Assembly: GCF_000376945.1 (NCBI RefSeq)
Contig: NZ_AQXU01000025.1
Span: 434,001-498,000, forward strand
Length of the DNA: 64,000 nucleotides
From: Leeia oryzae DSM 17879
GTDB taxonomy: Bacteria > Pseudomonadota > Gammaproteobacteria > Burkholderiales > Leeiaceae
Direction of reading: 5' to 3'
Positions 1 through 64,000 of the stretch are shown here, in pieces. Below the pieces are notes generated by a model that saw only the letters and a list, made by a program, of their open reading frames with translations, did not search any database and was not told where the DNA came from. How positions within the stretch are numbered: the first letter of the stretch is position 1; each line of letters starts with the position of its first letter. A program made the translations under genes and the position numbers.

Positions 1-87
1 GACTGACGTCGCAATCAGGTTCACCGGCCCGGGTGAAATGGCACCCGTCAGGGCGAACAGAAACATGGATAACCAGAGCGCAGACAT
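1..87 (-). CDS. LysE-family exporter, N-terminal fragment (cut by window edge)
   Basis: Only the first 29 codons are in the window. They encode a hydrophobic N-terminus followed by an SPGPVNLI stretch, which matches the SPGP motif in the first membrane segment of LysE/RhtB amino-acid exporters. The ATG at 87 is preceded by a TGAGGT Shine-Dalgarno; an in-frame ATG at 99 lacks one. Two other genes of this family lie at 23415-24638. Substrate unknown. Confidence 0.7.
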   Translation of the reverse strand, partial: MSALWLSMFLFALTGAISPGPVNLIATSV

Positions 88-201
88 GACATACCTCATC
101 AGATAGGGAATGAGGCCAGTGTAGAGACTGCAGTAGACGGGGTATTGAACGAAATTGCGGTTTGATTGTGACGGGTAATCCTTACCCCGTTGCGTCAGAC
201 C

Positions 202-237
202 ACGTACACATGCCCGCGATGGCGGGCGTGTGTACGT
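202..237 (-). terminator. Hairpin downstream of the nucleoside operon
   Basis: A 16-bp stem (202-217 with 222-237, one G-U pair) closes over a 4-nt loop. It lies 17 nt past the stop codon of the last permease gene. No U-tract follows on the minus strand, so it may be a 3'-end stabiliser or a weak or Rho-assisted end rather than a classical intrinsic terminator. Confidence 0.5.
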
Positions 238-253
238 ATGCAGCAGCAGCGTT

Positions 254-1222
254 CTAACGCGATTTCACGAACGGTACGCCAATCGCTTTTGGCGCGGTGG
301 CCCGGCCGACAAATCCGGCCATCAGCAGCACGGTCAGCACGTAGGGGATGACCTGGATCAGTTGCGAAGGTACTTCGCCCACCATCGGTAGCGAGACACC
401 TTCCAGACGGATCTGGATGGCATCAAAGAACGCAAACAGCAGGCAACCGATCACGGCCGGCACCGGACGCCATTTACCGAAAATCAGCGCCGCCAGCGCC
501 AGGAAGCCCTTGCCGGCGGACATCTCGCGGATAAAGCCACCTGTCTGGTAAACCGACAGGAAGGTGCCCGCCATGCCGCACAGCAACCCGCCCCAGAAGA
601 GCGCGGTATAACGGATTCGGGCCACACTGATGCCGGCGGTATCAGCGGCGTGGGGGTTCTCGCCAACGGCACGTACACGCAGGCCAAACCGGCTGCGGTA
701 GATGAACCAGGTCACGACCGGGATGATGATGAAGGTCAGATAGACAATGATGCTATGCCCCGAAATCAGGTGGCTGTAGAACGGGCCGATGAACGGAATA
801 TCGCGTACGGCATCAACACCCGGCCAAGCGATTTCGTGAAAACGCATGTCGCTTTCCAGCTGCGGGGAGTTCCCACCTTGCTGGAACCAGGCCAGGCCCA
901 GCACGGGTGTCAGACCGGAGGCAATGATGTTGATGGCCATGCCGGAAATCAGCTGGTTGCCGTTGTAGGTGACCGAGACAAAGGCATGCACCATGGCCAG
1001 CGCAACGGCCACGCCCATGCCGGCCGCCATGCCCATCCAGGGGGAATGGCTGATATAGGCCACCGAGGCCGAGGCAAACGCAGCGGCCAGAATCTTGCCT
1101 TCCAGACTGATATCGACCACGCCGGAGCGTTCGGAAAACAAACCGGCCAGCGAAGCCAGCATCAGGGGCGTGGCGGCCCGCAAGGTTGACTCAAGAATAC
1201 TGAAGAGGAGATCCATGGTCAT
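254..1222 (-). CDS. nupQ: Nucleoside ABC transporter permease (NupQ/YufQ type)
   Basis: A 322-aa, strongly hydrophobic protein of the BPD_transp_2 permease family that serves BmpA/PnrA-type nucleoside importers. An early segment reads PLMLASLAGLFSERSGVVDIS, typical of this second permease subunit, and a later GENPHAADTAGI resembles the family's coupling-loop region. It should form the inner-membrane channel as a heterodimer with the product of the preceding gene. Its ATG overlaps the upstream stop codon by 4 nt (ATGA), implying translational coupling, and an AAGGAA Shine-Dalgarno precedes it. Nucleoside substrate is inferred from the co-transcribed deo, cdd and udp genes. The related sugar-type permeases are the alternative, but context makes that unlikely. 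Confidence 0.88.
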   Translation of the reverse strand: MTMDLLFSILESTLRAATPLMLASLAGLFSERSGVVDISLEGKILAAAFASASVAYISHSPWMGMAAGMGVAVALAMVHAFVSVTYNGNQLISGMAINIIASGLTPVLGLAWFQQGGNSPQLESDMRFHEIAWPGVDAVRDIPFIGPFYSHLISGHSIIVYLTFIIIPVVTWFIYRSRFGLRVRAVGENPHAADTAGISVARIRYTALFWGGLLCGMAGTFLSVYQTGGFIREMSAGKGFLALAALIFGKWRPVPAVIGCLLFAFFDAIQIRLEGVSLPMVGEVPSQLIQVIPYVLTVLLMAGFVGRATAPKAIGVPFVKSR

Positions 1223-2319
1223 GGTTTCCTTTTGAAGAGCGGCGCAATAAACGGCTCGAACAGGTTTTCAAGCGCACCGCAGAACAGGATGATCAGCCCC
1301 TGGATGAAAATGATCATCTCGCGGGTGATGTTCGGTTTGTCCAGCGACAAATCCAGCCCGCCCTGGGTCAGCGCACCAAACAGCAAGGCCGACAGCACAA
1401 TGCCCACCGGGTGGTTACGCCCCATCAGGGCCACGGCAATGCCGACAAAGCCGATGCCGTTGGTAAACGTCATGTTCATGCGATGGGTAGAACCGAGAAT
1501 CTCGTTCACCGCCGCCAGCCCGGCCAGCGCCCCCGCAAAGCACATGGCGACAATCACTACCTTGCTCACATTCATGCCAGCAAAACGGGCGGCCTGCTCG
1601 TTGGTGCCCACGGTACGCAGCTCAAAACCCCATTTGCTGTGCCACACCACCAGCCAGAACAGCACGCAGCAGATCAGTGCAATGAACAGACTGGCATTCA
1701 GCGGGGTGTTCGGCAAGGTCAGCCCCAGCCAGCCGCCCATCTGCTGCATGGACGGCATCCATGACGCTTCGGCAAAGGCGCGCGTGGCCGTATTGGTGCC
1801 GCCTTTTTCCATCAGCACACGGTTAAACAGGTACCCCATCAGCGCAGCGGCAATGTAGTTGAACATGATGGTCGTCACCACGATGTGACTACCGCGCTTG
1901 GCCTGCAGATAGCCCGGCATGAAAGCCCAGGCGGCACCGAACAGCATGGAGGCCATGATGGTCAGCGGTACCATGAACACGGCGGGCATGAAACTGTCGA
2001 AAGCGTAGCAAGCAAGCGATACCCCCAGCCCGGCAATATAGACCTGCCCTTCCCCGCCGATATTAAACAGGCCGGCATGAAAAGCCGCGGCAACCGAGAG
2101 ACCGGTAAAAATGTAGCCGGTGGTATAAAACAGCGTGTAGCCGATGCCTTCGCCATAGCCGAATGCGCCGCCTACCAGCAGTTTCAGGCATTCCCACGGG
2201 TCTTCGCCAATCAGCCATACCACCAGCCCGGTAATGGCCAGCGCCGCCAGCAGGTTCAGTAGTGGTAAAACACTCAGCTGCGCCCAGCGGGGCAGCGTGG
2301 ACGGTTGTCCGAATTTCAA
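1219..2319 (-). CDS. nupP: Nucleoside ABC transporter permease (NupP/YufP type), TTG start
   Basis: Inner-membrane permease of about 366 aa, BPD_transp_2 family, with many membrane segments and the motif FHAGLFNIGGEGQVY, characteristic of the first permease of BMP-type nucleoside importers. The TTG at 2319 is chosen as start because it overlaps the ATPase stop codon by 4 nt (TTGA) and has a near-ideal GGGAGGGG Shine-Dalgarno at 2327-2334, spaced 7 nt. The in-frame ATG at 2343 would overlap the upstream gene by 28 nt and has poorer spacing. It lies between the ATPase and second permease genes, so the three form one membrane complex. Confidence 0.85.
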   Translation of the reverse strand: MKFGQPSTLPRWAQLSVLPLLNLLAALAITGLVVWLIGEDPWECLKLLVGGAFGYGEGIGYTLFYTTGYIFTGLSVAAAFHAGLFNIGGEGQVYIAGLGVSLACYAFDSFMPAVFMVPLTIMASMLFGAAWAFMPGYLQAKRGSHIVVTTIMFNYIAAALMGYLFNRVLMEKGGTNTATRAFAEASWMPSMQQMGGWLGLTLPNTPLNASLFIALICCVLFWLVVWHSKWGFELRTVGTNEQAARFAGMNVSKVVIVAMCFAGALAGLAAVNEILGSTHRMNMTFTNGIGFVGIAVALMGRNHPVGIVLSALLFGALTQGGLDLSLDKPNITREMIIFIQGLIILFCGALENLFEPFIAPLFKRKP

Positions 2320-3842
2320 GATTGTACCCCTCCCATCAAACATCCCAACCCGGTGGCGGTGGCTTCGTGTGCCGGTACTTCACCGGTAATGCGTCCACCT
2401 GCCATGACCAGAATGCGGTCTGACAACGCCAGGATTTCATCCAGCTCGACCGACACCAGCAAAATCGCCTTGCCTTCATCGCGCAGCTTCACCAACTGCT
2501 TGTGAATCAGCTCGATGGCACCAATATCGACCCCGCGGGTGGGCTGTCCCACCAGCAATACATCCGGATTACTGTCGATCTCGCGCGCCAGTACCACCTT
2601 CTGCTGGTTCCCGCCGGACAACTGCCCGGCACGCAGCAGAGGGTTGGTCGGGCGGATATCAAACTGCTGGATAAAACGCTTGGCTTTCTCGATCAATGCG
2701 GTGCGGTTGTATAACCAGCCTTTCTGGATATCCCTATCATGGTGATACCCCAGAATGCTGTTTTCGAAGACAGAGAAGGTCTTGACCAGCCCTTCCCGTG
2801 AGCGGTCTTCCGGAATATGGGCCACACCTTTTTCCCGCAGGATGGACGGTTTGGGGCGGTGTCCTTTCAGGCGAAACAGGTCTTCGCCCTTGAACAGCAT
2901 TTCCCCCTCGCTGGCCGGTAGCATGCCCGCCAGCACTTCCAGTAACTCGCTCTGCCCGTTACCGGACACCCCGGCAATGCCGACGATCTCGCCAGCACGC
3001 ACCTGCAGGTTGATGTCTTTGAGCAGTTCCACGCCCCGCTTGTCTTTCAGCGACACATGGCGAACGTCCAGCAAGACCTCGCCCGGGGTCCGGGTCGACT
3101 TTTCGACTTGCAGGTTGACCTTGCGCCCGACCATCAGATCGGCCAGGTCTTCTTTGTCCACATCGGCCGTCATCACGTTACCGACCACCTCGCCGGCGCG
3201 CATGACCGTGACCCGGTCGGTCACATCAATCACTTCACGCAGCTTGTGGGTAATGATGACCACCGTTTTGCCCTGATCCCGCAGCGCGCGCAGGATGCGG
3301 AACAGGTGGTCGGCCTCCTGCGGTGTCAGCACGGCGGTCGGCTCGTCCAGAATCAAGACTTCGGCACCACGGTACAGCGCCTTGAGAATTTCCACCCGCT
3401 GCTGCAAACCCACCCCCAGTTGCCCGACAATGGCATCCGGGTCCACTTCCAGACCGTAATCCTGATTCAGCTGTTTCAGATGGATGCGTGCGGCGTCCAG
3501 ACCGCTTTTCAGCGTAAAACCGCCCTCTGCCCCCAGTACGATGTTTTCCAGTACGCTAAAGTTGTCGACCAGCATGAAGTGCTGGTGCACCATGCCGATC
3601 CCCAGACGGATCGCATCATGACTGTTACGGATATGCACCGGCTGCTGGCGCACCTGGATGTGGCCGCTATCCGCCTGGTAGTAGCCGTAAAGGATACTCA
3701 TCAGGGTCGATTTACCCGCACCATTTTCACCGATAATGCCGTGAATGCTGCCCTGATAAATGGTCAGGCTGACATTCCGGTTGGCATGCACGTCGCCAAA
3801 CCGCTTATCAATGCCGGTCAGTTCGATGGCAATCTCGGCCAT
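2316..3842 (-). CDS. nupO: Nucleoside ABC transporter ATPase, tandem-domain (NupO/YufO type)
   Basis: A 508-aa protein with two fused ABC ATPase domains, like RbsA/MglA but in the nucleoside-importer branch. The N-terminal domain has Walker A GENGAGKST and Walker B LILDEPTAVL. The C-terminal domain has a degenerate P-loop (GVSGNGQSEL) with an intact LSGGNQQK signature, the usual asymmetry of this family. The ATG at 3842 follows an AAGGA Shine-Dalgarno; a possible upstream start at 3887 adds 15 residues not expected in the family. It powers import of the nucleoside delivered by the BmpA-type protein encoded upstream. Confidence 0.88.
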   Translation of the reverse strand: MAEIAIELTGIDKRFGDVHANRNVSLTIYQGSIHGIIGENGAGKSTLMSILYGYYQADSGHIQVRQQPVHIRNSHDAIRLGIGMVHQHFMLVDNFSVLENIVLGAEGGFTLKSGLDAARIHLKQLNQDYGLEVDPDAIVGQLGVGLQQRVEILKALYRGAEVLILDEPTAVLTPQEADHLFRILRALRDQGKTVVIITHKLREVIDVTDRVTVMRAGEVVGNVMTADVDKEDLADLMVGRKVNLQVEKSTRTPGEVLLDVRHVSLKDKRGVELLKDINLQVRAGEIVGIAGVSGNGQSELLEVLAGMLPASEGEMLFKGEDLFRLKGHRPKPSILREKGVAHIPEDRSREGLVKTFSVFENSILGYHHDRDIQKGWLYNRTALIEKAKRFIQQFDIRPTNPLLRAGQLSGGNQQKVVLAREIDSNPDVLLVGQPTRGVDIGAIELIHKQLVKLRDEGKAILLVSVELDEILALSDRILVMAGGRITGEVPAHEATATGLGCLMGGVQS

Positions 3843-3978
3843 GGAATCTTCCTTAACAAAATCTGTGTGATGTTCTAACCATAGCAAGCAAATGCCGGTT
3901 TGTCCGGCTCGCTACCTGCTTGCCATTGTCCGTCTGCTGCCTGCACGCGGCCAAAAAGCAGTCGCCATATAACAAGAG

Positions 3979-4005
3979 GCGTCCTGCACTTTACGTGCAG
4001 GACGC
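3979..4005 (-). terminator. Intercistronic hairpin between bmpA and the ABC genes
   Basis: A perfect 11-bp inverted repeat (3979-3989 and 3995-4005) with a 5-nt loop sits in the 204-nt gap between the binding-protein gene and the ATPase gene. The minus strand continues with CTCTTGTT, not a strong U-tract. It is therefore probably a partial terminator or an mRNA 3'-end stabiliser that lets the binding protein be made in excess over the membrane complex. Confidence 0.6.
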
Positions 4006-4046
4006 GCTTATGTACAACCTCAAGCTACAACAGAATCCGGTAAAGC

Positions 4047-5051
4047 TTATTGTACCGGGCAGCTATTGTTGGCACGGTAGTCAACCACCTGGATTTTGCC
4101 AGCAATGATCTCGTTACGTGCGTCCTTGATTTTCTTCTCGACGGCCGGGCTGATCAGTTTGCGGTTGAAACTGTCCAGCGCCCAGTCCACACCACCCTCT
4201 TTCAGGCCCAGCACGGTCACGCCGGCTTTCCAGCTGCCATCCTGTGCGGATTTGAAAGCACCGTAAACGGCATTGTCTACCCGTTTAACCATGGAGGTCA
4301 GCATGGTACCTGGCTGTACGTAGTTCTGGTTGCTATCCACGCCAATCGCAAATTTCTTGGCATCTTTGGCCGCCTGGTACACACCGATACCGGTACCGCC
4401 AGCTGCAGCAAACACCACGTCTGCACCACGGTCAAACTGGGACTTGGCCAGTTCGGTACCACGGGCCGGGTCGTTAAAGGCTTGCGGTGTTGTGCCGGTC
4501 ATGTTCTGGAACACTTCCACGGCCTTGTTGTCGTACTTGGCACCTTGCGCATAACCGCAACCGAAGGCACGGATCAGCGGGAAGTCCATACCACCGATAA
4601 AGCCGACTTTCTTGGACTTGGAAGCTTCAGCCGCTGCAATACCGACCAGGAAAGAACCTTCCTGTTCCTTGAACACGATGTTCTGCACGTTATCGCCCTT
4701 GGCAACCGAGTCGATCAGGGTGAATTTCACTTTTGGAAATTCTTTGGCAACGGTTTCCACTGCCTGGGTGAAGGAGAAACCGACCGCCACGATCACGTCG
4801 GCATCCTTGCGGGCCAGGTTACGCAGCACTTGTTCTTTTTGTGCTTCGTTGGCGATCTGGCCTTCGCGGTAGTTCATCTTGGTTTCTTTTTTGAAACGCT
4901 CGGCACCCTTATAAGCCATTTCGTTAAAGCTCTTGTCGAACTTGCCTGCCTGGTCATAAACCACGGCCGGGGTGAAGTTCTTGGCAGATACGGCAGATGC
5001 CATCAAGGCAACAGAAACAGCAACGGCTACTTTGGTCATGCTTGCTTTCAT
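4047..5051 (-). CDS. bmpA: BmpA/PnrA-family periplasmic nucleoside-binding protein
   Basis: A 334-aa secreted protein. A short basic N-terminus and hydrophobic stretch end at a likely signal-peptidase I site after AVSA; there is no lipobox. The mature part reads VVYDQAGKFDKSFNEMAYKG, matching the BMP family (DxxGxxDKSFNE) whose members bind purine and pyrimidine nucleosides. GFIGGMDFPLIRAFGCGY and AAGGTGIGVYQAA are further family motifs. The start has a GAGGGGAG Shine-Dalgarno. It lies after udp and before the transporter genes, with a hairpin between. Exact nucleoside preference cannot be read from the sequence. Confidence 0.9.
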   Translation of the reverse strand: MKASMTKVAVAVSVALMASAVSAKNFTPAVVYDQAGKFDKSFNEMAYKGAERFKKETKMNYREGQIANEAQKEQVLRNLARKDADVIVAVGFSFTQAVETVAKEFPKVKFTLIDSVAKGDNVQNIVFKEQEGSFLVGIAAAEASKSKKVGFIGGMDFPLIRAFGCGYAQGAKYDNKAVEVFQNMTGTTPQAFNDPARGTELAKSQFDRGADVVFAAAGGTGIGVYQAAKDAKKFAIGVDSNQNYVQPGTMLTSMVKRVDNAVYGAFKSAQDGSWKAGVTVLGLKEGGVDWALDSFNRKLISPAVEKKIKDARNEIIAGKIQVVDYRANNSCPVQ

Positions 5052-5097
5052 CTAGGATGCTCCCCTCAGGAAAAAACAGTCAAAAATTCACAACTAA

Positions 5098-5862
5098 TCA
5101 AGCGGCCAGCAAACGTCTGGCGGCCTCTACGACGACGGTAATACTGTGGTGCTCGGTCGCTTTGGCGACCGCATGGTCTGGTTGTTCTGTCTGGGTACGG
5201 TTGACGATCACCCCCGCCACCATGCCGGCTCTCAGCCCCATGGCGGCACACATGGTCAGCAAGGTGGCAGATTCCATTTCGTAATTCATGACGTTGAGCG
5301 CCTGCCACTCCTTCATCGAGCCGACAAACTCGCGCGCGACCCGGCCAGTGAAGGTGTCATAACGCTCTTGCCCGGGATAAAAGGTATCAGAAGACGCGGT
5401 AATGCCGATATGCAGACCGACCTCGGCCGCCTTGGCCGCATCGACCAGCGCGGTGGTACAGTCAAAATTGGCAACGGCGGGATATGCTGCAGGGGCAAAA
5501 TGATAACTGGCGCCATCAAGACGCACCGATGCAGTCGTCACCAGAATGTCGCCCACCGCAATATGCGGTTGAATGGCACCAGTGGTACCCACGCGCAAAA
5601 AGGTCGAAACCCCCAACTGCGCCAGTTCTTCGACCGCAATCGAGGTAGAAGGGCCACCAATGCCGGTAGAACACACCACAACCGGTTTTCCCTCGATGAA
5701 ACCTAACCAGGAATTGAATTCGCGGGTATTGGCCAGCGGCACCGGGTTATCCAGTAGTTCGGCAATGCGCGGGCTGCGGGCCGGATCTCCCGGAATAATC
5801 GCCAGCGTAGCTCCTTGCAGATCCGCTTTGGAGAGCCCCAGATGAAAAACCTCTGCACTCAC
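5098..5862 (-). CDS. udp: Uridine phosphorylase, GTG start
   Basis: A 254-aa PNP_UDP_1-family enzyme that splits uridine with phosphate to uracil and ribose-1-phosphate. Family blocks are nearly identical to Escherichia coli Udp: [57 protein letters not shown] and [15 protein letters not shown]. The start is a GTG at 5862 that overlaps the cdd stop codon as GTGA, with a GGGGG Shine-Dalgarno inside the cdd 3' end. Ribose-1-phosphate from this step can be isomerised by DeoB in the same operon. Confidence 0.95.
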
Positions 5863-6278
5863 TGACTACCCCCTTTATCCTGACGCTGATCCAGAAAAAA
5901 TGCACCGGGTAACAATTCGGACGGATTGGTCACCTGCACATCCCCGTGCAGATTACTGAGCACCACTTCCAGGGTTGCCGTCCCCAGCTCGGCCATCACT
6001 TGCCGACAGCCGCCACAAGGCGATATCGGTCCTTCAGTATCGCCGATGACAGCCAGCTTGGCAAAGTCTCCGGGACGATACCCTGCGGCAATCGCGGAAA
6101 ACATCGCCGTACGCTCTGCGCAATTGCACAGCGGGTAGGCGCCATTTTCGACATTGCAGCCGGGAAACACCCGGCCGTCGTGTGTCAGCAAGGCGGCGCC
6201 CACCTTGAATCTGGAGTACGGTACATAGGCTTTTTCACGTGCTTCTGCAGCAGCTGCAATCAGCGTCTTGTTATCCAT
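5859..6278 (-). CDS. cdd: Cytidine deaminase (short, homotetrameric type)
   Basis: A 139-aa zinc enzyme converting cytidine and deoxycytidine to uridine and deoxyuridine. It shows NCAERTA (Cys ligand and catalytic Glu) and PCGGCRQV (two Cys ligands). Its length and three-cysteine zinc site are those of the Bacillus-type tetrameric enzyme, not the longer dimeric E. coli form. It overlaps udp by 4 nt and is 15 nt downstream of deoB, which fits the pathway order: its product is the substrate of Udp. Confidence 0.95.
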
Positions 6279-6293
6279 TGTGTTTTCTTCCGG

Positions 6294-7520
6294 TTAAGAC
6301 TGAATTTCTGGCCAGAAACTGTTCCCGTCCGGGAACGCCGACAAGCCAAATCCTTGTGCCAGCGACTGACCGATATCGGCAAAGCTCTCGCGAACCCCCA
6401 GGTTCACCGCGGCTATACCGGGGCCAAAGACCAGCACGGGAATATGTTCACGGGTATGGTCCGAGCCCACCCAGGTCGGGTCACAGCCGTGATCTGCGCT
6501 GATTACCACCACGTCGCCGGCTTTTAACCTGGCTTGCAGCTCGGGCAGCCGGGTATCAAAATACTCCATGGCTGCGGCGTAGCCGGGCACATTGCGACGA
6601 TGGCCGAATTTTTCATCAAAGTCGACAAAATTGGTCATGATGATGCTGTTGTCCGGTGTATCGTCCATGCACGCCAGCGTCTGGTTCCACAAGGCATCCA
6701 GCCCGGTTCCCTTGAGCTTGCGGGTAATCCCCACGTGCGCATAGATATCGGCAATTTTGCCGATAGATACCACCTCGCCGCCCGCATCCGTCAGCTTTTT
6801 CAGCAAGGTGTCTGCCGGTGGAGCAACCGCCAGATCATGCCGGTTGCCGGTCCGGCGAAAATCGCCTGTACCGCTGCCCACAAACGGCCGCGCAATCACG
6901 CGGCAAATGTTGTAAGTATCCACTTCTTCACGCGCGATCTCGCACAGATCATAAAGGCGCTGCAAGCCAAAAGTTTCTTCATGACAGGCGATCTGGAACA
7001 CCGAATCCGCCGAGGTATAAAAAATCGGCTTGCCCGTCTGCATGTGCGCTTCGCCCAGCTCGTCCAGAATGGTCGTGCCCGATGCATGGCAGTTACCCAG
7101 AAAACCCGGGATCCCTGCGCGCCGGACGATATTCTCCAGCATCTGCGGCGGGAAAGATTCGGTTTTTTTCTCGAAATAACCCCAGTCAAATCGCACCGGC
7201 ACACCCGCAATTTCCCAATGGCCAGAAGGCGTATCCTTGCCTGATGAAGCCTCTTTGGCGGCACCGTAACTGCCCGTCAGCAATGGCGACGCCGACAGTC
7301 CGGCAGGCATCTCGCCGGTGGCCAGCTTGCACGCCATGCCCAACCCCAGCTGTTCCAGATGCGGGATATGCAACGCACCGCTACGCCCTTCTTCAGCCCG
7401 CCCTTCAGCACAAGCAGCCGCAATATGGCCCAGCGTATTCGAGCCGACATCGCCAAAGCGATCGGCATCGGGCGTGGCGCCCACCCCCAGCGAATCCATG
7501 ATCAAAATTATCGCGCGCAT
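6294..7520 (-). CDS. deoB: Phosphopentomutase
   Basis: A 408-aa member of the alkaline-phosphatase superfamily that interconverts (deoxy)ribose-1-phosphate and the 5-phosphate. The N-terminus has [22 protein letters not shown], with metal-binding Asp, and the C-terminal part has [10 protein letters not shown] followed by SDHTREHIP, the conserved metal ligands. DeoB links the phosphorylases (DeoA, Udp) to the aldolase DeoC. It sits 48 nt after deoA. A GGAAAGAG Shine-Dalgarno is rather far (about 13 nt) from the ATG. Confidence 0.95.
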
Positions 7521-7568
7521 GCTGCAGGCTCTTTCCGGCTAACCATTTGGTCAGCTTGCATTAAAAAA

Positions 7569-8888
7569 TTACCCCACCAAGGGGCCAATCACTGAAGGAT
7601 ATTCTATCCCACTCCCCGTCATCAGGGTATAGGCTTCACGCACACGTTCGCATGCCCGGTCGGCATCGGCATCCGATGCGGCGTGCACCCAGGCCACAGG
7701 CTCCCCGGCCTCCAGACTTTGCCCGAGTTCAGCGAGGCCGCTTAACCCCACCCGATGATCAATCCGGTCATCCGGGTACAGACGGCCGCCACCCAGAGTA
7801 ACCACCACATAGCCCAAGGCACGACAATCAATGGACACCACCTGGCCGCTTTGCACTGCGGGCACAGGGCGCACAACCGGTGCCTTTGGCAGCCAGTGAT
7901 CATAGCTGGCGATATCTGCCCGACTCCCCATGGCATGGCACATGCGGTCAAAACATTCAAACGCGGCACCCGAGTCGAGTACCTGCAACAATTTCTGTTG
8001 CGCCTCAGCAGCATCTGCCGCCAGACTGCCCAGCAGCAGCATCTGCTCTGCCAATGCCATCGTCACCTGGTGCAGACGTGCGGGCCGCCGTTTGCCCATC
8101 AGGTAATTCAGCGCGACCTGCACCTCCAGTGCATTGCCTGCCGATGGCGCAAGTGACTGGCTCATGTCGGTCAGTACGGCACGTGTACGCATGCCGGCAC
8201 CATTACCGACGTGGACGATACTTTCCGCCAGACTGACCGATTGGTCAAGTGTAGGCATGAAAGCCCCCGAACCGGTCTTGACATCCATCACCAGCGCATC
8301 CAGTCCGGCACAAAGCTTTTTCGACAGAATGGAGGCCGTAATCAGCGGCACCGATTCTACCGTAGCCGTCACATCGCGCACACTGTAAATCCGCTTGTCG
8401 GCGGGAGCCAGTCGGTCGGTTTGTCCCGCAATTGCAACACCCACGGTTTTTACGACCTGCTGAAAATGGCCAACCGAAGGCGTGACCGAGTAACCGGGAA
8501 TGGCTTCCAGTTTATCCAGCGTGCCACCGGTATGCCCAAGACCGCGCCCGGAAATCATCGGTACATAGCCTCCGCAAGCGGCCACCATCGGCCCCAGCAG
8601 CAGGGAGGTCAGGTCGCCCACCCCGCCAGTGGAATGCTTGTCCAGCAGCGGGCCATGCAAACCCAGATGCGCCCATTGCAGCACGTCCCCGGAATCCCGC
8701 ATGGCCAGTGTCAAGGCAACCAGCTCGTCTACCTGCATGCCGTTGATGCAAATGGCCATCGCCAACGCGGCAATCTGGCTATCGCTGACTTCACCCCGGG
8801 TAACGCCAGCAATAAACGCTTCGATATCTGCCGTCGCCAGCATCTGCCGGTCACGCTTTTTGCGGATAATCTCGGTGATCCGGGTCAT
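7569..8888 (-). CDS. deoA: Thymidine phosphorylase
   Basis: A 439-aa enzyme that cleaves thymidine and deoxyuridine to base and deoxyribose-1-phosphate. The family signature [21 protein letters not shown]-like block is present, as are KHSTGGVGD (phosphate site) and [12 protein letters not shown]. Length matches E. coli DeoA. It starts 5 nt after the deoC stop codon, so the two genes are tightly coupled. Confidence 0.95.
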
Positions 8889-8893
8889 ACAGT

Positions 8894-9667
8894 TCAGTAT
8901 CCGCCGGATGGTTTGCGGTTTTCGCCATGGCCCAGTGTTTCCAGCAATGCATTCAACAAACCGGATGCACCAAAGCGGAATGTGGCCGGGCTCGCCCAGC
9001 CGGGTCCCATGATGCGATCTGCCAGTGCTAAATAAGCTGCTGCATCTGCGGCAGTGCGCACGCCACCAGCGGCTTTGAAGCCGACAGGTTTGCCTGCATC
9101 ATGGATGACTTGCAACATGATTTCTGCAGCTTCCAGCGTGGCATTGACCGGCACCTTGCCGGTCGAGGTCTTAATGAAATGGGCACCGGCTTCGATGGCA
9201 ATCTCGCTGGCACGCTTGATCAGTGCAGGTGACTTCAGCTCGCCAGACTCGATGATCACCTTGAGCACTTTGTCGCCCACGGCGGCACGGCATTTCTGCA
9301 CCAGCAATCGTCCGACATTTTCATCGCCGGACATCAGTGCCCGGTAGGGAAACACCACATCCACTTCATCGGCCCCAAGCGTCATGGCAGCAGCCGTTTC
9401 TGCAGCGGCCAGCTCCGGCAAAGCGTCGCCCCCCGGAAAATTGGTCACCGTCGCCACCGGCAGGCTCAGACCAACCGCAGCCAGTCCTTGCTTGGCGGCA
9501 CGGATGAACATCGGATACACGCACAGGGCGGCCGGCGAACCCACAGGGGTCTTCGCGGAGGCCGCCAGGGCGGTAATTACCTCGTCGGTATCACTGTCGT
9601 TCAGCGAGGTAAGATCCATCAGTTGCAAAGCCCGCAACGCAGCGGCTGAAAGGGTATCGTCAGACAT
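8894..9667 (-). CDS. deoC: Deoxyribose-phosphate aldolase
   Basis: A 257-aa class I aldolase that cleaves deoxyribose-5-phosphate to acetaldehyde and glyceraldehyde-3-phosphate. The Schiff-base lysine lies in FIKTSTGK; other motifs are [24 protein letters not shown] and [11 protein letters not shown], as in E. coli DeoC. It is the first gene of the nine-gene nucleoside operon, with a well-formed promoter about 35 nt upstream of its ATG. Confidence 0.95.
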
Positions 9668-9702
9668 AGGGAGTACCTGAAACCTTAAACAAGATGGGGC
9701 AC

Positions 9703-9732
9703 ATCATAGACCCGAACCGGGGAAAATGACAA
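9703..9732 (-). promoter_or_regulatory. Predicted sigma70 promoter of the nucleoside operon
   Basis: On the minus strand a TTGTCA -35 (9727-9732) and TATGAT -10 (9703-9708) are 18 nt apart, each close to consensus. They lie between the terminator at 9767-9817 and deoC. No DeoR- or CytR-like operator was recognised by eye. Confidence 0.6.
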
Positions 9733-9766
9733 ACCAGCAGCGCAAACAAGCGCATCCCCGCAACAG

Positions 9767-9817
9767 CGCACAACAAAAAGGCACATCCCGTCATGGGATG
9801 TGCCTTTTTGTTGTGCG
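9767..9817. terminator. Long perfect bidirectional terminator
   Basis: Two 23-nt arms (9767-9789, 9795-9817) are exact reverse complements around a 5-nt loop. The AAAAA/TTTTT tracts lie within the stem, so transcripts from either side end in a GC stem followed by U residues. It terminates the binding-protein gene ending at 9836 and insulates the deo promoter. Confidence 0.85.
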
Positions 9818-9835
9818 TCTTTAGCTGACTGTGAT

Positions 9836-10618
9836 CTAGTCACTCAGTTTGAGGTCATACTTGCGCAAGATACGCCCCAGCTCACCAGACTGTTTGATCG
9901 CCAGTAGCGCATTATTCAGAGCATCCAGCTTAATCGGCGCTTTGGGGGACAAAGCGCAATAAGTCGGCGTCACGGTGAGGTCATTCTTGCTCACCCAGAA
10001 GTCATCCCGCTCATTGTCCGGCAGCTTGTGCAGAAAAGCGCCAATCTCGCCACGCGAACTGATCAGCACATCAATCATTTTCAGTTTGAGTTTTTTAAAG
10101 TTGCCGGCCACCGTAGGTTCATCCACCCGCTTGGTGCCATTGGCAAACTGTTTGTCCAGATTCGGATAACCATAGCCCAGAATGGTCCCCAACTTCAAAC
10201 CGTTCAGGTCTTCGGGCAGATTTGGATGCTTGGCAGCATCCGACAGGGTCACAAAGGTTTCTACCTGATCAAATACCGGCTTGCTCCACACAAACCAGTC
10301 TTTGTGCTCGAACCAATCAGGGCTGGTATTGCATGCCAGATGAGCCCCCCCATCACGCAATGACGGCTCTACCCGCTTGCGGGAAAACTCGACAAACGCA
10401 ATATCCAGCTTTAGCTGTTTGCCCAGCGCATAGGCCAGATCATGCATCACGCCACCGGTCAGCTTGTTAGGCTGCTGCTTGTTGGCAAATTCGACAATCG
10501 GTTCGCCATCGCCATGACCGATCATGACCTTGAGGGTGGTTGCAGTGGCAGGCCATGCCAATGCACACAAAAGGGAAGCACTGCACCAGCGCAGAATATT
10601 TGTTTTTTTCAGATTCAT
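9836..10618 (-). CDS. Periplasmic solute-binding protein, SBP_bac_3-like (orphan copy 1)
   Basis: A 260-aa secreted protein with a signal peptide ending near ATA (residues 1-26). The mature part has the family-3 amino-acid-binding layout: LTGGVMHDLAYALGKQL, DIAFVEFSRKRVEPSL and LKLGTILGYGYPNLD. It closely matches the next upstream gene block by block (LTGG..YDLA, FVE.SRKRVE, LGTILGY.YP, KRVDEPT..NF.KL), so the two arose by duplication. No permease or ATPase gene is adjacent. It may feed a transporter encoded elsewhere or act as a sensor. Ligand unknown. Confidence 0.75.
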   Translation of the reverse strand: MNLKKTNILRWCSASLLCALAWPATATTLKVMIGHGDGEPIVEFANKQQPNKLTGGVMHDLAYALGKQLKLDIAFVEFSRKRVEPSLRDGGAHLACNTSPDWFEHKDWFVWSKPVFDQVETFVTLSDAAKHPNLPEDLNGLKLGTILGYGYPNLDKQFANGTKRVDEPTVAGNFKKLKLKMIDVLISSRGEIGAFLHKLPDNERDDFWVSKNDLTVTPTYCALSPKAPIKLDALNNALLAIKQSGELGRILRKYDLKLSD

Positions 10619-10720
10619 GATCGTGCCTATTCAATTCTTATTTTTTAGAGTTTCATGCTTTTCTAATACGAACCAGATTCATTTTTAAAAGTGAATCCGC
10701 TGCATACCGAATTTGCTGGT

Positions 10721-11503
10721 TTATTTTCTCATTGATTCAACCGGGGCAAGGTCATATTTGCTCAATAAATCTGTCCATTTCCCGCTTTGTTTTAACCGGT
10801 CAATGGCTTGATTGATTTGTGCAACGGAAAAACGGGACAACGGAGACACCGTACAATATGCAGTTGATTCAGACACCTTGAAATCACTCATGCGGTAGGC
10901 AAGACGCTCTGCGGGTTTTAACTTTAGCCTGGCAAAGAACTCATCTCTGGTCGTGATCAAGGCATCGATCAGATGCAATTGCAGCTTGCGGAAATTACTG
11001 TCCAGCGTTGGTTCATCCATCCGTTTGACATCATGCGCAAAAGCATTTTGCAGCTCAGGATAGAAATAACCAAGAATTGTGCCCAAGCGCTTGCCTTTTA
11101 ATTCAGCCAGCGTATCGGGCTTGAAATCCTCAGCGGCCAGCGTAACGATGACTTCTTCATGGGCAAAAATAGGCTGGGTCCAGCCATAGCGGCCAGATTG
11201 CGCCATCCAGGCAGGGTTGGTATTGCAGGCGATGTCGACATTGCCAGAAAGCAAGGTGAACTCGACACGCTTCCGGGAAGACTCGACAAATTTCACATCC
11301 ACCTGCAGTTCACCAGCCAGCAAGTTAGCCAGATCATACACAATACCGCCGGTCAGTTTCTCCGGACTGTTCTTGTCGGCAAATTCGGCAAACGGGACAT
11401 AATCTGCCCGACCATACATGACTCTCAGCGGCAGGGCATGGGCTACCGAAGCCCACAAAACGCTGCTCAATACAAACCCGCTGATAACCAGACTCTTTTT
11501 CAT
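10721..11503 (-). CDS. Periplasmic solute-binding protein, SBP_bac_3-like (orphan copy 2)
   Basis: A 260-aa secreted protein, exactly the same length as its downstream paralogue, with a signal peptide ending near AHA. Shared blocks are ADYVPFAEFADKNSPEKLTGG, KFVESSRKRVEF, VDIACNTNPAW and KRLGTILGYFYPELQ. The conserved NTxPxW segment after a CN pair suggests a retained ligand site with a possible disulphide to a later Cys (YCTVSP here, YCALSP in copy 1). The 102-nt gap to copy 1 is AT-rich. Ligand and partner transporter are not visible. Confidence 0.75.
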   Translation of the reverse strand: MKKSLVISGFVLSSVLWASVAHALPLRVMYGRADYVPFAEFADKNSPEKLTGGIVYDLANLLAGELQVDVKFVESSRKRVEFTLLSGNVDIACNTNPAWMAQSGRYGWTQPIFAHEEVIVTLAAEDFKPDTLAELKGKRLGTILGYFYPELQNAFAHDVKRMDEPTLDSNFRKLQLHLIDALITTRDEFFARLKLKPAERLAYRMSDFKVSESTAYCTVSPLSRFSVAQINQAIDRLKQSGKWTDLLSKYDLAPVESMRK

Positions 11504-11651
11504 GTGTTTGTATTGCTCCCGGCAAATACGCTTTCAACGTAATTTAATGCAATTCTTTACTGGAAACAAGTTCCCTGCTAATTATTCCAATTCCCCAAAC
11601 ACAAATACGTAATATTACTTAGGCAAAATTTTTAAAATTTCCAATGCCAGA
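11504..11651. other. AT-rich intergenic stretch, promoter region of the binding-protein pair
   Basis: This spacer is clearly more AT-rich than its surroundings and separates the second binding-protein gene from the metK terminator. It probably holds the promoter for the minus-strand pair, but no single -35/-10 pair stands out. Confidence 0.35.
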
Positions 11652-11696
11652 AAATAAAAATCCCGAACACATATTATGCATTCGGGATTTTTATTT
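11652..11696 (-). terminator. Intrinsic terminator downstream of metK
   Basis: Perfect 16-nt arms (11652-11667, 11681-11696) with a 13-nt loop. The outer part of the stem is A/T and the inner core is TCCCGAA/TTCGGGA, so it works in either direction. It follows the metK stop codon on the minus strand. Confidence 0.8.
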
Positions 11697-11743
11697 GCTA
11701 GAAACCTAGCAGATTAATGCCAATGTATTATTCAGAATATGAA

Positions 11744-12913
11744 TTAATAACCGGCATCCGCTTTCAATGCTTCCGCCTTATCAGTCTGCTCCCAGCTGAA
11801 TTCAGGCTCTTCACGACCAAAGTGCCCGTAAGCTGCCGTTTTGGCATAGATCGGACGCAACAGGTCCAGCATTTGCACGATACCTTTTGGACGCAAGTCA
11901 AAATGACGTTTGACTAATTCGGCAATTTCGTTGTCCGGCAGTTTGCCGGTACCATTGGTGAACACCATGACGCTGGTTGGCTGGGAAACGCCAATCGCGT
12001 AGCTGACCTGAATCTGGCATTCACGTGCCAGACCGGCTGCAACGATGTTTTTCGCCACATAACGGCCTGCATACGCTGCAGAGCGGTCCACCTTGGACGG
12101 ATCTTTGCCAGAGAATGCACCACCACCGTGCGGGGCCGCGCCACCATAGGTATCCACAATGATCTTGCGACCGGTCAGACCGCAATCTCCCATTGGGCCG
12201 CCAATCACAAAACGGCCAGTCGGGTTGATCAGGTACTTGGTGTCCTTGGTGAGCATTTCCGGCGGCAATACCGGGCGGATAATGTCTTCAATCACGGCTT
12301 CGCGCAGGGTCTCGTAAGCGATATCCGGATGGTGCTGGGTAGACAGTACGATGGTATCAATCGCCACCGGCAGGCCGGTCTCTTCGTTATAACGGACGGT
12401 TACCTGGCTTTTGGCATCCGGACGCAGCCATGGCAAACGGCCATCCTTGCGCATCTCGCTCTGGCGCTGCACCAGACGGTGCGCGTAGTAAATCGGGAAA
12501 GGCATCAGACTTGGCGTTTCATCACACGCATAGCCGAACATCAACCCCTGGTCACCCGCGCCCTGATCCAGATCCAGCCCTTGGCCTTCGTTCACGCCCT
12601 GAGCAATATCCGGACTCTGCTTGTCATACGCGACCAGCACCGCACACCCTTTGGCATCAAAGCCCATGTCAGAACTGTCATACCCGATGCGGCGAATGGT
12701 ATCGCGGGCAATCTGGATATAATCAACGTTGGCATGGGTCGTAATTTCGCCAGCCAGCACGCACAAACCGGTGTTTACCAGCGTTTCTGCCGCAACGCGG
12801 GCATGTTTGTCCTCAGCCAGAATGGCATCCAGGATGGCATCAGAAACCTGATCCGCCACCTTGTCCGGGTGGCCTTCGGATACAGATTCCGAGGTAAACA
12901 GATATTCACTCAT
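11744..12913 (-). CDS. metK: S-adenosylmethionine synthetase
   Basis: A 389-aa enzyme making S-adenosylmethionine from methionine and ATP. Motifs: GHPDKVADQ near the N-terminus, [16 protein letters not shown] (hexapeptide region) and [19 protein letters not shown] (P-loop-like). The ATG at 12913 has a GAGGAAAG Shine-Dalgarno; an upstream in-frame ATG at 12940 would add nine basic residues not seen in the family. It is divergent from lipid A acyltransferase genes. No SAM riboswitch fold was recognised in the 238-nt leader region. Confidence 0.96.
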
Positions 12914-13151
12914 TATCTTTCCTCTATTGCGCCGGATCAAAGGCGACGCATGTCACAGCATGTCAGTACGATGGATATCGGCAGTTCTGGCGATTTTCTG
13001 AAGAAAATCTGACCGACAGCAACGGATCTCCTGACGATTCACCCAACATCTGTTATGCGGCTTTGACGGGCACGTGTAAAATAGCGGGCTAAACCCGGGT
13101 TATTGATGCTTCAACAGCACTTCATAAAATAAAGCGTTAACACAGAGACAG
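12914..13151. promoter_or_regulatory. Divergent metK / acyltransferase promoter region
   Basis: A 238-nt intergenic region. For the plus strand a TGTAAAATAG near 13074-13083 resembles an extended -10 for the acyltransferase operon. A small hairpin, GATTTTC with GAAAATC, lies near 12990-13010. Nothing else could be assigned. Confidence 0.35.
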
Positions 13152-14042
13152 ATGGCCAGACTTTCATTTACGCACCGCTGCCTGCAAGGCATTGGCAAGC
13201 TGCCGCTCCCGGTATTACATGCCTTGGGCGGTTTACTCGGCTGGCTGGTCTTTCTGGTCACACCACGTTACCGTAAGCGGTTGATGGAAAACATCCGCAA
13301 CGCGCAACTGGGTCATACATTTTGGGATTATACCTTGTTGGTGTGCAGAAATGTGCGCGAATCGGGCAAAGCCGTGCTGGAACTATTGGCGGCCTGGAGT
13401 CGCCAGCCTGCCGAGATTGCCGGCTGGACGCGCCACACCACGGGTTGGGAGATCGTGGAAAAGGCGCAACAAAGCGGCAAAGGCATCCTCTTCGTCACCC
13501 CCCATCTAGGTGCTTATGAGATTGGCGGCCACTTTCTGGCCTCCCGGCTGGCCATTCTGGCCATGTTCAAGCCACCCAAGCTGGCCTGGCTGGCACCATT
13601 GATGATGCACGGACGCGAGAAAAAAGACAGCGATGCGGTCAGCGCAGACGCCCAAGGGGTACGCAAACTGCTGCGAACCTTGAAAAACGGCGGGAGCACC
13701 ATGATCTTACCGGATCAGGTGCCGGGTCAGGGGGATGGGGAATGGGTGCCATTTTTCGGGCGTCCTGCCTATACCATGACGCTGGTACCGAGGCTGGCCG
13801 TCAGTACAGGGGCAGAGGTGATTCTGTTTTATGCAGAGCGTCTTGCCTGGGGACGGGGATTTGTCATCCATTTTGCCAGCCTGCCCGCCCATTTTAGTGG
13901 TGAACGTGTACATGACGTCACCTTGTTAAACCAAGCGGTCGAGCAGCTCGTCCGCCGCAGCCCGGAACAGTATTTGTGGAGCTACAACCGCTACAAGACC
14001 CCCGCGAACGCACCCACCCGCGCTACCAGCGACAACGCCTGA
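13152..14042 (+). CDS. LpxL/HtrB-family lipid A acyltransferase, paralogue 1
   Basis: A 296-aa inner-membrane-associated acyltransferase (PF03279) that adds secondary acyl chains to lipid A precursors. The catalytic HX4E motif is seen as H118-LGAY-E123, in a TPHLGAYE context, followed later by ILPDQVPGQGDGEWVPFFG (the substrate-positioning block). It is the first of three tandem paralogues, 8 nt before the next start. Which acyl chain or position it uses cannot be told from sequence. Confidence 0.9.
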   Translation: MARLSFTHRCLQGIGKLPLPVLHALGGLLGWLVFLVTPRYRKRLMENIRNAQLGHTFWDYTLLVCRNVRESGKAVLELLAAWSRQPAEIAGWTRHTTGWEIVEKAQQSGKGILFVTPHLGAYEIGGHFLASRLAILAMFKPPKLAWLAPLMMHGREKKDSDAVSADAQGVRKLLRTLKNGGSTMILPDQVPGQGDGEWVPFFGRPAYTMTLVPRLAVSTGAEVILFYAERLAWGRGFVIHFASLPAHFSGERVHDVTLLNQAVEQLVRRSPEQYLWSYNRYKTPANAPTRATSDNA

Positions 14043-14050
14043 CAAGGGCC

Positions 14051-14899
14051 ATGCTGTCGGGCCTGCGCTTGCTGGCCTATCTGCCGCTACCGGTTATCGG
14101 GATGATCGGGTACGCCATCGGCGCCCTGCTGTATGCCCTCGGACGTGGTAAGGTTGTCGATATCAACTTGTGCTTGTGCTTTCCCGAATGGACGGACCAG
14201 CAGCGCAAGCAGGTAGCACGCCGGCACTTCATGGCCCTGACCAGAAGCTTTATGGAATTGGCAGTCCAATGCTGGCAGCCTAAGTCACGCTTCCTGAATT
14301 CTGTGCGCATCGTTGACATGCAGCACCTGACCGACCATCAGGGCAAACCGGTAATGATCCTGATGCCACACTTTGTCGGCATCAATGCCGCCGCCGCCAT
14401 CAGCGAGCAGATCCCGTCACATGCTATGTACAGCACCAACAAGGATGCAGCCCTGGACGAAGTGCTCCGCCTGGCACGCCAGCGCTATGGCAACCCCAAC
14501 CTGATCAGCAAGCAGCAGGGGTTACGCGCCATTATCAAGGCTCTAAAAACGCATGCCCCGCTCTTCTACTTGCCGGACATGGACTTTGGTGCGCGTGACT
14601 CGGTGTTTGTTCCTTTTTTTGGTACACCAGCAGCAACGATTACGGCCGTGTCACGCCTGGCCAAGGTAAGTGATGCCAAAGTAGTACCGCTGGTGATCCG
14701 GCAACTAGGGCTAAACGATGGCTATGAGGCCCGTTTTTATCCGGCCTGGGAGAACTTTCCATCCGGTGATGATGAAGCGGATGCCCGGCGGATGAATGCG
14801 TTTATCGAGGATCGGGTCCGGGAAATGCCGGAGCAGTATTATTGGGTACACCGCCGGTTTGGCACACGTCCACCCAACAGCAAAAACCTGTACAAATGA
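14051..14899 (+). CDS. LpxL-family acyltransferase, paralogue 2, with altered HX4N motif
   Basis: A 282-aa LpxL-family protein. The ATG at 14051 was chosen because it follows the previous stop codon by 8 nt and opens on the expected hydrophobic segment; an upstream in-frame ATG at 13976 would add 25 basic residues overlapping the first gene. The core YLPDMDFGARDSVFVPFFG is intact. However, the catalytic HX4D/E reads H107-FVGI-N112, so the acidic residue is Asn. In this family the His/acid pair is required for transfer, so the protein may be inactive, altered or regulatory. The third paralogue keeps Asp here. Confidence 0.85.
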   Translation: MLSGLRLLAYLPLPVIGMIGYAIGALLYALGRGKVVDINLCLCFPEWTDQQRKQVARRHFMALTRSFMELAVQCWQPKSRFLNSVRIVDMQHLTDHQGKPVMILMPHFVGINAAAAISEQIPSHAMYSTNKDAALDEVLRLARQRYGNPNLISKQQGLRAIIKALKTHAPLFYLPDMDFGARDSVFVPFFGTPAATITAVSRLAKVSDAKVVPLVIRQLGLNDGYEARFYPAWENFPSGDDEADARRMNAFIEDRVREMPEQYYWVHRRFGTRPPNSKNLYK

Positions 14900-14942
14900 A
14901 TATGGCACGAGTGCTCACAATACCCGTCCCTAAAAGGTGATC

Positions 14943-15797
14943 ATGCAATTTTTTCTCGCCGTTTTTAAATGCCTGCGCTTCCTGCCGCGCCCCCTGTTAA
15001 AAATACTGGCATTTTTCCTGGGGGATTTGCTGTTCTGGCTATCGGCCGAGCGGCGCCGGGTGGCGCAATACAATATTGATATCGCGTTTCCGGAAAAAAG
15101 TGCATCGGCTCGTTACCATATCCTGCGACGGCATTTTCGTTACTTTGTGATGACCTTGCTGGACCATGCCTATATCTGGTTCGGTTCTGAAGCACAGTTG
15201 AAAAAGCTGATTCGCATTGAAGGCATGGAAAACCTACCCGAGGAACCGAGCCTCTGGTTTGCACCCCACTTTCTGGGACTGGATGCGGGCGGCATGCGCA
15301 TGGCCATCGACCGGAAAATGGTAGCCATGTACGTCACCCAGAAAAATCCGGTGTTTGACAAGATGCTGAAAGAATCCCGGCAGCGCTTCATCCCGTCGTG
15401 CATGGTCTCCCGGCAGGACGGCGCCCGGGCCCTGATCAAGGCATTCCGGGAAGGTTATCAGCTGCACTACTCACCGGATCAGGATTTTGGGGATCGGGAT
15501 GCGATTTTTGTCCCCTTTTTCGGGAAACCGGCCGCCACGGTAACGGCCATGCCCAGACTGGCCCAGGTCACACGCACCAAGGTGGTGCCGGTGATTACCA
15601 CCATGGAAAAAGACGGCTATACCGTACGCTTTAAACCGGCATGGGAAAACTACCCGAGTGGCGACATCGAGGCCGATACCCGGCGCATGAATGCCTGGCT
15701 GGAGGATGTCATCCGCCAGTATCCGGAGCAATACTTCTGGCTGCACAAACGTTATAAAACCCGCCCCAAAGGCGAAAAAAATCCGTATAAAAAATAA
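14943..15797 (+). CDS. LpxL-family lipid A acyltransferase, paralogue 3
   Basis: A 284-aa protein with a hydrophobic N-terminus and canonical HX4D motif (H109-FLGL-D114 within FAPHFLGLDAGG). The block YSPDQDFGDRDAIFVPFFG matches paralogue 2 closely, so these two are closer to each other than to paralogue 1. The ATG at 14943 has an AAGG Shine-Dalgarno; a GTG at 14937 is an alternative two codons upstream. The last residues (KTRPKGEKNPYK) resemble the tail of paralogue 2. Confidence 0.9.
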   Translation: MQFFLAVFKCLRFLPRPLLKILAFFLGDLLFWLSAERRRVAQYNIDIAFPEKSASARYHILRRHFRYFVMTLLDHAYIWFGSEAQLKKLIRIEGMENLPEEPSLWFAPHFLGLDAGGMRMAIDRKMVAMYVTQKNPVFDKMLKESRQRFIPSCMVSRQDGARALIKAFREGYQLHYSPDQDFGDRDAIFVPFFGKPAATVTAMPRLAQVTRTKVVPVITTMEKDGYTVRFKPAWENYPSGDIEADTRRMNAWLEDVIRQYPEQYFWLHKRYKTRPKGEKNPYKK

Positions 15798-15919
15798 GGA
15801 CCGTCAACATTGCATCCAACGATCCGGCCAGTGACACACAACGGGTTTACCCCCCGAATTGCTGCACACAGACTGGCCATCTTGGAGTAAATTAATGAAC
15901 GGGATGGAGGAGAGCACAC

Positions 15920-16336
15920 ATGTTTATCAATCCAGACGATGACAGCGTTCGGGATACCCTGAGAAAGAGCCACCGCATTGCCGTGATCGGTTTGTCGCCT
16001 AACCCTGCCAGACCCAGTTTTGGCGTCTCCAAGATCATGCGCACGTTTGGCTACCAGATCGTACCGGTCCGGCCCGCCGTGGCTGAAGTGCTGGGAGAAA
16101 AGGCCTACCCGGACTTGCAGGAAGTGTCGGGCAATATTGATCTGGTCAACGTGTTCCGGAATGCCCGCGAGCTGGACCCGATTGTGGATGCCTGCATCGC
16201 CCGGCAAGTACCGGCCTTGTGGATTCAGGAAGGCATCATCAATGAAGCCGCTGCCCAGCGCGCGCGGGATGCCGGTATCTGGGTCATCATGGACAGGTGC
16301 ATCTATAAGGATTACCTGCGACTGTGCCGGCAGTAA
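15920..16336 (+). CDS. CoA-binding domain protein (YccU type)
   Basis: A 138-aa single-domain Rossmann-like protein of the CoA_binding family. Visible blocks: RIAVIGLSPNPARPSFGVSK, AYPDLQEVSGNIDLVNVFR and PALWIQEGIINEAAAQRA, ending with MDRCIYKDY, which is typical of YccU homologues. A GGAGGAG Shine-Dalgarno precedes the ATG. The family binds CoA-like ligands but has no established cellular role; it stands alone between the acyltransferases and dapF. Confidence 0.88.
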   Translation: MFINPDDDSVRDTLRKSHRIAVIGLSPNPARPSFGVSKIMRTFGYQIVPVRPAVAEVLGEKAYPDLQEVSGNIDLVNVFRNARELDPIVDACIARQVPALWIQEGIINEAAAQRARDAGIWVIMDRCIYKDYLRLCRQ

Positions 16337-16434
16337 GCGCTGGCTGACCCGCACCTTGCCAACCCTAGCCGCTTCATGCTGGCCGGTATACACTGACTGG
16401 ACAGCCAAACATTTCATTTTCAGGTAGCCCGCAC

Positions 16435-17280
16435 ATGTCTGACCACACGATTCCGTTCACTAAAATGCAAGGTCTGGGTAATGACTTTGTAGTACTGGAT
16501 GGCGTTAGCCGGCCAATTCACATTACCCCGGACTGGCTGCGTCAGGTAGGTGACCGCAAATTTGGCGTGGGCTTCGACCAGCTGCTGCTGGTAGAAAAAG
16601 CCGACGACCCGGCACATGATTTCAAATACCGGATTTTTAACTGCGACGGGACCGAAGTAGAGCAATGCGGCAACGGTGCCCGCTGTTTTGCCCGCTTTGT
16701 GGTGGAAAAAGGACTGACGGACAAGCAGGAAATCCTGGTGGAAACCGCCAAAGGCGTCATCAAGCCCCGGCTGGTGGAAGGTGGTCTGGTCACGGTCGAC
16801 ATGGGGGCACCCCAGTTCAACCCGGCTGACATCCCGTTTCTGGCAGAGACCATGGCCACGACGTACCCGTTGACGCTGGCAGATGGTACGACACTCACCA
16901 TCAGCGCCATTTCCATGGGCAACCCGCATGCGGTGACCGTGGTCGACAACACCGAAACGGCGCCGGTAGCCGTTCTGGGACCGCAAGTGGAATATCACCC
17001 GCAATTTCCGGCCCGGGTGAATGCCGGCTTCATGCAGATTGTCGACCGGCACGAAATCAACCTGCGTGTCTATGAACGTGGTGCAGGCGAAACACTGGCC
17101 TGCGGCACCGGTGCGTGTGCCGCAGTGGTAGCCGGCATTTCGCGCGGACTGCTCGACAGCCCGGTCAAAGTCAACGCCCGTGGCGGGCAACTGTCGATTG
17201 CCTGGGCTGGCAATGGCAGCCCGGTGATGATGACCGGCCCGGCCGTCACCGTATTTGAAGGACAGATTGTTGCTGCCTGA
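16435..17280 (+). CDS. dapF: Diaminopimelate epimerase
   Basis: A 281-aa enzyme converting LL- to meso-diaminopimelate for lysine and peptidoglycan synthesis. Two active-site cysteines are in place, in [16 protein letters not shown] and in [11 protein letters not shown]. The N-terminal [16 protein letters not shown] is the usual opening. It is followed by a DUF484 gene and xerC, a gene order conserved in many proteobacteria. Confidence 0.96.
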
Positions 17281-17331
17281 TACCCGGTCCGTATACGACC
17301 GATCGACCTCATTATTTTGGAGTAACCCCAG

Positions 17332-18009
17332 ATGCAAGCTGCGGATATTGCGCACTACCTTAAAGACAATCCGACATTTTTTGAAGACTATGCTGATTTG
17401 CTGGCCGATATTTTTGTGCCGCACCCGCATGGCGGCCACGCCATTTCGCTGGCAGAACGCCAGATGCTGACGCTGCGCGAGAAAAACCGGTTGCTGGAAA
17501 GCAAGCTCGGGGAGTTGCTGCAATTCGGCGAAGAAAACGACACCATTAGCGACAAGGTGCACCGCATTGTGGTCGCCCTGCTGCGTACACCATCACTGGA
17601 AGCCACGATCAATACCTTCCTGTTCCATCTGACCGAGAACTTCAACGTACCGCAAGCCACCCTGCGCATCTGGAGCCCGATTGCCAGTCTGGAAGGTTTG
17701 CCGGTTGCAGTACCCGTAGACGACAGCGTGAAAGCACTGGCACTGGACATGCAGCATCCTTATTGCGGTCCGCACATCCATCCCGACATCCAGGGCTGGT
17801 TTGGCGAGCCCGGTGATGACCTGAAGTCTTTTGCACTGGTCCCGTTGCGTCATGGCGAAACCATCGGTTTGCTGGCCATGGCCAGTGAAGACCCGCAGCG
17901 CTTCTACCCGGAAATGGGGACACTATACCTGACCCGACTGGGTGAACTGTTGACCGCAGCCCTGCAACGCGAGGCCGCCGTCAGCGCCACCCATAGTGAC
18001 GAGGCCTGA
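17332..18009 (+). CDS. DUF484 (GAF-like) family protein
   Basis: A 225-aa protein of the DUF484 family. The N-terminal helix region reads IAHYLKDNPTFFEDYADLLADI and then PHPHGGHAISLAERQM, the typical DUF484 start, with a predicted coiled segment (LREKNRLLESKLGELLQFGEEN) leading into a GAF-like fold. The family is almost always found between dapF and xerC; its function is not established. A TTGGAG Shine-Dalgarno lies before the ATG. Confidence 0.9.
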   Translation: MQAADIAHYLKDNPTFFEDYADLLADIFVPHPHGGHAISLAERQMLTLREKNRLLESKLGELLQFGEENDTISDKVHRIVVALLRTPSLEATINTFLFHLTENFNVPQATLRIWSPIASLEGLPVAVPVDDSVKALALDMQHPYCGPHIHPDIQGWFGEPGDDLKSFALVPLRHGETIGLLAMASEDPQRFYPEMGTLYLTRLGELLTAALQREAAVSATHSDEA

Positions 18010-18022
18010 ACCGGAAGCGGTC

Positions 18023-18922
18023 ATGGATAACCAGCTTGTGGTGTCCACTTTTCTGACATGGCAGGCGCAACAACGTCAGGCCAGTCCGCATACCATTGCG
18101 GCCTATCAGCGCGACCTGCAGCAGTTGATGAAAGCCGAGATTCCGTTCGAGCAACTGACGCCAAGGGATATTCGTGCCCGTCTGGCGGCCTTGGCGGCAG
18201 GCGGCCTCTCCCCCCGCAGTCTGGCGCGCATGCTGTCTGCCTGGCGGCGTTGTTTCCATTATCTGGTGAACCGCCATGGCTGGGAAAGCAACCCCTGTGA
18301 CGGCATACACCCGCCCAAAGCGGACAAGCGTCTGCCGGAAGTGGTGACCCCTGATCTGGCCAGTTTCTTTCTCGATAGCATGACCGGAGACGACCCGCTG
18401 ACGCTACGTGACCGCGCCATGTTTGAATTGCTCTATTCATGCGGACTGCGGGTTAGCGAGCTGGTGGGTCTGGATCAGCATGACCTGGATCTGGATGAAC
18501 AGTTGCTGGTGGTACGGTTTGGCAAGGGCAAGAAATCCCGCCTTGTTCCGTTCGGACAATCGGCCAAGGCTGCTGTGCAGCACTGGCTGGCGGTCAGAGG
18601 GCCATGGGCTGCCCAACCGGCGCTCTTCATCAACCAGCAAGGCGGGCGCCTCACCACTCGCACCGTTCAGTTACGCATCAAGGCCCAAGGCATCAAAGCG
18701 GGTATTCCACAGAACCTGTACCCACACTTGTTGCGGCATGCCTGTGCCAGCCATGTGCTGCAGTCCTCTCAGGATTTGCGCGGGGTACAGGAATTACTGG
18801 GTCACGCGAGCATTGTTTCCACTCAGGTGTACACCCATCTGGACTTCCAGCATCTTGCCAGCGTTTACGACAAAACCCACCCAAGAGCCAAGAAAGGCTC
18901 ATCCGGCGGTTCAGAGGATTAA
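18023..18922 (+). CDS. xerC: Tyrosine recombinase XerC
   Basis: A 299-aa site-specific recombinase that resolves chromosome dimers with XerD. An N-terminal SAM-like core-binding domain is followed by the catalytic domain with SCGLRVSEL (Arg), HLLRHACASH (His-x-x-Arg), LGHASIVSTQ (His) and the nucleophile Tyr in QVYTHLDF. The ATG at 18023 has a GGAAG Shine-Dalgarno; an upstream start at 17996 would overlap DUF484. Assigned XerC, not XerD, by the dapF-DUF484 context. Confidence 0.93.
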   Translation: MDNQLVVSTFLTWQAQQRQASPHTIAAYQRDLQQLMKAEIPFEQLTPRDIRARLAALAAGGLSPRSLARMLSAWRRCFHYLVNRHGWESNPCDGIHPPKADKRLPEVVTPDLASFFLDSMTGDDPLTLRDRAMFELLYSCGLRVSELVGLDQHDLDLDEQLLVVRFGKGKKSRLVPFGQSAKAAVQHWLAVRGPWAAQPALFINQQGGRLTTRTVQLRIKAQGIKAGIPQNLYPHLLRHACASHVLQSSQDLRGVQELLGHASIVSTQVYTHLDFQHLASVYDKTHPRAKKGSSGGSED

Positions 18923-18932
18923 TGGGGAGTTT

Positions 18933-19272
18933 GTGGATATCGCTTCGCTCCATCCACCCTGTGCAAGTGCCTTAGGCAGCCGAATTGTCACAATACCCGT
19001 GAAGATGACGATATTTTCCTGAGGGCTCTTGTCCTCGAATCCACAGCCCTCGTGCGGTTCTGATGCCAAACCAATGGTGGCATAGAAGGATTGGCGGATA
19101 TCGCGTTGCTCCATCCGCCCTACGTTTTGTCGTGATGTCCAAGTGAGCATCAAGCGTTGCGAAATATCCCGTTTATGCGGGATGAAGATCCATCCGACGG
19201 GATAGCGATGCTCATGCTTATCGCTATCCCTCATATCGCATGCAGGGTGGATGGAGCGTAGCGATATCCACC
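18933..19272. repeat. Cluster of REP-like palindromic repeats
   Basis: Three copies of an about 28-nt imperfect palindrome of the form GTGGATATCGC...GCTCCATCCACC occur at 18933-18960, 19093-19123 (GGCGGATATCGCG variant, with compensatory changes in both arms) and, inverted, 19244-19272. A separate hairpin with 11-bp arms (GGGATAGCGAT) is at 19199-19230. The copies lie between convergent genes and have no protein-coding support. They look like mobile REP-type elements; the paired changes suggest selection for the fold. Confidence 0.7.
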
Positions 19273-19297
19273 AGGCAACATTTCCCTGACCTGAGCC

Positions 19298-19978
19298 TCA
19301 ACCACCCGTCATCGGGATCAGGCTGCCAGTCTGGAATGCGGCGTCGCCAGCCATCAGGGACAGCATGGCATGCGCCAGTGTTTCCGGTTTTACCCAGCTG
19401 TTGAAGTCTGCGTTCGGCATGTCACGCCGGTTAGCCGGGGTGTCAATGATGGTGGGTAACAGGGCATTCACGGTGATGCCGTCGGCCTTTACCTCTTCGG
19501 CCAGCGCTTCTGTCAGCCGCGCAAGGGCCGACTTGGCAGCGGTATAGGCACTCATGCCCGGTTGGCCGCTGGTGGCCGATTTGGCACCCATGAACACGAT
19601 ACGTCCACGTTTTTGTTGCTGGAAATACGGTAGCACGGCACGGGATGTCACGACGGACGTTAGTACATTGCTGCGGAACATCTTGTCCCACAACGCGGCA
19701 TCACTGTCGCCAAAGCGGGCATAGGCAAACGCGCCAGCCACATTCACCAGCGCATCAATACTGCCAAACTGCTGATGCACCTGCGCCAGCACCTGTTTGA
19801 CCGCATCTTCGTCGCACAAGTCGACATCCAGGGCCAGGCAGGTGCTGCTGGATACGGCATCCGCCGGACGATGGCCCAGTAACGCCACTGCATAACCGTT
19901 GGCCTGGGCGACTTGGGCGACGACTTGCCCCAGTGCGCCGTAACCGCCAGCCAGAATCAGGGTTGCTTGCTTTTCCAT
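19298..19978 (-). CDS. SDR-family dihydropteridine reductase homologue
   Basis: A 226-aa short-chain dehydrogenase with nucleotide motif GGYGALG (residues 11-17) and catalytic YxxxK as Tyr145/Lys149. Several blocks resemble the animal quinonoid dihydropteridine reductase QDPR: GGxGALG, MGAKSATSGQPGMSAY, LPTIIDTPANRRDMPNADF and SGSLI-like TGSLIPM. It follows phhA and phhB by 4 nt, where a recycling enzyme for the pterin cofactor would be needed. The assignment as a tetrahydropterin-regenerating reductase is by motif recall plus context; a generic SDR is the alternative. Confidence 0.75.
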   Translation of the reverse strand: MEKQATLILAGGYGALGQVVAQVAQANGYAVALLGHRPADAVSSSTCLALDVDLCDEDAVKQVLAQVHQQFGSIDALVNVAGAFAYARFGDSDAALWDKMFRSNVLTSVVTSRAVLPYFQQQKRGRIVFMGAKSATSGQPGMSAYTAAKSALARLTEALAEEVKADGITVNALLPTIIDTPANRRDMPNADFNSWVKPETLAHAMLSLMAGDAAFQTGSLIPMTGG

Positions 19979-19982
19979 CGTG

Positions 19983-20291
19983 TCAGACTCCCATTGTGCC
20001 GGCCAGTTGGTCCATATAACGTGCGAGATCGATGTCCAGCTGGGTTAGTCCACCGGCATCGTGGGTATTCAGGGTCACCTCGACGCGGTTATAGACGTTA
20101 AACCATTCCGGATGATGATCCAGATGATGGGCCTGCATGGCCGCTTGGGTCATGAAGCCGAACGCCTGGCTGAAATCCTTGAAGACAAATTTGCGCTGAA
20201 TGGCCGTAGGTTTTTCAGCATCGTTGACCTGCCAGTGCGGCAAGCCGACTAGCGCCGCCTGCAAGGCATCTGTTGCGAGTAATGTTCTCAT
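19983..20291 (-). CDS. phhB: Pterin-4a-carbinolamine dehydratase
   Basis: A 102-aa single-domain protein that dehydrates the 4a-hydroxy-tetrahydropterin released by phenylalanine hydroxylase. The conserved HHLDHHPEWFNVYNRVEV block carries the active-site histidines, and LTQLDIDLARYMD closes the fold. It lies 14 nt after phhA and 4 nt before the reductase homologue. Confidence 0.95.
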   Translation of the reverse strand: MRTLLATDALQAALVGLPHWQVNDAEKPTAIQRKFVFKDFSQAFGFMTQAAMQAHHLDHHPEWFNVYNRVEVTLNTHDAGGLTQLDIDLARYMDQLAGTMGV

Positions 20292-20305
20292 GGTTCGAAT
20301 ATCCT

Positions 20306-21202
20306 TTATACGTCGTCCGATGCTGACCAGCCTTCACGATTACCGGCATGAATGACGGTATCCGTACTGACAATGTCACCGGCCCCGATCGGCGTCAGAT
20401 CACGAATGGCATTGTAATACTGGCTGAGCCGCTCCAGGTCCTGGGTAGCGGCAAACAGTGTTTCAAAACTGTCGATGACAAAATAGGTTTTCTGGAAGGT
20501 ATCGATCCGGTAGCGGGTTTGCAGAATGCGCTGCATGTCAAAAGCGATGCGGTTCGGGCTGTCGCTTTCCAGACTGTAGATGGATTCTGTGCGGCTGGAC
20601 ATGATGCCGGCCCCGTAGATGCGGGTGCCGTCCGGGGTGGCGATCAGGCCAAACTCCACCGTGTACCAGTAAAGACGGGCCAGCATGTGAAGTGCATTCT
20701 GGCTTTTGGCCGCCAGGCCTGCCACGCCGTAGGCCTGGATATAATCGGCAAAAATCGGGTTGGCCAGCAACGGTACATGGCCAAACAGATCATGAAATAC
20801 ATCCGGCTCTTGCAGGTAATCGATCTGGTTAGCTTCCCGCAGCCACCAGGTCACTGGGAAGCGACGATTGGCCAGATGCTCGAAAAACACGTCATCCGGA
20901 ATCAGCCCGTGCACGGCCACAATCTGCCAGCCGGTAGCGGCTCCAAGGGCTTGGTTCAGCTCATCAAATACCGGCACGCGATGGGGTTCGATCGGCAGGC
21001 GGGTCAGGCCTTCCATGAACTCGTTGCAAGCGCGCCCCTGGAGCACCTCCATCTGGCGAGCATACAGCTGGGACCATACCTGATGGTCTTCATCGGTGTA
21101 ACGATCTAGCGGCTGAGGCAAGGTAAAGTCTGCCGCCAGCACCAGGCCCTGATTCTTACGGACGGTAATGTCAGGGGCTTGAAACTCTGTCATGTCGTTC
21201 AT
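20306..21202 (-). CDS. phhA: Phenylalanine-4-hydroxylase
   Basis: A 298-aa iron- and tetrahydropterin-dependent enzyme converting phenylalanine to tyrosine. Iron ligands are visible as the two His in FHDLFGHVPLL and the Glu in YWYTVEFGLI. PDVFHDLFGH and SSRTESIYSLES are family blocks; it is the short bacterial form with no regulatory ACT domain. A CAGGAGAC Shine-Dalgarno precedes the ATG. Tyrosine made here can feed the degradation genes at 35593-39242. Confidence 0.96.
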   Translation of the reverse strand: MNDMTEFQAPDITVRKNQGLVLAADFTLPQPLDRYTDEDHQVWSQLYARQMEVLQGRACNEFMEGLTRLPIEPHRVPVFDELNQALGAATGWQIVAVHGLIPDDVFFEHLANRRFPVTWWLREANQIDYLQEPDVFHDLFGHVPLLANPIFADYIQAYGVAGLAAKSQNALHMLARLYWYTVEFGLIATPDGTRIYGAGIMSSRTESIYSLESDSPNRIAFDMQRILQTRYRIDTFQKTYFVIDSFETLFAATQDLERLSQYYNAIRDLTPIGAGDIVSTDTVIHAGNREGWSASDDV

Positions 21203-21324
21203 GTGTGTCTCCTGTTTTTGAAGGTGCGTCTGTTTTTTTACTGGCTACCTTCATTACAGTTTACGGAAACCCCACTGATTTTTTGCCGCATATTTGCGCC
21301 AATTTCTTGACCAATCACAAATTT

Positions 21325-21352
21325 AATGCACGCAAATCATAAATCATGCATT
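21325..21352. promoter_or_regulatory. Candidate Lrp-type operator between phhA and its divergent regulator
   Basis: An AT-rich inverted repeat, AATGCA (21325-21330) and TGCATT (21347-21352), lies 46 nt upstream of the Lrp-type gene. Lrp/AsnC proteins bind such AT-rich dyads. It is suggestive only. Confidence 0.4.
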
Positions 21353-21397
21353 ATTCCCGCAAGCCATTTGTCGGACCCGATTTTGCGGAGTATCAGC

Positions 21398-21865
21398 ATG
21401 CAACTTGACCGTTTTGATTACCAGATTCTGCAGGCCCTGCAAAAAGATGCCCGCATGCCGCACCAGAAACTCTCCCAGATCATCCCGCTGTCTTCTTCGC
21501 AGATTGGCCGGCGCATCCAGCAACTGGAAGAAGCCGGTGTGATTTCTGCCTACCGGGCCGAGCTGCAACCCGAAGCCATGGGGCTTGGGGTACTGGCGTT
21601 CATGAATGTCTGTCTGGAGCGTCATGGCGAAAAAGCCATCAAGGACTTTATTCAGGGCATCGATGCCATTCCGGAGATACTGGAAGCCCATGCCGTGACC
21701 GGAGATGCCGACTACGCCTTGCGCGTGGTCGCGGCAGATTTGCCATCACTCTCGCGTTTTGTCATGCACAAACTCCTTGCCATGGATTGTGTCCGCAGCG
21801 TGAAATCCAGCGTAGCACTTGAACAGGTCAAGCGCTTTAGCGGTCTGCCTAACCCCGCCCACTGA
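21398..21865 (+). CDS. Lrp/AsnC-family transcriptional regulator
   Basis: A 155-aa protein with an N-terminal winged helix (DRFDYQILQALQKDARMPHQKLSQII, SSSQIGRRIQQLEEAGVI) and a C-terminal ligand-binding RAM domain (residues about 65-145, with HAVTGDADYALRV). The ATG at 21398 is preferred over 21326 because the HTH domain starts there and GGAG precedes it. It is divergent from phhA, so it is a candidate amino-acid-responsive regulator of the phh operon, in place of the sigma54-dependent PhhR known in Pseudomonas. Confidence 0.9.
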   Translation: MQLDRFDYQILQALQKDARMPHQKLSQIIPLSSSQIGRRIQQLEEAGVISAYRAELQPEAMGLGVLAFMNVCLERHGEKAIKDFIQGIDAIPEILEAHAVTGDADYALRVVAADLPSLSRFVMHKLLAMDCVRSVKSSVALEQVKRFSGLPNPAH

Positions 21866-21953
21866 CAAGCGGGGAGACAGGCAAGCGTTCCATATACATA
21901 GTATAGACCCAATCCTGAACGATGTTCAGCCCTGCCTGCAAGGCCGTTTTCCC

Positions 21954-23285
21954 TTAAACCGGGTACCAGTCGATGGCGTGCCGGACGCTGGCAAGTGCCT
22001 GTGCCAGCGAGTTCATGTCCAGCGAACCCAGCGCCACCCGTAGCGCATGTTGCGGATTGCCATGCGCGCAGAATGGCGCCGCTGTGGACACCAGCACACC
22101 CTGCCTGGCCAGATCGGCCGCGAGTACATCCGCCCGGACTTCTTCTGGCAGGCGAATCCAGACAAAATAAGACGCCGGATGCGTCTGGATATCCAGTCCG
22201 CTGAATACTTGCGCGGCGAGCGCTTGTCGCTGGCGGGCATCCTCCCGCTTCTTGTGCTCCCACGCCTCGACCACCCCCATGTCCAGCCAGCGGCAGGCCA
22301 GCGCACTGACAATGCTAGAGGTACTCCAGGTGGTCACGCTGATGGTGTGCTCCATGATGGCGGTCCACTGCGGCGGCACGGCCAGAAAGCCAAATCGCAA
22401 ACCGGAAGCGACGCTCTTGGAGAGCGCAGAGACATACACCGTACGCTCCGGTGCGAAATGCCAGAGCGGCGGCGGCGCGGGTTCGGCCAGAAACGCATAG
22501 GCCCCGTCCTCCAGCAAGATCAGGTCAAACCTTCTGGCCAGCTGGGCCAGCGCCTCGCGCTGATGGGCAGGCATCACCACCCCCAGCGGATTATGCAGCG
22601 TGGGCATCGTGTACACGGCCTTAACCTTGCGTTGTCGGCACACCTCTGCCAGCACATCCAGATCGGTACCGTGATCCCCCACCGGAATGGCCACCACTTC
22701 CAGCGAATAATGCCGGGCCAGGTTCAGCAAACCGGGATACGTGAGGGCATCCACGGCAATCACGTCGCCGGGTTTGAACAAGGCCCCCATGGTAATCGAC
22801 AAACCATGCTGTGCGCCGTTGAGCAAAAAAACCTGTGCGCCGCTCACCTGCACCCCTCGCGACAGCAAATGGCGCGCCACGGTTTCCCGCTCGTGCAGGC
22901 GTCCGCCATGCGGTTGAGAATGCATCAGCGCATCCAGATCCCCCACGGCAGCCACCCCCCTTAGCCCTTCTCGCAGCAGCTCGTCCTGCCCGGGCAGTGA
23001 GGGGTAATTAAACGTCAGGTCCACAATCTCAGTGGCTCGCTGCTGATCTACCCAGGACACCCGCGGCACCGTCTGGTCCCGCACAAAGGTCCCCCGACCG
23101 GTTTCACCCACCACCAGCCCCAGGTTCTCCAGTTCGCGATACACCTTGGCCGCGGTGGCCAGTGCCAGCCCGTGCTGTTTCATCAACTGACGTACCGGTG
23201 GCAACTGGTCGCCCGGTTTCAGGCGGCCATCGCGGATGGACTGTACCAGCTGGTCTAGGAGGATTCGGGATCTGGGTTGGGCCAT
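21954..23285 (-). CDS. MocR-type regulator (GntR HTH fused to aminotransferase domain)
   Basis: A 443-aa protein. Residues about 1-70 are a GntR winged helix (IRDGRLKPGDQLPPVRQLM, FVRDQT); residues about 85-440 are a class-I aminotransferase fold with NGAQHGLSITM, MPTLHNPLGVVM and VSALSKSVASGLRFGF, where the Lys binds PLP. MocR proteins sense PLP or an amino acid and control neighbouring genes. It is divergent from two LysE-family exporters and a DJ-1-like gene, which are its likely targets. Confidence 0.93.
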   Translation of the reverse strand: MAQPRSRILLDQLVQSIRDGRLKPGDQLPPVRQLMKQHGLALATAAKVYRELENLGLVVGETGRGTFVRDQTVPRVSWVDQQRATEIVDLTFNYPSLPGQDELLREGLRGVAAVGDLDALMHSQPHGGRLHERETVARHLLSRGVQVSGAQVFLLNGAQHGLSITMGALFKPGDVIAVDALTYPGLLNLARHYSLEVVAIPVGDHGTDLDVLAEVCRQRKVKAVYTMPTLHNPLGVVMPAHQREALAQLARRFDLILLEDGAYAFLAEPAPPPLWHFAPERTVYVSALSKSVASGLRFGFLAVPPQWTAIMEHTISVTTWSTSSIVSALACRWLDMGVVEAWEHKKREDARQRQALAAQVFSGLDIQTHPASYFVWIRLPEEVRADVLAADLARQGVLVSTAAPFCAHGNPQHALRVALGSLDMNSLAQALASVRHAIDWYPV

Positions 23286-23287
23286 GG

Positions 23288-23322
23288 ATTGTATCTATAA
23301 CAATTTTTTGATTGTATCAATC
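23288..23322. promoter_or_regulatory. Candidate MocR operator: direct repeats plus dyad
   Basis: ATTGTATC occurs twice as a direct repeat at 23288-23295 and 23311-23318, 23 nt apart (about two helical turns). The second copy is embedded in the dyad GATTG-TAT-CAATC (23310-23322). It is right upstream of the MocR gene, in the divergent promoter region. Direct repeats of this spacing are known for MocR regulators. Confidence 0.5.
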
Positions 23323-23414
23323 ATAGTCTTTAGCATCGGACTTGTGAAGTGAGGCAAGCCCAGGTGGCTACGCCGCTTTATCTGATCCGGTTCCACTACC
23401 AAGAAAGAATGATC

Positions 23415-24005
23415 ATGCTGACGCCGTCTCTGCTGGCCTTTGCCCTATTTGCCTTTGTGACCTCCATCACCCCGGGTCCGAACAACCTGATGCTGCTCAC
23501 GTCAGGTTTGCGGTTCGGGTTTCGCAAAAGCTTGCCGCACATGCTGGGGATCAGCATCGGTTTCTTTGCCATGGTGGTGATTCTGGGTACCGGAGCGTCG
23601 GTCATTTTTGAGCGCTTTCCGCGCCTGATGCAATGGATGCATGGCCTGAGCCTGGTTTATTTTGCCTGGCTGGCCTGGGGGTTACTAACGGCGCCACCTG
23701 CTGACGCGCCCGCAGAAACCACTGCACAGCATCGCCCGCTTGGCTTCTGGGGCGCAGCCGCGTTCCAGTGGGTCAACCCCAAAGCCTGGCTGATGGCACT
23801 GGGCGCCATCAGCGCCTATATCCCGGGCAGCAACCTGCTGGCGCTGACCGTGTTTGCCGGTATCTTTGCCCTGATCAACTTTCCCAGCATCGCCGTCTGG
23901 GTACTGGCTGGCACCCGCCTGCAAACGTTGCTGACCCGACCGCGGCATCATCGCTGTTTCAATGGGGCGATGGTACTGCTGCTGGTGATTTCTGTCGTGT
24001 ACTGA
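23415..24005 (+). CDS. LysE/RhtB-family amino-acid exporter
   Basis: A 196-aa inner-membrane protein with about six hydrophobic segments and the family motif SITPGPNNLMLLTSG in the first. NPKAWLMALGAIS is the usual second motif. The ATG at 23415 is placed 7 nt after a GAAAG Shine-Dalgarno; ATG 23409 is possible. Substrate is unknown, likely an amino acid or derivative. It is followed 15 nt later by a second exporter of the family. Confidence 0.85.
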   Translation: MLTPSLLAFALFAFVTSITPGPNNLMLLTSGLRFGFRKSLPHMLGISIGFFAMVVILGTGASVIFERFPRLMQWMHGLSLVYFAWLAWGLLTAPPADAPAETTAQHRPLGFWGAAAFQWVNPKAWLMALGAISAYIPGSNLLALTVFAGIFALINFPSIAVWVLAGTRLQTLLTRPRHHRCFNGAMVLLLVISVVY

Positions 24006-24020
24006 CTTCGGGAGCAAACC

Positions 24021-24638
24021 ATGGATGCACATACCCTGTGGCTGTTTACCCTGTCTGTCAGCCTGTTATTGCTGTCACCCGGTCCCAACATGATGTTTGT
24101 GCTTGCACACGGCATGGCATTCGGGGCTAGCGGCAGCCTGGCCGCGGCAGGCGGCATAGCGCTGGCCGACATCGTGCTAAGCCTGCTCACCGCCGCCGGC
24201 ATCAGCAGCGTAGTCGCCACCTGGCCAACCGCCCTGCTACTGATGAAAGCAACGGGTGCCATCTATCTGTTGTATCTGGCATGGCAGGTCTACCAGCGCC
24301 CTGCGCGGACGACTGAAACAGGCGTGGCTGAATCCGGTTTGCACAAGGTCTGCCTGCATGCCATGCTGAACAGTCTGCTCAACCCGAAAGCGTTACTGTT
24401 TTTCATGGTATTCCTGCCACAATTCGTCCAGCCGGATGCCGGCCCGGTCTGGCGCCAGCTGTTACTGCTGGGCGGGTTATTGACGCTGCTGGCTTTCGTG
24501 TTTCATGCCTTGCTCGGGTTGGCAGGGCAACCCGTTCGCCGCTGGCTGCAACGGTTTCCGCGGGCGGCCAATACCCAGCGCTACCTGTTAATGACCGTCC
24601 TGCTCGGTCTGGCGGGCCGGCTGGTTTTCAGTTCCTGA
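24021..24638 (+). CDS. LysE/RhtB-family amino-acid exporter
   Basis: A 205-aa membrane protein with LLLLSPGPNMMFVLAHGM (SPGP motif), ATGAIYLLYLAWQ and NSLLNPKALLFFMVFLPQF, all typical of RhtB-like exporters. It is divergent enough from its upstream neighbour to export something different. It belongs to the same plus-strand operon as the DJ-1-like gene. Confidence 0.88.
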   Translation: MDAHTLWLFTLSVSLLLLSPGPNMMFVLAHGMAFGASGSLAAAGGIALADIVLSLLTAAGISSVVATWPTALLLMKATGAIYLLYLAWQVYQRPARTTETGVAESGLHKVCLHAMLNSLLNPKALLFFMVFLPQFVQPDAGPVWRQLLLLGGLLTLLAFVFHALLGLAGQPVRRWLQRFPRAANTQRYLLMTVLLGLAGRLVFSS

Positions 24639-24667
24639 TCACGTTTCATCATCGAAAGACACACATC

Positions 24668-25273
24668 ATGCATATTGCCATTCTGACCTTTGACGGCTTT
24701 AACGAACTCGACTCGCTGGTGGCCTACGGTATGCTTAGCCGGCTGTCCTTGCTGGGAGATACTGACTGGCAGGTAAGCATTGCCAGCCCGACACCACAGG
24801 TCACGTCGATGAACGGATTGACCCTGAATGCCCATATCGACCTGACCACCGCCAGCACAGCGGATGCCGTACTGATTGGCAGCGGCATGAAAACACGCGA
24901 AGTAGCTAACAACGCAGACATCATGCAACAAATTCGGCTAGACCCGTCACGCCAGCTAATAGCAGCGCAATGCTCAGGCACGTTCCTGCTGGCAAGACTG
25001 GGGCTGATCGGCCAGATGCCTGCCTGCACGGACTCCACCAGCAAGCCATGGGTGCAAGCCGCCGGGGTCAGCATCCTTAACCAGCCCTTCTTTACCAGTG
25101 GCAATCTGGCCACAGCAGGTGGATGCCTGTCATCCCAATATCTGGTGGCGTGGCTACTGACCCGGCTGAAAGACCGCGAAACGGCCAGAGAGGTGCTGCA
25201 TTACTTTGCGCCGGTAGGCGAGAAAGACGAGTACGTCAGCAGGGCGCTGGCGCATGTCGAGGCTTATCTGTAA
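24668..25273 (+). CDS. DJ-1/PfpI-family protein
   Basis: A 201-aa glutamine-amidotransferase-like protein. The nucleophile elbow is AAQCSGTFLLARLG, with Cys in the strand-turn-helix position, after an FDGFNELDSLVAYG opening (conserved acidic residue). LATAGGCLSSQYLVAWLL follows. It lacks an AraC-type DNA-binding domain. Family members are isonitrile hydratases, glyoxalases or chaperones; which applies here is not clear. Confidence 0.85.
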   Translation: MHIAILTFDGFNELDSLVAYGMLSRLSLLGDTDWQVSIASPTPQVTSMNGLTLNAHIDLTTASTADAVLIGSGMKTREVANNADIMQQIRLDPSRQLIAAQCSGTFLLARLGLIGQMPACTDSTSKPWVQAAGVSILNQPFFTSGNLATAGGCLSSQYLVAWLLTRLKDRETAREVLHYFAPVGEKDEYVSRALAHVEAYL

Positions 25274-25301
25274 CGGTTGGTTTTGACCAGGGTTTAGACG
25301 T

Positions 25302-25336
25302 AAAAAAACCGTGCGACCGGGTAAGAAGTCGCACGG
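25302..25336 (-). terminator. Intrinsic terminator of the opp operon
   Basis: 9-bp arms CCGTGCGAC / GTCGCACGG (25309-25317, 25328-25336) followed on the minus strand by seven U residues (25302-25308). It is 23 nt after the oppF stop codon. Confidence 0.88.
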
Positions 25337-25359
25337 CAAGTCTCAGAGAGAGGGGTACA

Positions 25360-26346
25360 TCAACTAAACAGGCAAGATGACTGTGTATCTTCGGTCACGA
25401 CTTTCAGGTCCGGCAGTTTTTCGGCACAGACGCTGGCAGCCTGCGGGCAACGGGTCCGGAACACGCAGCCGGATGGCGGATTGATCGGTGACGGCAAGTC
25501 CCCTTGCAATAGCTGGATCACCTTGTGTTTTTCCAGTTGCGGGTCCGGAATCGGAATCGCTGACAACAAGGCACGGGTGTAAGGGTGCGATGGCTTGTCA
25601 TAGAGCGCATGCTTCTCGGCCAGCTCCATCTCCTTGCCCAGATACATCACCAGAATCCGGTCACTGATGTGCTTGACCACCGCCAGATCGTGGGCGATGA
25701 AGATCAGCGCCAGTCCCTTGCGTTTCTGCAGGTCTTTCAGCAAGTTCACGATCTGCGCCTGGATCGACACATCCAGCGCAGACACCGGCTCGTCACAGAT
25801 GATCAGCTTCGGTTCCAGAATCAGTGCACGGGCAATGCCGATACGCTGACACTGGCCACCGGAGAACTCGTGCGGATAGCGGTTGATCTGCTGCTCGGTC
25901 AGGCCGACTTCTTTCATCACCGCCCGGACTTTTTCCATCACCTGCGTCATGGACAGTTCCGGATAATGCACGCGTAGCGGCTCGGCGATGATCTGGCCAA
26001 TGGTCATGCGCGGGTTCAGCGATGCCAGCGGGTCCTGGAAGATCATTTGCATGTCTTTGCGGGCATGCTGCCAGGCAACGGCATCCTTGCTGTCCATGCG
26101 TTGTCCCAGCCAGACCACTTCGCCTTCGGTTGGATGGATCAGGTTAAGTACGCCGCGCGCCAGGGTAGATTTGCCGCAGCCGGACTCGCCCACCACGCCC
26201 AGTGTTTCGCCAGCGCGCAGGTCAAACGATACGCCGTCCACGGCTTTCAGGGTTTTGGCAGGCGTCCATGGCCAGCCTTTGGCATCCTTGACCTTGAAAT
26301 GAACCTTGAGCGACTTGACCGACAAAATGATATTGGAATCAGGCAT
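25360..26346 (-). CDS. oppF: Oligopeptide ABC transporter ATPase OppF
   Basis: A 328-aa ATPase with Walker A GESGCGKST, signature FSGGQCQRIGIARAL, Walker B LIICDEPVSALD, and the C-terminal oligopeptide-transporter extension (GCVFRTRCPQAASVC) with iron-sulphur-like cysteines. The ATG overlaps the oppD end by 8 nt and has a GGGAGG Shine-Dalgarno. Confidence 0.94.
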   Translation of the reverse strand: MPDSNIILSVKSLKVHFKVKDAKGWPWTPAKTLKAVDGVSFDLRAGETLGVVGESGCGKSTLARGVLNLIHPTEGEVVWLGQRMDSKDAVAWQHARKDMQMIFQDPLASLNPRMTIGQIIAEPLRVHYPELSMTQVMEKVRAVMKEVGLTEQQINRYPHEFSGGQCQRIGIARALILEPKLIICDEPVSALDVSIQAQIVNLLKDLQKRKGLALIFIAHDLAVVKHISDRILVMYLGKEMELAEKHALYDKPSHPYTRALLSAIPIPDPQLEKHKVIQLLQGDLPSPINPPSGCVFRTRCPQAASVCAEKLPDLKVVTEDTQSSCLFS

Positions 26347-27355
26347 GTTGCACCTCCCCTGCCACGTTTACCTGGATGTCTGCAATGGCCTTATGGCAGG
26401 CGCGCCAGCGGCCTTCGCCGCCCGGAATTTCCACCAGGGGTGGCAAGTCCGATGCACAATGGGGCATGACATGCGTACAACGCTCGGAAAACGGACATCC
26501 TTTGGGCAGGTTGTTCATATTGGGCGGGTTGCCCGGAATGCTGACTAGCTCTGCGGCGTCAGAATCCAGACGCGGCAGAGCACCCAGCAAACCGATGGTG
26601 TACGGATGGGTCGGACGGTAGAACAGGTCGTCCGACTTGGCATACTCCATCATGCGGCCGCCATACATGACCATCACCTTGTCACAGATGCCGGCCACCA
26701 CACCAAGGTCATGGGTAATCATGATGATGGCGGTGCCAAAATCCCGCTGCAAATCACGCAACAGGGCCAAAATCTGCGCCTGAACGGTCACGTCTAGCGC
26801 GGTGGTTGGTTCGTCCGCCACCAGCACTTCCGGTTCGCACAGCAGCGCCATGGCAATCATCACCCGCTGGCGCATCCCGCCAGAAAACTCGTGCGGATAC
26901 ATGGAGATACGACGTGCCGCTTCCGGAATCTTCACCGCTTCCAGCAGCTCGATGGCGCGCATTTTGGCGGCCTTGCGGGTCATGTTCTTGTGCAGTTCCA
27001 GCACTTCCGTCATCTGGCGTTCCACCGTCAGATACGGGTTCAGCGAGGTCATCGGGTCCTGGAAAATCATCGACACCCGGTCACCGCGGATCTTGTTGAT
27101 CTCGTGGGTCGACATGTTCAGCAGGTTCTGGCCCTTGTACAGCACTTCGCCCGTCGCAGTGCCGTTTTTGGCCAGCAAACCCATCATGGCCAGCACGGTC
27201 TGGGACTTGCCAGAACCGGATTCGCCCACGATACCCAAGGTCTCGCCGCGTCCCAGTTCAAAGTTGAGTCCGTTGACGGCGTACACCAGCCCATCGTTGG
27301 TTTTAAACTGCACGCCAAGCTGATTCACCTGCAGCAAAGGTTGATTCGTACTCAT
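26339..27355 (-). CDS. oppD: Oligopeptide ABC transporter ATPase OppD
   Basis: A 338-aa ATPase paired with OppF. Walker A GESGSGKSQ, signature FSGGMRQRVMIAMAL, Walker B VLVADEPTTALD; C-terminal KGCPFSERCTHVMPHC extension. The ATG at 27355 follows GGAG by 6 nt; an ATG at 27367, overlapping the oppC stop codon, would add four residues. Confidence 0.94.
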   Translation of the reverse strand: MSTNQPLLQVNQLGVQFKTNDGLVYAVNGLNFELGRGETLGIVGESGSGKSQTVLAMMGLLAKNGTATGEVLYKGQNLLNMSTHEINKIRGDRVSMIFQDPMTSLNPYLTVERQMTEVLELHKNMTRKAAKMRAIELLEAVKIPEAARRISMYPHEFSGGMRQRVMIAMALLCEPEVLVADEPTTALDVTVQAQILALLRDLQRDFGTAIIMITHDLGVVAGICDKVMVMYGGRMMEYAKSDDLFYRPTHPYTIGLLGALPRLDSDAAELVSIPGNPPNMNNLPKGCPFSERCTHVMPHCASDLPPLVEIPGGEGRWRACHKAIADIQVNVAGEVQHA

Positions 27356-27366
27356 TGCAGGCTCCA

Positions 27367-28275
27367 TTAACGGTCTTTAGGGTCGAGGGCGTCACGCAGC
27401 CCGTCGCCGATATAGTTAGCACAATACAGGGTGATCGACAGCGCCGCCCCGGGGAACAGAATCATCCATGGCGTGGCAGCCATCACGTTGGTACCGTCTT
27501 CGATCAGCACCCCCCAGCTGGTCATCGGCTCCTGCACGCCCAGCCCCAGGAAGGACAGAACGGACTCGGTCAGAATCACGCCAGGCACGGTCACCGTGGT
27601 GTAGATCACCACAATGCCCAGCAGGTTAGGCACCACATGCTGGAAGATAATGCGCCATGTTGGCACGCCAATGGCACGCGCCGCCTCGATGAACTCTTTG
27701 GATTTGATCGACAGGGTCTGGCCGCGCACCACGCGGGCCATGTCCATCCAGGAGAAAATCGAAATGGTCAGCACCACCAGCGAGAAATTCCGCCCGAAGA
27801 TGGTCACCATCAGGATGGCAATCAGCAGATAAGGAATGGCGTACAGCATGTCCACCACCCGCATCATCACCGAATCCACCTTGCCACCGATAAAACCGGC
27901 GGTGGCACCCCAGACAATCCCCACGCTTACCGATGCAATGGTAGCCAATAAGCCGATTACCAGCGAGATGCGGCCGCCGATCAGGGTACGCACCAGCAAA
28001 TCGCGGCCCAGTTCATCAGTACCGAACAAATGCCAGTCATGGAACGACGGGCCAATGCCCATGGCGTTCCAGTCGGTATCTTCATAGGAGTGCGGCAGTA
28101 CCATCGGCCCGAAAGCGCAGGCCAGCGCCACCAGGGTCAGGACCACCAGACTGATGACAGCCGCCTTGTTACGGAAAAAACGGATCCGCGCATCTTTCCA
28201 CAAACTGCGTCCGGCAATCTGTGCCTCGACGCTGGTTTGGAGCACCTCTACCAGTGCTGCATTTTTCTTTGTCAT
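27367..28275 (-). CDS. oppC: Oligopeptide ABC transporter permease OppC
   Basis: A 302-aa inner-membrane permease. An N-terminal OppC_N segment (SLWKDARIRFFRNKAAVISLVVL) precedes six predicted membrane spans, with the EAA-type loop AARAIGVPTWRIIFQHVVPN. The ATG at 28275 is 13 nt after the oppB stop codon; ATG 28320 would overlap oppB. Confidence 0.94.
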   Translation of the reverse strand: MTKKNAALVEVLQTSVEAQIAGRSLWKDARIRFFRNKAAVISLVVLTLVALACAFGPMVLPHSYEDTDWNAMGIGPSFHDWHLFGTDELGRDLLVRTLIGGRISLVIGLLATIASVSVGIVWGATAGFIGGKVDSVMMRVVDMLYAIPYLLIAILMVTIFGRNFSLVVLTISIFSWMDMARVVRGQTLSIKSKEFIEAARAIGVPTWRIIFQHVVPNLLGIVVIYTTVTVPGVILTESVLSFLGLGVQEPMTSWGVLIEDGTNVMAATPWMILFPGAALSITLYCANYIGDGLRDALDPKDR

Positions 28276-28288
28276 TTCCAATGCACCC

Positions 28289-29209
28289 TCAGTAACGGAT
28301 TTTCGGGTCCAAAATGGCATACGCCAAATCGACCAGCAGGTTCAATACCACGGCCAGTACCGTTACCAGCACCACCAGGCCCAATACCAAGGTGTAATCC
28401 CGGTTGCCCGCACCGTTGACGATCAGCTTGCCGATGCCCGGCAGTGAAAACACGGTCTCGGTCACAATGGCCGCCGTGATGGAACTGATGGCCAGCGGCC
28501 CCAGTACCGACACCACCGGCAACAGGGCCGGACGGATGGCGTGACGCATCACAATCGTGCGTAGCGGCAAGCCTTTGGCGCGCGCAGTACGGATAAAGTT
28601 GGTGTTCATCACTTCGATCAGGCTACCGCGCATCACACGGCCGATAGTCGATACGTTGATAAAGGTCAGCAGTACAATCGGCAAGATCATGTACTTGGGT
28701 GAAAACTCATCCCAGCCGCCGGCGGGAAACCACTTCACCCAGATAGCGAAGACCAGGATCAGCACCGGGCCAATCACGAACGAAGGAAAAGCACTACCCA
28801 CGTTACCCAGCAGCATCACAAAATAGTCCACCAGACTGTTTTGTTTCAGCGCCGCCACAATGCCCAGCGCCACGCCAATGACAATCGAAATGATCATCGA
28901 GATACCGCCAATGGACAGGGACACCGGCAAGGCACGGGCCACCAGATCATTCACGGACCAGTCTGCATAGCGGAAGGACGCACCCAGGTCGCCATGCAGC
29001 AAATTATTCAGGTAATACAGGTACTGCTTCCATAACGGCATGTCGAGATGGTACTTGGCCTGCAGGTTGGCCAGCACGGCAGCCGACACTTTGCGTTCAG
29101 AATCGAACGGACCGCCGGGGGTCAGGTGCAGCATCAGATAACAAACGGTAATCACCACCAGAATGGTAGGGATGGTCGACAGGATACGGCGTAAGGCATA
29201 AGACCACAT
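28289..29209 (-). CDS. oppB: Oligopeptide ABC transporter permease OppB
   Basis: A 306-aa permease opening MWSYALRRILSTIPTILVV, typical of OppB/DppB, with EAA loop RTARAKGLPLRTIVMRHAIRPAL and TETVFSLPGIGKL. It forms the membrane channel with OppC. It is separated from oppA by a 153-nt gap holding a stable hairpin. Confidence 0.94.
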   Translation of the reverse strand: MWSYALRRILSTIPTILVVITVCYLMLHLTPGGPFDSERKVSAAVLANLQAKYHLDMPLWKQYLYYLNNLLHGDLGASFRYADWSVNDLVARALPVSLSIGGISMIISIVIGVALGIVAALKQNSLVDYFVMLLGNVGSAFPSFVIGPVLILVFAIWVKWFPAGGWDEFSPKYMILPIVLLTFINVSTIGRVMRGSLIEVMNTNFIRTARAKGLPLRTIVMRHAIRPALLPVVSVLGPLAISSITAAIVTETVFSLPGIGKLIVNGAGNRDYTLVLGLVVLVTVLAVVLNLLVDLAYAILDPKIRY

Positions 29210-29325
29210 GGATATATTCCTCGCGTGTGGTTACGTGCAAACAGTTGGCAGCACCCGCCTCTTCCACAATAGAGCGGAACAGGAAGGTCTTGCCAGTCTG
29301 GTTGTCACTAACATGAAATTGCATG

Positions 29326-29355
29326 AGAAACCGGCCTCATCAGAGGCCGGTTTCT
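29326..29355 (-). terminator. Intercistronic hairpin between oppA and oppB
   Basis: Perfect 13-bp stem (29326-29338, 29343-29355) with a 4-nt loop, 7 nt after the oppA stop codon, without a following U-tract. Probably a processing or stability element giving oppA a higher mRNA level than the membrane genes. The same design follows bmpA at 3979-4005. Confidence 0.65.
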
Positions 29356-29362
29356 GGACTCA

Positions 29363-30970
29363 TCAATGCTGGATGATGTACAGATCTTTATCGCGGAAAC
29401 GGTCCATGGAGTTGGTCTTGGTATAACCACCCACATAAGACTTCACAAGACGTGGTACGGTGTACTGCAACAGCGGCAACATTGGATAATCATCCATGAT
29501 CACCTTGGCGGCCTGAGTCATCAGGGTTTTGCGCTTGACCGGGTCCAGCGTGGTGCTGGCTTGCTTGATCAGCTCGTCGCCTTTCTTGTTACAGTTTTTG
29601 TTGTCGTTCTGGTCAGAATCACACTGCACCAGGGTCAGGAAAGTGGTGACGTCGTTGTAGTCAGCCACCCAGCCGTTGCGGGCAATCTGGAAATCGCCGT
29701 CATGGCGTTTTTTCAGCAGTACCTTGAACTCCATGTTTTCCATTTCGGTGTCCAGACCCAGCTTGGTTTTCCACTCAGACGCCGCGAAAATGGCCATTTT
29801 TTTATGGTATTCGCTGGTGTTATAAGAGAACTTGATTTTGGTGCCTGGTTTTACACCGGCTTGAGCCAGCAGTTTTTTGGCTTCGGCAACGCGTTTTGCC
29901 ATAGGCCATTTAGCCCAGTCATACGCAGTCACATCCGCACCGGCGGTCCCTTTAACCACTACGCCATAGGCTGGTACCTGACCGTCAGCGGTCACTTTGG
30001 AGGCCAGGATGTCACGGTCAATCACCATGGACAACGCTTTACGGACACGAATGTCTTTCATCAGCGGGTCGGTATTGTTAAAAGAGTAGTAACGCAGACC
30101 CAGCATTGGCGCATTACGGATGTCTTTCGGAAATTCGGTTTTCAGCTGGTCATAGGTGCCAGGAGGCAATTGGTATACCCAGTCGTTTTCGCCAGACTGG
30201 AACAGTTTCACGTCGGTGTTGCCGTCTTCTACCGGCAGGTAGGTCACCTTGTTTAGCACCACGGCTTTGGCATCCCAGTATTTAGGGTTCTTTTCCAGCA
30301 CCAGCTTGCTGTTGACTTGCCAGTCTTTCAGCACATATGCACCGTTACCCACCAGGTTGCCCGGTTTGGTCCAGTCTTTACCGAACTTCTCGATGGCCGC
30401 CTTGTTGACTGGGCCCAGCTGGGTGTTGGATACCAGGTCAGCCATGAAGCCAACCGGACCTTCGGTCTTCACTTCCAGTGTGTATTTGTCGATGGCTTTG
30501 ATGCCCAGCTCGGAAGGCTGTTTTTTGCCTTCGGTAATGGCCAGGCCGTTCAGAATGAAGATGCCGTAGGTAGAGGCATATGGAGAGGCAGTTTTAGGAT
30601 CCAGGAAACGCTGCCAGCCATACACGAAGTCATCTGCCGTCACAGGTGTGCCGTTAGACCACATGGCGTTTTTGCGCAGTTTGAACACCCATGTCGTTGG
30701 GTCGGTCTGTTTCCAGCTCTCGGCAACGCCTGGCACGATTTTGCCGGCGGCGTCATTGGCGGTCAGGCCTTCAAACAGGTCGCGCGCAATGTTGTTTGCA
30801 CCCACAGACTCTGCCAGTGCAGGGTCCAGAGATTCTGGCTCAGAGCCATTGTTACGAATCAGCTCTTGCTTGGCAGCCAGTTTCACACCGGCCGGCACGA
30901 CAGCGGCGCCACTCATGGCAGCAAACCCTAGCGCGACAGCACCTGCAATCAATTTCATGGATAACTTCAT
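29363..30970 (-). CDS. oppA: Periplasmic oligopeptide-binding protein OppA
   Basis: A 535-aa SBP_bac_5-family protein with a signal peptide (residues about 1-24, ending MSGAA). Family motifs: RNNGSEPESLDPALAES, ARDLFEGLTANDAAGKIVPG, WVFKLRKNAMWSNGTPVTADDFVYGWQRFLDP and GNGAYVLKDW. It delivers peptides to OppBCDF. An AGGAGAGAG Shine-Dalgarno precedes the ATG. Confidence 0.94.
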   Translation of the reverse strand: MKLSMKLIAGAVALGFAAMSGAAVVPAGVKLAAKQELIRNNGSEPESLDPALAESVGANNIARDLFEGLTANDAAGKIVPGVAESWKQTDPTTWVFKLRKNAMWSNGTPVTADDFVYGWQRFLDPKTASPYASTYGIFILNGLAITEGKKQPSELGIKAIDKYTLEVKTEGPVGFMADLVSNTQLGPVNKAAIEKFGKDWTKPGNLVGNGAYVLKDWQVNSKLVLEKNPKYWDAKAVVLNKVTYLPVEDGNTDVKLFQSGENDWVYQLPPGTYDQLKTEFPKDIRNAPMLGLRYYSFNNTDPLMKDIRVRKALSMVIDRDILASKVTADGQVPAYGVVVKGTAGADVTAYDWAKWPMAKRVAEAKKLLAQAGVKPGTKIKFSYNTSEYHKKMAIFAASEWKTKLGLDTEMENMEFKVLLKKRHDGDFQIARNGWVADYNDVTTFLTLVQCDSDQNDNKNCNKKGDELIKQASTTLDPVKRKTLMTQAAKVIMDDYPMLPLLQYTVPRLVKSYVGGYTKTNSMDRFRDKDLYIIQH

Positions 30971-31374
30971 TTAATCTCTCTCCTGTAAACCTGATGCACA
31001 TTAAATAACCATTTGGTCAGTCTTTTCTGCACAGCATCTTCATTGGCGAATACTCAGGGTCATGTTTTCTATGCCGACCTCTGAAGGCGGTTAATTAAAA
31101 CACACCCAAAAATATAACACCAACTCAGAAAAAATCATTCTCTATGTTTATTTGTTATACAAAGCCAAATACAGAACGGGATTTCAAGGTTTTTCGCAGC
31201 CAGTGAAATTAAATTGCGCAATTCCAGACTTAACCAGAGATATCGCGCCCAACCTTCATAAAATCATGTCGCATTTGCCACCAAATATGCATGCGGCAGC
31301 GGTATGATTTTATGGCTACTATATCTGTATAGACTGTGCGCCATTACCTAACAAGCACAAGATAAGAGGACGAC
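30971..31374. promoter_or_regulatory. Divergent promoter region of oppA and acetoacetyl-CoA synthetase
   Basis: A 404-nt gap, AT-rich from about 31080 to 31200. It must carry promoters for both genes. A TATCTGTATAG run near 31322-31332 may hold a -10 for the plus-strand gene. No ORF or hairpin of note was seen. Confidence 0.4.
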
Positions 31375-33324
31375 ATGAACACACCCGTATGGACGCCCCG
31401 CCCGGAGGCCATTGCAGCGGCAAACCTGACCCGCTTCCGGACGTTTGTCGAACAACGACAGCATCTCTTGCTACCTGATTATCCTTCGCTATACGACTGG
31501 TCTGTGGCCCAGCCAGCCGCCTTCTGGGAGAGTGTCTGGCAGTTCTGTGGCGTCACCGCACAAAAGCCATGGGACAGCGTACTGGAAGATGGCGACCGGA
31601 TGCCGGGTGCCCGCTGGTTTGGTGGCAGCAAGCTCAACTATGCAGAAAACCTGTTGCGCTACCGTGATGACCGGACCGCGCTGGTCTTCAAGGGTGAAGA
31701 CAAAATCGAGAGTTGTTACAGTTACGCCGAGCTGTATGCCGAAGTCGCCCGCGTCGCCCATGCCTTGCGGCAGACGGGTGTAACCGCCGGCGACCGGGTA
31801 GCCGGCTTCATGCCCAACACCCCGCAGACCATCATTGCCATGCTGGCCACTGCCAGCCTCGGAGCCATCTGGTCGTCCTGCTCGCCAGACTTCGGCACTC
31901 AGGGCGTGCTGGACCGTTTTAGCCAGATTCAGCCCAAAGTGCTGTTTGCGGTAGACGGTTACTATTACAACGGCAAGACCCTTGATTGCCTGGACAAGAT
32001 CCGCACCATTACTGCACAGCTGCCAGACCTGCAACAGTTGGTCATCGTCCCGTACATTCAAAGCCAGGCATCAATTGATGACCTGCCGCACGCCAGCCGC
32101 TGGGCGGACTTCTGCCATAACACGGCCACCGACATCGACTTTGTACCGTGCGATTTCCACCATCCGCTGTTCATCATGTATTCGTCCGGTACCACCGGCA
32201 TTCCCAAATGCATCATCCATTCAGTCGGCGGCACCCTGCTGCAGCATCTGAAAGAACATGTCCTGCATGGCGACCTGACCCGGGACGACACGCTGTTCTT
32301 CTTTACCACCTGTGGCTGGATGATGTGGAACTGGCTGGTATCCGGGCTGGCGGTCGGCGCCACGCTGGCGCTGTATGACGGCTCACCCTTCTACCCGTCT
32401 GAACGGGTGTTGTGGGACTATGCCGAAGAAGCCGGTTTTACCACCTTTGGGACTAGCGCCAAATACCTGTCGGCACTGGAAAAAACCGGCTTCAAGCCGA
32501 GGGAGCACTATGAGCTGGCCCGTCTCAAGGCCATTTGTTCAACCGGTTCGCCCTTGCTGCCGGAGAGCTATGATTATGTGTACCGGGATATCAAACAGGA
32601 TGTCCGGCTGAGCTCCATGTCGGGCGGCACGGATATCTTGTCTTGCTTTGCGCTGGGCAACCCGGTGCTGCCGGTCTATCGCTCCGCCTTGCAGTGTCGC
32701 GGCCTTGGCATGGCGGTAGAAATCTTCAATGATGCCGGCCAGCCGGTACATGAAGAAAAAGGCGAACTGGTTTGTACCAAGCCGTTCCCTTCCATGCCGG
32801 TCGGTTTCTGGAACGACCCGGGCAACCAGAAATACCATGATGCGTATTTCGGACGTTTCCCCAATATCTGGTGTCATGGCGACTATGCCGAACTGACCAA
32901 AGAAGACGGCATCATCATCTACGGGCGTTCGGATACCATCCTGAACCCTGGCGGGGTACGTATCGGCACGGCAGAAATCTATCGCCAGGTCGAGACGTTT
33001 GCGGAAGTGATGGAGTCCATGGCGGTGGGACAACAATGGGATGGCGACGAGCGGGTTATCCTGTTTGTGCGCATGCAGCCAGGATACACACTGGATGATG
33101 ACCTGGTTCGGCGCATCAAGCACAAGATCCGCGACGGGGCGAGCCCGCGGCACGTACCCGCCAAGATCATCGCGGTGGCCGATTTGCCACGTACCATCAG
33201 TGGCAAGATTGTCGAACTGGCGGTACGGAACGTGATTCACGGCCTGCCGGTAAAAAACACCGATTCGCTGGCCAACCCCGAAGCCCTGAAACTGTTTGAG
33301 AATCTGGACAGTCTGGCCAGCTAA
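31375..33324 (+). CDS. Acetoacetyl-CoA synthetase (acetoacetate-CoA ligase)
   Basis: A 649-aa ANL-family adenylating enzyme activating acetoacetate to acetoacetyl-CoA. It opens with an acyl-CoA-synthetase N-terminal domain (LYDWSVAQPAAFWESVWQF) and has the P-loop YSSGTTGIPKCIIHSVGG, FFFTTCGWMMWNWLVSGL, MSGGTDI and the catalytic lysine in RTISGKIVEL. Length and GTTGIPKCIIH match AacS rather than acetate CoA ligase. Acetoacetate is one end product of the tyrosine pathway encoded downstream, although those genes are a separate transcript. Confidence 0.93.
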   Translation: MNTPVWTPRPEAIAAANLTRFRTFVEQRQHLLLPDYPSLYDWSVAQPAAFWESVWQFCGVTAQKPWDSVLEDGDRMPGARWFGGSKLNYAENLLRYRDDRTALVFKGEDKIESCYSYAELYAEVARVAHALRQTGVTAGDRVAGFMPNTPQTIIAMLATASLGAIWSSCSPDFGTQGVLDRFSQIQPKVLFAVDGYYYNGKTLDCLDKIRTITAQLPDLQQLVIVPYIQSQASIDDLPHASRWADFCHNTATDIDFVPCDFHHPLFIMYSSGTTGIPKCIIHSVGGTLLQHLKEHVLHGDLTRDDTLFFFTTCGWMMWNWLVSGLAVGATLALYDGSPFYPSERVLWDYAEEAGFTTFGTSAKYLSALEKTGFKPREHYELARLKAICSTGSPLLPESYDYVYRDIKQDVRLSSMSGGTDILSCFALGNPVLPVYRSALQCRGLGMAVEIFNDAGQPVHEEKGELVCTKPFPSMPVGFWNDPGNQKYHDAYFGRFPNIWCHGDYAELTKEDGIIIYGRSDTILNPGGVRIGTAEIYRQVETFAEVMESMAVGQQWDGDERVILFVRMQPGYTLDDDLVRRIKHKIRDGASPRHVPAKIIAVADLPRTISGKIVELAVRNVIHGLPVKNTDSLANPEALKLFENLDSLAS

Positions 33325-33354
33325 CCGTCGCTTACTCTCTAGCCCCCGGTCTGC

Positions 33355-35070
33355 TCAGGCAGCCGGGGAAGCCTGTAGCACTGCGCCACCCAGCCCGGAC
33401 AACATACCGGCGGCCGTCAGCAAGGGCTCACTAGCCGTCTCACAAGTGGTGGTGGCAGATTCGCACTCCAGATACTCCGCCATCAGACTGGGATATTTGC
33501 CGTACGTCGGGGCCAGCTGATGAATGCGTGCCAGATACTGTTTGGCTGTCGCCATATAAGCCGGTTGCCAGCCATGCTGCTTGACATACGCCAGCGTAAC
33601 ACTGACCGTCTGGCATAGCAGGCCCAGATGGTGCTGGCGCTCCGCGACGGCGCGGGTCAACTGCATGAGCGCACTGTCCAGATCTCCCTTGGCCAGCAGT
33701 TCATCGACCTGCCGCTGAATCTCGGTCATTTGTTCCGACTCTTCCTGAATCAGGGCTTCCCCTGCCTGTTCCTTGCCAACCGACTTCAGCATCAGTTCAA
33801 TGTGGCGTAGCACGTCGGGCTGGTCGTTATGGTCGCGCAGCACATGCCTCAGAATGCCGCATGCCACGTCCTGCCGCTCGCTGACAAAACAAGCGCCAGC
33901 CAGCTCAATGGCCACAGTGGCGCCGACCTGCTCCCTGATCTGCTGATACTGCCTGAGTGCCGCATCCAGTTGCTGCGCTGCCAGCGAAAAATCCTGCTTG
34001 CCATAGGTGATGCGGCTTTCCATGATTTGCGCCAGAACCCGGGCTTGGGGCGTATCAAAGATGTTGCGGACACGTGCCATATTAAGCTCGGCAGCGGCGA
34101 AATCCCCCAGCTTGAGTTGTGCATGGCTCAGATGGGCATAATCAAGCGGGTCATGATGAAACGAGTGTTGTCCGTAATCGATGGTCGCAGTATAGGCACT
34201 TACGGCATGAGACCAGTCCTGATTGGTTTTGGCCACCACGCCGAGATGCCGCAAGCGGTGAATGGTCGCAGGGGACAGATTAACCGCCTTGAGCAAAAGC
34301 GCCTGTGCACCCAGCGTATCTTTCCGTGCTTCCAGGCATCTGGCCAGTCCGTCATAGGCCACCATCAGGTGCGGATTTTCGCTGATCAGCAATTCAAATG
34401 CATGCTGCGCCTCTTCATACGCCTTCAGATGCAGTAGCGCCTTGCCCAGCCCCAGTTTGGCCCAGACCTGCGGGCGTGTTTTCAGCACGGTCTGATAGGT
34501 TTTGAGTGCTTCTTGCGCATCCCCCATCTGCAGGCACAGGTACGCCTTCAGCTTCATGAAATCCAGCGCATAGAGGTCGTTATCGGCAATCCGGAAATTG
34601 CACAATGCCAGCGCCTTGACGTAATCGTGCTTCAGGATGGCATCATCCACCACCCGAAACACCTGTTTCTTGTAAAAGGTACGTTCCAGCCGGACGCGCA
34701 GGGTCTCGGCCGAAAAAGGTTTCAGAATGTACTCGTCCGGCACATGTTCCGCAGCAGACAACACACTTTTGGCATTGGCCTCCGCCGTCACCATCATGAA
34801 AACAGCCGAGGGTTTGAGCAGATGCTGGTTTCTGACTTCTTCCAGCAGGTACAAGCCGTCAAAGCGGTTCACGAGCGTCAGGTCAGACAGGACGACATCA
34901 AACGGAATGCCCGTCATGCGCTGACGTGCTTCGTCTGCCTTGGCCGCCTGAACAATCCGGGTCACGCCAAACCCCGACAACACGTTGGAGAGCAACGCAC
35001 GCATTTCCGGCGCACTATCGACTACCAGATAGTGTGCCGTCTCTATGCGTAATTTCTGATCATGATTCAT
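33355..35070 (-). CDS. Response regulator with TPR-like C-terminal region
   Basis: A 571-aa protein. Residues about 12-135 form a receiver domain with phosphoacceptor Asp63 (VVLSDLTLV), VTAEA and Lys117 (YILKPF). The rest is helical and TPR-like: ALKTYQTVLKTRPQVWAKLGLGKALLHLKAYEEAQHAFELLI, then further repeats to about residue 450. There is no DNA-binding or enzymatic output domain, so signalling is probably through protein contacts. The ATG at 35070 has AAGGTG before it; ATG 35100 adds ten residues. No sensor kinase is adjacent; the target is unknown. Confidence 0.85.
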   Translation of the reverse strand: MNHDQKLRIETAHYLVVDSAPEMRALLSNVLSGFGVTRIVQAAKADEARQRMTGIPFDVVLSDLTLVNRFDGLYLLEEVRNQHLLKPSAVFMMVTAEANAKSVLSAAEHVPDEYILKPFSAETLRVRLERTFYKKQVFRVVDDAILKHDYVKALALCNFRIADNDLYALDFMKLKAYLCLQMGDAQEALKTYQTVLKTRPQVWAKLGLGKALLHLKAYEEAQHAFELLISENPHLMVAYDGLARCLEARKDTLGAQALLLKAVNLSPATIHRLRHLGVVAKTNQDWSHAVSAYTATIDYGQHSFHHDPLDYAHLSHAQLKLGDFAAAELNMARVRNIFDTPQARVLAQIMESRITYGKQDFSLAAQQLDAALRQYQQIREQVGATVAIELAGACFVSERQDVACGILRHVLRDHNDQPDVLRHIELMLKSVGKEQAGEALIQEESEQMTEIQRQVDELLAKGDLDSALMQLTRAVAERQHHLGLLCQTVSVTLAYVKQHGWQPAYMATAKQYLARIHQLAPTYGKYPSLMAEYLECESATTTCETASEPLLTAAGMLSGLGGAVLQASPAA

Positions 35071-35592
35071 CGTGCACCTTAAGACAAAGTCATAACTCAA
35101 TCAGAGTAGACCATTATCATAAGTTTGCATAGCAAGAAAACGGTGGAATAACTTTAATTTACATTTTCATGCAGCAACCATCTTGCGCAACTTCAGGAAA
35201 ACCCGGCAACAAAATGACCAGCGCTTGCAATCCAGTCACACCCATGTCACAGAGCGGACCCATCGTGACAGCGCGTTGCAGCGGCAGCTCATGATCTTTC
35301 TGCAACCAAGCCAGATCGCATCAGTCTTACTCTATACGCATGGTAATGCCATGCTACGGCATCACGCCTGGCCAATGCTTCCATTGCCATCAACTTAGCA
35401 AGCTAAGCTATTTAATTGCGATGAAACACATACAATCAACTGAAAATTTCTTGCTATAACCAATACAGGAAATATTTTAAAAGCAAATATCAACACGAGC
35501 GGCGTATGATTTCCCTATCAGCTACCTGCTGAACCGCATGACCAGAAGCCAGTTACGTGATCAGAAAATTGGCGCATGAAGAGGAAAACCGA
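35071..35592. promoter_or_regulatory. Divergent promoter region before the tyrosine-degradation operon
   Basis: A 522-nt gap, AT-rich near 35400-35500. A TATGAT at 35505-35510 may be the -10 of the downstream operon, with a poor -35, suggesting an activator. Short dyads (CTTAGCAAGCTAAG near 35394-35407) are present. No TyrR-like box was recognised. Short ORFs here have no Shine-Dalgarno or familiar features. Confidence 0.35.
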
Positions 35593-36582
35593 ATGAAACT
35601 AGCAAGCTTGAAACAGGGTGGCCGCGACGGCGCCCTCGTGGTGGTCTCCAAAGATTTGCGCCATGCCGTTGCGGTGCCGGATATCGCCCCGACCATGCAA
35701 TACGCCATGGATCACTGGTCTGACGTAAGCGGGCAGTTGCAAGCCGTATACGCAGCGCTAAACGCAGGTGAAGCCAGCGGCGCATTTACCTTTGACCAGA
35801 CCCAGTGCCACTCTCCCCTGCCGCGCGCCTACCAGTGGGCAGACGGCTCGGCGTATGTGAACCACGTTGAACTGGTACGCAAGGCACGCGGTGCCGAGAT
35901 GCCGCCCGAATTCTGGCACGATCCGCTGATGTATCAGGGTGGGTCAGACAGCTTTGTGCCGCCCCATAGCCCGATTGACGTACTGGACACTAGCTGGGGC
36001 GTGGATCTGGAAGGCGAAGTAGCCGTGATTACCGGCGACGTACCGATGGGCAGCACGGCGGCTCAGACCGCCAGCAGCATCCGCCTGCTGATGCTGGTCA
36101 ACGATGTCACCCTGCGCAACCTGATTCCGGCCGAGCTGGCCAAAGGCTTTGGCTTCTTCCAGTCCAAACCGGCAACGGCCTTTTCTCCGGTAGCCGTCAC
36201 CCCGGACGAACTGGGCAGCGACTGGCAGGACAGCCAGGTGAAACTGCCGTTGACCGTGCACGTGCGCGGTGAGCTGTTTGGCACCCCGGATTGCGGCACC
36301 GACATGGTGTTCAGCTTTGCCGATCTGGTGGCCCATGTGGCCAAGACCCGCGAGCTGGAAGCCGGGTCCATTGTCGGTTCCGGCACCATCTCTAATGTGG
36401 ACCGCAGCAAGGGCTCTGCCTGCCTGGTAGAACAACGCATGCTGGAAACCATTGAACACGGCCAGCCGAAGACCCCATATCTGAGTAATGGTGACCGGGT
36501 CCGTATTGAAATGTTCGACCGTCAGGGCCAGTCGATTTTCGGGGCCATTGATCAGACCGTGCGTGTGGTCGAGCGTCCGTAA
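35593..36582 (+). CDS. Fumarylacetoacetate hydrolase-family protein
   Basis: A 329-aa FAH-family enzyme. The metal site is formed by acidic residues in DTSWGVDLEGEVAVITGDV, and VNDVTLRNLIP and GSGTISNVDRSKGSACLVE are family motifs. It is the shorter FAH type found beside hppD and maiA in several gamma- and betaproteobacteria and probably cleaves fumarylacetoacetate to fumarate and acetoacetate. The ATG at 35593 has GAGGAAAA in front; ATG-less extension to 35557 is not supported. Confidence 0.85.
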   Translation: MKLASLKQGGRDGALVVVSKDLRHAVAVPDIAPTMQYAMDHWSDVSGQLQAVYAALNAGEASGAFTFDQTQCHSPLPRAYQWADGSAYVNHVELVRKARGAEMPPEFWHDPLMYQGGSDSFVPPHSPIDVLDTSWGVDLEGEVAVITGDVPMGSTAAQTASSIRLLMLVNDVTLRNLIPAELAKGFGFFQSKPATAFSPVAVTPDELGSDWQDSQVKLPLTVHVRGELFGTPDCGTDMVFSFADLVAHVAKTRELEAGSIVGSGTISNVDRSKGSACLVEQRMLETIEHGQPKTPYLSNGDRVRIEMFDRQGQSIFGAIDQTVRVVERP

Positions 36583-36750
36583 GCGACGATACCCATGCCC
36601 AGCCTGATTCTGAATTGCCAGCAAGGACGCCATCAACCACTCATTTATGGCCACCATCTGGCACGCAGTATTCGCGGCATTTCCGGTGCACCACCCACAA
36701 GGTAAACGCAGCGGAACCCACTAACGACTATTAACGCGATCAATCGTCGC

Positions 36751-36794
36751 CCTGTTGCCGGAACCAGCATACCAAACGCTGGCACCGCAACAGG
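36751..36794 (+). promoter_or_regulatory. Leader hairpin upstream of hppD
   Basis: An imperfect stem, CCTGTTGC...CCAGC (36751-36768) with GCTGG...GCAACAGG (36778-36794), lies 10 nt before the hppD Shine-Dalgarno in an otherwise empty 232-nt gap. It may protect the mRNA or modulate translation. No conserved RNA family was recognised. Confidence 0.4.
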
Positions 36795-36814
36795 TCGCAA
36801 AGAGGAGACACACC

Positions 36815-37891
36815 ATGGCTGACTTGTTTGACAACCCGATGGGCCTGATGGGCTTTGAATTTGTAGAGTTTGCATCCCCCACCCCGAACGTGATCGAGCC
36901 GGTTTTCGAGATGCTGGGTTTTACCAAAGTAGCTACCCACCGCTCCAAGGACGTAGACCTGTACCGTCAGGGCGATATCAACTTCATCCTGAACCGTGAA
37001 CCCCGCAGCGTGGCTGGCTATTTTGCCGCAGAACACGGTCCGTCGGCCTGTGGCATGGCGTTTCGCGTGCGCGACAGCCACAAAGCCTACAACCGTGCGC
37101 TGGAACTGGGTGCCCAGCCGATCGACATCCCGACCGGCCCGATGGAACTGAAACTGCCAGCCATCAAGGGCATTGGCGGCGCACCGCTGTACCTGATCGA
37201 CCGCTTTGAAGACGGCAAGTCCATCTACGATATCGACTTCAAGTTTATCGACGGCGTAGACCGCCACCCCAAAGGCCACGGCTTTAGCATCATCGACCAC
37301 CTGACCCACAACGTTTACCGTGGCCGCATGAAGTTCTGGGGCGACTTCTACGAAACCATCTTTAACTTCCGTGAAATCCGCTACTTTGACATCAAGGGCG
37401 AATATACCGGCCTGACCTCACGCGCCATGACCGCACCAGACGGCAAGATCCGCATTCCGCTGAACGAAGAAGGCGGCAACGGCAAAGGTCAGATTGAAGA
37501 ATACCTGATGCAATACAACGGCGAAGGCATCCAGCACATTGCCCTGCTGACGGATGACCTGCTAGCCACCTGGGACAGCATGAAGAAAGCCGGCGTGCCG
37601 TTCATGACGGCACCACCAGCCACCTACTATGAGATGCTGGACAGCCGCCTGCCAGGCCATGGCGAGAATCCTTCCGAACTGCAGATGCGCGGTATCTTGC
37701 TGGATGGCTCAACCGAGAATGGCCAAAAGCGCCTGCTGCTGCAGATTTTCTCGGAAACCTTGCTGGGGCCGGTGTTCTTCGAGTTCATCCAGCGCAAGGG
37801 CGACGAAGGTTTTGGCGAAGGCAACTTCAAGGCACTGTTCGAATCCATTGAACGAGACCAGATCCGCCGCGGCGTGCTGGAAAACGCATAA
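36815..37891 (+). CDS. hppD: 4-Hydroxyphenylpyruvate dioxygenase
   Basis: A 358-aa non-haem iron enzyme converting 4-hydroxyphenylpyruvate to homogentisate. Iron ligands are the His in [12 protein letters not shown], the His in [13 protein letters not shown] and the Glu in [20 protein letters not shown], all in the C-terminal half of the two-module VOC fold. Start ATG 36815 is preceded by AGAGGAGA. The next gene begins 10 nt after its stop codon. Confidence 0.96.
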
Positions 37892-37901
37892 GGAAGCCGT
37901 C

Positions 37902-38471
37902 ATGACCCTAGATACCCTGAAAATCGACCGCATCCACCATGTGGCGTATCGCTGCAAGGACGCCAAGGAAACCGTGCTCTGGTACCAGAAGATGCTGAAG
38001 ATGGACTTTGTGCTGGCGATTGCCGAAGACCTGGTGCCGTCGACCAAAGAACCGGACCCGTACATGCACATTTTCATGGATGCCGGTAACGGTAACGTAC
38101 TGGCCTTCTTTGAACTGCCGACCAAGCCGGAAATGGGTCGCGACCCGAACACCCCCAACTGGGTACAGCATATCGCCTTCAAGGTGAAAGATCGCGAGAC
38201 CCTACTGGGCTTTAAAACGCACCTGGAAGAAAACGGCGTGAAGGTGCTGGGCGTGACCGACCATGGCATTTTCCATTCGATCTATTTCTTTGACCCGAAT
38301 GGTCACCGTCTGGAACTGGCCTGCCCGGACGAAAATGAAACCGAGCAGCTCAAACAGCTGGACAGCGTGAAATGGGCGATGTTAGAAGAATGGTCGCAAA
38401 CCAAGCGCGCACCAAAGCATGCTGCCTTCCTGCACCAGCAGGAATTTGCCGACATTACCCCGGCCAAGTAA
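37902..38471 (+). CDS. VOC-superfamily metalloenzyme in the tyrosine cluster, role unknown
   Basis: A 189-aa two-module VOC protein. Candidate metal ligands are His13 (IHHVAY), Glu71 (LAFFELP), His90 (WVQHIAF) and Glu138 (HRLELACP), the spacing seen in glyoxalase I-like enzymes. HSIYFFDPNGHRLEL (125-139) resembles extradiol dioxygenase and FosA/B-type motifs too. It is the last gene before a terminator and is coupled to hppD. The cluster lacks hmgA, so a part in homogentisate ring opening, or in a later step, is possible; a GSH- or lactoyl-type isomerase is the alternative. It is not a fragment of hppD. Confidence 0.85.
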   Translation: MTLDTLKIDRIHHVAYRCKDAKETVLWYQKMLKMDFVLAIAEDLVPSTKEPDPYMHIFMDAGNGNVLAFFELPTKPEMGRDPNTPNWVQHIAFKVKDRETLLGFKTHLEENGVKVLGVTDHGIFHSIYFFDPNGHRLELACPDENETEQLKQLDSVKWAMLEEWSQTKRAPKHAAFLHQQEFADITPAK

Positions 38472-38487
38472 AGCTTAAGTTGTGTTA

Positions 38488-38528
38488 CCGTTATCCGGTG
38501 CCATCCCCTCACCGGATAACGGCTTTTT
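38488..38528 (+). terminator. Intrinsic terminator after the hppD-VOC operon
   Basis: 13-bp stem CCGTTATCCGGTG / CACCGGATAACGG (38488-38500, 38510-38522) followed by CTTTTT. It separates maiA from the hppD transcript. Confidence 0.92.
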
Positions 38529-38594
38529 CTTGTGGCATGGTGGCGACCACTAGCACCATAACATCACACAACTGCCACGTACCGGAGACCGCCC

Positions 38595-39242
38595 ATGGAA
38601 CTCTATACCTACTTCCGATCTTCCGCCGCCTACCGGGTACGTATCGCCCTTAACCTGAAAGGCGTGCAGGCCGAGTACCAGTATGTGCATCTGCTCAAAG
38701 ACGGCGGCCAGCAGCACCAGCCCGCCTACCAGCAGCTCAACCCCAACGAAACCGTGCCGACACTGGTCACCGAAGACGGTGCCATCACCCAGTCGCTGGC
38801 CATTTGCGAATACCTGGAAGAGCGCTACCCCAACCCGCCGCTACTGCCGGTCCACAGCATCGACCGCGCCTTTGTGCGCAGCATTGCCCAGACCATCGCC
38901 TGCGACATCCACCCCATCAACAACCTGCGGGTATTGCAATACCTGACCGGTACGCTTGGCATCTCCGAAGAACAGAAGTCGCAATGGTACGCCCACTGGG
39001 TACAACACGGCCTGACCGCCCTGGAAGCCCTGCTGACCAACCGTGATACCACGGGTCTGTGCTGTCTGGGCGACACTCCCACCCTGGCCGACCTGTGCCT
39101 GATCCCCCAGCTCTACAACGCCCGCCGCTTCAATATCGACCTTACCCCCTACCCGACACTGGTGCGGATTGATGCCCATTGCCAGACCTTGAGTGCATTT
39201 GCAGAGGCGGCACCAGAGAAGCAGGTAGATGCAGCAGTATAA
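38595..39242 (+). CDS. maiA: Maleylacetoacetate isomerase (zeta-class GST)
   Basis: A 215-aa glutathione-dependent isomerase converting maleylacetoacetate to fumarylacetoacetate. The zeta-class active-site motif SSAAYRVRIALNLKG (usually SSCSxRVRIAL) is at residues 9-23, followed by NPNETVPTLV and SLAICEYLEERYP in the thioredoxin fold. The second catalytic Cys of many zeta GSTs is replaced by Ala here. A GGAG Shine-Dalgarno precedes it; since a terminator lies upstream it needs its own promoter. Confidence 0.94.
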   Translation: MELYTYFRSSAAYRVRIALNLKGVQAEYQYVHLLKDGGQQHQPAYQQLNPNETVPTLVTEDGAITQSLAICEYLEERYPNPPLLPVHSIDRAFVRSIAQTIACDIHPINNLRVLQYLTGTLGISEEQKSQWYAHWVQHGLTALEALLTNRDTTGLCCLGDTPTLADLCLIPQLYNARRFNIDLTPYPTLVRIDAHCQTLSAFAEAAPEKQVDAAV

Positions 39243-39258
39243 AGACTGCCATTGATGC

Positions 39259-39459
39259 TTAGAAACAGACAAAGACAAAGGGCGGAAAATTCCGCCCTTT
39301 GTCTTTGTCTGCGTCAAACTGCTTCAGCTCTTTTTGCAGTGCCTGCCTAGCTTGTTGCCGTTTGGCTTTCTGACTGGGGCCGTGGGCACCTGCCGGTCTT
39401 TGTCTGGCTAGCACAGCCAGCGCGTTTCTGGGGACGATGGTCTTCCCGTGCTGTTTCAT
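39259..39459 (-). CDS. Small basic protein of unknown function
   Basis: A 66-aa ORF, not assigned to a named family. An excellent AAGGAGA Shine-Dalgarno is 6 nt before the ATG. The protein is basic (MKQHGKTIVPRNALAVLARQ; then HGPSQKAKRQQARQALQKEL) and resembles short proteins commonly seen in betaproteobacteria. Its last residues are encoded within the terminator hairpin at 39266-39311. Confidence 0.65.
   Translation of the reverse strand: MKQHGKTIVPRNALAVLARQRPAGAHGPSQKAKRQQARQALQKELKQFDADKDKGRNFPPFVFVCF
39266..39311. terminator. Long perfect bidirectional terminator after maiA
   Basis: 22-nt arms (39266-39287, 39290-39311) are exact reverse complements around a 2-nt centre, with a GGGCGGAA/TTCCGCCC core and A/T-rich flanks. 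It serves maiA on the plus strand and the small ORF on the minus strand, and overlaps the 3' end of the latter. Confidence 0.88.
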
Positions 39460-39695
39460 GCGGTCTCCTTGGTTGGTGAATGACGCGTGGTCACTGTCTT
39501 GTCAGACAGAGATAGTGGGGCTTTGTTCTGCCGGTTTCAAGATTTATTTCTGCATGCATGCTGTCATTTTTTCGTCATGCATCAGACATATTACTTTCAT
39601 GTAATGTCCTTAAACTGCCCTGTACGTACATAACACACAAGAGATGCCCGGACACTGCACGGGCACACCGTCAGGGAACGTTTCAGAGGATCAAC

Positions 39696-40970
39696 ATGCT
39701 AAACATGCACGCCGTCAAAGAGTCCAGGGCCGGACTGACCGAGATTGAATCGGAATACATAGCGCGCAGCCTGATGCGCCAGTCGCCCACCGTCACGCCG
39801 CAAAATACCAGTTTTGAAGTGCTGGACCTGCTGGCCACCCATCATGAAGTGATCGGTTTGCCGGTACTGGAAAACGGCCGTGCCATCGGGCTGATCAACC
39901 GCAATATCTTTAATGACGAAATGGCCAAGCCGTTCCGTCGCGACCTGTATGGTCGCAAAAGCTGTATCGCTTTCATGGACAAGCAGCCATTGGTGGTGAA
40001 CGAGCAGATGAGCATTCAGGAACTGTCTTTCAAGGTGATTGCCGGTGGCGGCAAGACGCTGAACGACGGTTTTATCATTACTGATAATGATGGCATGTAT
40101 CTGGGCATTGGCACCGGTGAAGACCTGGTGAAGGTGGTCAGCTACCTGCAGGCCGAGAAAAACCGGCTGGTGATGGAGAGCATCAATTACGCCAGCGTGA
40201 TCCAGAAATCGTTCATGCGCTCTTCGCGCGAGGACATGGCCGAGGCGCTGGAAGATTACTTCATCCACTGGGAACCACGTGACAAGGTAGGCGGGGATTA
40301 TTACTTCTGCAAGAAATTCCACGACGGCTTCTTCATTGCCCTGATCGACTGTACCGGCCATGGCGTGCCGGGTGCCTTCATGACCCTGATCATGGCGGCG
40401 TTTCTGGACCATATTCTGCTGGAAGACAACCGTCATGACCCGGCCGGCGCGCTGGCGCTGATGAACCAGAAGGTGAAAACTGCACTGGGGCAGATCAGCG
40501 AACAGAATATTGTGCCGATTGACGGCGGCAAGCATGACCACCATGACAAGTCTGACGACGGCATGGATACCGCGTTTTGCTGGGTCAGCCAGGCGGAGAA
40601 CAAGATGGTGTATGCCGGTGCCAAAACCCCGTTGTTCTTGCTGGGGCTGGGCGATACCGAGATCACCATTATTGAGGGTGACAAAAAAGGCGTGGGCTAT
40701 GTGGATACGCCAATGGATTACACCTGGCGCAACCAGGAAATCCGGCTGGACAAGGGTATGTCGGTGTACCTGACCACCGATGGCATCATCGACCAGATTG
40801 GTGGCAGCAAAGAGATTGCCTTTGGCAAGAAGCGTTTTTGCCGCCTGCTGCTGGAGCAGCGGGCCAAGCCGATGGCCGCCCAGGCGCCTGCCATCATGAA
40901 GGCTTTTTATGAATACCAGGGCAGCCAGCGCCGTCGCGACGACGTGAGCTTTCTGGGCTTTCGCATCTAA
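39696..40970 (+). CDS. SpoIIE/PP2C-type phosphatase with tandem CBS domains (SiaA-like role)
   Basis: A 424-aa protein. Residues about 20-145 are two CBS motifs (SPTVTPQNTSFEVLDLLATHHEVIGLPVLENG; PLVVNEQMSIQELSFKVIAGG). Residues about 195-420 are a PP2C SpoIIE domain with GGDYYFCKKF, ALIDCTGHGVPGAFMT, TTDGIIDQ and RRDDVSFLG metal-binding Asp residues. With the next two genes it forms a SiaABC-like partner switch; known SiaA has a membrane/HAMP sensor instead of CBS, so the input may be a nucleotide. The ATG at 39696 has AGAGGA before it. Confidence 0.88.
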   Translation: MLNMHAVKESRAGLTEIESEYIARSLMRQSPTVTPQNTSFEVLDLLATHHEVIGLPVLENGRAIGLINRNIFNDEMAKPFRRDLYGRKSCIAFMDKQPLVVNEQMSIQELSFKVIAGGGKTLNDGFIITDNDGMYLGIGTGEDLVKVVSYLQAEKNRLVMESINYASVIQKSFMRSSREDMAEALEDYFIHWEPRDKVGGDYYFCKKFHDGFFIALIDCTGHGVPGAFMTLIMAAFLDHILLEDNRHDPAGALALMNQKVKTALGQISEQNIVPIDGGKHDHHDKSDDGMDTAFCWVSQAENKMVYAGAKTPLFLLGLGDTEITIIEGDKKGVGYVDTPMDYTWRNQEIRLDKGMSVYLTTDGIIDQIGGSKEIAFGKKRFCRLLLEQRAKPMAAQAPAIMKAFYEYQGSQRRRDDVSFLGFRI

Positions 40971-40994
40971 CCAAACCAACACAGAAAGCATGTC

Positions 40995-41549
40995 ATGCAG
41001 TTAGACCTGTTTAGCGCCTTCCGTAACAGTGCCGATTTCAACGGGGTGCTGTTCTATTACAACGGCCAGTTGTCACAAAACGTGATCAACACCATGAGCG
41101 ACACGCTCAAACACCGCCTGGAAAACGAAGAAGCCGCCCAGGCCAAGGCCAGAAAGCTGTTTTCGAGTTTTATCGAGATGGTGCAGAACGCGCTCCATTA
41201 TTCGCCCCCGGACCCGGACGGCAACGGCGAAAAAGTAGGCGCCGTGGCGGTGGGTAAGCAAGACAACAAGTTTTACATCGTATGCGGCAACCTGGTGGAA
41301 AGCCAGTATGCGGCCCGCATCCGCGAAAAAATCGAACCCTTGCGCAGCATGACGCTGGACGAGATCAAGAAGGCGTACCGCGCCCAGCTGAAAAACGACC
41401 AGCACGAGAACGAAGACAGCGTCAGCAAAGGCGCGGGGTTGGGGTTCTTGACTGTCGCCCGCGATGCGTCTGAACCGATTGAATACAGCCTGATGAACGT
41501 ACCGGCCCATGACGAGCTGGCCTACTTTTATCTGAAAGCGATTGTTTAA
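40995..41549 (+). CDS. siaB: SiaB-family protein kinase (DUF6272)
   Basis: A 184-aa protein matching the SiaB/DUF6272 family: FNGVLFYYNGQLSQNVINTMSDTLKHRLE, then SSFIEMVQNALHYSPPD (N-box Asn) and GAGLGFLTVARDAS (G-box), a GHKL/HPK-like ATP site. In Pseudomonas SiaB phosphorylates SiaC. It is 24 nt after the phosphatase gene and 39 nt before the SiaC-like gene. Confidence 0.88.
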   Translation: MQLDLFSAFRNSADFNGVLFYYNGQLSQNVINTMSDTLKHRLENEEAAQAKARKLFSSFIEMVQNALHYSPPDPDGNGEKVGAVAVGKQDNKFYIVCGNLVESQYAARIREKIEPLRSMTLDEIKKAYRAQLKNDQHENEDSVSKGAGLGFLTVARDASEPIEYSLMNVPAHDELAYFYLKAIV

Positions 41550-41588
41550 GACCTTAAGAAGACATTAAGTATCTAAAAGGAAAATACC

Positions 41589-41984
41589 ATGCACGATTTT
41601 TATCTGGCCCGTACCAGCCACTCCCCTGAGATCAACTTCCAGTTTAGCCGCCACCATTTGTCCATGACGGGCGAAGCCTACCCGGAAAATGCCAATGACT
41701 TCTTTTTGCCGGTGCTGGGGCAGCTAAAGCATTACCTGGACCATACCGATGGCCAGCATATCGTGTTTGATTTCCGCCTGACCTATTTCAACAGTGCCGC
41801 CACCAAAATGCTGTACACGCTGTTTGGCCTCTTGAACGAGTCTGCCAGCACACGTAACCGCATTACACTGAACTGGTTCCATGACGTGGAAGACGACACC
41901 ATTCTGGAATTTGGCGAAGGGATTCAGGATGATTTTCTGGCGCTGGATTTCCACGCCATTGCAGAAGACCTGGCCGCTGCCTGA
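41589..41984 (+). CDS. siaC: SiaC-family (DUF1987) partner-switch protein
   Basis: A 131-aa protein with the DUF1987 motif SMTGEAYPENANDFFLPVL and the phospho-acceptor region FDFRLTYFNSAATKM, in which Ser69 aligns with the known Thr phosphorylation site of SiaC. Unphosphorylated SiaC activates a diguanylate cyclase in Pseudomonas. Here the nearest GGDEF gene is convergent, 76 nt downstream, not in the operon. Confidence 0.9.
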   Translation: MHDFYLARTSHSPEINFQFSRHHLSMTGEAYPENANDFFLPVLGQLKHYLDHTDGQHIVFDFRLTYFNSAATKMLYTLFGLLNESASTRNRITLNWFHDVEDDTILEFGEGIQDDFLALDFHAIAEDLAAA

Positions 41985-42010
41985 CCCTCTGCCCGCCTTA
42001 GGCTTTTCCC

Positions 42011-42041
42011 ATCGCCCGTGCCGTTCACGGGCGATTTTTTT
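42011..42041 (+). terminator. Intrinsic terminator after the SiaC-like gene
   Basis: 10-bp stem ATCGCCCGTG / CACGGGCGAT (42011-42020, 42026-42035) with a 5-nt loop and a T run to 42041. Confidence 0.92.
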
Positions 42042-42060
42042 GCTAGCTACCCCGGCCGGA

Positions 42061-43260
42061 TTACAGCAGGTTGTAACCCAGTTCTGCAGCGGGCAACACC
42101 AGCGGTTTGGTGGTACCGATGATACGGTCACGTCCCATCTGCTTGGCCAGGTACATGCGATGGTCGGCAATATCTACCAGTGTCTGCCAGTCATGGCTAC
42201 CTTCTTCTTGCAGGTCGGCCACGCCGATGCTCGCCGTGAGCAGCGTATCGTCCGGCCGCCGGCCAAAGCCATGGTTGCGTAGTCGTTGCAGCGCTTGCAT
42301 GGCTTGCTGGCAATCGGTGTTTGGCATCAGCAGCAGAAACTCCTCGCCCCCCCAACGGATCAGGATATCCCCCTGACGCACGCGGTCGCACAACGCCTGG
42401 GCAAACTGTTGCAGCACCTGGTCACCCTGATGGTGGCCAAAGGTGTCATTGATCGATTTGAAATGATCGATATCGAAAAAAGCCACCGACAAGGGATGGC
42501 CGCTCCGGCTGGCAAGCATGCATTGCAGGTGAATCACTTCTTCACCGCTGCGGCGTGAAAAGGCCCCCGTCAGCGGGTCACGCACGGCTTGCAGCACCAG
42601 TGCGATCATGAAGGCCAACTGGCACACACCCGCCAGTGCCGCCACCCCGGCAATCAGTCCCTGTAGCCAGAAAGCGCCCCAGAACGACGGCCAATCAACC
42701 ACCGGAAAGCGGAAATAACCGGCCAGGATATGTGCCACCAGAATGGGCAGGACAAAAATAAGGCTTTCGAACAGGGTCAGGGGGAAGATGGAAATCCCCG
42801 CCAGCAGAATGAACGGCAGAAAAGCATAACCGGTACCGACCGCAGCAGAAGCACCATTCAGATGGTAAGGGGTGAGCAGCAGGTACGACACCATATAGAA
42901 CACGGTGGGGATGGCAAACAGCATGGCCATGCCCCGCCAGGCACTCATCAGGGTGATTTCCGGCTTGTAGCCGAACAGAATGAAGCTGAAACAGGCGGTA
43001 GCGCCGATACGCAGCAGCACCAGATGCCAGGCCAGCGGATTGGGCAGCACCAACAGGTCGACAAACATCCACAGAGGGGTTAGTACCGCGAACAGGCTGG
43101 CAAACAGGCGCACGCGGTTCAGGATCATCTGGGCGCGGCGATTGCCCATCAACTGCATGTGCGGCCGGGGGGATACCAGCCAGATGGCCTCTGTCGGGCT
43201 CAGTTCGCCCGGTAGCAAGCCGAGCAGCTTCACCAACATGGTCGAGTGGAATAGCCTCAT
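42061..43260 (-). CDS. Membrane diguanylate cyclase (GGDEF)
   Basis: A 399-aa protein with about six membrane segments (residues 45-220) and a C-terminal GGDEF domain. The active site is GGEEF, with the inhibitory I-site RxxD as RQGD five residues before it, plus the DIDHFKSINDTFGHHQGD metal site. It should make cyclic di-GMP and be product-inhibited. No SiaC-docking coiled coil is obvious. The ATG at 43260 has an AAGGAG Shine-Dalgarno; ATG 43320 adds twenty residues. Confidence 0.93.
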   Translation of the reverse strand: MRLFHSTMLVKLLGLLPGELSPTEAIWLVSPRPHMQLMGNRRAQMILNRVRLFASLFAVLTPLWMFVDLLVLPNPLAWHLVLLRIGATACFSFILFGYKPEITLMSAWRGMAMLFAIPTVFYMVSYLLLTPYHLNGASAAVGTGYAFLPFILLAGISIFPLTLFESLIFVLPILVAHILAGYFRFPVVDWPSFWGAFWLQGLIAGVAALAGVCQLAFMIALVLQAVRDPLTGAFSRRSGEEVIHLQCMLASRSGHPLSVAFFDIDHFKSINDTFGHHQGDQVLQQFAQALCDRVRQGDILIRWGGEEFLLLMPNTDCQQAMQALQRLRNHGFGRRPDDTLLTASIGVADLQEEGSHDWQTLVDIADHRMYLAKQMGRDRIIGTTKPLVLPAAELGYNLL

Positions 43261-43703
43261 GAAACACTCCTTGCGGATTACGCTCAATGACCTTCTTGCC
43301 ACATGAAATTGTCTGGCCAATTACCCTTGACCCGGGGGAATCGCCCGTCAAACACGGCATGTCTTGGTCGAGTCCGGACAGCAGCGTAGCACATGTCAAG
43401 TGGGTAAGATAATCATTGCGTCAAGAAGGGTGCGCTTACCACATCGGCCGGTCTGGTGAACAGACACTGGCATGACATGGACGGCGATGCCGCGCAGCAA
43501 CCCGCCAGCCATGTTGCCTTTTCCCATGCATTTTCCTGAATGACCGGGATTTACGCCCCGTGCGGCCCGAAACCTCTTGTCAGCAGGAATCTTTCCATCT
43601 AGCATGAAGAAACGGGGCAATTATTTCACCAAATGAATTGCGCCGATGCTTCAGCGATGTCTGCTTACATAAGCCATACCGGTTAACACAGGAAACAAGT
43701 GTC
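43261..43703. other. Intergenic region upstream of the GGDEF gene
   Basis: A 443-nt gap. A TTGACA on the minus strand near 43392-43397 could be a -35 but has no good -10. No c-di-GMP riboswitch fold or convincing ORF was recognised. Confidence 0.3.
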
Positions 43704-43958
43704 ATGAAGGTGAAGGTTTACGAAGACGTTAACAGCCGGCAGATCCGGCTGGTAATGCATAACAATATGGGGCTGGAACAGCTGCCAGCCCAGCTATTGA
43801 GCGCTTTGGGTGAACTGCATTTGCGTACCGTACTCGACTCCGAGGAGCTGCTGTTCCCGGCAGGGGTCAATGTCAGCTGCGCCATTCCGGAACTGATCCA
43901 GCAGGGTTATCACGTCTGCGAACCTCAAGCGGAAGATCATCTGTCTTCTGCTGCCTGA
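43704..43958 (+). CDS. Small protein, YcgL-like
   Basis: An 84-aa ORF with an AGGAAAC Shine-Dalgarno and start at 43704. The order VYED...LPAQLLSALGEL...IPELIQQGYHVCEP loosely resembles YcgL-domain proteins (VPEELL...GYYLQLP). Three nt separate it from the convergent nnrS stop codon. Function unknown; the YcgL comparison is tentative. Confidence 0.55.
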   Translation: MKVKVYEDVNSRQIRLVMHNNMGLEQLPAQLLSALGELHLRTVLDSEELLFPAGVNVSCAIPELIQQGYHVCEPQAEDHLSSAA

Positions 43959-43961
43959 CCC

Positions 43962-45179
43962 TTACCCCGCTGCGCCATCTGCCCTTGGCCGCCAGTAGAT
44001 GGTGGCATACTGGCTCGCCCATAAGCCAAAACATAGCAGCCACAGGCTGACAGACAAGCCCAGCCATGCCGCATAGTTGCCCGGCAGTATCTCGGCCAGC
44101 ATGCGGCTAAGCACACACCCCTGAAATACCCAGAAAATGACCCAGGTACTGCGATTGGCCACCAGCTTGTTGCCAGAATGCCCCAGCGTGACACGCGTGA
44201 CCATGGCCAGCAGCAGTGAGCACATCAGGCCAATGGTAATGGCGTGGAACGGTGCCAGCCCCAACAGGCTGACCCCGGCAAAATGGCCGATATCCTGCAC
44301 GCTAAACAGGGCAAAACCGATGCCCAGCCACAGAAAACCGATATGCAGCATGGCGAGAATGGGGGTACCGAGGCTCCGCCAACCCTGCCAACGGTAGCTG
44401 GTATACAGCGCCAGCCCCAGCATCGGTGCATCTGCCAGCAGGCGCCAGCCGCTATCGCCCAATAGTTGCAAGGCGCCATGCAGCAGGGACAAGCCGAGCC
44501 AGCTTTTCAGCATCCAGTCCGGACGCCAGGGGGTAATGCTGGGAATGACGCTCATGGTAAAGAACGGCACCATGCGATGGGCCACGGTCAGGAATACCGG
44601 GATCAGATAGCCCCAGACGCCGAACTGGATCGCCAGCGTCTGGCACAAGGCTTTACCGGTCGCCAGCCAGGCCAGCGTCAGAATAGCCGACACGCAACCG
44701 CCCACCAGACCGGCAGAGGCACTGTACGGGTGCAGCTTGTTGGCCGCCGGACTGGCCCGGGTTTGCCGGACGAACCAGACCGTGCCGGTCAGCATGCTGG
44801 CAAGCCAGGTCAGCAACGCCAGCACCAGCCAGAGCTTGCCGGCCAGCAGCCCCGCATAGGTCAGGATGGCAAAGGCAACCCAGCCCAGCGCCATGGGAAT
44901 GTACACGCGTGCAGCAGGCGGGTCGACGTTCATCCAGCGCGGGCCGGCGGTAAACAGAAAGCCGAAGAAGAAGGGGGTAAACAGGCCGTACAGCATCAGC
45001 ACCAGATGGCCTTCGTGCGAGCTCACGCCTTCCGGTAACGGCGGCCACCAGCCGAACCGGCCACCCAGCGTAGCGCCCCACCACAGCATGACCAACAGCG
45101 TCTGCACGACCCCGACAAAGAACATCATCCGGTGCGGCGCACTGCTAAAGGTGCTCAATGTTTTGAATAGCGATTTCAT
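43962..45179 (-). CDS. nnrS: NnrS-family membrane haem-copper protein
   Basis: A 405-aa, strongly hydrophobic protein with about twelve membrane segments. FFFGFLFTAGPRW near residue 75, VAHRMVPFFTMSVIP, FHAITIGLMCSLLLAMVTRVTLGHSG and HEGHLVLMLYG carry the conserved histidines of the NnrS family, which is linked to nitric-oxide metabolism and resistance. A candidate FNR-like box lies about 84 nt upstream. Confidence 0.93.
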   Translation of the reverse strand: MKSLFKTLSTFSSAPHRMMFFVGVVQTLLVMLWWGATLGGRFGWWPPLPEGVSSHEGHLVLMLYGLFTPFFFGFLFTAGPRWMNVDPPAARVYIPMALGWVAFAILTYAGLLAGKLWLVLALLTWLASMLTGTVWFVRQTRASPAANKLHPYSASAGLVGGCVSAILTLAWLATGKALCQTLAIQFGVWGYLIPVFLTVAHRMVPFFTMSVIPSITPWRPDWMLKSWLGLSLLHGALQLLGDSGWRLLADAPMLGLALYTSYRWQGWRSLGTPILAMLHIGFLWLGIGFALFSVQDIGHFAGVSLLGLAPFHAITIGLMCSLLLAMVTRVTLGHSGNKLVANRSTWVIFWVFQGCVLSRMLAEILPGNYAAWLGLSVSLWLLCFGLWASQYATIYWRPRADGAAG

Positions 45180-45214
45180 GATGTTAAAACCCGACTAACT
45201 TACTCAGTCACTGC

Positions 45215-45220
45215 AGTATA
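45215..45220 (-). promoter_or_regulatory. Candidate -10 (TATACT) of nnrS
   Basis: TATACT on the minus strand is a near-consensus -10. It places the FNR-like box centred at about -61.5, a known class I position. Confidence 0.45.
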
Positions 45221-45262
45221 AGACCAAACTTTGACCGGCTTACACAGGCGCATTTGCTTTTC

Positions 45263-45276
45263 TTGACCTATAACAA
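45263..45276. promoter_or_regulatory. FNR/Anr-like box between nnrS and ubiU
   Basis: TTGAC-CTAT-AACAA matches the FNR consensus TTGAT-N4-ATCAA at 8 of 10 positions. It lies upstream of both genes; for ubiU an extended -10 (TGT-GATAGC, 45295-45303) puts it at about -41.5, the class II position. Confidence 0.55.
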
Positions 45277-45335
45277 ACAACCCGAAAAAACCGCTGTGAT
45301 AGCCTCTGGGCATGCTGAATCCGGAGTCAATACAC

Positions 45336-46343
45336 ATGTCTGTCAAACCCGAACTGGTCTGCCCGGCCGGTAGCCTGCCGGCCCTGAAACAAGCCATTGA
45401 TCATGGGGCGGATGCGGTTTACATGGGGCTGAAAGATGCCACCAATGCCCGTAATTTTGCTGGTCTGAACTTTGATGTGCAGTCTGCCAAGGAAGGCATC
45501 CGCTATGCGCATGCCAAGGGCCGCAAGGTGCTGATGGCGATCAATACCTATGCCCAGGCGGGCGAAGAGAAAACCTGGCAGCGCGCTGTGGATACCGCCG
45601 CCAGCTGGGGGGTGGATGCGGTCATCATGGCGGATATGGGCTTGCTGGATTATGCCGCCAGAACTCACCCGGGTCTGCGCCGGCATTTGTCGGTACAGGG
45701 GTCTGCCACCAATTACGAAGCCATCAATTTTGCCCGTGACGCCTTTGGTATCGAACGTGCCGTTTTGCCGCGGGTGCTGACCATCCCCCAGGTGGAGCAC
45801 GTTATCCAGAATACCAAGGTGGAAATCGAAGTATTCGGGTTTGGCAGTCTGTGCGTGATGGTGGAAGGCCGCTGCCTGCTATCGTCTTACGCTACCGGTG
45901 AATCCCCCAATACCGCCGGCGTATGCTCCCCTGCCAAAGCCGTGCGCTGGCAACCGGGGCCAGACGGACTGGATGCGCGCTTGAGCGGCATTCTGATCGA
46001 CCGCTACGCCCCGGATGAAAATGCCGGTTATCCGACCCTGTGCAAGGGCCGCTTTAACGTCAACGACGAAACCTATTACGCGCTGGAAGAACCCACCAGC
46101 CTGAACGTGATGTCGGTACTGCCGGACCTGCTGCGCATTGGCGTCTCTGCCATCAAGGTGGAAGGCCGCCAACGCAGCCCGGCCTACGTGGCCGAAGTCA
46201 CCAAGACCCTGCGGGCGGCCATCGACAGCGCCGTGACCGAAGGCAGCCGCTTCCATGTCAAGGCACCGTGGCAACAGGCACTGGGCAAATTGTCCGAAGG
46301 CCAGCAACAGACACTGGGCGCGTATAGCCGCCCCTGGAAATAA
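45336..46343 (+). CDS. ubiU: Anaerobic ubiquinone hydroxylation protein UbiU (U32 family)
   Basis: A 335-aa U32-family protein. All four cysteines of the UbiU iron-sulphur site are visible: GSLCVMVEGRC, AGVCSPAK and TLCKGR. Blocks GLKDATNARNFAGLNF, INTYAQ and EGRQRSPAYVAEV match E. coli UbiU. UbiU and UbiV form an oxygen-independent hydroxylase. The ATG at 45336 follows GGAG; ATG 45312 is an alternative eight codons upstream. Confidence 0.94.
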   Translation: MSVKPELVCPAGSLPALKQAIDHGADAVYMGLKDATNARNFAGLNFDVQSAKEGIRYAHAKGRKVLMAINTYAQAGEEKTWQRAVDTAASWGVDAVIMADMGLLDYAARTHPGLRRHLSVQGSATNYEAINFARDAFGIERAVLPRVLTIPQVEHVIQNTKVEIEVFGFGSLCVMVEGRCLLSSYATGESPNTAGVCSPAKAVRWQPGPDGLDARLSGILIDRYAPDENAGYPTLCKGRFNVNDETYYALEEPTSLNVMSVLPDLLRIGVSAIKVEGRQRSPAYVAEVTKTLRAAIDSAVTEGSRFHVKAPWQQALGKLSEGQQQTLGAYSRPWK

Positions 46344-46352
46344 GGTGTACCG

Positions 46353-47273
46353 ATGATGAAACTCTCCCTAGGGCCACTGCAGTATTTCTGGCCACGTCAG
46401 GATGTCCTGTCTTTTTATGCCGAGATGGCCCAGTCCCCGGTGGATACCATTTACCTGGGCGAAGTGGTGTGCAGCCGCCGCCAGCAGATGCGCAGCGCAG
46501 ACTGGCTGTCGCTGGCCGCTGATCTGCGCGCCGCCGGCAAGCAGGTGGTGTTATCCTGCCAGGCGCTGCTGGAATCCGAAAGCGACCTGAAAGCCTTGCG
46601 CAAATTCTGTGACCAGACCGACTTCATGGTCGAAGTCAACGACATGGGGGCACTGGGGCTGGTGGCCAACAAGTTGCCGTTTGTGGCCGGCCCGCACCTG
46701 AACCTGTACAACCTCGGCTCGCTCTCGTATGTGGCCAGCCAGGGCGCCAGGCGCTGGGTACCGCCGGTCGAAATGACCAAGGCCCGCTTGTCGGTCTTGC
46801 TGCCCTCGTTGCCGGACGGGCTGGAAACCGAACTGTTTGCCTACGGACGGCTGCCGCTGGCGTTTTCCGCCCGCTGTTTTACCGCGCGTCATTACAACCT
46901 GAAAAAAGACGATTGCCAGTTCCGCTGCCTGGAGCATCCGGACGGCATGCAGCTGGATACCCGCGACGATCAGGCCTTTCTGTGCATGAACGGCATTCAG
47001 ACGCAGTCCGCCGCCAGCCACCAGCTGCTGGGGACGATGCCGGAACTGGACGTGATGAACGTGCACTATCTGCGCATCAGCCCGCAATCGCAGCACACCG
47101 CCCGCATCATTGACCTGTACCAGCAAGCGCTGAACGGCGGCCCGCACACAGCGGCGCTGGACGAACTGGACCGCCTGGCACCAAGCGGCCTGTGCGACGG
47201 TTACTGGTACGGACAGCCGGGCATTCAACAGGTTGCAGGTCAAGCCCACAAGGAGACACATCATGTCGGATAA
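46353..47273 (+). CDS. ubiV: Anaerobic ubiquinone hydroxylation protein UbiV (U32 family)
   Basis: A 306-aa partner of UbiU. The four cluster cysteines appear in EVVCSRR and in [41 protein letters not shown] is the usual UbiV start. It has an AAGGTG Shine-Dalgarno 5 nt before the ATG and overlaps ubiT by 11 nt. Confidence 0.94.
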
Positions 47274-47691
47274 CACCACCCGCCGTTTGACGGCGCCGCT
47301 ACGTCAGCTGATCCGCCTGCTGCCCAAACGTCCGCCATCGGACGCCATGGTGGCTGCGCTGAACCTGGCCCGCCTGGGCGGCAAACTGAACCAGGACTGG
47401 ACGTTTCTGACCGGCAAGCATGTGTGCGTACATATATCTGATCTGAACCTGACCACGCATCTGGGCTGGAACGGCAAGCGCTTTGTGACCTGCCCGACCC
47501 GCGAAGCGGGTGATGTGACATTTACCGCCACCACGGCAGACTACCTGAAGCTGCTGCGCCGCGAAGAAGACCCGGATACGCTGTTCTTCCAGCGGCGGTT
47601 GCAGATCGAAGGCGATACCGAGCTGGGGCTGACCCTGAAAAACATGCTCGACAGCATCGAACTGCCGGGCTGGCTGGTGCATCACGCCTGA
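47263..47691 (+). CDS. ubiT: Anaerobic ubiquinone biosynthesis accessory protein UbiT (SCP2 domain)
   Basis: A 142-aa SCP2-type lipid-binding protein that completes the ubiUVT module. The SCP2 core [18 protein letters not shown] and [21 protein letters not shown] are visible. The start at 47263 has an AAGGAGA Shine-Dalgarno within ubiV; an ORF extension to 47233 is not needed. Confidence 0.92.
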
Positions 47692-47738
47692 CCGTCATCA
47701 GCGGATGAGGGTGGCGATATGCCCACCCGCATCCGGCT

Positions 47739-48083
47739 TCATTTCCAGCTACCCGCCACAATCACCGCCATGCCGGCCAATGCCATCGAAGCACCGATCC
47801 AGTCCGTCGCCGTCAGCGTTACCCCGTCCACATACCGCAACCACAGCAACGCCGTCGCCACATAAACACCACCGTAGGCAGCATACACGCGCCCGCTGGC
47901 CGCAGGGTGCAGGCTTAGCAGCCAGACAAACGCCACCAGACTCAGCGCAGCGGGCAACAGCAGCCATAGCGGTCCGTTCTTTTTCAGCCAGAGCCACGGC
48001 AGATAACAACCGGTGATTTCGGCCAGCGCCGTCAATACAAACAGGAATAAGGTTTTCAGTAACAAGAGAGGCCGCCTGTCCAT
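47739..48083 (-). CDS. YnfA-family membrane protein
   Basis: A 114-aa protein with four membrane segments and the family blocks [37 protein letters not shown] and [16 protein letters not shown]. YnfA is related to small multidrug-resistance-type transporters. The ATG at 48083 was chosen because the family begins just there; the upstream extension is Pro/Thr-rich and not family-like. No strong Shine-Dalgarno is visible. Confidence 0.9.
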
Positions 48084-48255
48084 CCGTGCTGTCAGGGTAT
48101 ATGTGGTGCCCGTACAGAGACGGTCCCCACGCGATGTCACCCAGCATAGCCGGCCTGGTGGCATCGGGCAAGGCGCGGGTGGCGTCTGAATCGCAAGGGC
48201 TGTGGATGGACCTGCAGCACTACTTTGCCCAGTGCGAAGCAAGCAGGGCGAGCCG

Positions 48256-48648
48256 CTACTTGCCTGGCAGATAGCGGGTCAGGCAGGTAACCGCTTCGTC
48301 TTCATGCTCAAAGACAAACAGGGGGTATGGCGGGGCATCAATGGTCAGATGCGTATTGAGCAGCTTGCGTACATACCAGCTGTCGGTGACATAGGCGACT
48401 GCCAGCGTCAGCTGGCAGTAGTCGGGCGAGCGCAACGCTGCCGGCAATGTGCCGTCCATCACCGGGCGGCCGTTTATCCGCACCAGTACGGGCGTTGGAG
48501 ACGGACACAGGGCTTTTCGTCGCTGCACGATCTCCATCAGCGCCGCACCGGACAACAACGGGTTCTTGCCATAGTCCACGCAGACAATGCCATCGTCCCG
48601 CAACGTGATGGCAACTGGCGATGCAGCAGTGGATAGCTTGAGGGACAT
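48256..48648 (-). CDS. STAS/SpoIIAA-like small protein of unknown function
   Basis: A 130-aa ORF. The sequence [36 protein letters not shown] followed by [13 protein letters not shown] and [15 protein letters not shown] has the alternating strand/helix look of STAS/SpoIIAA-like domains. The start at 48648 is inferred from the domain; no good Shine-Dalgarno was seen, and ATG 48705 is possible. Function unknown. Confidence 0.6.
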
Positions 48649-48774
48649 GGGCGGACACAACAAAAGACGGGGGATGCATGAATCATAGCATTTTGCAGCC
48701 CCCATACCGTGCCAGACCTGGTGGCTTAGCGAAAATTTACATTTTTGCCAAAACCGACAATGCCTGGCCCATGC

Positions 48775-49335
48775 TTACTTGCCGGGGCGACCGGTCTTGA
48801 TGCGTTCGACCCGTGACAAGACCTTGAGCAACTCGGCGTCATTCATGGCATTCAGCACCGCCAGCCCTGCGCGCAGCACTTCACTCTTTTTCACTTCATG
48901 ACCCGCAGCCAGTGCGCGCTGCTTGAGCGCCCCGATCAAGGCGTAGTCGGCTTCTGGAAAGGTAAAACTGTCGCGGACCGGCTTGGCTTTTTTGGCCGCC
49001 TGCTTGCGCGTTTTAGGAGCTTTTTCTTCCGTGACCGTCACGGCTGGCAGGGCTTTGGCCTCAACGACAGCCGGTTTGGCAACAGCTACCGCAGGCGTAG
49101 CAGCCTTGGCCACTGGTGTACTGGCCGGTTTAGGCGCAGAAACGGTTGCCGGTTTTACAACCACAGGCGGCTTGCTGGCAGTTGGCTTGGCGGCTGCGAC
49201 GGGTTTGGCTGCAGACGCGGCGGGCTTGCTTTGGGTGGCGGCCGGTTTGGCAGTCGCCGGTTTGGTGCTGGTTGCCGGGGCGGTTTTCTTGACGGGGGTT
49301 GCCTGGGTAGGCGTTACCGGTTTTTTTGCAGTCAT
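48775..49335 (-). CDS. Lys/Ala/Pro-rich protein with putative ribbon-helix-helix domain
   Basis: A 186-aa protein in two parts. Residues about 1-115 are low-complexity, rich in Ala, Lys, Pro, Thr and Val, in the style of histone H1-like tails. Residues about 118-186 form a small domain, FTFPEADYALIGALKQRALAAGHE then KKSEVLRAGLAVLNAM, resembling a ribbon-helix-helix fold (strand, then two helices). AAGGA precedes the start. It may bind DNA in chromatin-like fashion or repress its own gene: a perfect palindrome sits 31 nt upstream of its ATG. Confidence 0.8.
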   Translation of the reverse strand: MTAKKPVTPTQATPVKKTAPATSTKPATAKPAATQSKPAASAAKPVAAAKPTASKPPVVVKPATVSAPKPASTPVAKAATPAVAVAKPAVVEAKALPAVTVTEEKAPKTRKQAAKKAKPVRDSFTFPEADYALIGALKQRALAAGHEVKKSEVLRAGLAVLNAMNDAELLKVLSRVERIKTGRPGK

Positions 49336-49365
49336 GTGTTTGTCCTTTTGTGCATTTACCTACCC

Positions 49366-49401
49366 TAACAATCTAAACGATTTATACCGTTTAGATTGTT
49401 A
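49366..49401 (-). promoter_or_regulatory. Perfect palindrome around a -10 hexamer: candidate operator
   Basis: 14-nt arms TAACAATCTAAACG and its reverse complement (49366-49379, 49388-49401) flank an 8-nt centre that reads GTATAAAT on the minus strand, a -10-like TATAAA. It is 31-66 nt upstream of the Lys/Ala/Pro-rich gene. A repressor bound here would block the promoter. No T-run follows, so it is unlikely to be a terminator. Confidence 0.6.
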
Positions 49402-49406
49402 ACTTT

Positions 49407-50033
49407 TTATGCAAAAAAACAGCCAGTAAAAAACTGGCTGTTTTGGTGGCGGCTGACAAACCGGAAGTGACGGGATCTGAACCCGTAATAGCACTTGGGA
49501 CACATGGAGCGGTAGCGCGAGTTATCGCCGATTTCCAGCTGGGCGCCGCTGGTTTCCCGCACGCCCTGCGCATTGATGCGGCCGTTCATGGTGGCTTTCT
49601 TGCCGCACAGACAGATGGTTTTCATTTCTTCCAGGTCGTCGGCCAATGCCAGCAGGTACGCAGCGCCGGCAAACGGTTCTCCCAGAAAATCGGTACGCAG
49701 GCCATAGCAGATCACCGGCATGCCCAAGCGGTGGGCCACCTGATGCAATTGCCGTACCTGATCTGGCGTCAGGAACTGCGCTTCATCGAGCAACACACAA
49801 TCCGCCCGTACATCTTGTAACGAGCGGACAAAATCGGTGTGGGCATCAAACACCTCGGCCTGACGCGACACCCCAAGCCGCGATGCAATTACGCCCACAC
49901 CGTTGCGGTCATCCACGGCGGCCGTGAACAGGCGTACCGACATGTCACGCTCTTCATAGTTGTGCGCTACCTGCAGTAGCACGGTCGATTTGCCGGCATT
50001 CATGGCCGAATACCGGAAGTAGAGTTTTGCCAT
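49407..50033 (-). CDS. tdk: Thymidine kinase
   Basis: A 208-aa zinc-containing kinase phosphorylating thymidine. The P-loop is AMNAGKST, the Walker-B-like LLDEAQFL and CYGLRTDF follow, and zinc ligands are in CLCGKK and CPKCYYG. The last dozen residues are encoded within the terminator at 49413-49444. It is unlinked to the deo operon, with which it competes for thymidine. Confidence 0.95.
   Translation of the reverse strand: MAKLYFRYSAMNAGKSTVLLQVAHNYEERDMSVRLFTAAVDDRNGVGVIASRLGVSRQAEVFDAHTDFVRSLQDVRADCVLLDEAQFLTPDQVRQLHQVAHRLGMPVICYGLRTDFLGEPFAGAAYLLALADDLEEMKTICLCGKKATMNGRINAQGVRETSGAQLEIGDNSRYRSMCPKCYYGFRSRHFRFVSRHQNSQFFTGCFFA
49413..49444 (-). terminator. Intrinsic terminator within the tdk 3' end
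   Basis: 12-bp stem AAAACAGCCAGT / ACTGGCTGTTTT (49416-49427, 49433-49444) with a 5-nt loop, followed by a seven-U tract on the minus strand. It overlaps the last 38 nt of tdk. Confidence 0.9.
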
Positions 50034-50150
50034 CTTGCTGCCTGCCTCGCCAGACCCGCACCGGGTGTATCGTTATCGGGGCCGTATTTTACCCGATATC
50101 CGACGGCCAGATGCAACCGCGGTACGGCAGCGACCGGGCATGGCGTCACC

Positions 50151-50573
50151 TCATGCCGGCAAGGGCGTGGCCAGCCGCCGGCGCAACCAGCGTATTGGGG
50201 CGCCCACCAGCGGTAGCTTTTGCAGCAGCTCTTCGGCCGCATCCCAGTAGTCGCGGTGTTCGGTGATCCGCCCGTCGTCCCCAAAGCGGAAATGCGTTGC
50301 GCCTTGCACCACGTATGCCTTGCCGCGCAGGCCAAAATGAAAGGTCCAGGTCACAAACGCCTGGCTGCCTTCCGCGAGCGTATCGTGTATCACAAAGCGT
50401 GGATTGTCTGTGGCCACAAACATGTGCGCGAAAATGGCGTGGATATGCGTCGTGCCGGTCACTTCATTGAACGGGTCCTTGAAGCGGGCATCGGGGGCAT
50501 ACCATGCAGTGAGCTGGTCGAGCGATTCAGGCGTCAGCCGGGTAAACCATTGCAGCAAAGCGTCCAGTGGCAT
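50151..50573 (-). CDS. SnoaL/NTF2-like protein
   Basis: A 140-aa protein of the NTF2/SnoaL fold: FTRLTPESLDQLTAWYAPDARFKDPFNEV, then THFRFGDDGRITEHRDYWDAAEEL. Such proteins are small hydrolases, isomerases or binding proteins; no catalytic assignment is made. It is the last gene of the eight-gene operon and starts at 50573 after AGGGAAAA. Confidence 0.82.
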   Translation of the reverse strand: MPLDALLQWFTRLTPESLDQLTAWYAPDARFKDPFNEVTGTTHIHAIFAHMFVATDNPRFVIHDTLAEGSQAFVTWTFHFGLRGKAYVVQGATHFRFGDDGRITEHRDYWDAAEELLQKLPLVGAPIRWLRRRLATPLPA

Positions 50574-50640
50574 GTTTTTCCCTGTGGGGTGGTGGATAGG
50601 CTGCATCGTGCATCCGCGCAGGCCGGGCTGGCCGCAAAGC

Positions 50641-51420
50641 CTAGCCCAGCAGCCGTGACAATAACGCAAACCGCCAGCGGTACGGAAGCAGTTGCAGCAC
50701 TTTGAGCACCCGGGTAAAGCGTCGCGGAAAGTGGATTTCAAACCGGCCGCGGCGGATACCCTGCCAGATTTCCCGGGCGGCCTGCTCTGGGGTTTGCAGC
50801 GCGGGCATGCTGAAATCGTTTTTGGCGGTCAGCCCGGTTTTGACAAACCCCGGATTCACCAGATACACCGCCAGACCTTTGCCGTGCAGATCCGTATAGA
50901 GAATTTCGGCCAGGTTGATCAGCGCCGCCTTGCTGGGGCCATATACCGTGGCATTGGGCAAGCCCATGTAACCGGCAACGCTGGCAATCAGCCCGATCCC
51001 GCCCTGCCCTTTGGCCAGCATGTCCGGCAGAACCGTCGCCAGGCCGGTGTACACGCTGGCGAGGTTGACCTGCAGGGTTTGCCAGGCCTGCTGCGGTGCG
51101 ACCTCCCAGCTGCGTTCGGGCCGGTAATCTGCCGCACAGAACACGATCAGGTCGATGCCGTCCCAGCGTGCCTTGATACTTGCATAAGCCGCCGTCCAGG
51201 CTTGCGGGTCCAGCACATCCAGCGGCATGACCCAGGCCTGCGGGTGGCCGGCTGCTACCGTCTCCAGTGCGGATTGCCGGCGGGCGGACAGGATCACCTG
51301 CGCGCCCTCCGCCAGGGCCTGTCTGGCCAGTGCCGCCCCGATGCCGCTGGAGGCTCCGACCAGCCAGACGCGCTTACCCTGCAATACAGGCAGTTCCGGA
51401 TTCAGGGCGGACCACATCAT
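50641..51420 (-). CDS. Short-chain dehydrogenase/reductase
   Basis: A 259-aa SDR with TGxxxGIG-like motif GASSGIGAALA, NVAG-region equivalent FCAAD and catalytic Ser in IASVAGYMG with YGPSK (Tyr-x-x-x-Lys). The ATG overlaps the DUF3833 stop codon (ATGA). It is probably a redox step in the operon's lipid pathway; substrate unknown. Confidence 0.88.
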   Translation of the reverse strand: MMWSALNPELPVLQGKRVWLVGASSGIGAALARQALAEGAQVILSARRQSALETVAAGHPQAWVMPLDVLDPQAWTAAYASIKARWDGIDLIVFCAADYRPERSWEVAPQQAWQTLQVNLASVYTGLATVLPDMLAKGQGGIGLIASVAGYMGLPNATVYGPSKAALINLAEILYTDLHGKGLAVYLVNPGFVKTGLTAKNDFSMPALQTPEQAAREIWQGIRRGRFEIHFPRRFTRVLKVLQLLPYRWRFALLSRLLG

Positions 51421-51941
51421 GGCCCCCTTTTGCGGAAGAACAGCGTCACCTGCCCCAGCTCGATGCCAAACTTGCGCATGCTGGCCCGGTTGAGCATGCT
51501 GTCTTTGTCCATCAGGTACATCCAGTCGTCAAACTGTACTTCGTAGGTCTTGCCATCGACCGGCAGTAACAGGGTATAGCGCCAGTTGAGCGCATTGCCG
51601 GCCACCTCACCGACGGCCTCGCCTAGCACATCGGCCGCCGTGCCCCGCCACTTGCCGTCACCGGCGGGTGTCAGGGTCCAGACCCGCTGCTGCTTGCTGC
51701 CGTCGTCATAGCTAAAGCGCTCGTCCAGTACCAGCTGGTTGTCCTTGCGGGTACCGGTAATCACCACATGAAAGCGTTTGGACACCTCGCCGCCGCGCTT
51801 CTGGAACATGCCCCAGGCATCGGTGGTGCCTTCAAAAAACTGCAACAGGTCGAGCTTTGGTTCGGCCTGCCGGTATTGCTGCACATTGGGCCCGGCACAG
51901 GCACCCAGCAGTGTGCACAGGGCGAGTAACAGTTTTCTCAT
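51417..51941 (-). CDS. DUF3833 lipoprotein
   Basis: A 174-aa protein with a lipoprotein signal peptide; the lipobox is LLGAC, with Cys as the predicted lipidated residue. The mature part shows LLQFFEGTTDAWGMFQKRGGEVSKRFHV and FDDWMYLMDKDSMLNRASM, the DUF3833 signature. A GGAGGC Shine-Dalgarno precedes it. Members accompany cfa-type genes; function unknown. Confidence 0.88.
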   Translation of the reverse strand: MRKLLLALCTLLGACAGPNVQQYRQAEPKLDLLQFFEGTTDAWGMFQKRGGEVSKRFHVVITGTRKDNQLVLDERFSYDDGSKQQRVWTLTPAGDGKWRGTAADVLGEAVGEVAGNALNWRYTLLLPVDGKTYEVQFDDWMYLMDKDSMLNRASMRKFGIELGQVTLFFRKRGP

Positions 51942-53161
51942 GATAGTGCCTCCGGTTCGGAAATACGTCGTAACAACAGCAACGCGCCCAGCTTGCAGAC
52001 GCACGGAACAATGGCATACAGGATGCTGAGCGCCGCCAGTCCTTGCCCCAGGCCGGGTTGATACCCGAGCGCGCCCAGTAACGGCAGCGTCAGGCCGGCC
52101 AGGGCGAGCGCCAGTTTGCCCAGCAAGGTCCAGATCCCGTAAAAGGCCGCCGTCGGCTGGTTGGCCGGTATCGTTTGCGCCAGCAGCACCGGCGGCAAGA
52201 CCAGATCGGCCCCCAGCGCCAGCCCGGCGGCTACGCAGACCATTCCGTAACCCACCAGGTCACCAGCCCCCAGCCAGCTGGCGCCGCAAAACGCCAGCAA
52301 GGCCAGCAGCATGCCCAGCCGCCAGGTACACAAGGTACCCCAGCGCCGGGCCAGTGCGAGCCACAGCGGCAAACCGGCCATGGCGGCGGCAAAATAGCAG
52401 CCCAGAAACACGCCCGACCAGGCAGCACCCTGCAGGCGGTCGTCAATAAAGTACAGCGCCAGCGTGGCCGGAATGGCAACCGACAAGGCGTTGAGCAGAT
52501 ACGGCAGCAGCAGCCGGCGGAACCCGGGCAGCCGGAACGGTTGCCACCTGTCGGCAATGACGGTGCGGGAAGCTACCCGGCCCGGCGCATGCCGGATCAG
52601 CAACCACACGGCCGTGGCCAGCAAAACGCCAAAGAGGCTGCAATACCACACCAGCCCGGGGACCGGATTGGGCCGTGCCAGCAGCCAGACCGGCAGCAGG
52701 CTGGCCACCACCACGCCCACCAGCCCGGCCAGCTCTCGCCAGGCAGCCGCCCGTAACAAACCGGCCGGATCGGCCAGACTGGCCCCCCAGCCCAGATAGG
52801 CGATGTTGAGCATGCTGTGCGCGGTATACACCAGCGCCAGCATCACCCCCAGCCAGCCCACCAGCGCCGCACCACTCACCTGCGGCAACCATAGTCCGGC
52901 AAACGCCAGTACCATCAGCATGGCGGCCAGAACCAGCCAGCGGGTCAATCGTGTCTGCCGGTCAATCACCCGGCCCAGCCACGGGTCCTGGCAGGTATCC
53001 AGCAAGCGGGCCGCAAACAGCACCACCCCCGTCCCTTCCAGAGAGGCGCCCAGCTGGCTGGTGTAGTAATGGGGAATCTGCACGTAGACCGGCAACGCCA
53101 CCATGGCCAGCGGCAACCCCATCAACCCGTAAGCGGCATAGGCAGCCTTGCCGGTGTTCAT
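51938..53161 (-). CDS. MFS transporter
   Basis: A 407-aa membrane protein with about twelve hydrophobic segments. DTCQDPWLGRVIDR in the first cytoplasmic loop resembles sugar-cation-symporter (GPH)-type MFS members. It overlaps both flanking genes by 4 nt. Probably moves a lipid or lipid precursor; substrate unknown. Confidence 0.85.
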   Translation of the reverse strand: MNTGKAAYAAYGLMGLPLAMVALPVYVQIPHYYTSQLGASLEGTGVVLFAARLLDTCQDPWLGRVIDRQTRLTRWLVLAAMLMVLAFAGLWLPQVSGAALVGWLGVMLALVYTAHSMLNIAYLGWGASLADPAGLLRAAAWRELAGLVGVVVASLLPVWLLARPNPVPGLVWYCSLFGVLLATAVWLLIRHAPGRVASRTVIADRWQPFRLPGFRRLLLPYLLNALSVAIPATLALYFIDDRLQGAAWSGVFLGCYFAAAMAGLPLWLALARRWGTLCTWRLGMLLALLAFCGASWLGAGDLVGYGMVCVAAGLALGADLVLPPVLLAQTIPANQPTAAFYGIWTLLGKLALALAGLTLPLLGALGYQPGLGQGLAALSILYAIVPCVCKLGALLLLRRISEPEALS

Positions 53162-53706
53162 GGTCCTTGGCCCAGCAGCTGCGCACGAAGCCGGCTGTCT
53201 TTGGTGCGTTCATCCAGCCAGATGGCAAAAAAGGCATTGGCAAATGTCGGGTCGCGAATCTCGGCCAGCACCTGTTGCCGGCTGTAAAAACGGCATCCGA
53301 TGCCAGGCAGGTACATGCCGATCAGCTGGTCTCCGGCTTCTACATCAATAAACGCGCGCTGCATCTCTTCCTCCCAGCGCTTGAGCTGTTCAGGCGAGTA
53401 GCGGTTGGCAGACAGTCGGCGGATTTCCGCCAGGCTGGTATCCACAAACCGGCTGCGAGAAATACTGCGGTGGTAGGTCAGTTCCAGTGCGAATGGCTTG
53501 TCGGGGGCAAACGGTTTCTGCTCGCTCCATAGCCTGGCGGTGTAGATGCGAAACCCCAGCCAGCTCAGCTCGCCCGATCCGACCAGTGTGGCCGCTGGCA
53601 AATCCGTTCGCCAGCTGTTGGCGGCGGCCGGCATTAGTGACAGGCCGCACAGCAACAGTAGCCACCAGAGCGGATTACGCCTTTTGCAACAAGAACTGGA
53701 CGACAT
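53158..53706 (-). CDS. Chalcone isomerase-like protein (Chalcone_3 type)
   Basis: A 182-aa protein with a signal-like hydrophobic segment (residues 10-30, ending AAANS). The domain GSGELSWLGFRIYTARLWSE, LELTYHRSISRSRFVDTS and RDPTFANAFFAIWLDERTKDS matches the chalcone isomerase-like family. It overlaps the cfa 3' end by 32 nt and the MFS gene by 4 nt. A catalytic role is not established for bacterial members. Confidence 0.8.
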   Translation of the reverse strand: MSSSSCCKRRNPLWWLLLLCGLSLMPAAANSWRTDLPAATLVGSGELSWLGFRIYTARLWSEQKPFAPDKPFALELTYHRSISRSRFVDTSLAEIRRLSANRYSPEQLKRWEEEMQRAFIDVEAGDQLIGMYLPGIGCRFYSRQQVLAEIRDPTFANAFFAIWLDERTKDSRLRAQLLGQGP

Positions 53707-54886
53707 CGGTTCTGCCCTCGTCAAAACCAGCCTCGCAATAGCACAGGTACAAACGCCAGATGCGCATGAAGCGTTCGTCAAAACCCTGCTGCCGGATGAT
53801 CTCCTGATGCTGCTCAAACCCGTCGCGCCAGCGGCGCAGCGTCTCGGCGTAATCCGTCCCGAAATGAAGCTGGCTGTGGACGTTCAGGCCGTGCCGGCCG
53901 GCTTCGGTCTTAAACCGTAGCGGGGTCGGCAACATGCCCCCGGGGAAGATGTATTGCTGGATGAAGTCGGTACTGCTGCGATAGCGTTCAAAGCAGGCTT
54001 CGGCAATGGTGATGCTCTGGACCATGGCTTTGCCGCCCGGTTTCAAGCGGTCATGCAGTGTCTGGAAATATACCGGCCAGAATCGCTCACCGACGGCCTC
54101 GAACATCTCGATCGAGACGATGGCATCATACTGGCCGGCGATGTCGCGGTAATCGCAGATTTCCAGCCGCACCAGCGATTGCAACTGCGCCTCCGCCACG
54201 CGTTGCCAGGCAACGACAAGCTGTGACGGAGAGATGGTAACCCCGTGCACATGGATGCCTTGCCGGGCAGCATGCAGGGCAAAGCCACCCCAGCCGCAGC
54301 CGATTTCCAGCACCCGGTCGCCCGCCTTCAGTCCCAGTGCATCGATCATGTGCTGGTACTTGGCCTCTTGCGCCTGTTGCAGGCTCTGGCGGTAATCGCC
54401 ATTAAACAGCGCGCTGGAGTACGTCCAGCTGGGGTCCAGCCACAGTTGGTAAAAATCGTTGCCGATATCGTAATGCGCATGAATATTGCGACGACTGCCT
54501 TGCCGGGTATTCGGGCGCAGCAGGTGCTTGAGCCGGTACCACAGGGTGGATAGTTTGCCGCCAAAAATCATCCGGTCCAGTACGTGCTGGTTGCGTAGCG
54601 CCAGCCGCAGCACCGCAGTGAGGTCCGGGCTATCCAGCCAGCCCGCGGCGTAACTCTCGGCCAGACCAATATCCCCTGCTTTCATCAGCCGGCTGCACGC
54701 CCGCCAGTCATGAATGCGGAGCACCGCGCTCGGCGGCTCCCGCAGATCGCCAAACATCAGGTATTCCCCCTGCGGGGTCACCAGCTGGAGGTGGCCGCAT
54801 TGCAGGCGGGATAACAGATTGAGGAATAATCTTGCCGCAGCGGGCAGTTGTCGCGGTATCGCAGACAGGGTTTGAGAGTGGCTCAC
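53675..54886 (-). CDS. cfa: Cyclopropane-fatty-acyl-phospholipid synthase family methyltransferase
   Basis: A 403-aa SAM-dependent enzyme acting on unsaturated acyl chains of phospholipids. SAM motif VLEIGCGWGGFALHAA; N-terminal NIHAHYDIGNDFYQLWLD, YSSALF and EAKYQHMIDALGL are CFA signatures. Its neighbours (FAD oxidoreductase and DUF1365) suggest that this member may make a modified, not plain cyclopropane, fatty acid. Confidence 0.92.
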   Translation of the reverse strand: MSHSQTLSAIPRQLPAAARLFLNLLSRLQCGHLQLVTPQGEYLMFGDLREPPSAVLRIHDWRACSRLMKAGDIGLAESYAAGWLDSPDLTAVLRLALRNQHVLDRMIFGGKLSTLWYRLKHLLRPNTRQGSRRNIHAHYDIGNDFYQLWLDPSWTYSSALFNGDYRQSLQQAQEAKYQHMIDALGLKAGDRVLEIGCGWGGFALHAARQGIHVHGVTISPSQLVVAWQRVAEAQLQSLVRLEICDYRDIAGQYDAIVSIEMFEAVGERFWPVYFQTLHDRLKPGGKAMVQSITIAEACFERYRSSTDFIQQYIFPGGMLPTPLRFKTEAGRHGLNVHSQLHFGTDYAETLRRWRDGFEQHQEIIRQQGFDERFMRIWRLYLCYCEAGFDEGRTDVVQFLLQKA

Positions 54887-55656
54887 GCGTCATCTCCTTT
54901 GGTAAACGGCAGCACCGGCGGCGCGGGCTTGCGGAAAAAAGGGACTTTCTTCAACCAGAGTCGCAAGGCCTGCCAATGAATGCGGGCCACGACCCCCAGC
55001 GTCAGCAGCGGCTGGGTCATGAAGGCCTGTCGCAGCGAGGTTGCGGCAAACGGCTGTTTGTGTCCCCCAATCGAGGTCTTGATCAAGAGACCATTGCGGT
55101 CGTGATAGTCGATACCGACAAAACTGTGGTCGGCAGACTCGCGGAACCGGAACGCATACCGGCCTTCTACCGGGCAAAAGGGTGATACATGCATCAGCTT
55201 GCGGCACAGCAGCACAGTGTCGTTGTGAATGCGCTCGCCACCGGGGGCGGTCAACAGATAATGGTGATGTTCACCAAAGGTGTTGTTGACCTCGGCCAGC
55301 ACGGCCTTCAGCCCACCCTGCCGGTCATGGCAAAACCAGAAGCTGACCGGATTGAACACAAACCCCAGTACCCGCGGGAAGGTTTGCAGCCAGATCTCGC
55401 CATCGACCACGACACCTTCGCGGGTCAGGACCTCGCGCATCCAGCCTGCCAGCGGCGTCGCGTTTCTTGGCCCGTAATCGGCGGTACGGATACTCAGTGG
55501 CCGCCAGCGGTTCACCCCGAACCACCGGCTGCTCAGTTCATTCAGCCGGTCCAGATTCAGCCGCACGCAAAACACCGGATACACAAAGCGGTTAACCGCC
55601 GGCCGCAAGCGGTGGTGCATGACCTGTCCACGGATGAGGATGGCGGCGGGCTTCAT
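54883..55656 (-). CDS. DUF1365 family protein
   Basis: A 257-aa protein with the DUF1365 blocks FVYPVFCVRLNLDRL, VFNPVSFWFCHDRQGGLKAVLAEVNNTFGEHH and HVSPFCPVEGRYAFRF. It is nearly always next to a FAD oxidoreductase and cfa. Start ATG 55656 follows GAGGG, just after the previous stop codon; function unknown. Confidence 0.9.
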   Translation of the reverse strand: MKPAAILIRGQVMHHRLRPAVNRFVYPVFCVRLNLDRLNELSSRWFGVNRWRPLSIRTADYGPRNATPLAGWMREVLTREGVVVDGEIWLQTFPRVLGFVFNPVSFWFCHDRQGGLKAVLAEVNNTFGEHHHYLLTAPGGERIHNDTVLLCRKLMHVSPFCPVEGRYAFRFRESADHSFVGIDYHDRNGLLIKTSIGGHKQPFAATSLRQAFMTQPLLTLGVVARIHWQALRLWLKKVPFFRKPAPPVLPFTKGDDA

Positions 55657-55657
55657 G

Positions 55658-56935
55658 TCATACCCTCGCCCACTCGGGCGCCATGCCAAAGTCGGCCACC
55701 ACCCGCAGCGCAGATTTCAGTCCGTCTTCATGGAAACCGTAACCGGTCCAGGCACCGGCAAACCAGATGCCGTGCTTGCCCTGGATAGTCGGTAGCTGTT
55801 GCTGTGCATCAATGGCGGCCTGGTCAAATACCGGGTGCGCATACTCGAAACGTGCGATGACCCGGGCAGGGTCTGGCGGGGTAAACGGGTTGAGCGTCAC
55901 CACCACTGGTTGCGCAAACGGCAACTGTTGCAACTGGTTCAGCAGGTAACTGACGCACACCGGCCGTTCGCCCGCCACCTCGGCTCCGCCCAGGTAATTC
56001 CAGGCCGACCAGACCTTGCGCCGCTTGGGCAGTTGCTGGCTGTCGGTATGCAGTACGGCCAGATTGGGCTGGTACTTGACCGCGCCCAGCACGGCGGCTT
56101 CCGCTGCGCTGGCGTCCCCCAGCATCTGCAAGGTATCCGGTGCGTGCGTTGCCATGACTACCGCATCAAACAGCTCGGTCGTGGTAGCGGTACGTACCCT
56201 GACCTGGCCAGCCTGCCGGTCCACGGAGACCACCGGGGTATTGAGGCGAATGTCTGGCAAGGTGGCCGCAATTTTCTTCACGTATTCACGGGCGCCCATC
56301 TGCACGGTTTGCCATTGCGGACGGTTATTCACCTGCAGCAAGGCATGGTTGATACAAAAGCGCAGAAAGGTACTGGCCGGAAACGCCAGGATGTCGCGCG
56401 GGGAACTGGACCAGATGGCAGCGGCCATCGGCAGCAGATAGGCATGGCGAAAGGTCTCGCCGTAACGGCCGGCATCCAGCAACTGCCCCAGGGTCATGCC
56501 GGATACGAGGCTGTCGCTCAGGTTTTGTGCTGCGGCCGCATTAAAGCGCAGGATGTCGCGCAGCATGCCCAGAAACCTGGGGGACAGCATATTGCGTCGC
56601 TGGGCAAACACCGTATCCAGATTGGTACCCGCCCATTCCAGATGCCCCTGGTCCATCGACACGCCAAACGACATGTCCGTAGCGTGGCTGGACACTGCCA
56701 GTTCCGCGAACAAGGCTATCAGATTGGGGTAGGTGTGCTGGTTGAAAACCAGAAAACCGGTATCTGCCGGATGCGTCACCCCGTCCAGCGTCACGTCCAC
56801 CGTGTGGGTGTGCCCGCCCAGATAATTCCCGGCTTCAAACAGGGTCACCTCGTGACCACGGTTCAAAAAGTAGGCACTGGCCAAACCAGAAATGCCGGAG
56901 CCGATCACTGCAATGCGCTGACGTTGGTTCAACAT
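55658..56935 (-). CDS. FAD-dependent oxidoreductase (amine-oxidase family)
   Basis: A 425-aa flavoprotein. The FAD-binding GxGxxG is IAVIGSGISGLASAYFL near the N-terminus, with EAGNYLGGHTHTV (FAD ribose contact) and C-terminal GIWFAGAWTGYGFHEDGL. This family accompanies cfa and DUF1365 and could desaturate or rearrange acyl chains. First gene of the operon; ATG 56935 has AAAGG before it. Confidence 0.9.
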   Translation of the reverse strand: MLNQRQRIAVIGSGISGLASAYFLNRGHEVTLFEAGNYLGGHTHTVDVTLDGVTHPADTGFLVFNQHTYPNLIALFAELAVSSHATDMSFGVSMDQGHLEWAGTNLDTVFAQRRNMLSPRFLGMLRDILRFNAAAAQNLSDSLVSGMTLGQLLDAGRYGETFRHAYLLPMAAAIWSSSPRDILAFPASTFLRFCINHALLQVNNRPQWQTVQMGAREYVKKIAATLPDIRLNTPVVSVDRQAGQVRVRTATTTELFDAVVMATHAPDTLQMLGDASAAEAAVLGAVKYQPNLAVLHTDSQQLPKRRKVWSAWNYLGGAEVAGERPVCVSYLLNQLQQLPFAQPVVVTLNPFTPPDPARVIARFEYAHPVFDQAAIDAQQQLPTIQGKHGIWFAGAWTGYGFHEDGLKSALRVVADFGMAPEWARV

Positions 56936-57027
56936 GCCGGGCCTTTGAAAATGGGGATGCGGTTGCAAATTTATTTGGGTGCTTCATGCCTCTGGTGCTA
57001 AGATTACTACCAACCAATAATAAAATC

Positions 57028-57039
57028 TACTGATCAGTA
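57028..57039. promoter_or_regulatory. Candidate TetR operator
   Basis: TACTGATCAGTA is a perfect 12-bp palindrome between the divergent FAD oxidoreductase and TetR genes, 25 nt before the TetR start. It fits the symmetrical sites of TetR repressors. Confidence 0.55.
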
Positions 57040-57064
57040 ACTTTTTTTACCGTAGGGTATAAAC

Positions 57065-57673
57065 ATGGGCTTACTCGGCAAGCTTAGCTTCAAGGACCAG
57101 GCCTTCCGGCTCCGTGAAGATGCCATCCTGGACGCAACCACCCGCATTCTGTCTGGCAAAGGGTTCGACCTGATGACCATGGATGACGTGGCCAATGCAG
57201 TGGGCATCTCCAAACCCAGCCTGTACAAGCACTTCAAGTCCAAGGACGATCTGGTGGGCGAAGCCATGGTGCGCCTGATAGATGGCGCACTGGCGTTTCT
57301 GGCGGACATGCCGGCTGACTTGTCTGCCAAGCAGAAACTGGCGGCCTTGCTGGAATGGGCCCTGCGGGTCCGGCTGGAAGGCGGCATGCCGTTCTTGCCA
57401 TCCACCAGCCCGCAAGTGCGCGAGATGCTGATGAAAAATCTCAAGTACGTGATGCGGGTCATGAAGCTCAATGGCCAGATCGAGAAATTCATCACCTCCG
57501 CCCAGAAAGCGGGCGACCTCAACCCGGCGCTACCGGTAGACGTGATTTTGTTCAGTTATTACTCCCGCACCTGCGACCCGGCCGTGGAGTTTTTGCAGCT
57601 GTACAGCAAACTCGGTACCGACGACATTGTCACGCACATGCTGCACGTCTGTTTTGAAGGCCTGCAGGCCTGA
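57065..57673 (+). CDS. TetR-family transcriptional regulator
   Basis: A 202-aa regulator. The HTH is at residues about 22-62: ATRILSGKGFDLMTMDDVANAVGISKPSLYKHFKSKDDLV. The C-terminal ligand domain is generic. It is divergent from the lipid operon and likely represses it and itself through the palindrome at 57028-57039. Related cfa clusters in photosynthetic bacteria are controlled by sigma factor RpoE with ChrR; no such pair is here. Confidence 0.92.
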   Translation: MGLLGKLSFKDQAFRLREDAILDATTRILSGKGFDLMTMDDVANAVGISKPSLYKHFKSKDDLVGEAMVRLIDGALAFLADMPADLSAKQKLAALLEWALRVRLEGGMPFLPSTSPQVREMLMKNLKYVMRVMKLNGQIEKFITSAQKAGDLNPALPVDVILFSYYSRTCDPAVEFLQLYSKLGTDDIVTHMLHVCFEGLQA

Positions 57674-57703
57674 GCCTGCCCAAGCCGGCCTACGAAGGAC
57701 AAT

Positions 57704-57740
57704 AAAAAACCCCATGCACAGACGTGACATGGGGTTTTTT
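57704..57740. terminator. Bidirectional intrinsic terminator
   Basis: 13-nt arms AAAAAACCCCATG / CATGGGGTTTTTT (57704-57716, 57728-57740) with an 11-nt loop. It ends the TetR gene and the convergent chemoreceptor gene. Confidence 0.92.
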
Positions 57741-57762
57741 GTTAGGTGACAACAGCCGGGTC

Positions 57763-58896
57763 TTAGTGGCTGTGGCTGCCTTCATGCATGCACAGCAGGT
57801 TTGGATGGCTTTCGCCGTTGTCGGCCATTTGCTCCAGACTCTGGATCACCGCCATGCTGGCTGCTTCCATGTCCTGCAAGGCGTGCAGCATCTCCTCCGA
57901 ACGACCGGCATGCTTGGCGCGCACGGCCAGTTGGGCTGCATGATGCACTTTCTCGTGCGGGCGCTCCAGCTCGCGATAACCGCTCAGTTGCGAGAAACAG
58001 GCATGCCCTTCGCCCTGATAATACCATTGTCCCAGACGGCATTCGGTATGCGAGGCAAAGCTGCTTTCTGCATCATTAGACAAGCCGAACAGCACCTGAT
58101 ACACGCGGAACTTGAACAGCAGGTGGTCTACCTTGGCCAGCTCGCAGAACCCGCGCAATGCAGAAGCAGATACGGTCAGCTCCATGCCGGACGACATTTC
58201 AAACAGCTTGTGCATGATCTCGGCGGCCTGCTGGCCTTCCTGACTGAAGGTACCGGCTTCGTTCGCCAGCGATTCCATGCTGTTGCGGCTGTCTTTGCTC
58301 TCGATACTGATCTGCGATACCAGGGTGGAAATTTCGCTGGTGGCGTTGGTGGTGCGCTCGGCCAGTTTGCGCACTTCATCGGCGACCACTGCAAAACCGC
58401 GCCCTTGCTCGCCCGCACGTGCCGCTTCGATGGACGCATTCAGCGCCAGCAGGTTGGTCTGGTCGGCAATTTCCTTGATCAGCTGCACAATGCCGCTAAT
58501 GGCCTGGGCTCGGGTATCCAGCGTGCCTACCTGGGAAGCGGCCTGACTGGAACTGCTGGCCAACGTGGCCAGGCGGCTGGCGATTTCCTGCACCGCCGCG
58601 CGGCCGGACTCGGACAGGTCCTGTGCCTCGACGGCCTGGGATTTCTGGTTGCGCATGGCATTGGCCAGGTCAGCCAGTGAAGTCTGGGTTTCAGTAATCG
58701 ACATGCCGAACGACTGAAGATTCTGCACCAGTTTCTGCATGTCTTCTGCCATTGCACGGCAATTGGCAGCCTCCTGAGCCGCGGCATCGGCTCTGGCAAT
58801 GGCAGCGGCCAGCGCCTGCTCACGCTCTGCCAGTTGTACTTTTAACTGCTCGGTTTCTACATTCTGTTGTTGCTGTTTTTTTGCCCCAAACCACAT
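57763..58896 (-). CDS. Soluble chemoreceptor with C-terminal CZB domain
   Basis: A 377-aa protein without membrane segments. A coiled coil (residues about 10-50) leads into an MCP signalling domain with hairpin tip [39 protein letters not shown]. The C-terminal CZB domain has [28 protein letters not shown] and [10 protein letters not shown], giving the conserved Cys/His zinc site. CZB chemoreceptors sense zinc or hypochlorous acid. The tail ends MHEGSHSH. No chemotaxis partners are adjacent. Confidence 0.92.
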
Positions 58897-59046
58897 AGCC
58901 CGTTCCCTTGTTTATCCAGTATATGAATCTTATGTGTACTGCCCGGTCAGATTATGGCACACATCACGGATGGATTGACTGAGCTATCTCAAAAGTCAGT
59001 TCGCCCTGTGTCCGGCATGTCATTTACCTTGATCCGTCGTGACACG

Positions 59047-60825
59047 TCACGCCCCCTCATGACGTTCCTTCAGCAGGTCTGCCAGCGCGGCAACGCCAAC
59101 TGGCGGTTCGGGTGTCCAAGGTACGACATAAACTTCGTGCCGGGTTTGCGCGGTGATGCGCGTCATCTGTTTGCGTTCGCCCGCCAATCGGGCACGCAGC
59201 AGGGGGTCCTGGGTGTCAGTGGCCAGCAACGATTTGTTGACCACCCAGGCAAACGGCTCGATGCTGGCACGGCGCAAGTCTGCTTGCAGCGCAGCCGCCT
59301 GTGACACCGGCGTGGCTTCCGGCAGGGTCACCAGGATGATGCGGGTATAGTCAGCATCTTGCAGGCGCATCAGCGGCGTCACGATATTGCCAGATCCCTT
59401 GCCCTCGAACTCGCGCATCATCTGCCGGTGATACGCACCGGTGGCATCCATCAGTAGCAGCGAATGCCCAGTAGGGGCTGTATCCAGCACCACAAAGGCG
59501 CTTCTGGCCTGCGACACCACGTGCGAGAACGCATGAAATACCGCCACCTCTTCCGTGCACGGGGAGCGCAGATCTTCCAGCAGCAGGGCAATTTCTTCTT
59601 CAGTCAGCTGCGGCGAGCGGGCCGCCACAATCTTGTCGATGTACTTCTGCGTCTCGGCCTTGGGGTCTATCCGCCCCACGCTCAGGCCCGGAACCTCCCC
59701 GTTCAGGGTCTCGGCCAGATGGGCGGCCGGGTCGGTGGTGCTCAGGTGTACCGTTTTGCCTGCACGCACCAGCCCTAATGCCAGCGCTGCGGCAATGGTG
59801 GTTTTACCTACCCCGCCCTTGCCCATCACCATGATCAGGCCGCGCTCACGCTGGCAAAGGTCGGTCACCAGCGCTTGGAGACCCGGATGGTCATCCTGTC
59901 CGGACGATATCGCCTTCGGGGTATCCAGCCCAGCTTCATCCCCCGTCAGCAAGCCACGGAGCGCGGGCAGGCCAACCGAATCCACCGGGCGCATGGGGAT
60001 GACATCTGTCGGCAGTTGTCGCAAACAGGCCGGCATGGCCGCCAGTGCTTGCTGGCCGAGCCGTTCAATTGCCACGGCCACCGGATCATCCTGCCGGCTG
60101 GCCGTAAATACCGCATTGATCACCAGCCGCTGCTGGGTCAGCCCCAGTTCTGCCAACTCCAGCGCAGAGCGTGCAGCTTCGTCAATCGCCCCTTTTTCGG
60201 CACGGGTGACCAGTATCATGGTGGTCATGGCGGCATCATTGAGCATCAGGAGCGCCTGGTTGAACAGTTGTTCCTGCATTTTCAGGCCGGAATGCGGACC
60301 AAGACAGGAGGCTCCCCGGTCGTTCCCCGCCAGGAAACCGCTCCATGCCTTGGGCAAACTGAGCAGCCGCAGGGTATGGCCGGTCGGGGCCGTATCAAAC
60401 ACTACGTGGTCATATGCCTCGCCCCCTCGGGAAAGCAGGCTGGAAAACTCGTCAAAGGTGGCAATTTCGGTGGTACAGGCACCAGAGAGCTGCTCGCGCA
60501 CGGTAGCGACCTCGTCAGCGCTGGCCGTCGCCCCCATCTGTTCCTCCACCCGCGCACGGTAAGCCTGGGCGGCTGCGTCCGGGTCGATATTCAGCACCTG
60601 CAACCCCGGCACGCCCGGCACCAGCACAGGCTGGTTACTGAGCGTAATGCCCAGCATTTCATCCAGGTTGGAGGCCGCATCGGTACTGACCAGCAACACG
60701 CGTTTGCCGGCGTCCGCCAGCGCGATGGCCGTTGCGGTCGATACCGAGGTCTTGCCCACACCTCCTTTACCGGTAAAGAACAAGTATTTGGTGGGATGAT
60801 CCAGTAATCTGACGACTGACGGCAT
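59047..60825 (-). CDS. arsA: Arsenical pump-driving ATPase ArsA
   Basis: A 592-aa protein with two homologous ATPase halves; P-loops FTGKGGVGKTS and VMGKGGVGKTT, and two DTAPTGH motifs. Three Cys at the As(III)-binding positions of E. coli ArsA are visible (SGACTTE, GASCLGP, SPCTEE). The start at 60825 has AAAGGAAG before it. It is divergent from arsR; the arsD chaperone usually found with it is not in the window. It could power the Acr3 transporter encoded at 61864-62907. Confidence 0.95.
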   Translation of the reverse strand: MPSVVRLLDHPTKYLFFTGKGGVGKTSVSTATAIALADAGKRVLLVSTDAASNLDEMLGITLSNQPVLVPGVPGLQVLNIDPDAAAQAYRARVEEQMGATASADEVATVREQLSGACTTEIATFDEFSSLLSRGGEAYDHVVFDTAPTGHTLRLLSLPKAWSGFLAGNDRGASCLGPHSGLKMQEQLFNQALLMLNDAAMTTMILVTRAEKGAIDEAARSALELAELGLTQQRLVINAVFTASRQDDPVAVAIERLGQQALAAMPACLRQLPTDVIPMRPVDSVGLPALRGLLTGDEAGLDTPKAISSGQDDHPGLQALVTDLCQRERGLIMVMGKGGVGKTTIAAALALGLVRAGKTVHLSTTDPAAHLAETLNGEVPGLSVGRIDPKAETQKYIDKIVAARSPQLTEEEIALLLEDLRSPCTEEVAVFHAFSHVVSQARSAFVVLDTAPTGHSLLLMDATGAYHRQMMREFEGKGSGNIVTPLMRLQDADYTRIILVTLPEATPVSQAAALQADLRRASIEPFAWVVNKSLLATDTQDPLLRARLAGERKQMTRITAQTRHEVYVVPWTPEPPVGVAALADLLKERHEGA

Positions 60826-60886
60826 ATGGCTTCCTTTTGTGCAGAACATCTGTCCGGCTCGCAACCTGCAAGGCGGGGGTCATCTT

Positions 60887-60942
60887 TTAACAATAGCACC
60901 ATCTTACTATACAATAATTCCAGAAATATTGTATAGTAAGAT
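60887..60942 (+). promoter_or_regulatory. arsR promoter with perfect ArsR-type operator
   Basis: TTAACA (60887-60892) and TACAAT (60910-60915) with a 17-nt spacer form a good sigma70 promoter. A perfect inverted repeat with 16-nt arms ATCTTACTATACAATA (60901-60916) and its complement (60927-60942) and a 10-nt spacer overlaps the -10 and start site, just before the arsR ATG at 60944. Confidence 0.8.
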
Positions 60943-60943
60943 C

Positions 60944-61267
60944 ATGACAGAAAATGACGTAATCCGATCCCTCGCGGCGCTGGCGCAAAACATCCGGCTG
61001 AGAATCTTCCGGGCACTGGTGGTGGCCGGCAATACCGGCCTGACGCCAGGTGACCTGGCCAGCCAGCTGGAGGTTGCCCCCAATACGATGTCGTTCCATC
61101 TGAAAGAACTGGCTTCTGCCGGTCTGATCAGCCAGGAGCGACAAGGCCGCAACCTGATTTACCGTGCCTCGTTCGACACCATGAGCGCGCTGTTGGGATA
61201 CCTGACCGAGAACTGTTGTCAGGGCAGTGCATGCCCTGACAACAGCACCACCACTTGCAAGTGCTGA
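60944..61267 (+). CDS. arsR: ArsR-family arsenic-responsive repressor
   Basis: A 107-aa winged-helix repressor. HTH region LTPGDLASQLEVAPNTMSFHLKELASAGLI. The classical ELCVCDL metal site is absent; the As(III) site is probably the C-terminal Cys cluster C91, C92, C97, C105, C107, like ArsR proteins of the C-terminal-cysteine type. There is no clear Shine-Dalgarno because the operator abuts the ATG. The ORF's upstream extension to 60839 overlaps arsA and the operator. Confidence 0.92.
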   Translation: MTENDVIRSLAALAQNIRLRIFRALVVAGNTGLTPGDLASQLEVAPNTMSFHLKELASAGLISQERQGRNLIYRASFDTMSALLGYLTENCCQGSACPDNSTTTCKC

Positions 61268-61279
61268 AAGGAGTTTCTG

Positions 61280-61765
61280 ATGAAAAGATTCCATGTTCAT
61301 GTCCACGTGGACGACCTGGCAAAAAGTATCGCTTTTTATTCCAGACTGTTTGCCGCCGAGCCGGCGCGGGTAGAAGCCGATTACGCCAAGTGGATGCTGG
61401 ATGACCCGCGCGTGAACTTTGCCATTTCCACCCGCGGCACCCAAGCTGGCCTGGACCATTTCGGGTTTCAGGTAGACGATGCCACTGAACTGGCGGCGCT
61501 GAAGCAGCGTGCCGAATCTGCCGACATGGCCTTGCTGGACGAAGGCAGTACCAGCTGCTGCTATGCCCGCAGTGAAAAACACTGGGTGACCGACCCGCAA
61601 GGCATCGCCTGGGAGCATTTCCATACCCTCGGCAATATCCCGGTATTTAATGAGGCAGACAAAGCCCCGGCCGCAGGTGCTTGCTGCGTACCCGTCCCCG
61701 CTGCCGAGAAGCCGGCTGCCGCCTGCTGCACGCCGGCCAGCAAAACGACGGGCACGTGCTGCTGA
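61280..61765 (+). CDS. ArsI/CadI-type VOC protein (organoarsenical C-As lyase-like)
   Basis: A 161-aa VOC protein. His5, His60 and Glu112 are the expected metal ligands, and the CC pair C93-C94 in STSCCYARSEKHW, followed by DPQGIAWEHF, matches the ArsI substrate-binding signature, as in C-As lyases that demethylate methylarsenite. The tail adds three more Cys pairs (ACCV, ACCT, TCC), perhaps for metal binding. It follows arsR by 12 nt. CadI-like metal binding without lyase activity is the alternative. Confidence 0.85.
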   Translation: MKRFHVHVHVDDLAKSIAFYSRLFAAEPARVEADYAKWMLDDPRVNFAISTRGTQAGLDHFGFQVDDATELAALKQRAESADMALLDEGSTSCCYARSEKHWVTDPQGIAWEHFHTLGNIPVFNEADKAPAAGACCVPVPAAEKPAAACCTPASKTTGTCC

Positions 61766-61810
61766 CCCTCAGGCGCACGGCCTGACACAGAAACGGCCAC
61801 CACAAACAGC

Positions 61811-61845
61811 AAGGGCCATCCGGGCACACTGTCCGGATGGCCCTT
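61811..61845. terminator. Convergent hairpin between arsI-like gene and acr3
   Basis: 13-bp stem AAGGGCCATCCGG / CCGGATGGCCCTT (61811-61823, 61833-61845) between convergent genes. No U-tract on either side, so it may be a 3'-end stabiliser. Confidence 0.6.
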
Positions 61846-61863
61846 CTGCCTGGTTAATCGCCT

Positions 61864-62907
61864 TTAACGACGTTCGTACCAGGGCTTGGAACCGTTCACC
61901 ACCTTCACCACCAGCAGCATCACCGGTACCTCAATCAGCACCCCGACCACCGTGGCCAGCGCCGCACCGGAATGAAACCCGAACAGGCTGATCGCCGCTG
62001 CCACGGCCAGCTCGAAAAAGTTGGAGGCCCCGATCAGGGCTGACGGACAAGCCACGTTGTGTTTCTCGCCCACGGCACGGTTCAGCCAATACGCCAGCCC
62101 GGCATTAAAGAACACCTGGATCAGAATCGGCACCGCCAGCAGTGCAATAACCAATGGCTGTTGCAGAATGGCCTCGCCCTGAAAGGCAAACAGCAGCACC
62201 AAGGTAGCCAGCAGTGCGCCAATCGACCACGGGCCGATCTTTGCCATGGCGGCCTCAAAGGCAGCCAGCCCTTTAGAGAGCAGTTGCTTGCGCCACAGTT
62301 GTGCCAGTATCACCGGTATCACGATATACAGCACCACCGAGGTCAGCAGCGTGGACCACGGCACGGTAATGGCAGAAATGCCCAGCAAAAAGCCCACCAG
62401 CGGTGCAAACGCAATCACCATGATGCTGTCGTTCAAGGCCACCTGCGACAGGGTGAACAGCGGGTCGCCATTGGTCAGGCGGCTCCAGACAAACACCATG
62501 GCGGTACAAGGCGCGGCAGCCAGCAGAATCAGGCCGGCGATATAGCTGTCCAGCTGTGCTGCGGGCAGCATCGGCGCAAACAGGTGGCGGATAAACAGCC
62601 AGCCCAGCAACGCCATCGAGAACGGTTTGACCAGCCAGTTCACCACCAGCGTGACGCCAATGCCGCGTACATGCTGCCGCACTTCATGCAGCGCGCCAAA
62701 ATCCACCTTGACCAGCATGGGGATGATCATGACCCAGATCAGGAAGCCCACGGGCAGATTGACCTTGGCAATTTCCAGTCCGCCAATGGCCTGAAAGACC
62801 CCTGGCAGCAGCTGTCCGGCAGCGATGCCGATGACGATACATGTAAAAACCCAGAGCGTCAGATAGCGTTCGAACACGCTCATCGGCGCATGGTTGGCCT
62901 GTTTCAT
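61864..62907 (-). CDS. acr3: Arsenite efflux transporter Acr3
   Basis: A 347-aa membrane protein with about ten membrane segments, BASS-family Acr3. Conserved LAAAPCTAMVFVWSRLTNGDP (As(III)-binding Cys) and PSALIGASNFFELAVAAAI motifs are visible. It exports arsenite; ArsA may increase its efficiency. The gene is last in the minus-strand arsC operon, 44 nt after the phosphatase-like gene. Confidence 0.95.
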   Translation of the reverse strand: MKQANHAPMSVFERYLTLWVFTCIVIGIAAGQLLPGVFQAIGGLEIAKVNLPVGFLIWVMIIPMLVKVDFGALHEVRQHVRGIGVTLVVNWLVKPFSMALLGWLFIRHLFAPMLPAAQLDSYIAGLILLAAAPCTAMVFVWSRLTNGDPLFTLSQVALNDSIMVIAFAPLVGFLLGISAITVPWSTLLTSVVLYIVIPVILAQLWRKQLLSKGLAAFEAAMAKIGPWSIGALLATLVLLFAFQGEAILQQPLVIALLAVPILIQVFFNAGLAYWLNRAVGEKHNVACPSALIGASNFFELAVAAAISLFGFHSGAALATVVGVLIEVPVMLLVVKVVNGSKPWYERR

Positions 62908-62951
62908 GCGAAACCCTTTTCATCCAAAAAATAGGTTGTACAACCGGCGGC

Positions 62952-63404
62952 TTAGCCTTGCGGATACAGTGTCTGCAGTGCCTGGCGTTGTTCGGGCTTG
63001 AGGCTGATCACCGGGCGAATGGCCTTGGCCATGGATTCTGCCTCGGCCAGCGTAGCGGCCAGACCCAGCTCCATCAGTACCCCCACCGCCACGGTGCCGG
63101 TACGACCTTTACCACCGCCGCAATGAAACCCCACCTTCCTGCCTTGCCTGTAAGCAGAGACAACCGCCTGGATGGCCTTGGCAAACAAGGGGGCTTGGGC
63201 ATCGGTTGCCTCGTCCCCCAGCGGAATTTGCTGCCAGTCCAGTTGGCCCGTCGGGACCGCGCAACCGCTTGACTCGGCCCGCAGGTCGATGATGACGCTG
63301 ACCCCGTCCTCTGCCACCATGCCGGGCACGTCACTGGCGGCCCCCAGATAGATGCGGCCGGAAATCAGCTCGTGCCAGGTTTTGTCCGGGTTGATGTTTG
63401 CCAT
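62952..63404 (-). CDS. Dual-specificity-type phosphatase in the ars operon
   Basis: A 150-aa protein of the cysteine phosphatase fold. The P-loop HCGGGKGRTG has Cys95 and Arg101 in the C-x5-R arrangement, the signature of tyrosine/dual-specificity phosphatases. Its partner D64 or D68 could be the general acid. It is 6 nt after arsC, and translation is likely coupled. It is not ArsC, whose C-x5-R lies at the extreme N-terminus. Role unknown; arsenate competition with phosphate is one possible link. Confidence 0.88.
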   Translation of the reverse strand: MANINPDKTWHELISGRIYLGAASDVPGMVAEDGVSVIIDLRAESSGCAVPTGQLDWQQIPLGDEATDAQAPLFAKAIQAVVSAYRQGRKVGFHCGGGKGRTGTVAVGVLMELGLAATLAEAESMAKAIRPVISLKPEQRQALQTLYPQG

Positions 63405-63410
63405 GGCTAT

Positions 63411-63890
63411 TTACCTCACCTCGGCCGCGATCTTGTCCATCGCCTGTTTCAGTGCGTGCGGGTCTTGCTGCAAGGTCGCCAGCGGCAGCGCCAGAAACGC
63501 CTCGATGCGCGCCCGCAGAATGCGGTAAGCGGTCATAAAGGCTGCGTCGATCTCTGCATCCGTGCCGGTGGCATGTGCCGGGTCTTCTACCCCCCAGTGA
63601 GTACGCAAGACCGGCCCCAGATAGGCCGGGCAGGTTTCGCCAGCAGCACTGGCGCACACGGTAATCACGATATCCGGCGTGGCAGGCAGGTTGTCCCAGG
63701 ATTTGCTGTGGTAACCCTTGGTGCTGATGCCTTCTTTTGCCAGCAGCGCCAGCGAGCGCGGATGCACCTGGCCGGTCGGCTGACTGCCGGCGCTCATGGC
63801 GTGCCAGCCGGCCGGTGCCAGGTGGTTGAACGTGGCTTCCCCCAGAATCGAGCGACACGAATTGCCGGTACACAAAAACAGTACATTCAT
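63411..63890 (-). CDS. arsC: Arsenate reductase ArsC (low-molecular-weight phosphatase type)
   Basis: A 159-aa reductase of arsenate to arsenite. The P-loop CTGNSCR has Cys7 and Arg13; Cys79 and Cys87 in TVCASAAGETCP give the redox relay of the thioredoxin-coupled type, as in Staphylococcus ArsC. No Grx-linked type is present. It starts 24 nt after the stop codon of the truncated upstream gene. Confidence 0.95.
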   Translation of the reverse strand: MNVLFLCTGNSCRSILGEATFNHLAPAGWHAMSAGSQPTGQVHPRSLALLAKEGISTKGYHSKSWDNLPATPDIVITVCASAAGETCPAYLGPVLRTHWGVEDPAHATGTDAEIDAAFMTAYRILRARIEAFLALPLATLQQDPHALKQAMDKIAAEVR

Positions 63891-63914
63891 GATGAATTCC
63901 TTGCAGACAGTAAG

Positions 63915-64000
63915 TTAAGACGTGGCGGTGCGGGCGGGGGGGCAGCACACCGTCGCGGAGAGTTCTTCGCACTGGCCGGCGTCATCGGCACAGCATTCGG
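63915..64000 (-). CDS. Cys-rich protein, C-terminal fragment (cut by window edge)
   Basis: Only the last 27 codons are in the window, reading ECCADDAGQCEELSATVCC then PPARTATS. The Cys pairs resemble the metal-binding C-terminal tails of ArsR-type regulators or other ars proteins. It precedes arsC in the same direction. Identity not determined. Confidence 0.5.
   Translation of the reverse strand, partial: ECCADDAGQCEELSATVCCPPARTATS

Follow-up and report, generated by a model that had tools for sequence, protein, structure and literature searches.

The question raised by this locus is which enzyme opens the ring of homogentisate, a step of tyrosine breakdown whose loss causes alkaptonuria in people. 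In the 64-kb stretch of Leeia oryzae DSM 17879 DNA that was analyzed (the window), candidates were found for all of the steps looked for between phenylalanine and fumarate plus acetoacetate (tyrosine transaminase was outside the set), with the exception of homogentisate cleavage. Entry from phenylalanine is represented by an open reading frame (ORF) for phenylalanine 4-hydroxylase (phhA; positions 20306 to 21202, minus strand; PF00351, E value of 1.2e-49). Acetoacetate-CoA ligase, which consumes acetoacetate from the pathway, is encoded on the plus strand (31375 to 33324; TIGR01217, 935.5 bits; cut-off, 520.9). The same strand carries fah, for a member of the fumarylacetoacetate hydrolase family (35593 to 36582, with the ATG at 35593 after AGAGGA; PF01557, 125 bits, and PF18288), followed by hppD, for 4-hydroxyphenylpyruvate dioxygenase (HPPD), the homogentisate producer (36815 to 37891, with the start assigned by ATG and ribosome-binding site; TIGR01263, 400.8 bits; cut-off, 277), a gene for a 189-amino-acid VOC-fold protein (37902 to 38471), and, beyond a terminator, maiA, for maleylacetoacetate isomerase (38595 to 39242; TIGR01262, 297.6 bits; cut-off, 171.05). 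An ORF at 21326 to 21865 (plus strand) diverges from phhA and, as judged by eye, resembles an Lrp/AsnC-type regulator. A promoter scan found no promoter, and a tRNA scan of the window found no tRNA gene.

The initial annotation had described the VOC gene as coupled to hppD and located before the operon terminator, and both features were found. A gap of 10 bp separates the gene from the end of hppD (37891), and the gap between fah and hppD is 232 bp. The VOC ORF is intact, with an ATG start, AAGGAAG upstream, and zero internal stops; it is conserved in a second Leeia species (92% identity) and is therefore not a chance ORF. Its 3' side carries a hairpin resembling an intrinsic terminator (38488 to 38522, plus strand), composed of a perfect 13-bp stem (38488 to 38500 paired with 38510 to 38522) and followed by the T run CTTTTTCTT. 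The hairpin has a folding energy of -22.1 kcal/mol (z score of -3.92) and was missing from a simple terminator scan because its loop is 9 nt long and the scan accepts loops of 3 to 8 nt.

The annotation had also remarked that the VOC gene lies where hmgA, encoding the cupin-type homogentisate dioxygenase, would be expected, and indeed neither the ordinary nor the divergent form of HmgA was found in the genome (99.97% complete). Searches of it returned zero matches to PF04209, zero to TIGR01015, and zero to the divergent HmgA protein of a sister species (G001) used as a query. As the two family models and the divergent query each came back empty, the idea of a missed hmgA was rejected. A search of the same genome for the VOC protein gave a single match. 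The divergent protein of the sister species is encoded between hppD and fah and matches TIGR01015 at 4.4e-20, far under the cut-off; its operon place suggests that it is a homogentisate dioxygenase. Such divergent cupin proteins (about 380 to 400 amino acids; TIGR01015 at roughly 1e-18 to 1e-28, far under the cut-off) were observed between hppD and fah in the sister species and elsewhere (L037, 1501 to 2367; L084, 9169 to 10314; L036, L038, L185, L186, and L189), and no NCBIfam model names them at an E value of ≤1e-30.

The VOC protein belongs to the VOC superfamily by its single PF00903 (Glyoxalase) stretch (57.1 bits; cut-off, 20.6). This general family was the only Pfam assignment, every NCBIfam model scored under its cut-off, and the cupin HmgA family (TIGR01015 and PF04209) was absent from the Pfam and NCBIfam matches. 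The top NCBIfam match was catechol 2,3-dioxygenase (TIGR03211, 37.3 of the 320.2 bits of its cut-off), to the C-terminal half of which residues 8 to 160 were aligned; glyoxalase I (TIGR00068) reached 19.3 of 120 bits. Among PDB chains searched with phmmer, the sole near sequence match was 9u42 (E value of 6.3e-85; next match, 9.3e-9), which is identical to the VOC protein at 126 of 178 residues (71%). This entry, released on 2025-07-23, is entitled "Crystal Structure of Homogentisate 1,2-Dioxygenase from Acinetobacter in Complex with Zn ion." The VOC protein is orthologous to the deposited enzyme, and the label "uncharacterized" that it initially received is thus outdated, since the structure of an ortholog has been solved. 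As a counterpoint to a dioxygenase reading, the function of 9u42 is taken from the depositor's title, its molecule is named "Glyoxalase," and the bound metal is Zn rather than Fe.

Eight candidate metal and acid/base residues (H12, H13, H56, E71, H90, H121, Y128, and E138) are common to the VOC protein and 9u42. Seven of these are unchanged across all 99 aligned members, and position 71 is E in 96 members and D in 3. In an alignment with 1mpy, a type I extradiol dioxygenase, H90, H121, Y128, and E138 fall opposite H, H, Y, and E, respectively; the putative roles of single residues given below derive from this alignment and from the general features of that enzyme type. H13, E71, H90, and E138 occupy the places where they were first noted, and the segment HSIYFFDPNGHR, which had been likened to extradiol dioxygenases, is present from residue 125. 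More distant homologs were observed in two HPPD-bearing genomes without HmgA (L078 in G050, 46%; L172 in G282, 43%), the first with D at position 71, and may either do the same reaction or have a sister function.

An AlphaFold2 model of the VOC protein, built on 33 aligned sequences, had a mean pLDDT of 84.2, with the linker between its two modules (residues 79 to 84) under 50. Its first Foldseek match was again 9u42 (E value of 7.4e-24), and the monomer model superposed poorly on the crystal chain (TMq of 0.43; rmsd of 17.4), possibly because the modules are placed differently, as they are in swapped VOC dimers. VIA-align ranked methylmalonyl-CoA epimerases first (Z of 12.9), followed by HPPD (11.8), extradiol dioxygenases (10.8), and PcpA (4huz; Z of 10.0, rmsd of 3.4, with 157 aligned residues spanning residues 3 to 317 of 4huz); 9u42, though first in Foldseek, was not among its 50 rows. 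With epimerases, HPPD, and dioxygenases mixed in this ranking, the function cannot be read from the fold alone.

The occurrence of VOC was compared with that of HmgA across genomes. VOC was counted as present at an E value of ≤1e-37 and HPPD when over its cut-off. Among 60 genomes of relatives, 16 had HPPD; HmgA was found in 2 of the 8 with VOC (G004 and G053, partial at a contig end in the latter) and in all 8 without it (3 in the divergent form). In a class-level sample of 274 genomes, 41 had HPPD, and HmgA occurred in 0 of 9 with VOC versus 30 of 32 without it; 9 of these 30 had only the divergent form, one partial, and two genomes (G119 and G162) had neither VOC nor HmgA. The union comprises 55 HPPD-bearing genomes, as G000 and G050 occur in both samples, and has HmgA in 2 of 15 genomes with VOC versus 38 of 40 without it (Fisher P value of 7e-9, not to be taken literally because the genomes are related). 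When the divergent form was counted as absent, the P value for the class sample was 5e-4. VOC at this threshold was present without HPPD in three genomes, two with HmgA (G017 and G040) and one without (G207).

The two genes also exchange places in the operon. The order fah-hppD-VOC-maiA of the window recurs in L070; hppD-VOC-fah, with or without maiA, was found in 12 loci (L075, L091, L093 to L096, L102, L107, L114, and L175 to L177), and hppD-fah-VOC-maiA was found in 6 (L145, L158, L162, L163, L173, and L174). The cupin gene takes the corresponding slot in hppD-HmgA-fah loci (L085, L086, L182, L183, L184, and L188) and, in its divergent form, in L084, L088, L185, L186, and L189. Within the genus of the window, the slot is occupied by VOC in G000 and G002 and by the divergent HmgA in G001. 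One genome (G028) has hppD-fah-maiA without HmgA on one contig and a VOC gene adjoining an acetoacetate-CoA ligase gene on another.

On the basis of the kinship with 9u42, the absence of HmgA, the anti-correlation in two samples, the slot exchange, and the residue conservation, we consider the VOC protein very probably to be a homogentisate 1,2-dioxygenase, one with the VOC fold instead of the cupin fold. The non-orthologous replacement of homogentisate dioxygenase that had been raised as a possibility is thereby strongly supported. HppD would make homogentisate, the substrate of the VOC protein, which is predicted to hold a metal, probably Fe(II), through H13, H90, and E138. Homogentisate and O2 would bind at this metal, and the ring would be opened to yield maleylacetoacetate, with H121 and Y128 presumably standing where type I extradiol dioxygenases have their acid/base residues. 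The remaining steps would fall to MaiA and then to Fah. The catechol 2,3-dioxygenase match and the plasmid modules described below also speak for this reading. Weighing against it are the coexistence of VOC with HmgA in other genomes, the epimerases at the head of the VIA-align list, the poor superposition on 9u42, and the NCBIfam dioxygenase scores, which are far under their cut-offs.

The partners of the VOC gene bear on its substrate. Among 104 labeled rows, the nearest scored partner was a FAD monooxygenase (NF006002) in 50 and HppD in 25; 21 rows had zero scored partners within 2.5 kb, and six of these are distant paralogs. A division into a single hppD-linked clade and a single FAD-monooxygenase-linked clade was not supported, as mapping the labels takes 9 and 22 changes. 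The labels nevertheless cluster on the tree more than in shuffles, on a tree whose bootstrap is not settled and which has some long branches.

Strict exclusivity of VOC and HmgA was ruled out by named loci, genome searches, and an alphaproteobacterial sample. HmgA lies in the same locus as VOC in 22 of the 80 named loci, the top-scoring ones among at least 492 relatives. For the other 58 loci, 41 genomes were searched, many of them incomplete metagenome bins, and HmgA was detected in 20; in the 17 of these 41 with hppD beside VOC, it was detected in 6 and absent from 11. In 289 alphaproteobacterial genomes (the class of G361, a Ruegeria), counted regardless of HPPD, HmgA was present in 9 of 26 with VOC (4 divergent) versus 82 of 263 others (P value of 0.83). 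Clusters in Rhodobacterales and Hyphomicrobiales were observed to hold hmgA, fah, a FAD monooxygenase gene (NF006002 in L106), VOC, and maiA together (L106, L111, L112, L118, L129, and similar loci). Such a cluster may encode two homogentisate dioxygenases; in Rhodobacterales and in the alphaproteobacterial sample, VOC may be a second homogentisate isoenzyme or may act on another hydroquinone.

These observations bring in the alternative that has the most to be said for it, namely, that the VOC protein cleaves a related hydroquinone, such as the product of the FAD monooxygenase, with homogentisate as a side or shared substrate. The frequency of that monooxygenase as the nearest partner and the hmgA genes in many Rhodobacterales clusters favor this alternative, but in G000-like operons, as in the window, HppD is the sole hydroquinone maker seen beside VOC. 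In addition, the NF006002 monooxygenase precedes HmgA in two genomes (G012, L028 and L087; G030, L031 and L039) that have no VOC at an E value of ≤1e-37, which fits homogentisate as its product. We regard this alternative as improbable.

A second alternative casts the VOC protein as an isomerase, tautomerase, or other nonoxygenase helper of the pathway. Its residues H13, E71, H90, and E138 match the ligand pattern of glyoxalase I, and the top fold rows are methylmalonyl-CoA epimerases. The initial annotation held that the two-Glu site favored an isomerase, a view that was not supported. E71 does not speak against a dioxygenase because 9u42, titled as one, has it too; the glyoxalase I score is far below its cut-off; and an isomerase, MaiA, is encoded next door. 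This reading would also leave 13 of 15 VOC-bearing HPPD genomes without an enzyme that cleaves homogentisate. We rejected it on the family scores, the presence of MaiA, and 9u42, and we give it a very small chance of being correct.

In a third alternative, the VOC protein is a dead HmgA relative, and the pathway ends at homogentisate, which leaves as pyomelanin. A 2020 paper reports no hmgA in Acinetobacter baumannii AB4353, judges the gene in the VOC position inactive, and has homogentisate lost as pyomelanin (PMC7646211). Matched by position alone, that gene appears to correspond to the VOC gene of A. baumannii VB958 (L191), where fahA, maiA, VOC, and an IclR gene are in order and hppD is on the opposite strand; the present evidence therefore argues against that judgment of inactivity. 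For the VOC protein of the window to be a dead relative of HmgA is extremely unlikely, given that seven candidate active-site residues are invariant and that the gene retains as neighbors those for Fah, MaiA, and acetoacetate-CoA ligase, which have a use only once the ring has been opened. Of two further papers, one reports that Tn2006 in the gene it labels "hmgA" led to pyomelanin, which plasmid-borne hmgA abolished (PMC9431530), and in the other, the hmgA reference NC_016603.1:3098928-3099560 is 633 bp long with a 14-bp overlap with hmgB (PMC11945678). The maiA gene of VB958 has the same length and the same overlap, so the "hmgA" of the latter paper may be maiA. A literature search, with subscription papers mostly outside its coverage, did not find a paper on a VOC-type homogentisate enzyme. 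The idea that another, unrecognized enzyme of the genome cleaves homogentisate, for which the confinement of our candidates to HmgA types and VOC leaves room, is just as remote as that of a dead relative, since slot exchange and anti-correlation point to the VOC gene, of which the genome has a single match.

The VOC gene also occurs on plasmids. With tblastn, 31 of 72,556 records in a plasmid collection matched at an E value of ≤1e-30, some of them chromosome sized. A plasmid of Acinetobacter sp. NCu2D-2 (L192) carries fahA, maiA, VOC, CoA transferase A and B, and thiolase genes, with a FAD monooxygenase gene on the opposite strand and neither hppD nor hmgA within the 12.5 kb read. The conjugative IncFII plasmid of Enterobacter sp. 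JBIWA005 (L193) has the order VOC-MFS-FAH-maiA, and a Sphaerotilus plasmid has a FAD oxidoreductase gene, two small genes, VOC, and fahA. In these three regions and in VB958 (4 of 4), the gene is annotated as "VOC family protein." Tentatively, the VOC type could be a widespread second class with an origin independent of cupin HmgA, part of a cassette (hydroquinone-forming enzyme, VOC, Fah, and MaiA), also plasmid borne, that has repeatedly displaced HmgA; where both coexist, as in Rhodobacterales, VOC would have diverged toward another hydroquinone, one provided by the FAD monooxygenase that partners it.

Searches limited to cupin HmgA make genomes like that of L. oryzae look unable to open homogentisate. 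Naming the VOC enzyme would close the annotation gap left by Pfam, NCBIfam, and "VOC family protein" labels, and it would argue against Acinetobacter having only an inactive HmgA relative (PMC7646211).

Compared with known systems, the VOC protein shares its proposed reaction and its operon slot with cupin HmgA (TIGR01015 and PF04209), whose fold is unrelated and whose profile has about 430 positions, against 189 amino acids of VOC fold; the pair would be a clear example from nature of a single tyrosine breakdown step served by two unrelated folds. Type I extradiol dioxygenases (1mpy; TIGR03211) have two domains and act on catechol, whereas the VOC protein has one two-module domain and a hydroquinone as its proposed substrate. 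With glyoxalase I, it shares the fold and the H/E/H/E pattern, at the low family score given above. PcpA/LinE (4huz) and MhqO (3oaj) share the reaction type proposed here. The PcpA/LinE hydroquinone dioxygenases are chains of about 320 residues (317 in 4huz) with two such domains, a layout that differs from the single PF00903 stretch of the much shorter VOC protein; 3oaj was a weak sequence match (E value of 0.0025), and 4huz was not among the PDB sequence matches. In A. baumannii, the gene of the 9u42 type adjoins fahA and maiA, with hppD nearby, in a gene order that differs from that of the window. The VOC protein of L. oryzae would be a further case of this recently deposited, little-documented enzyme type.
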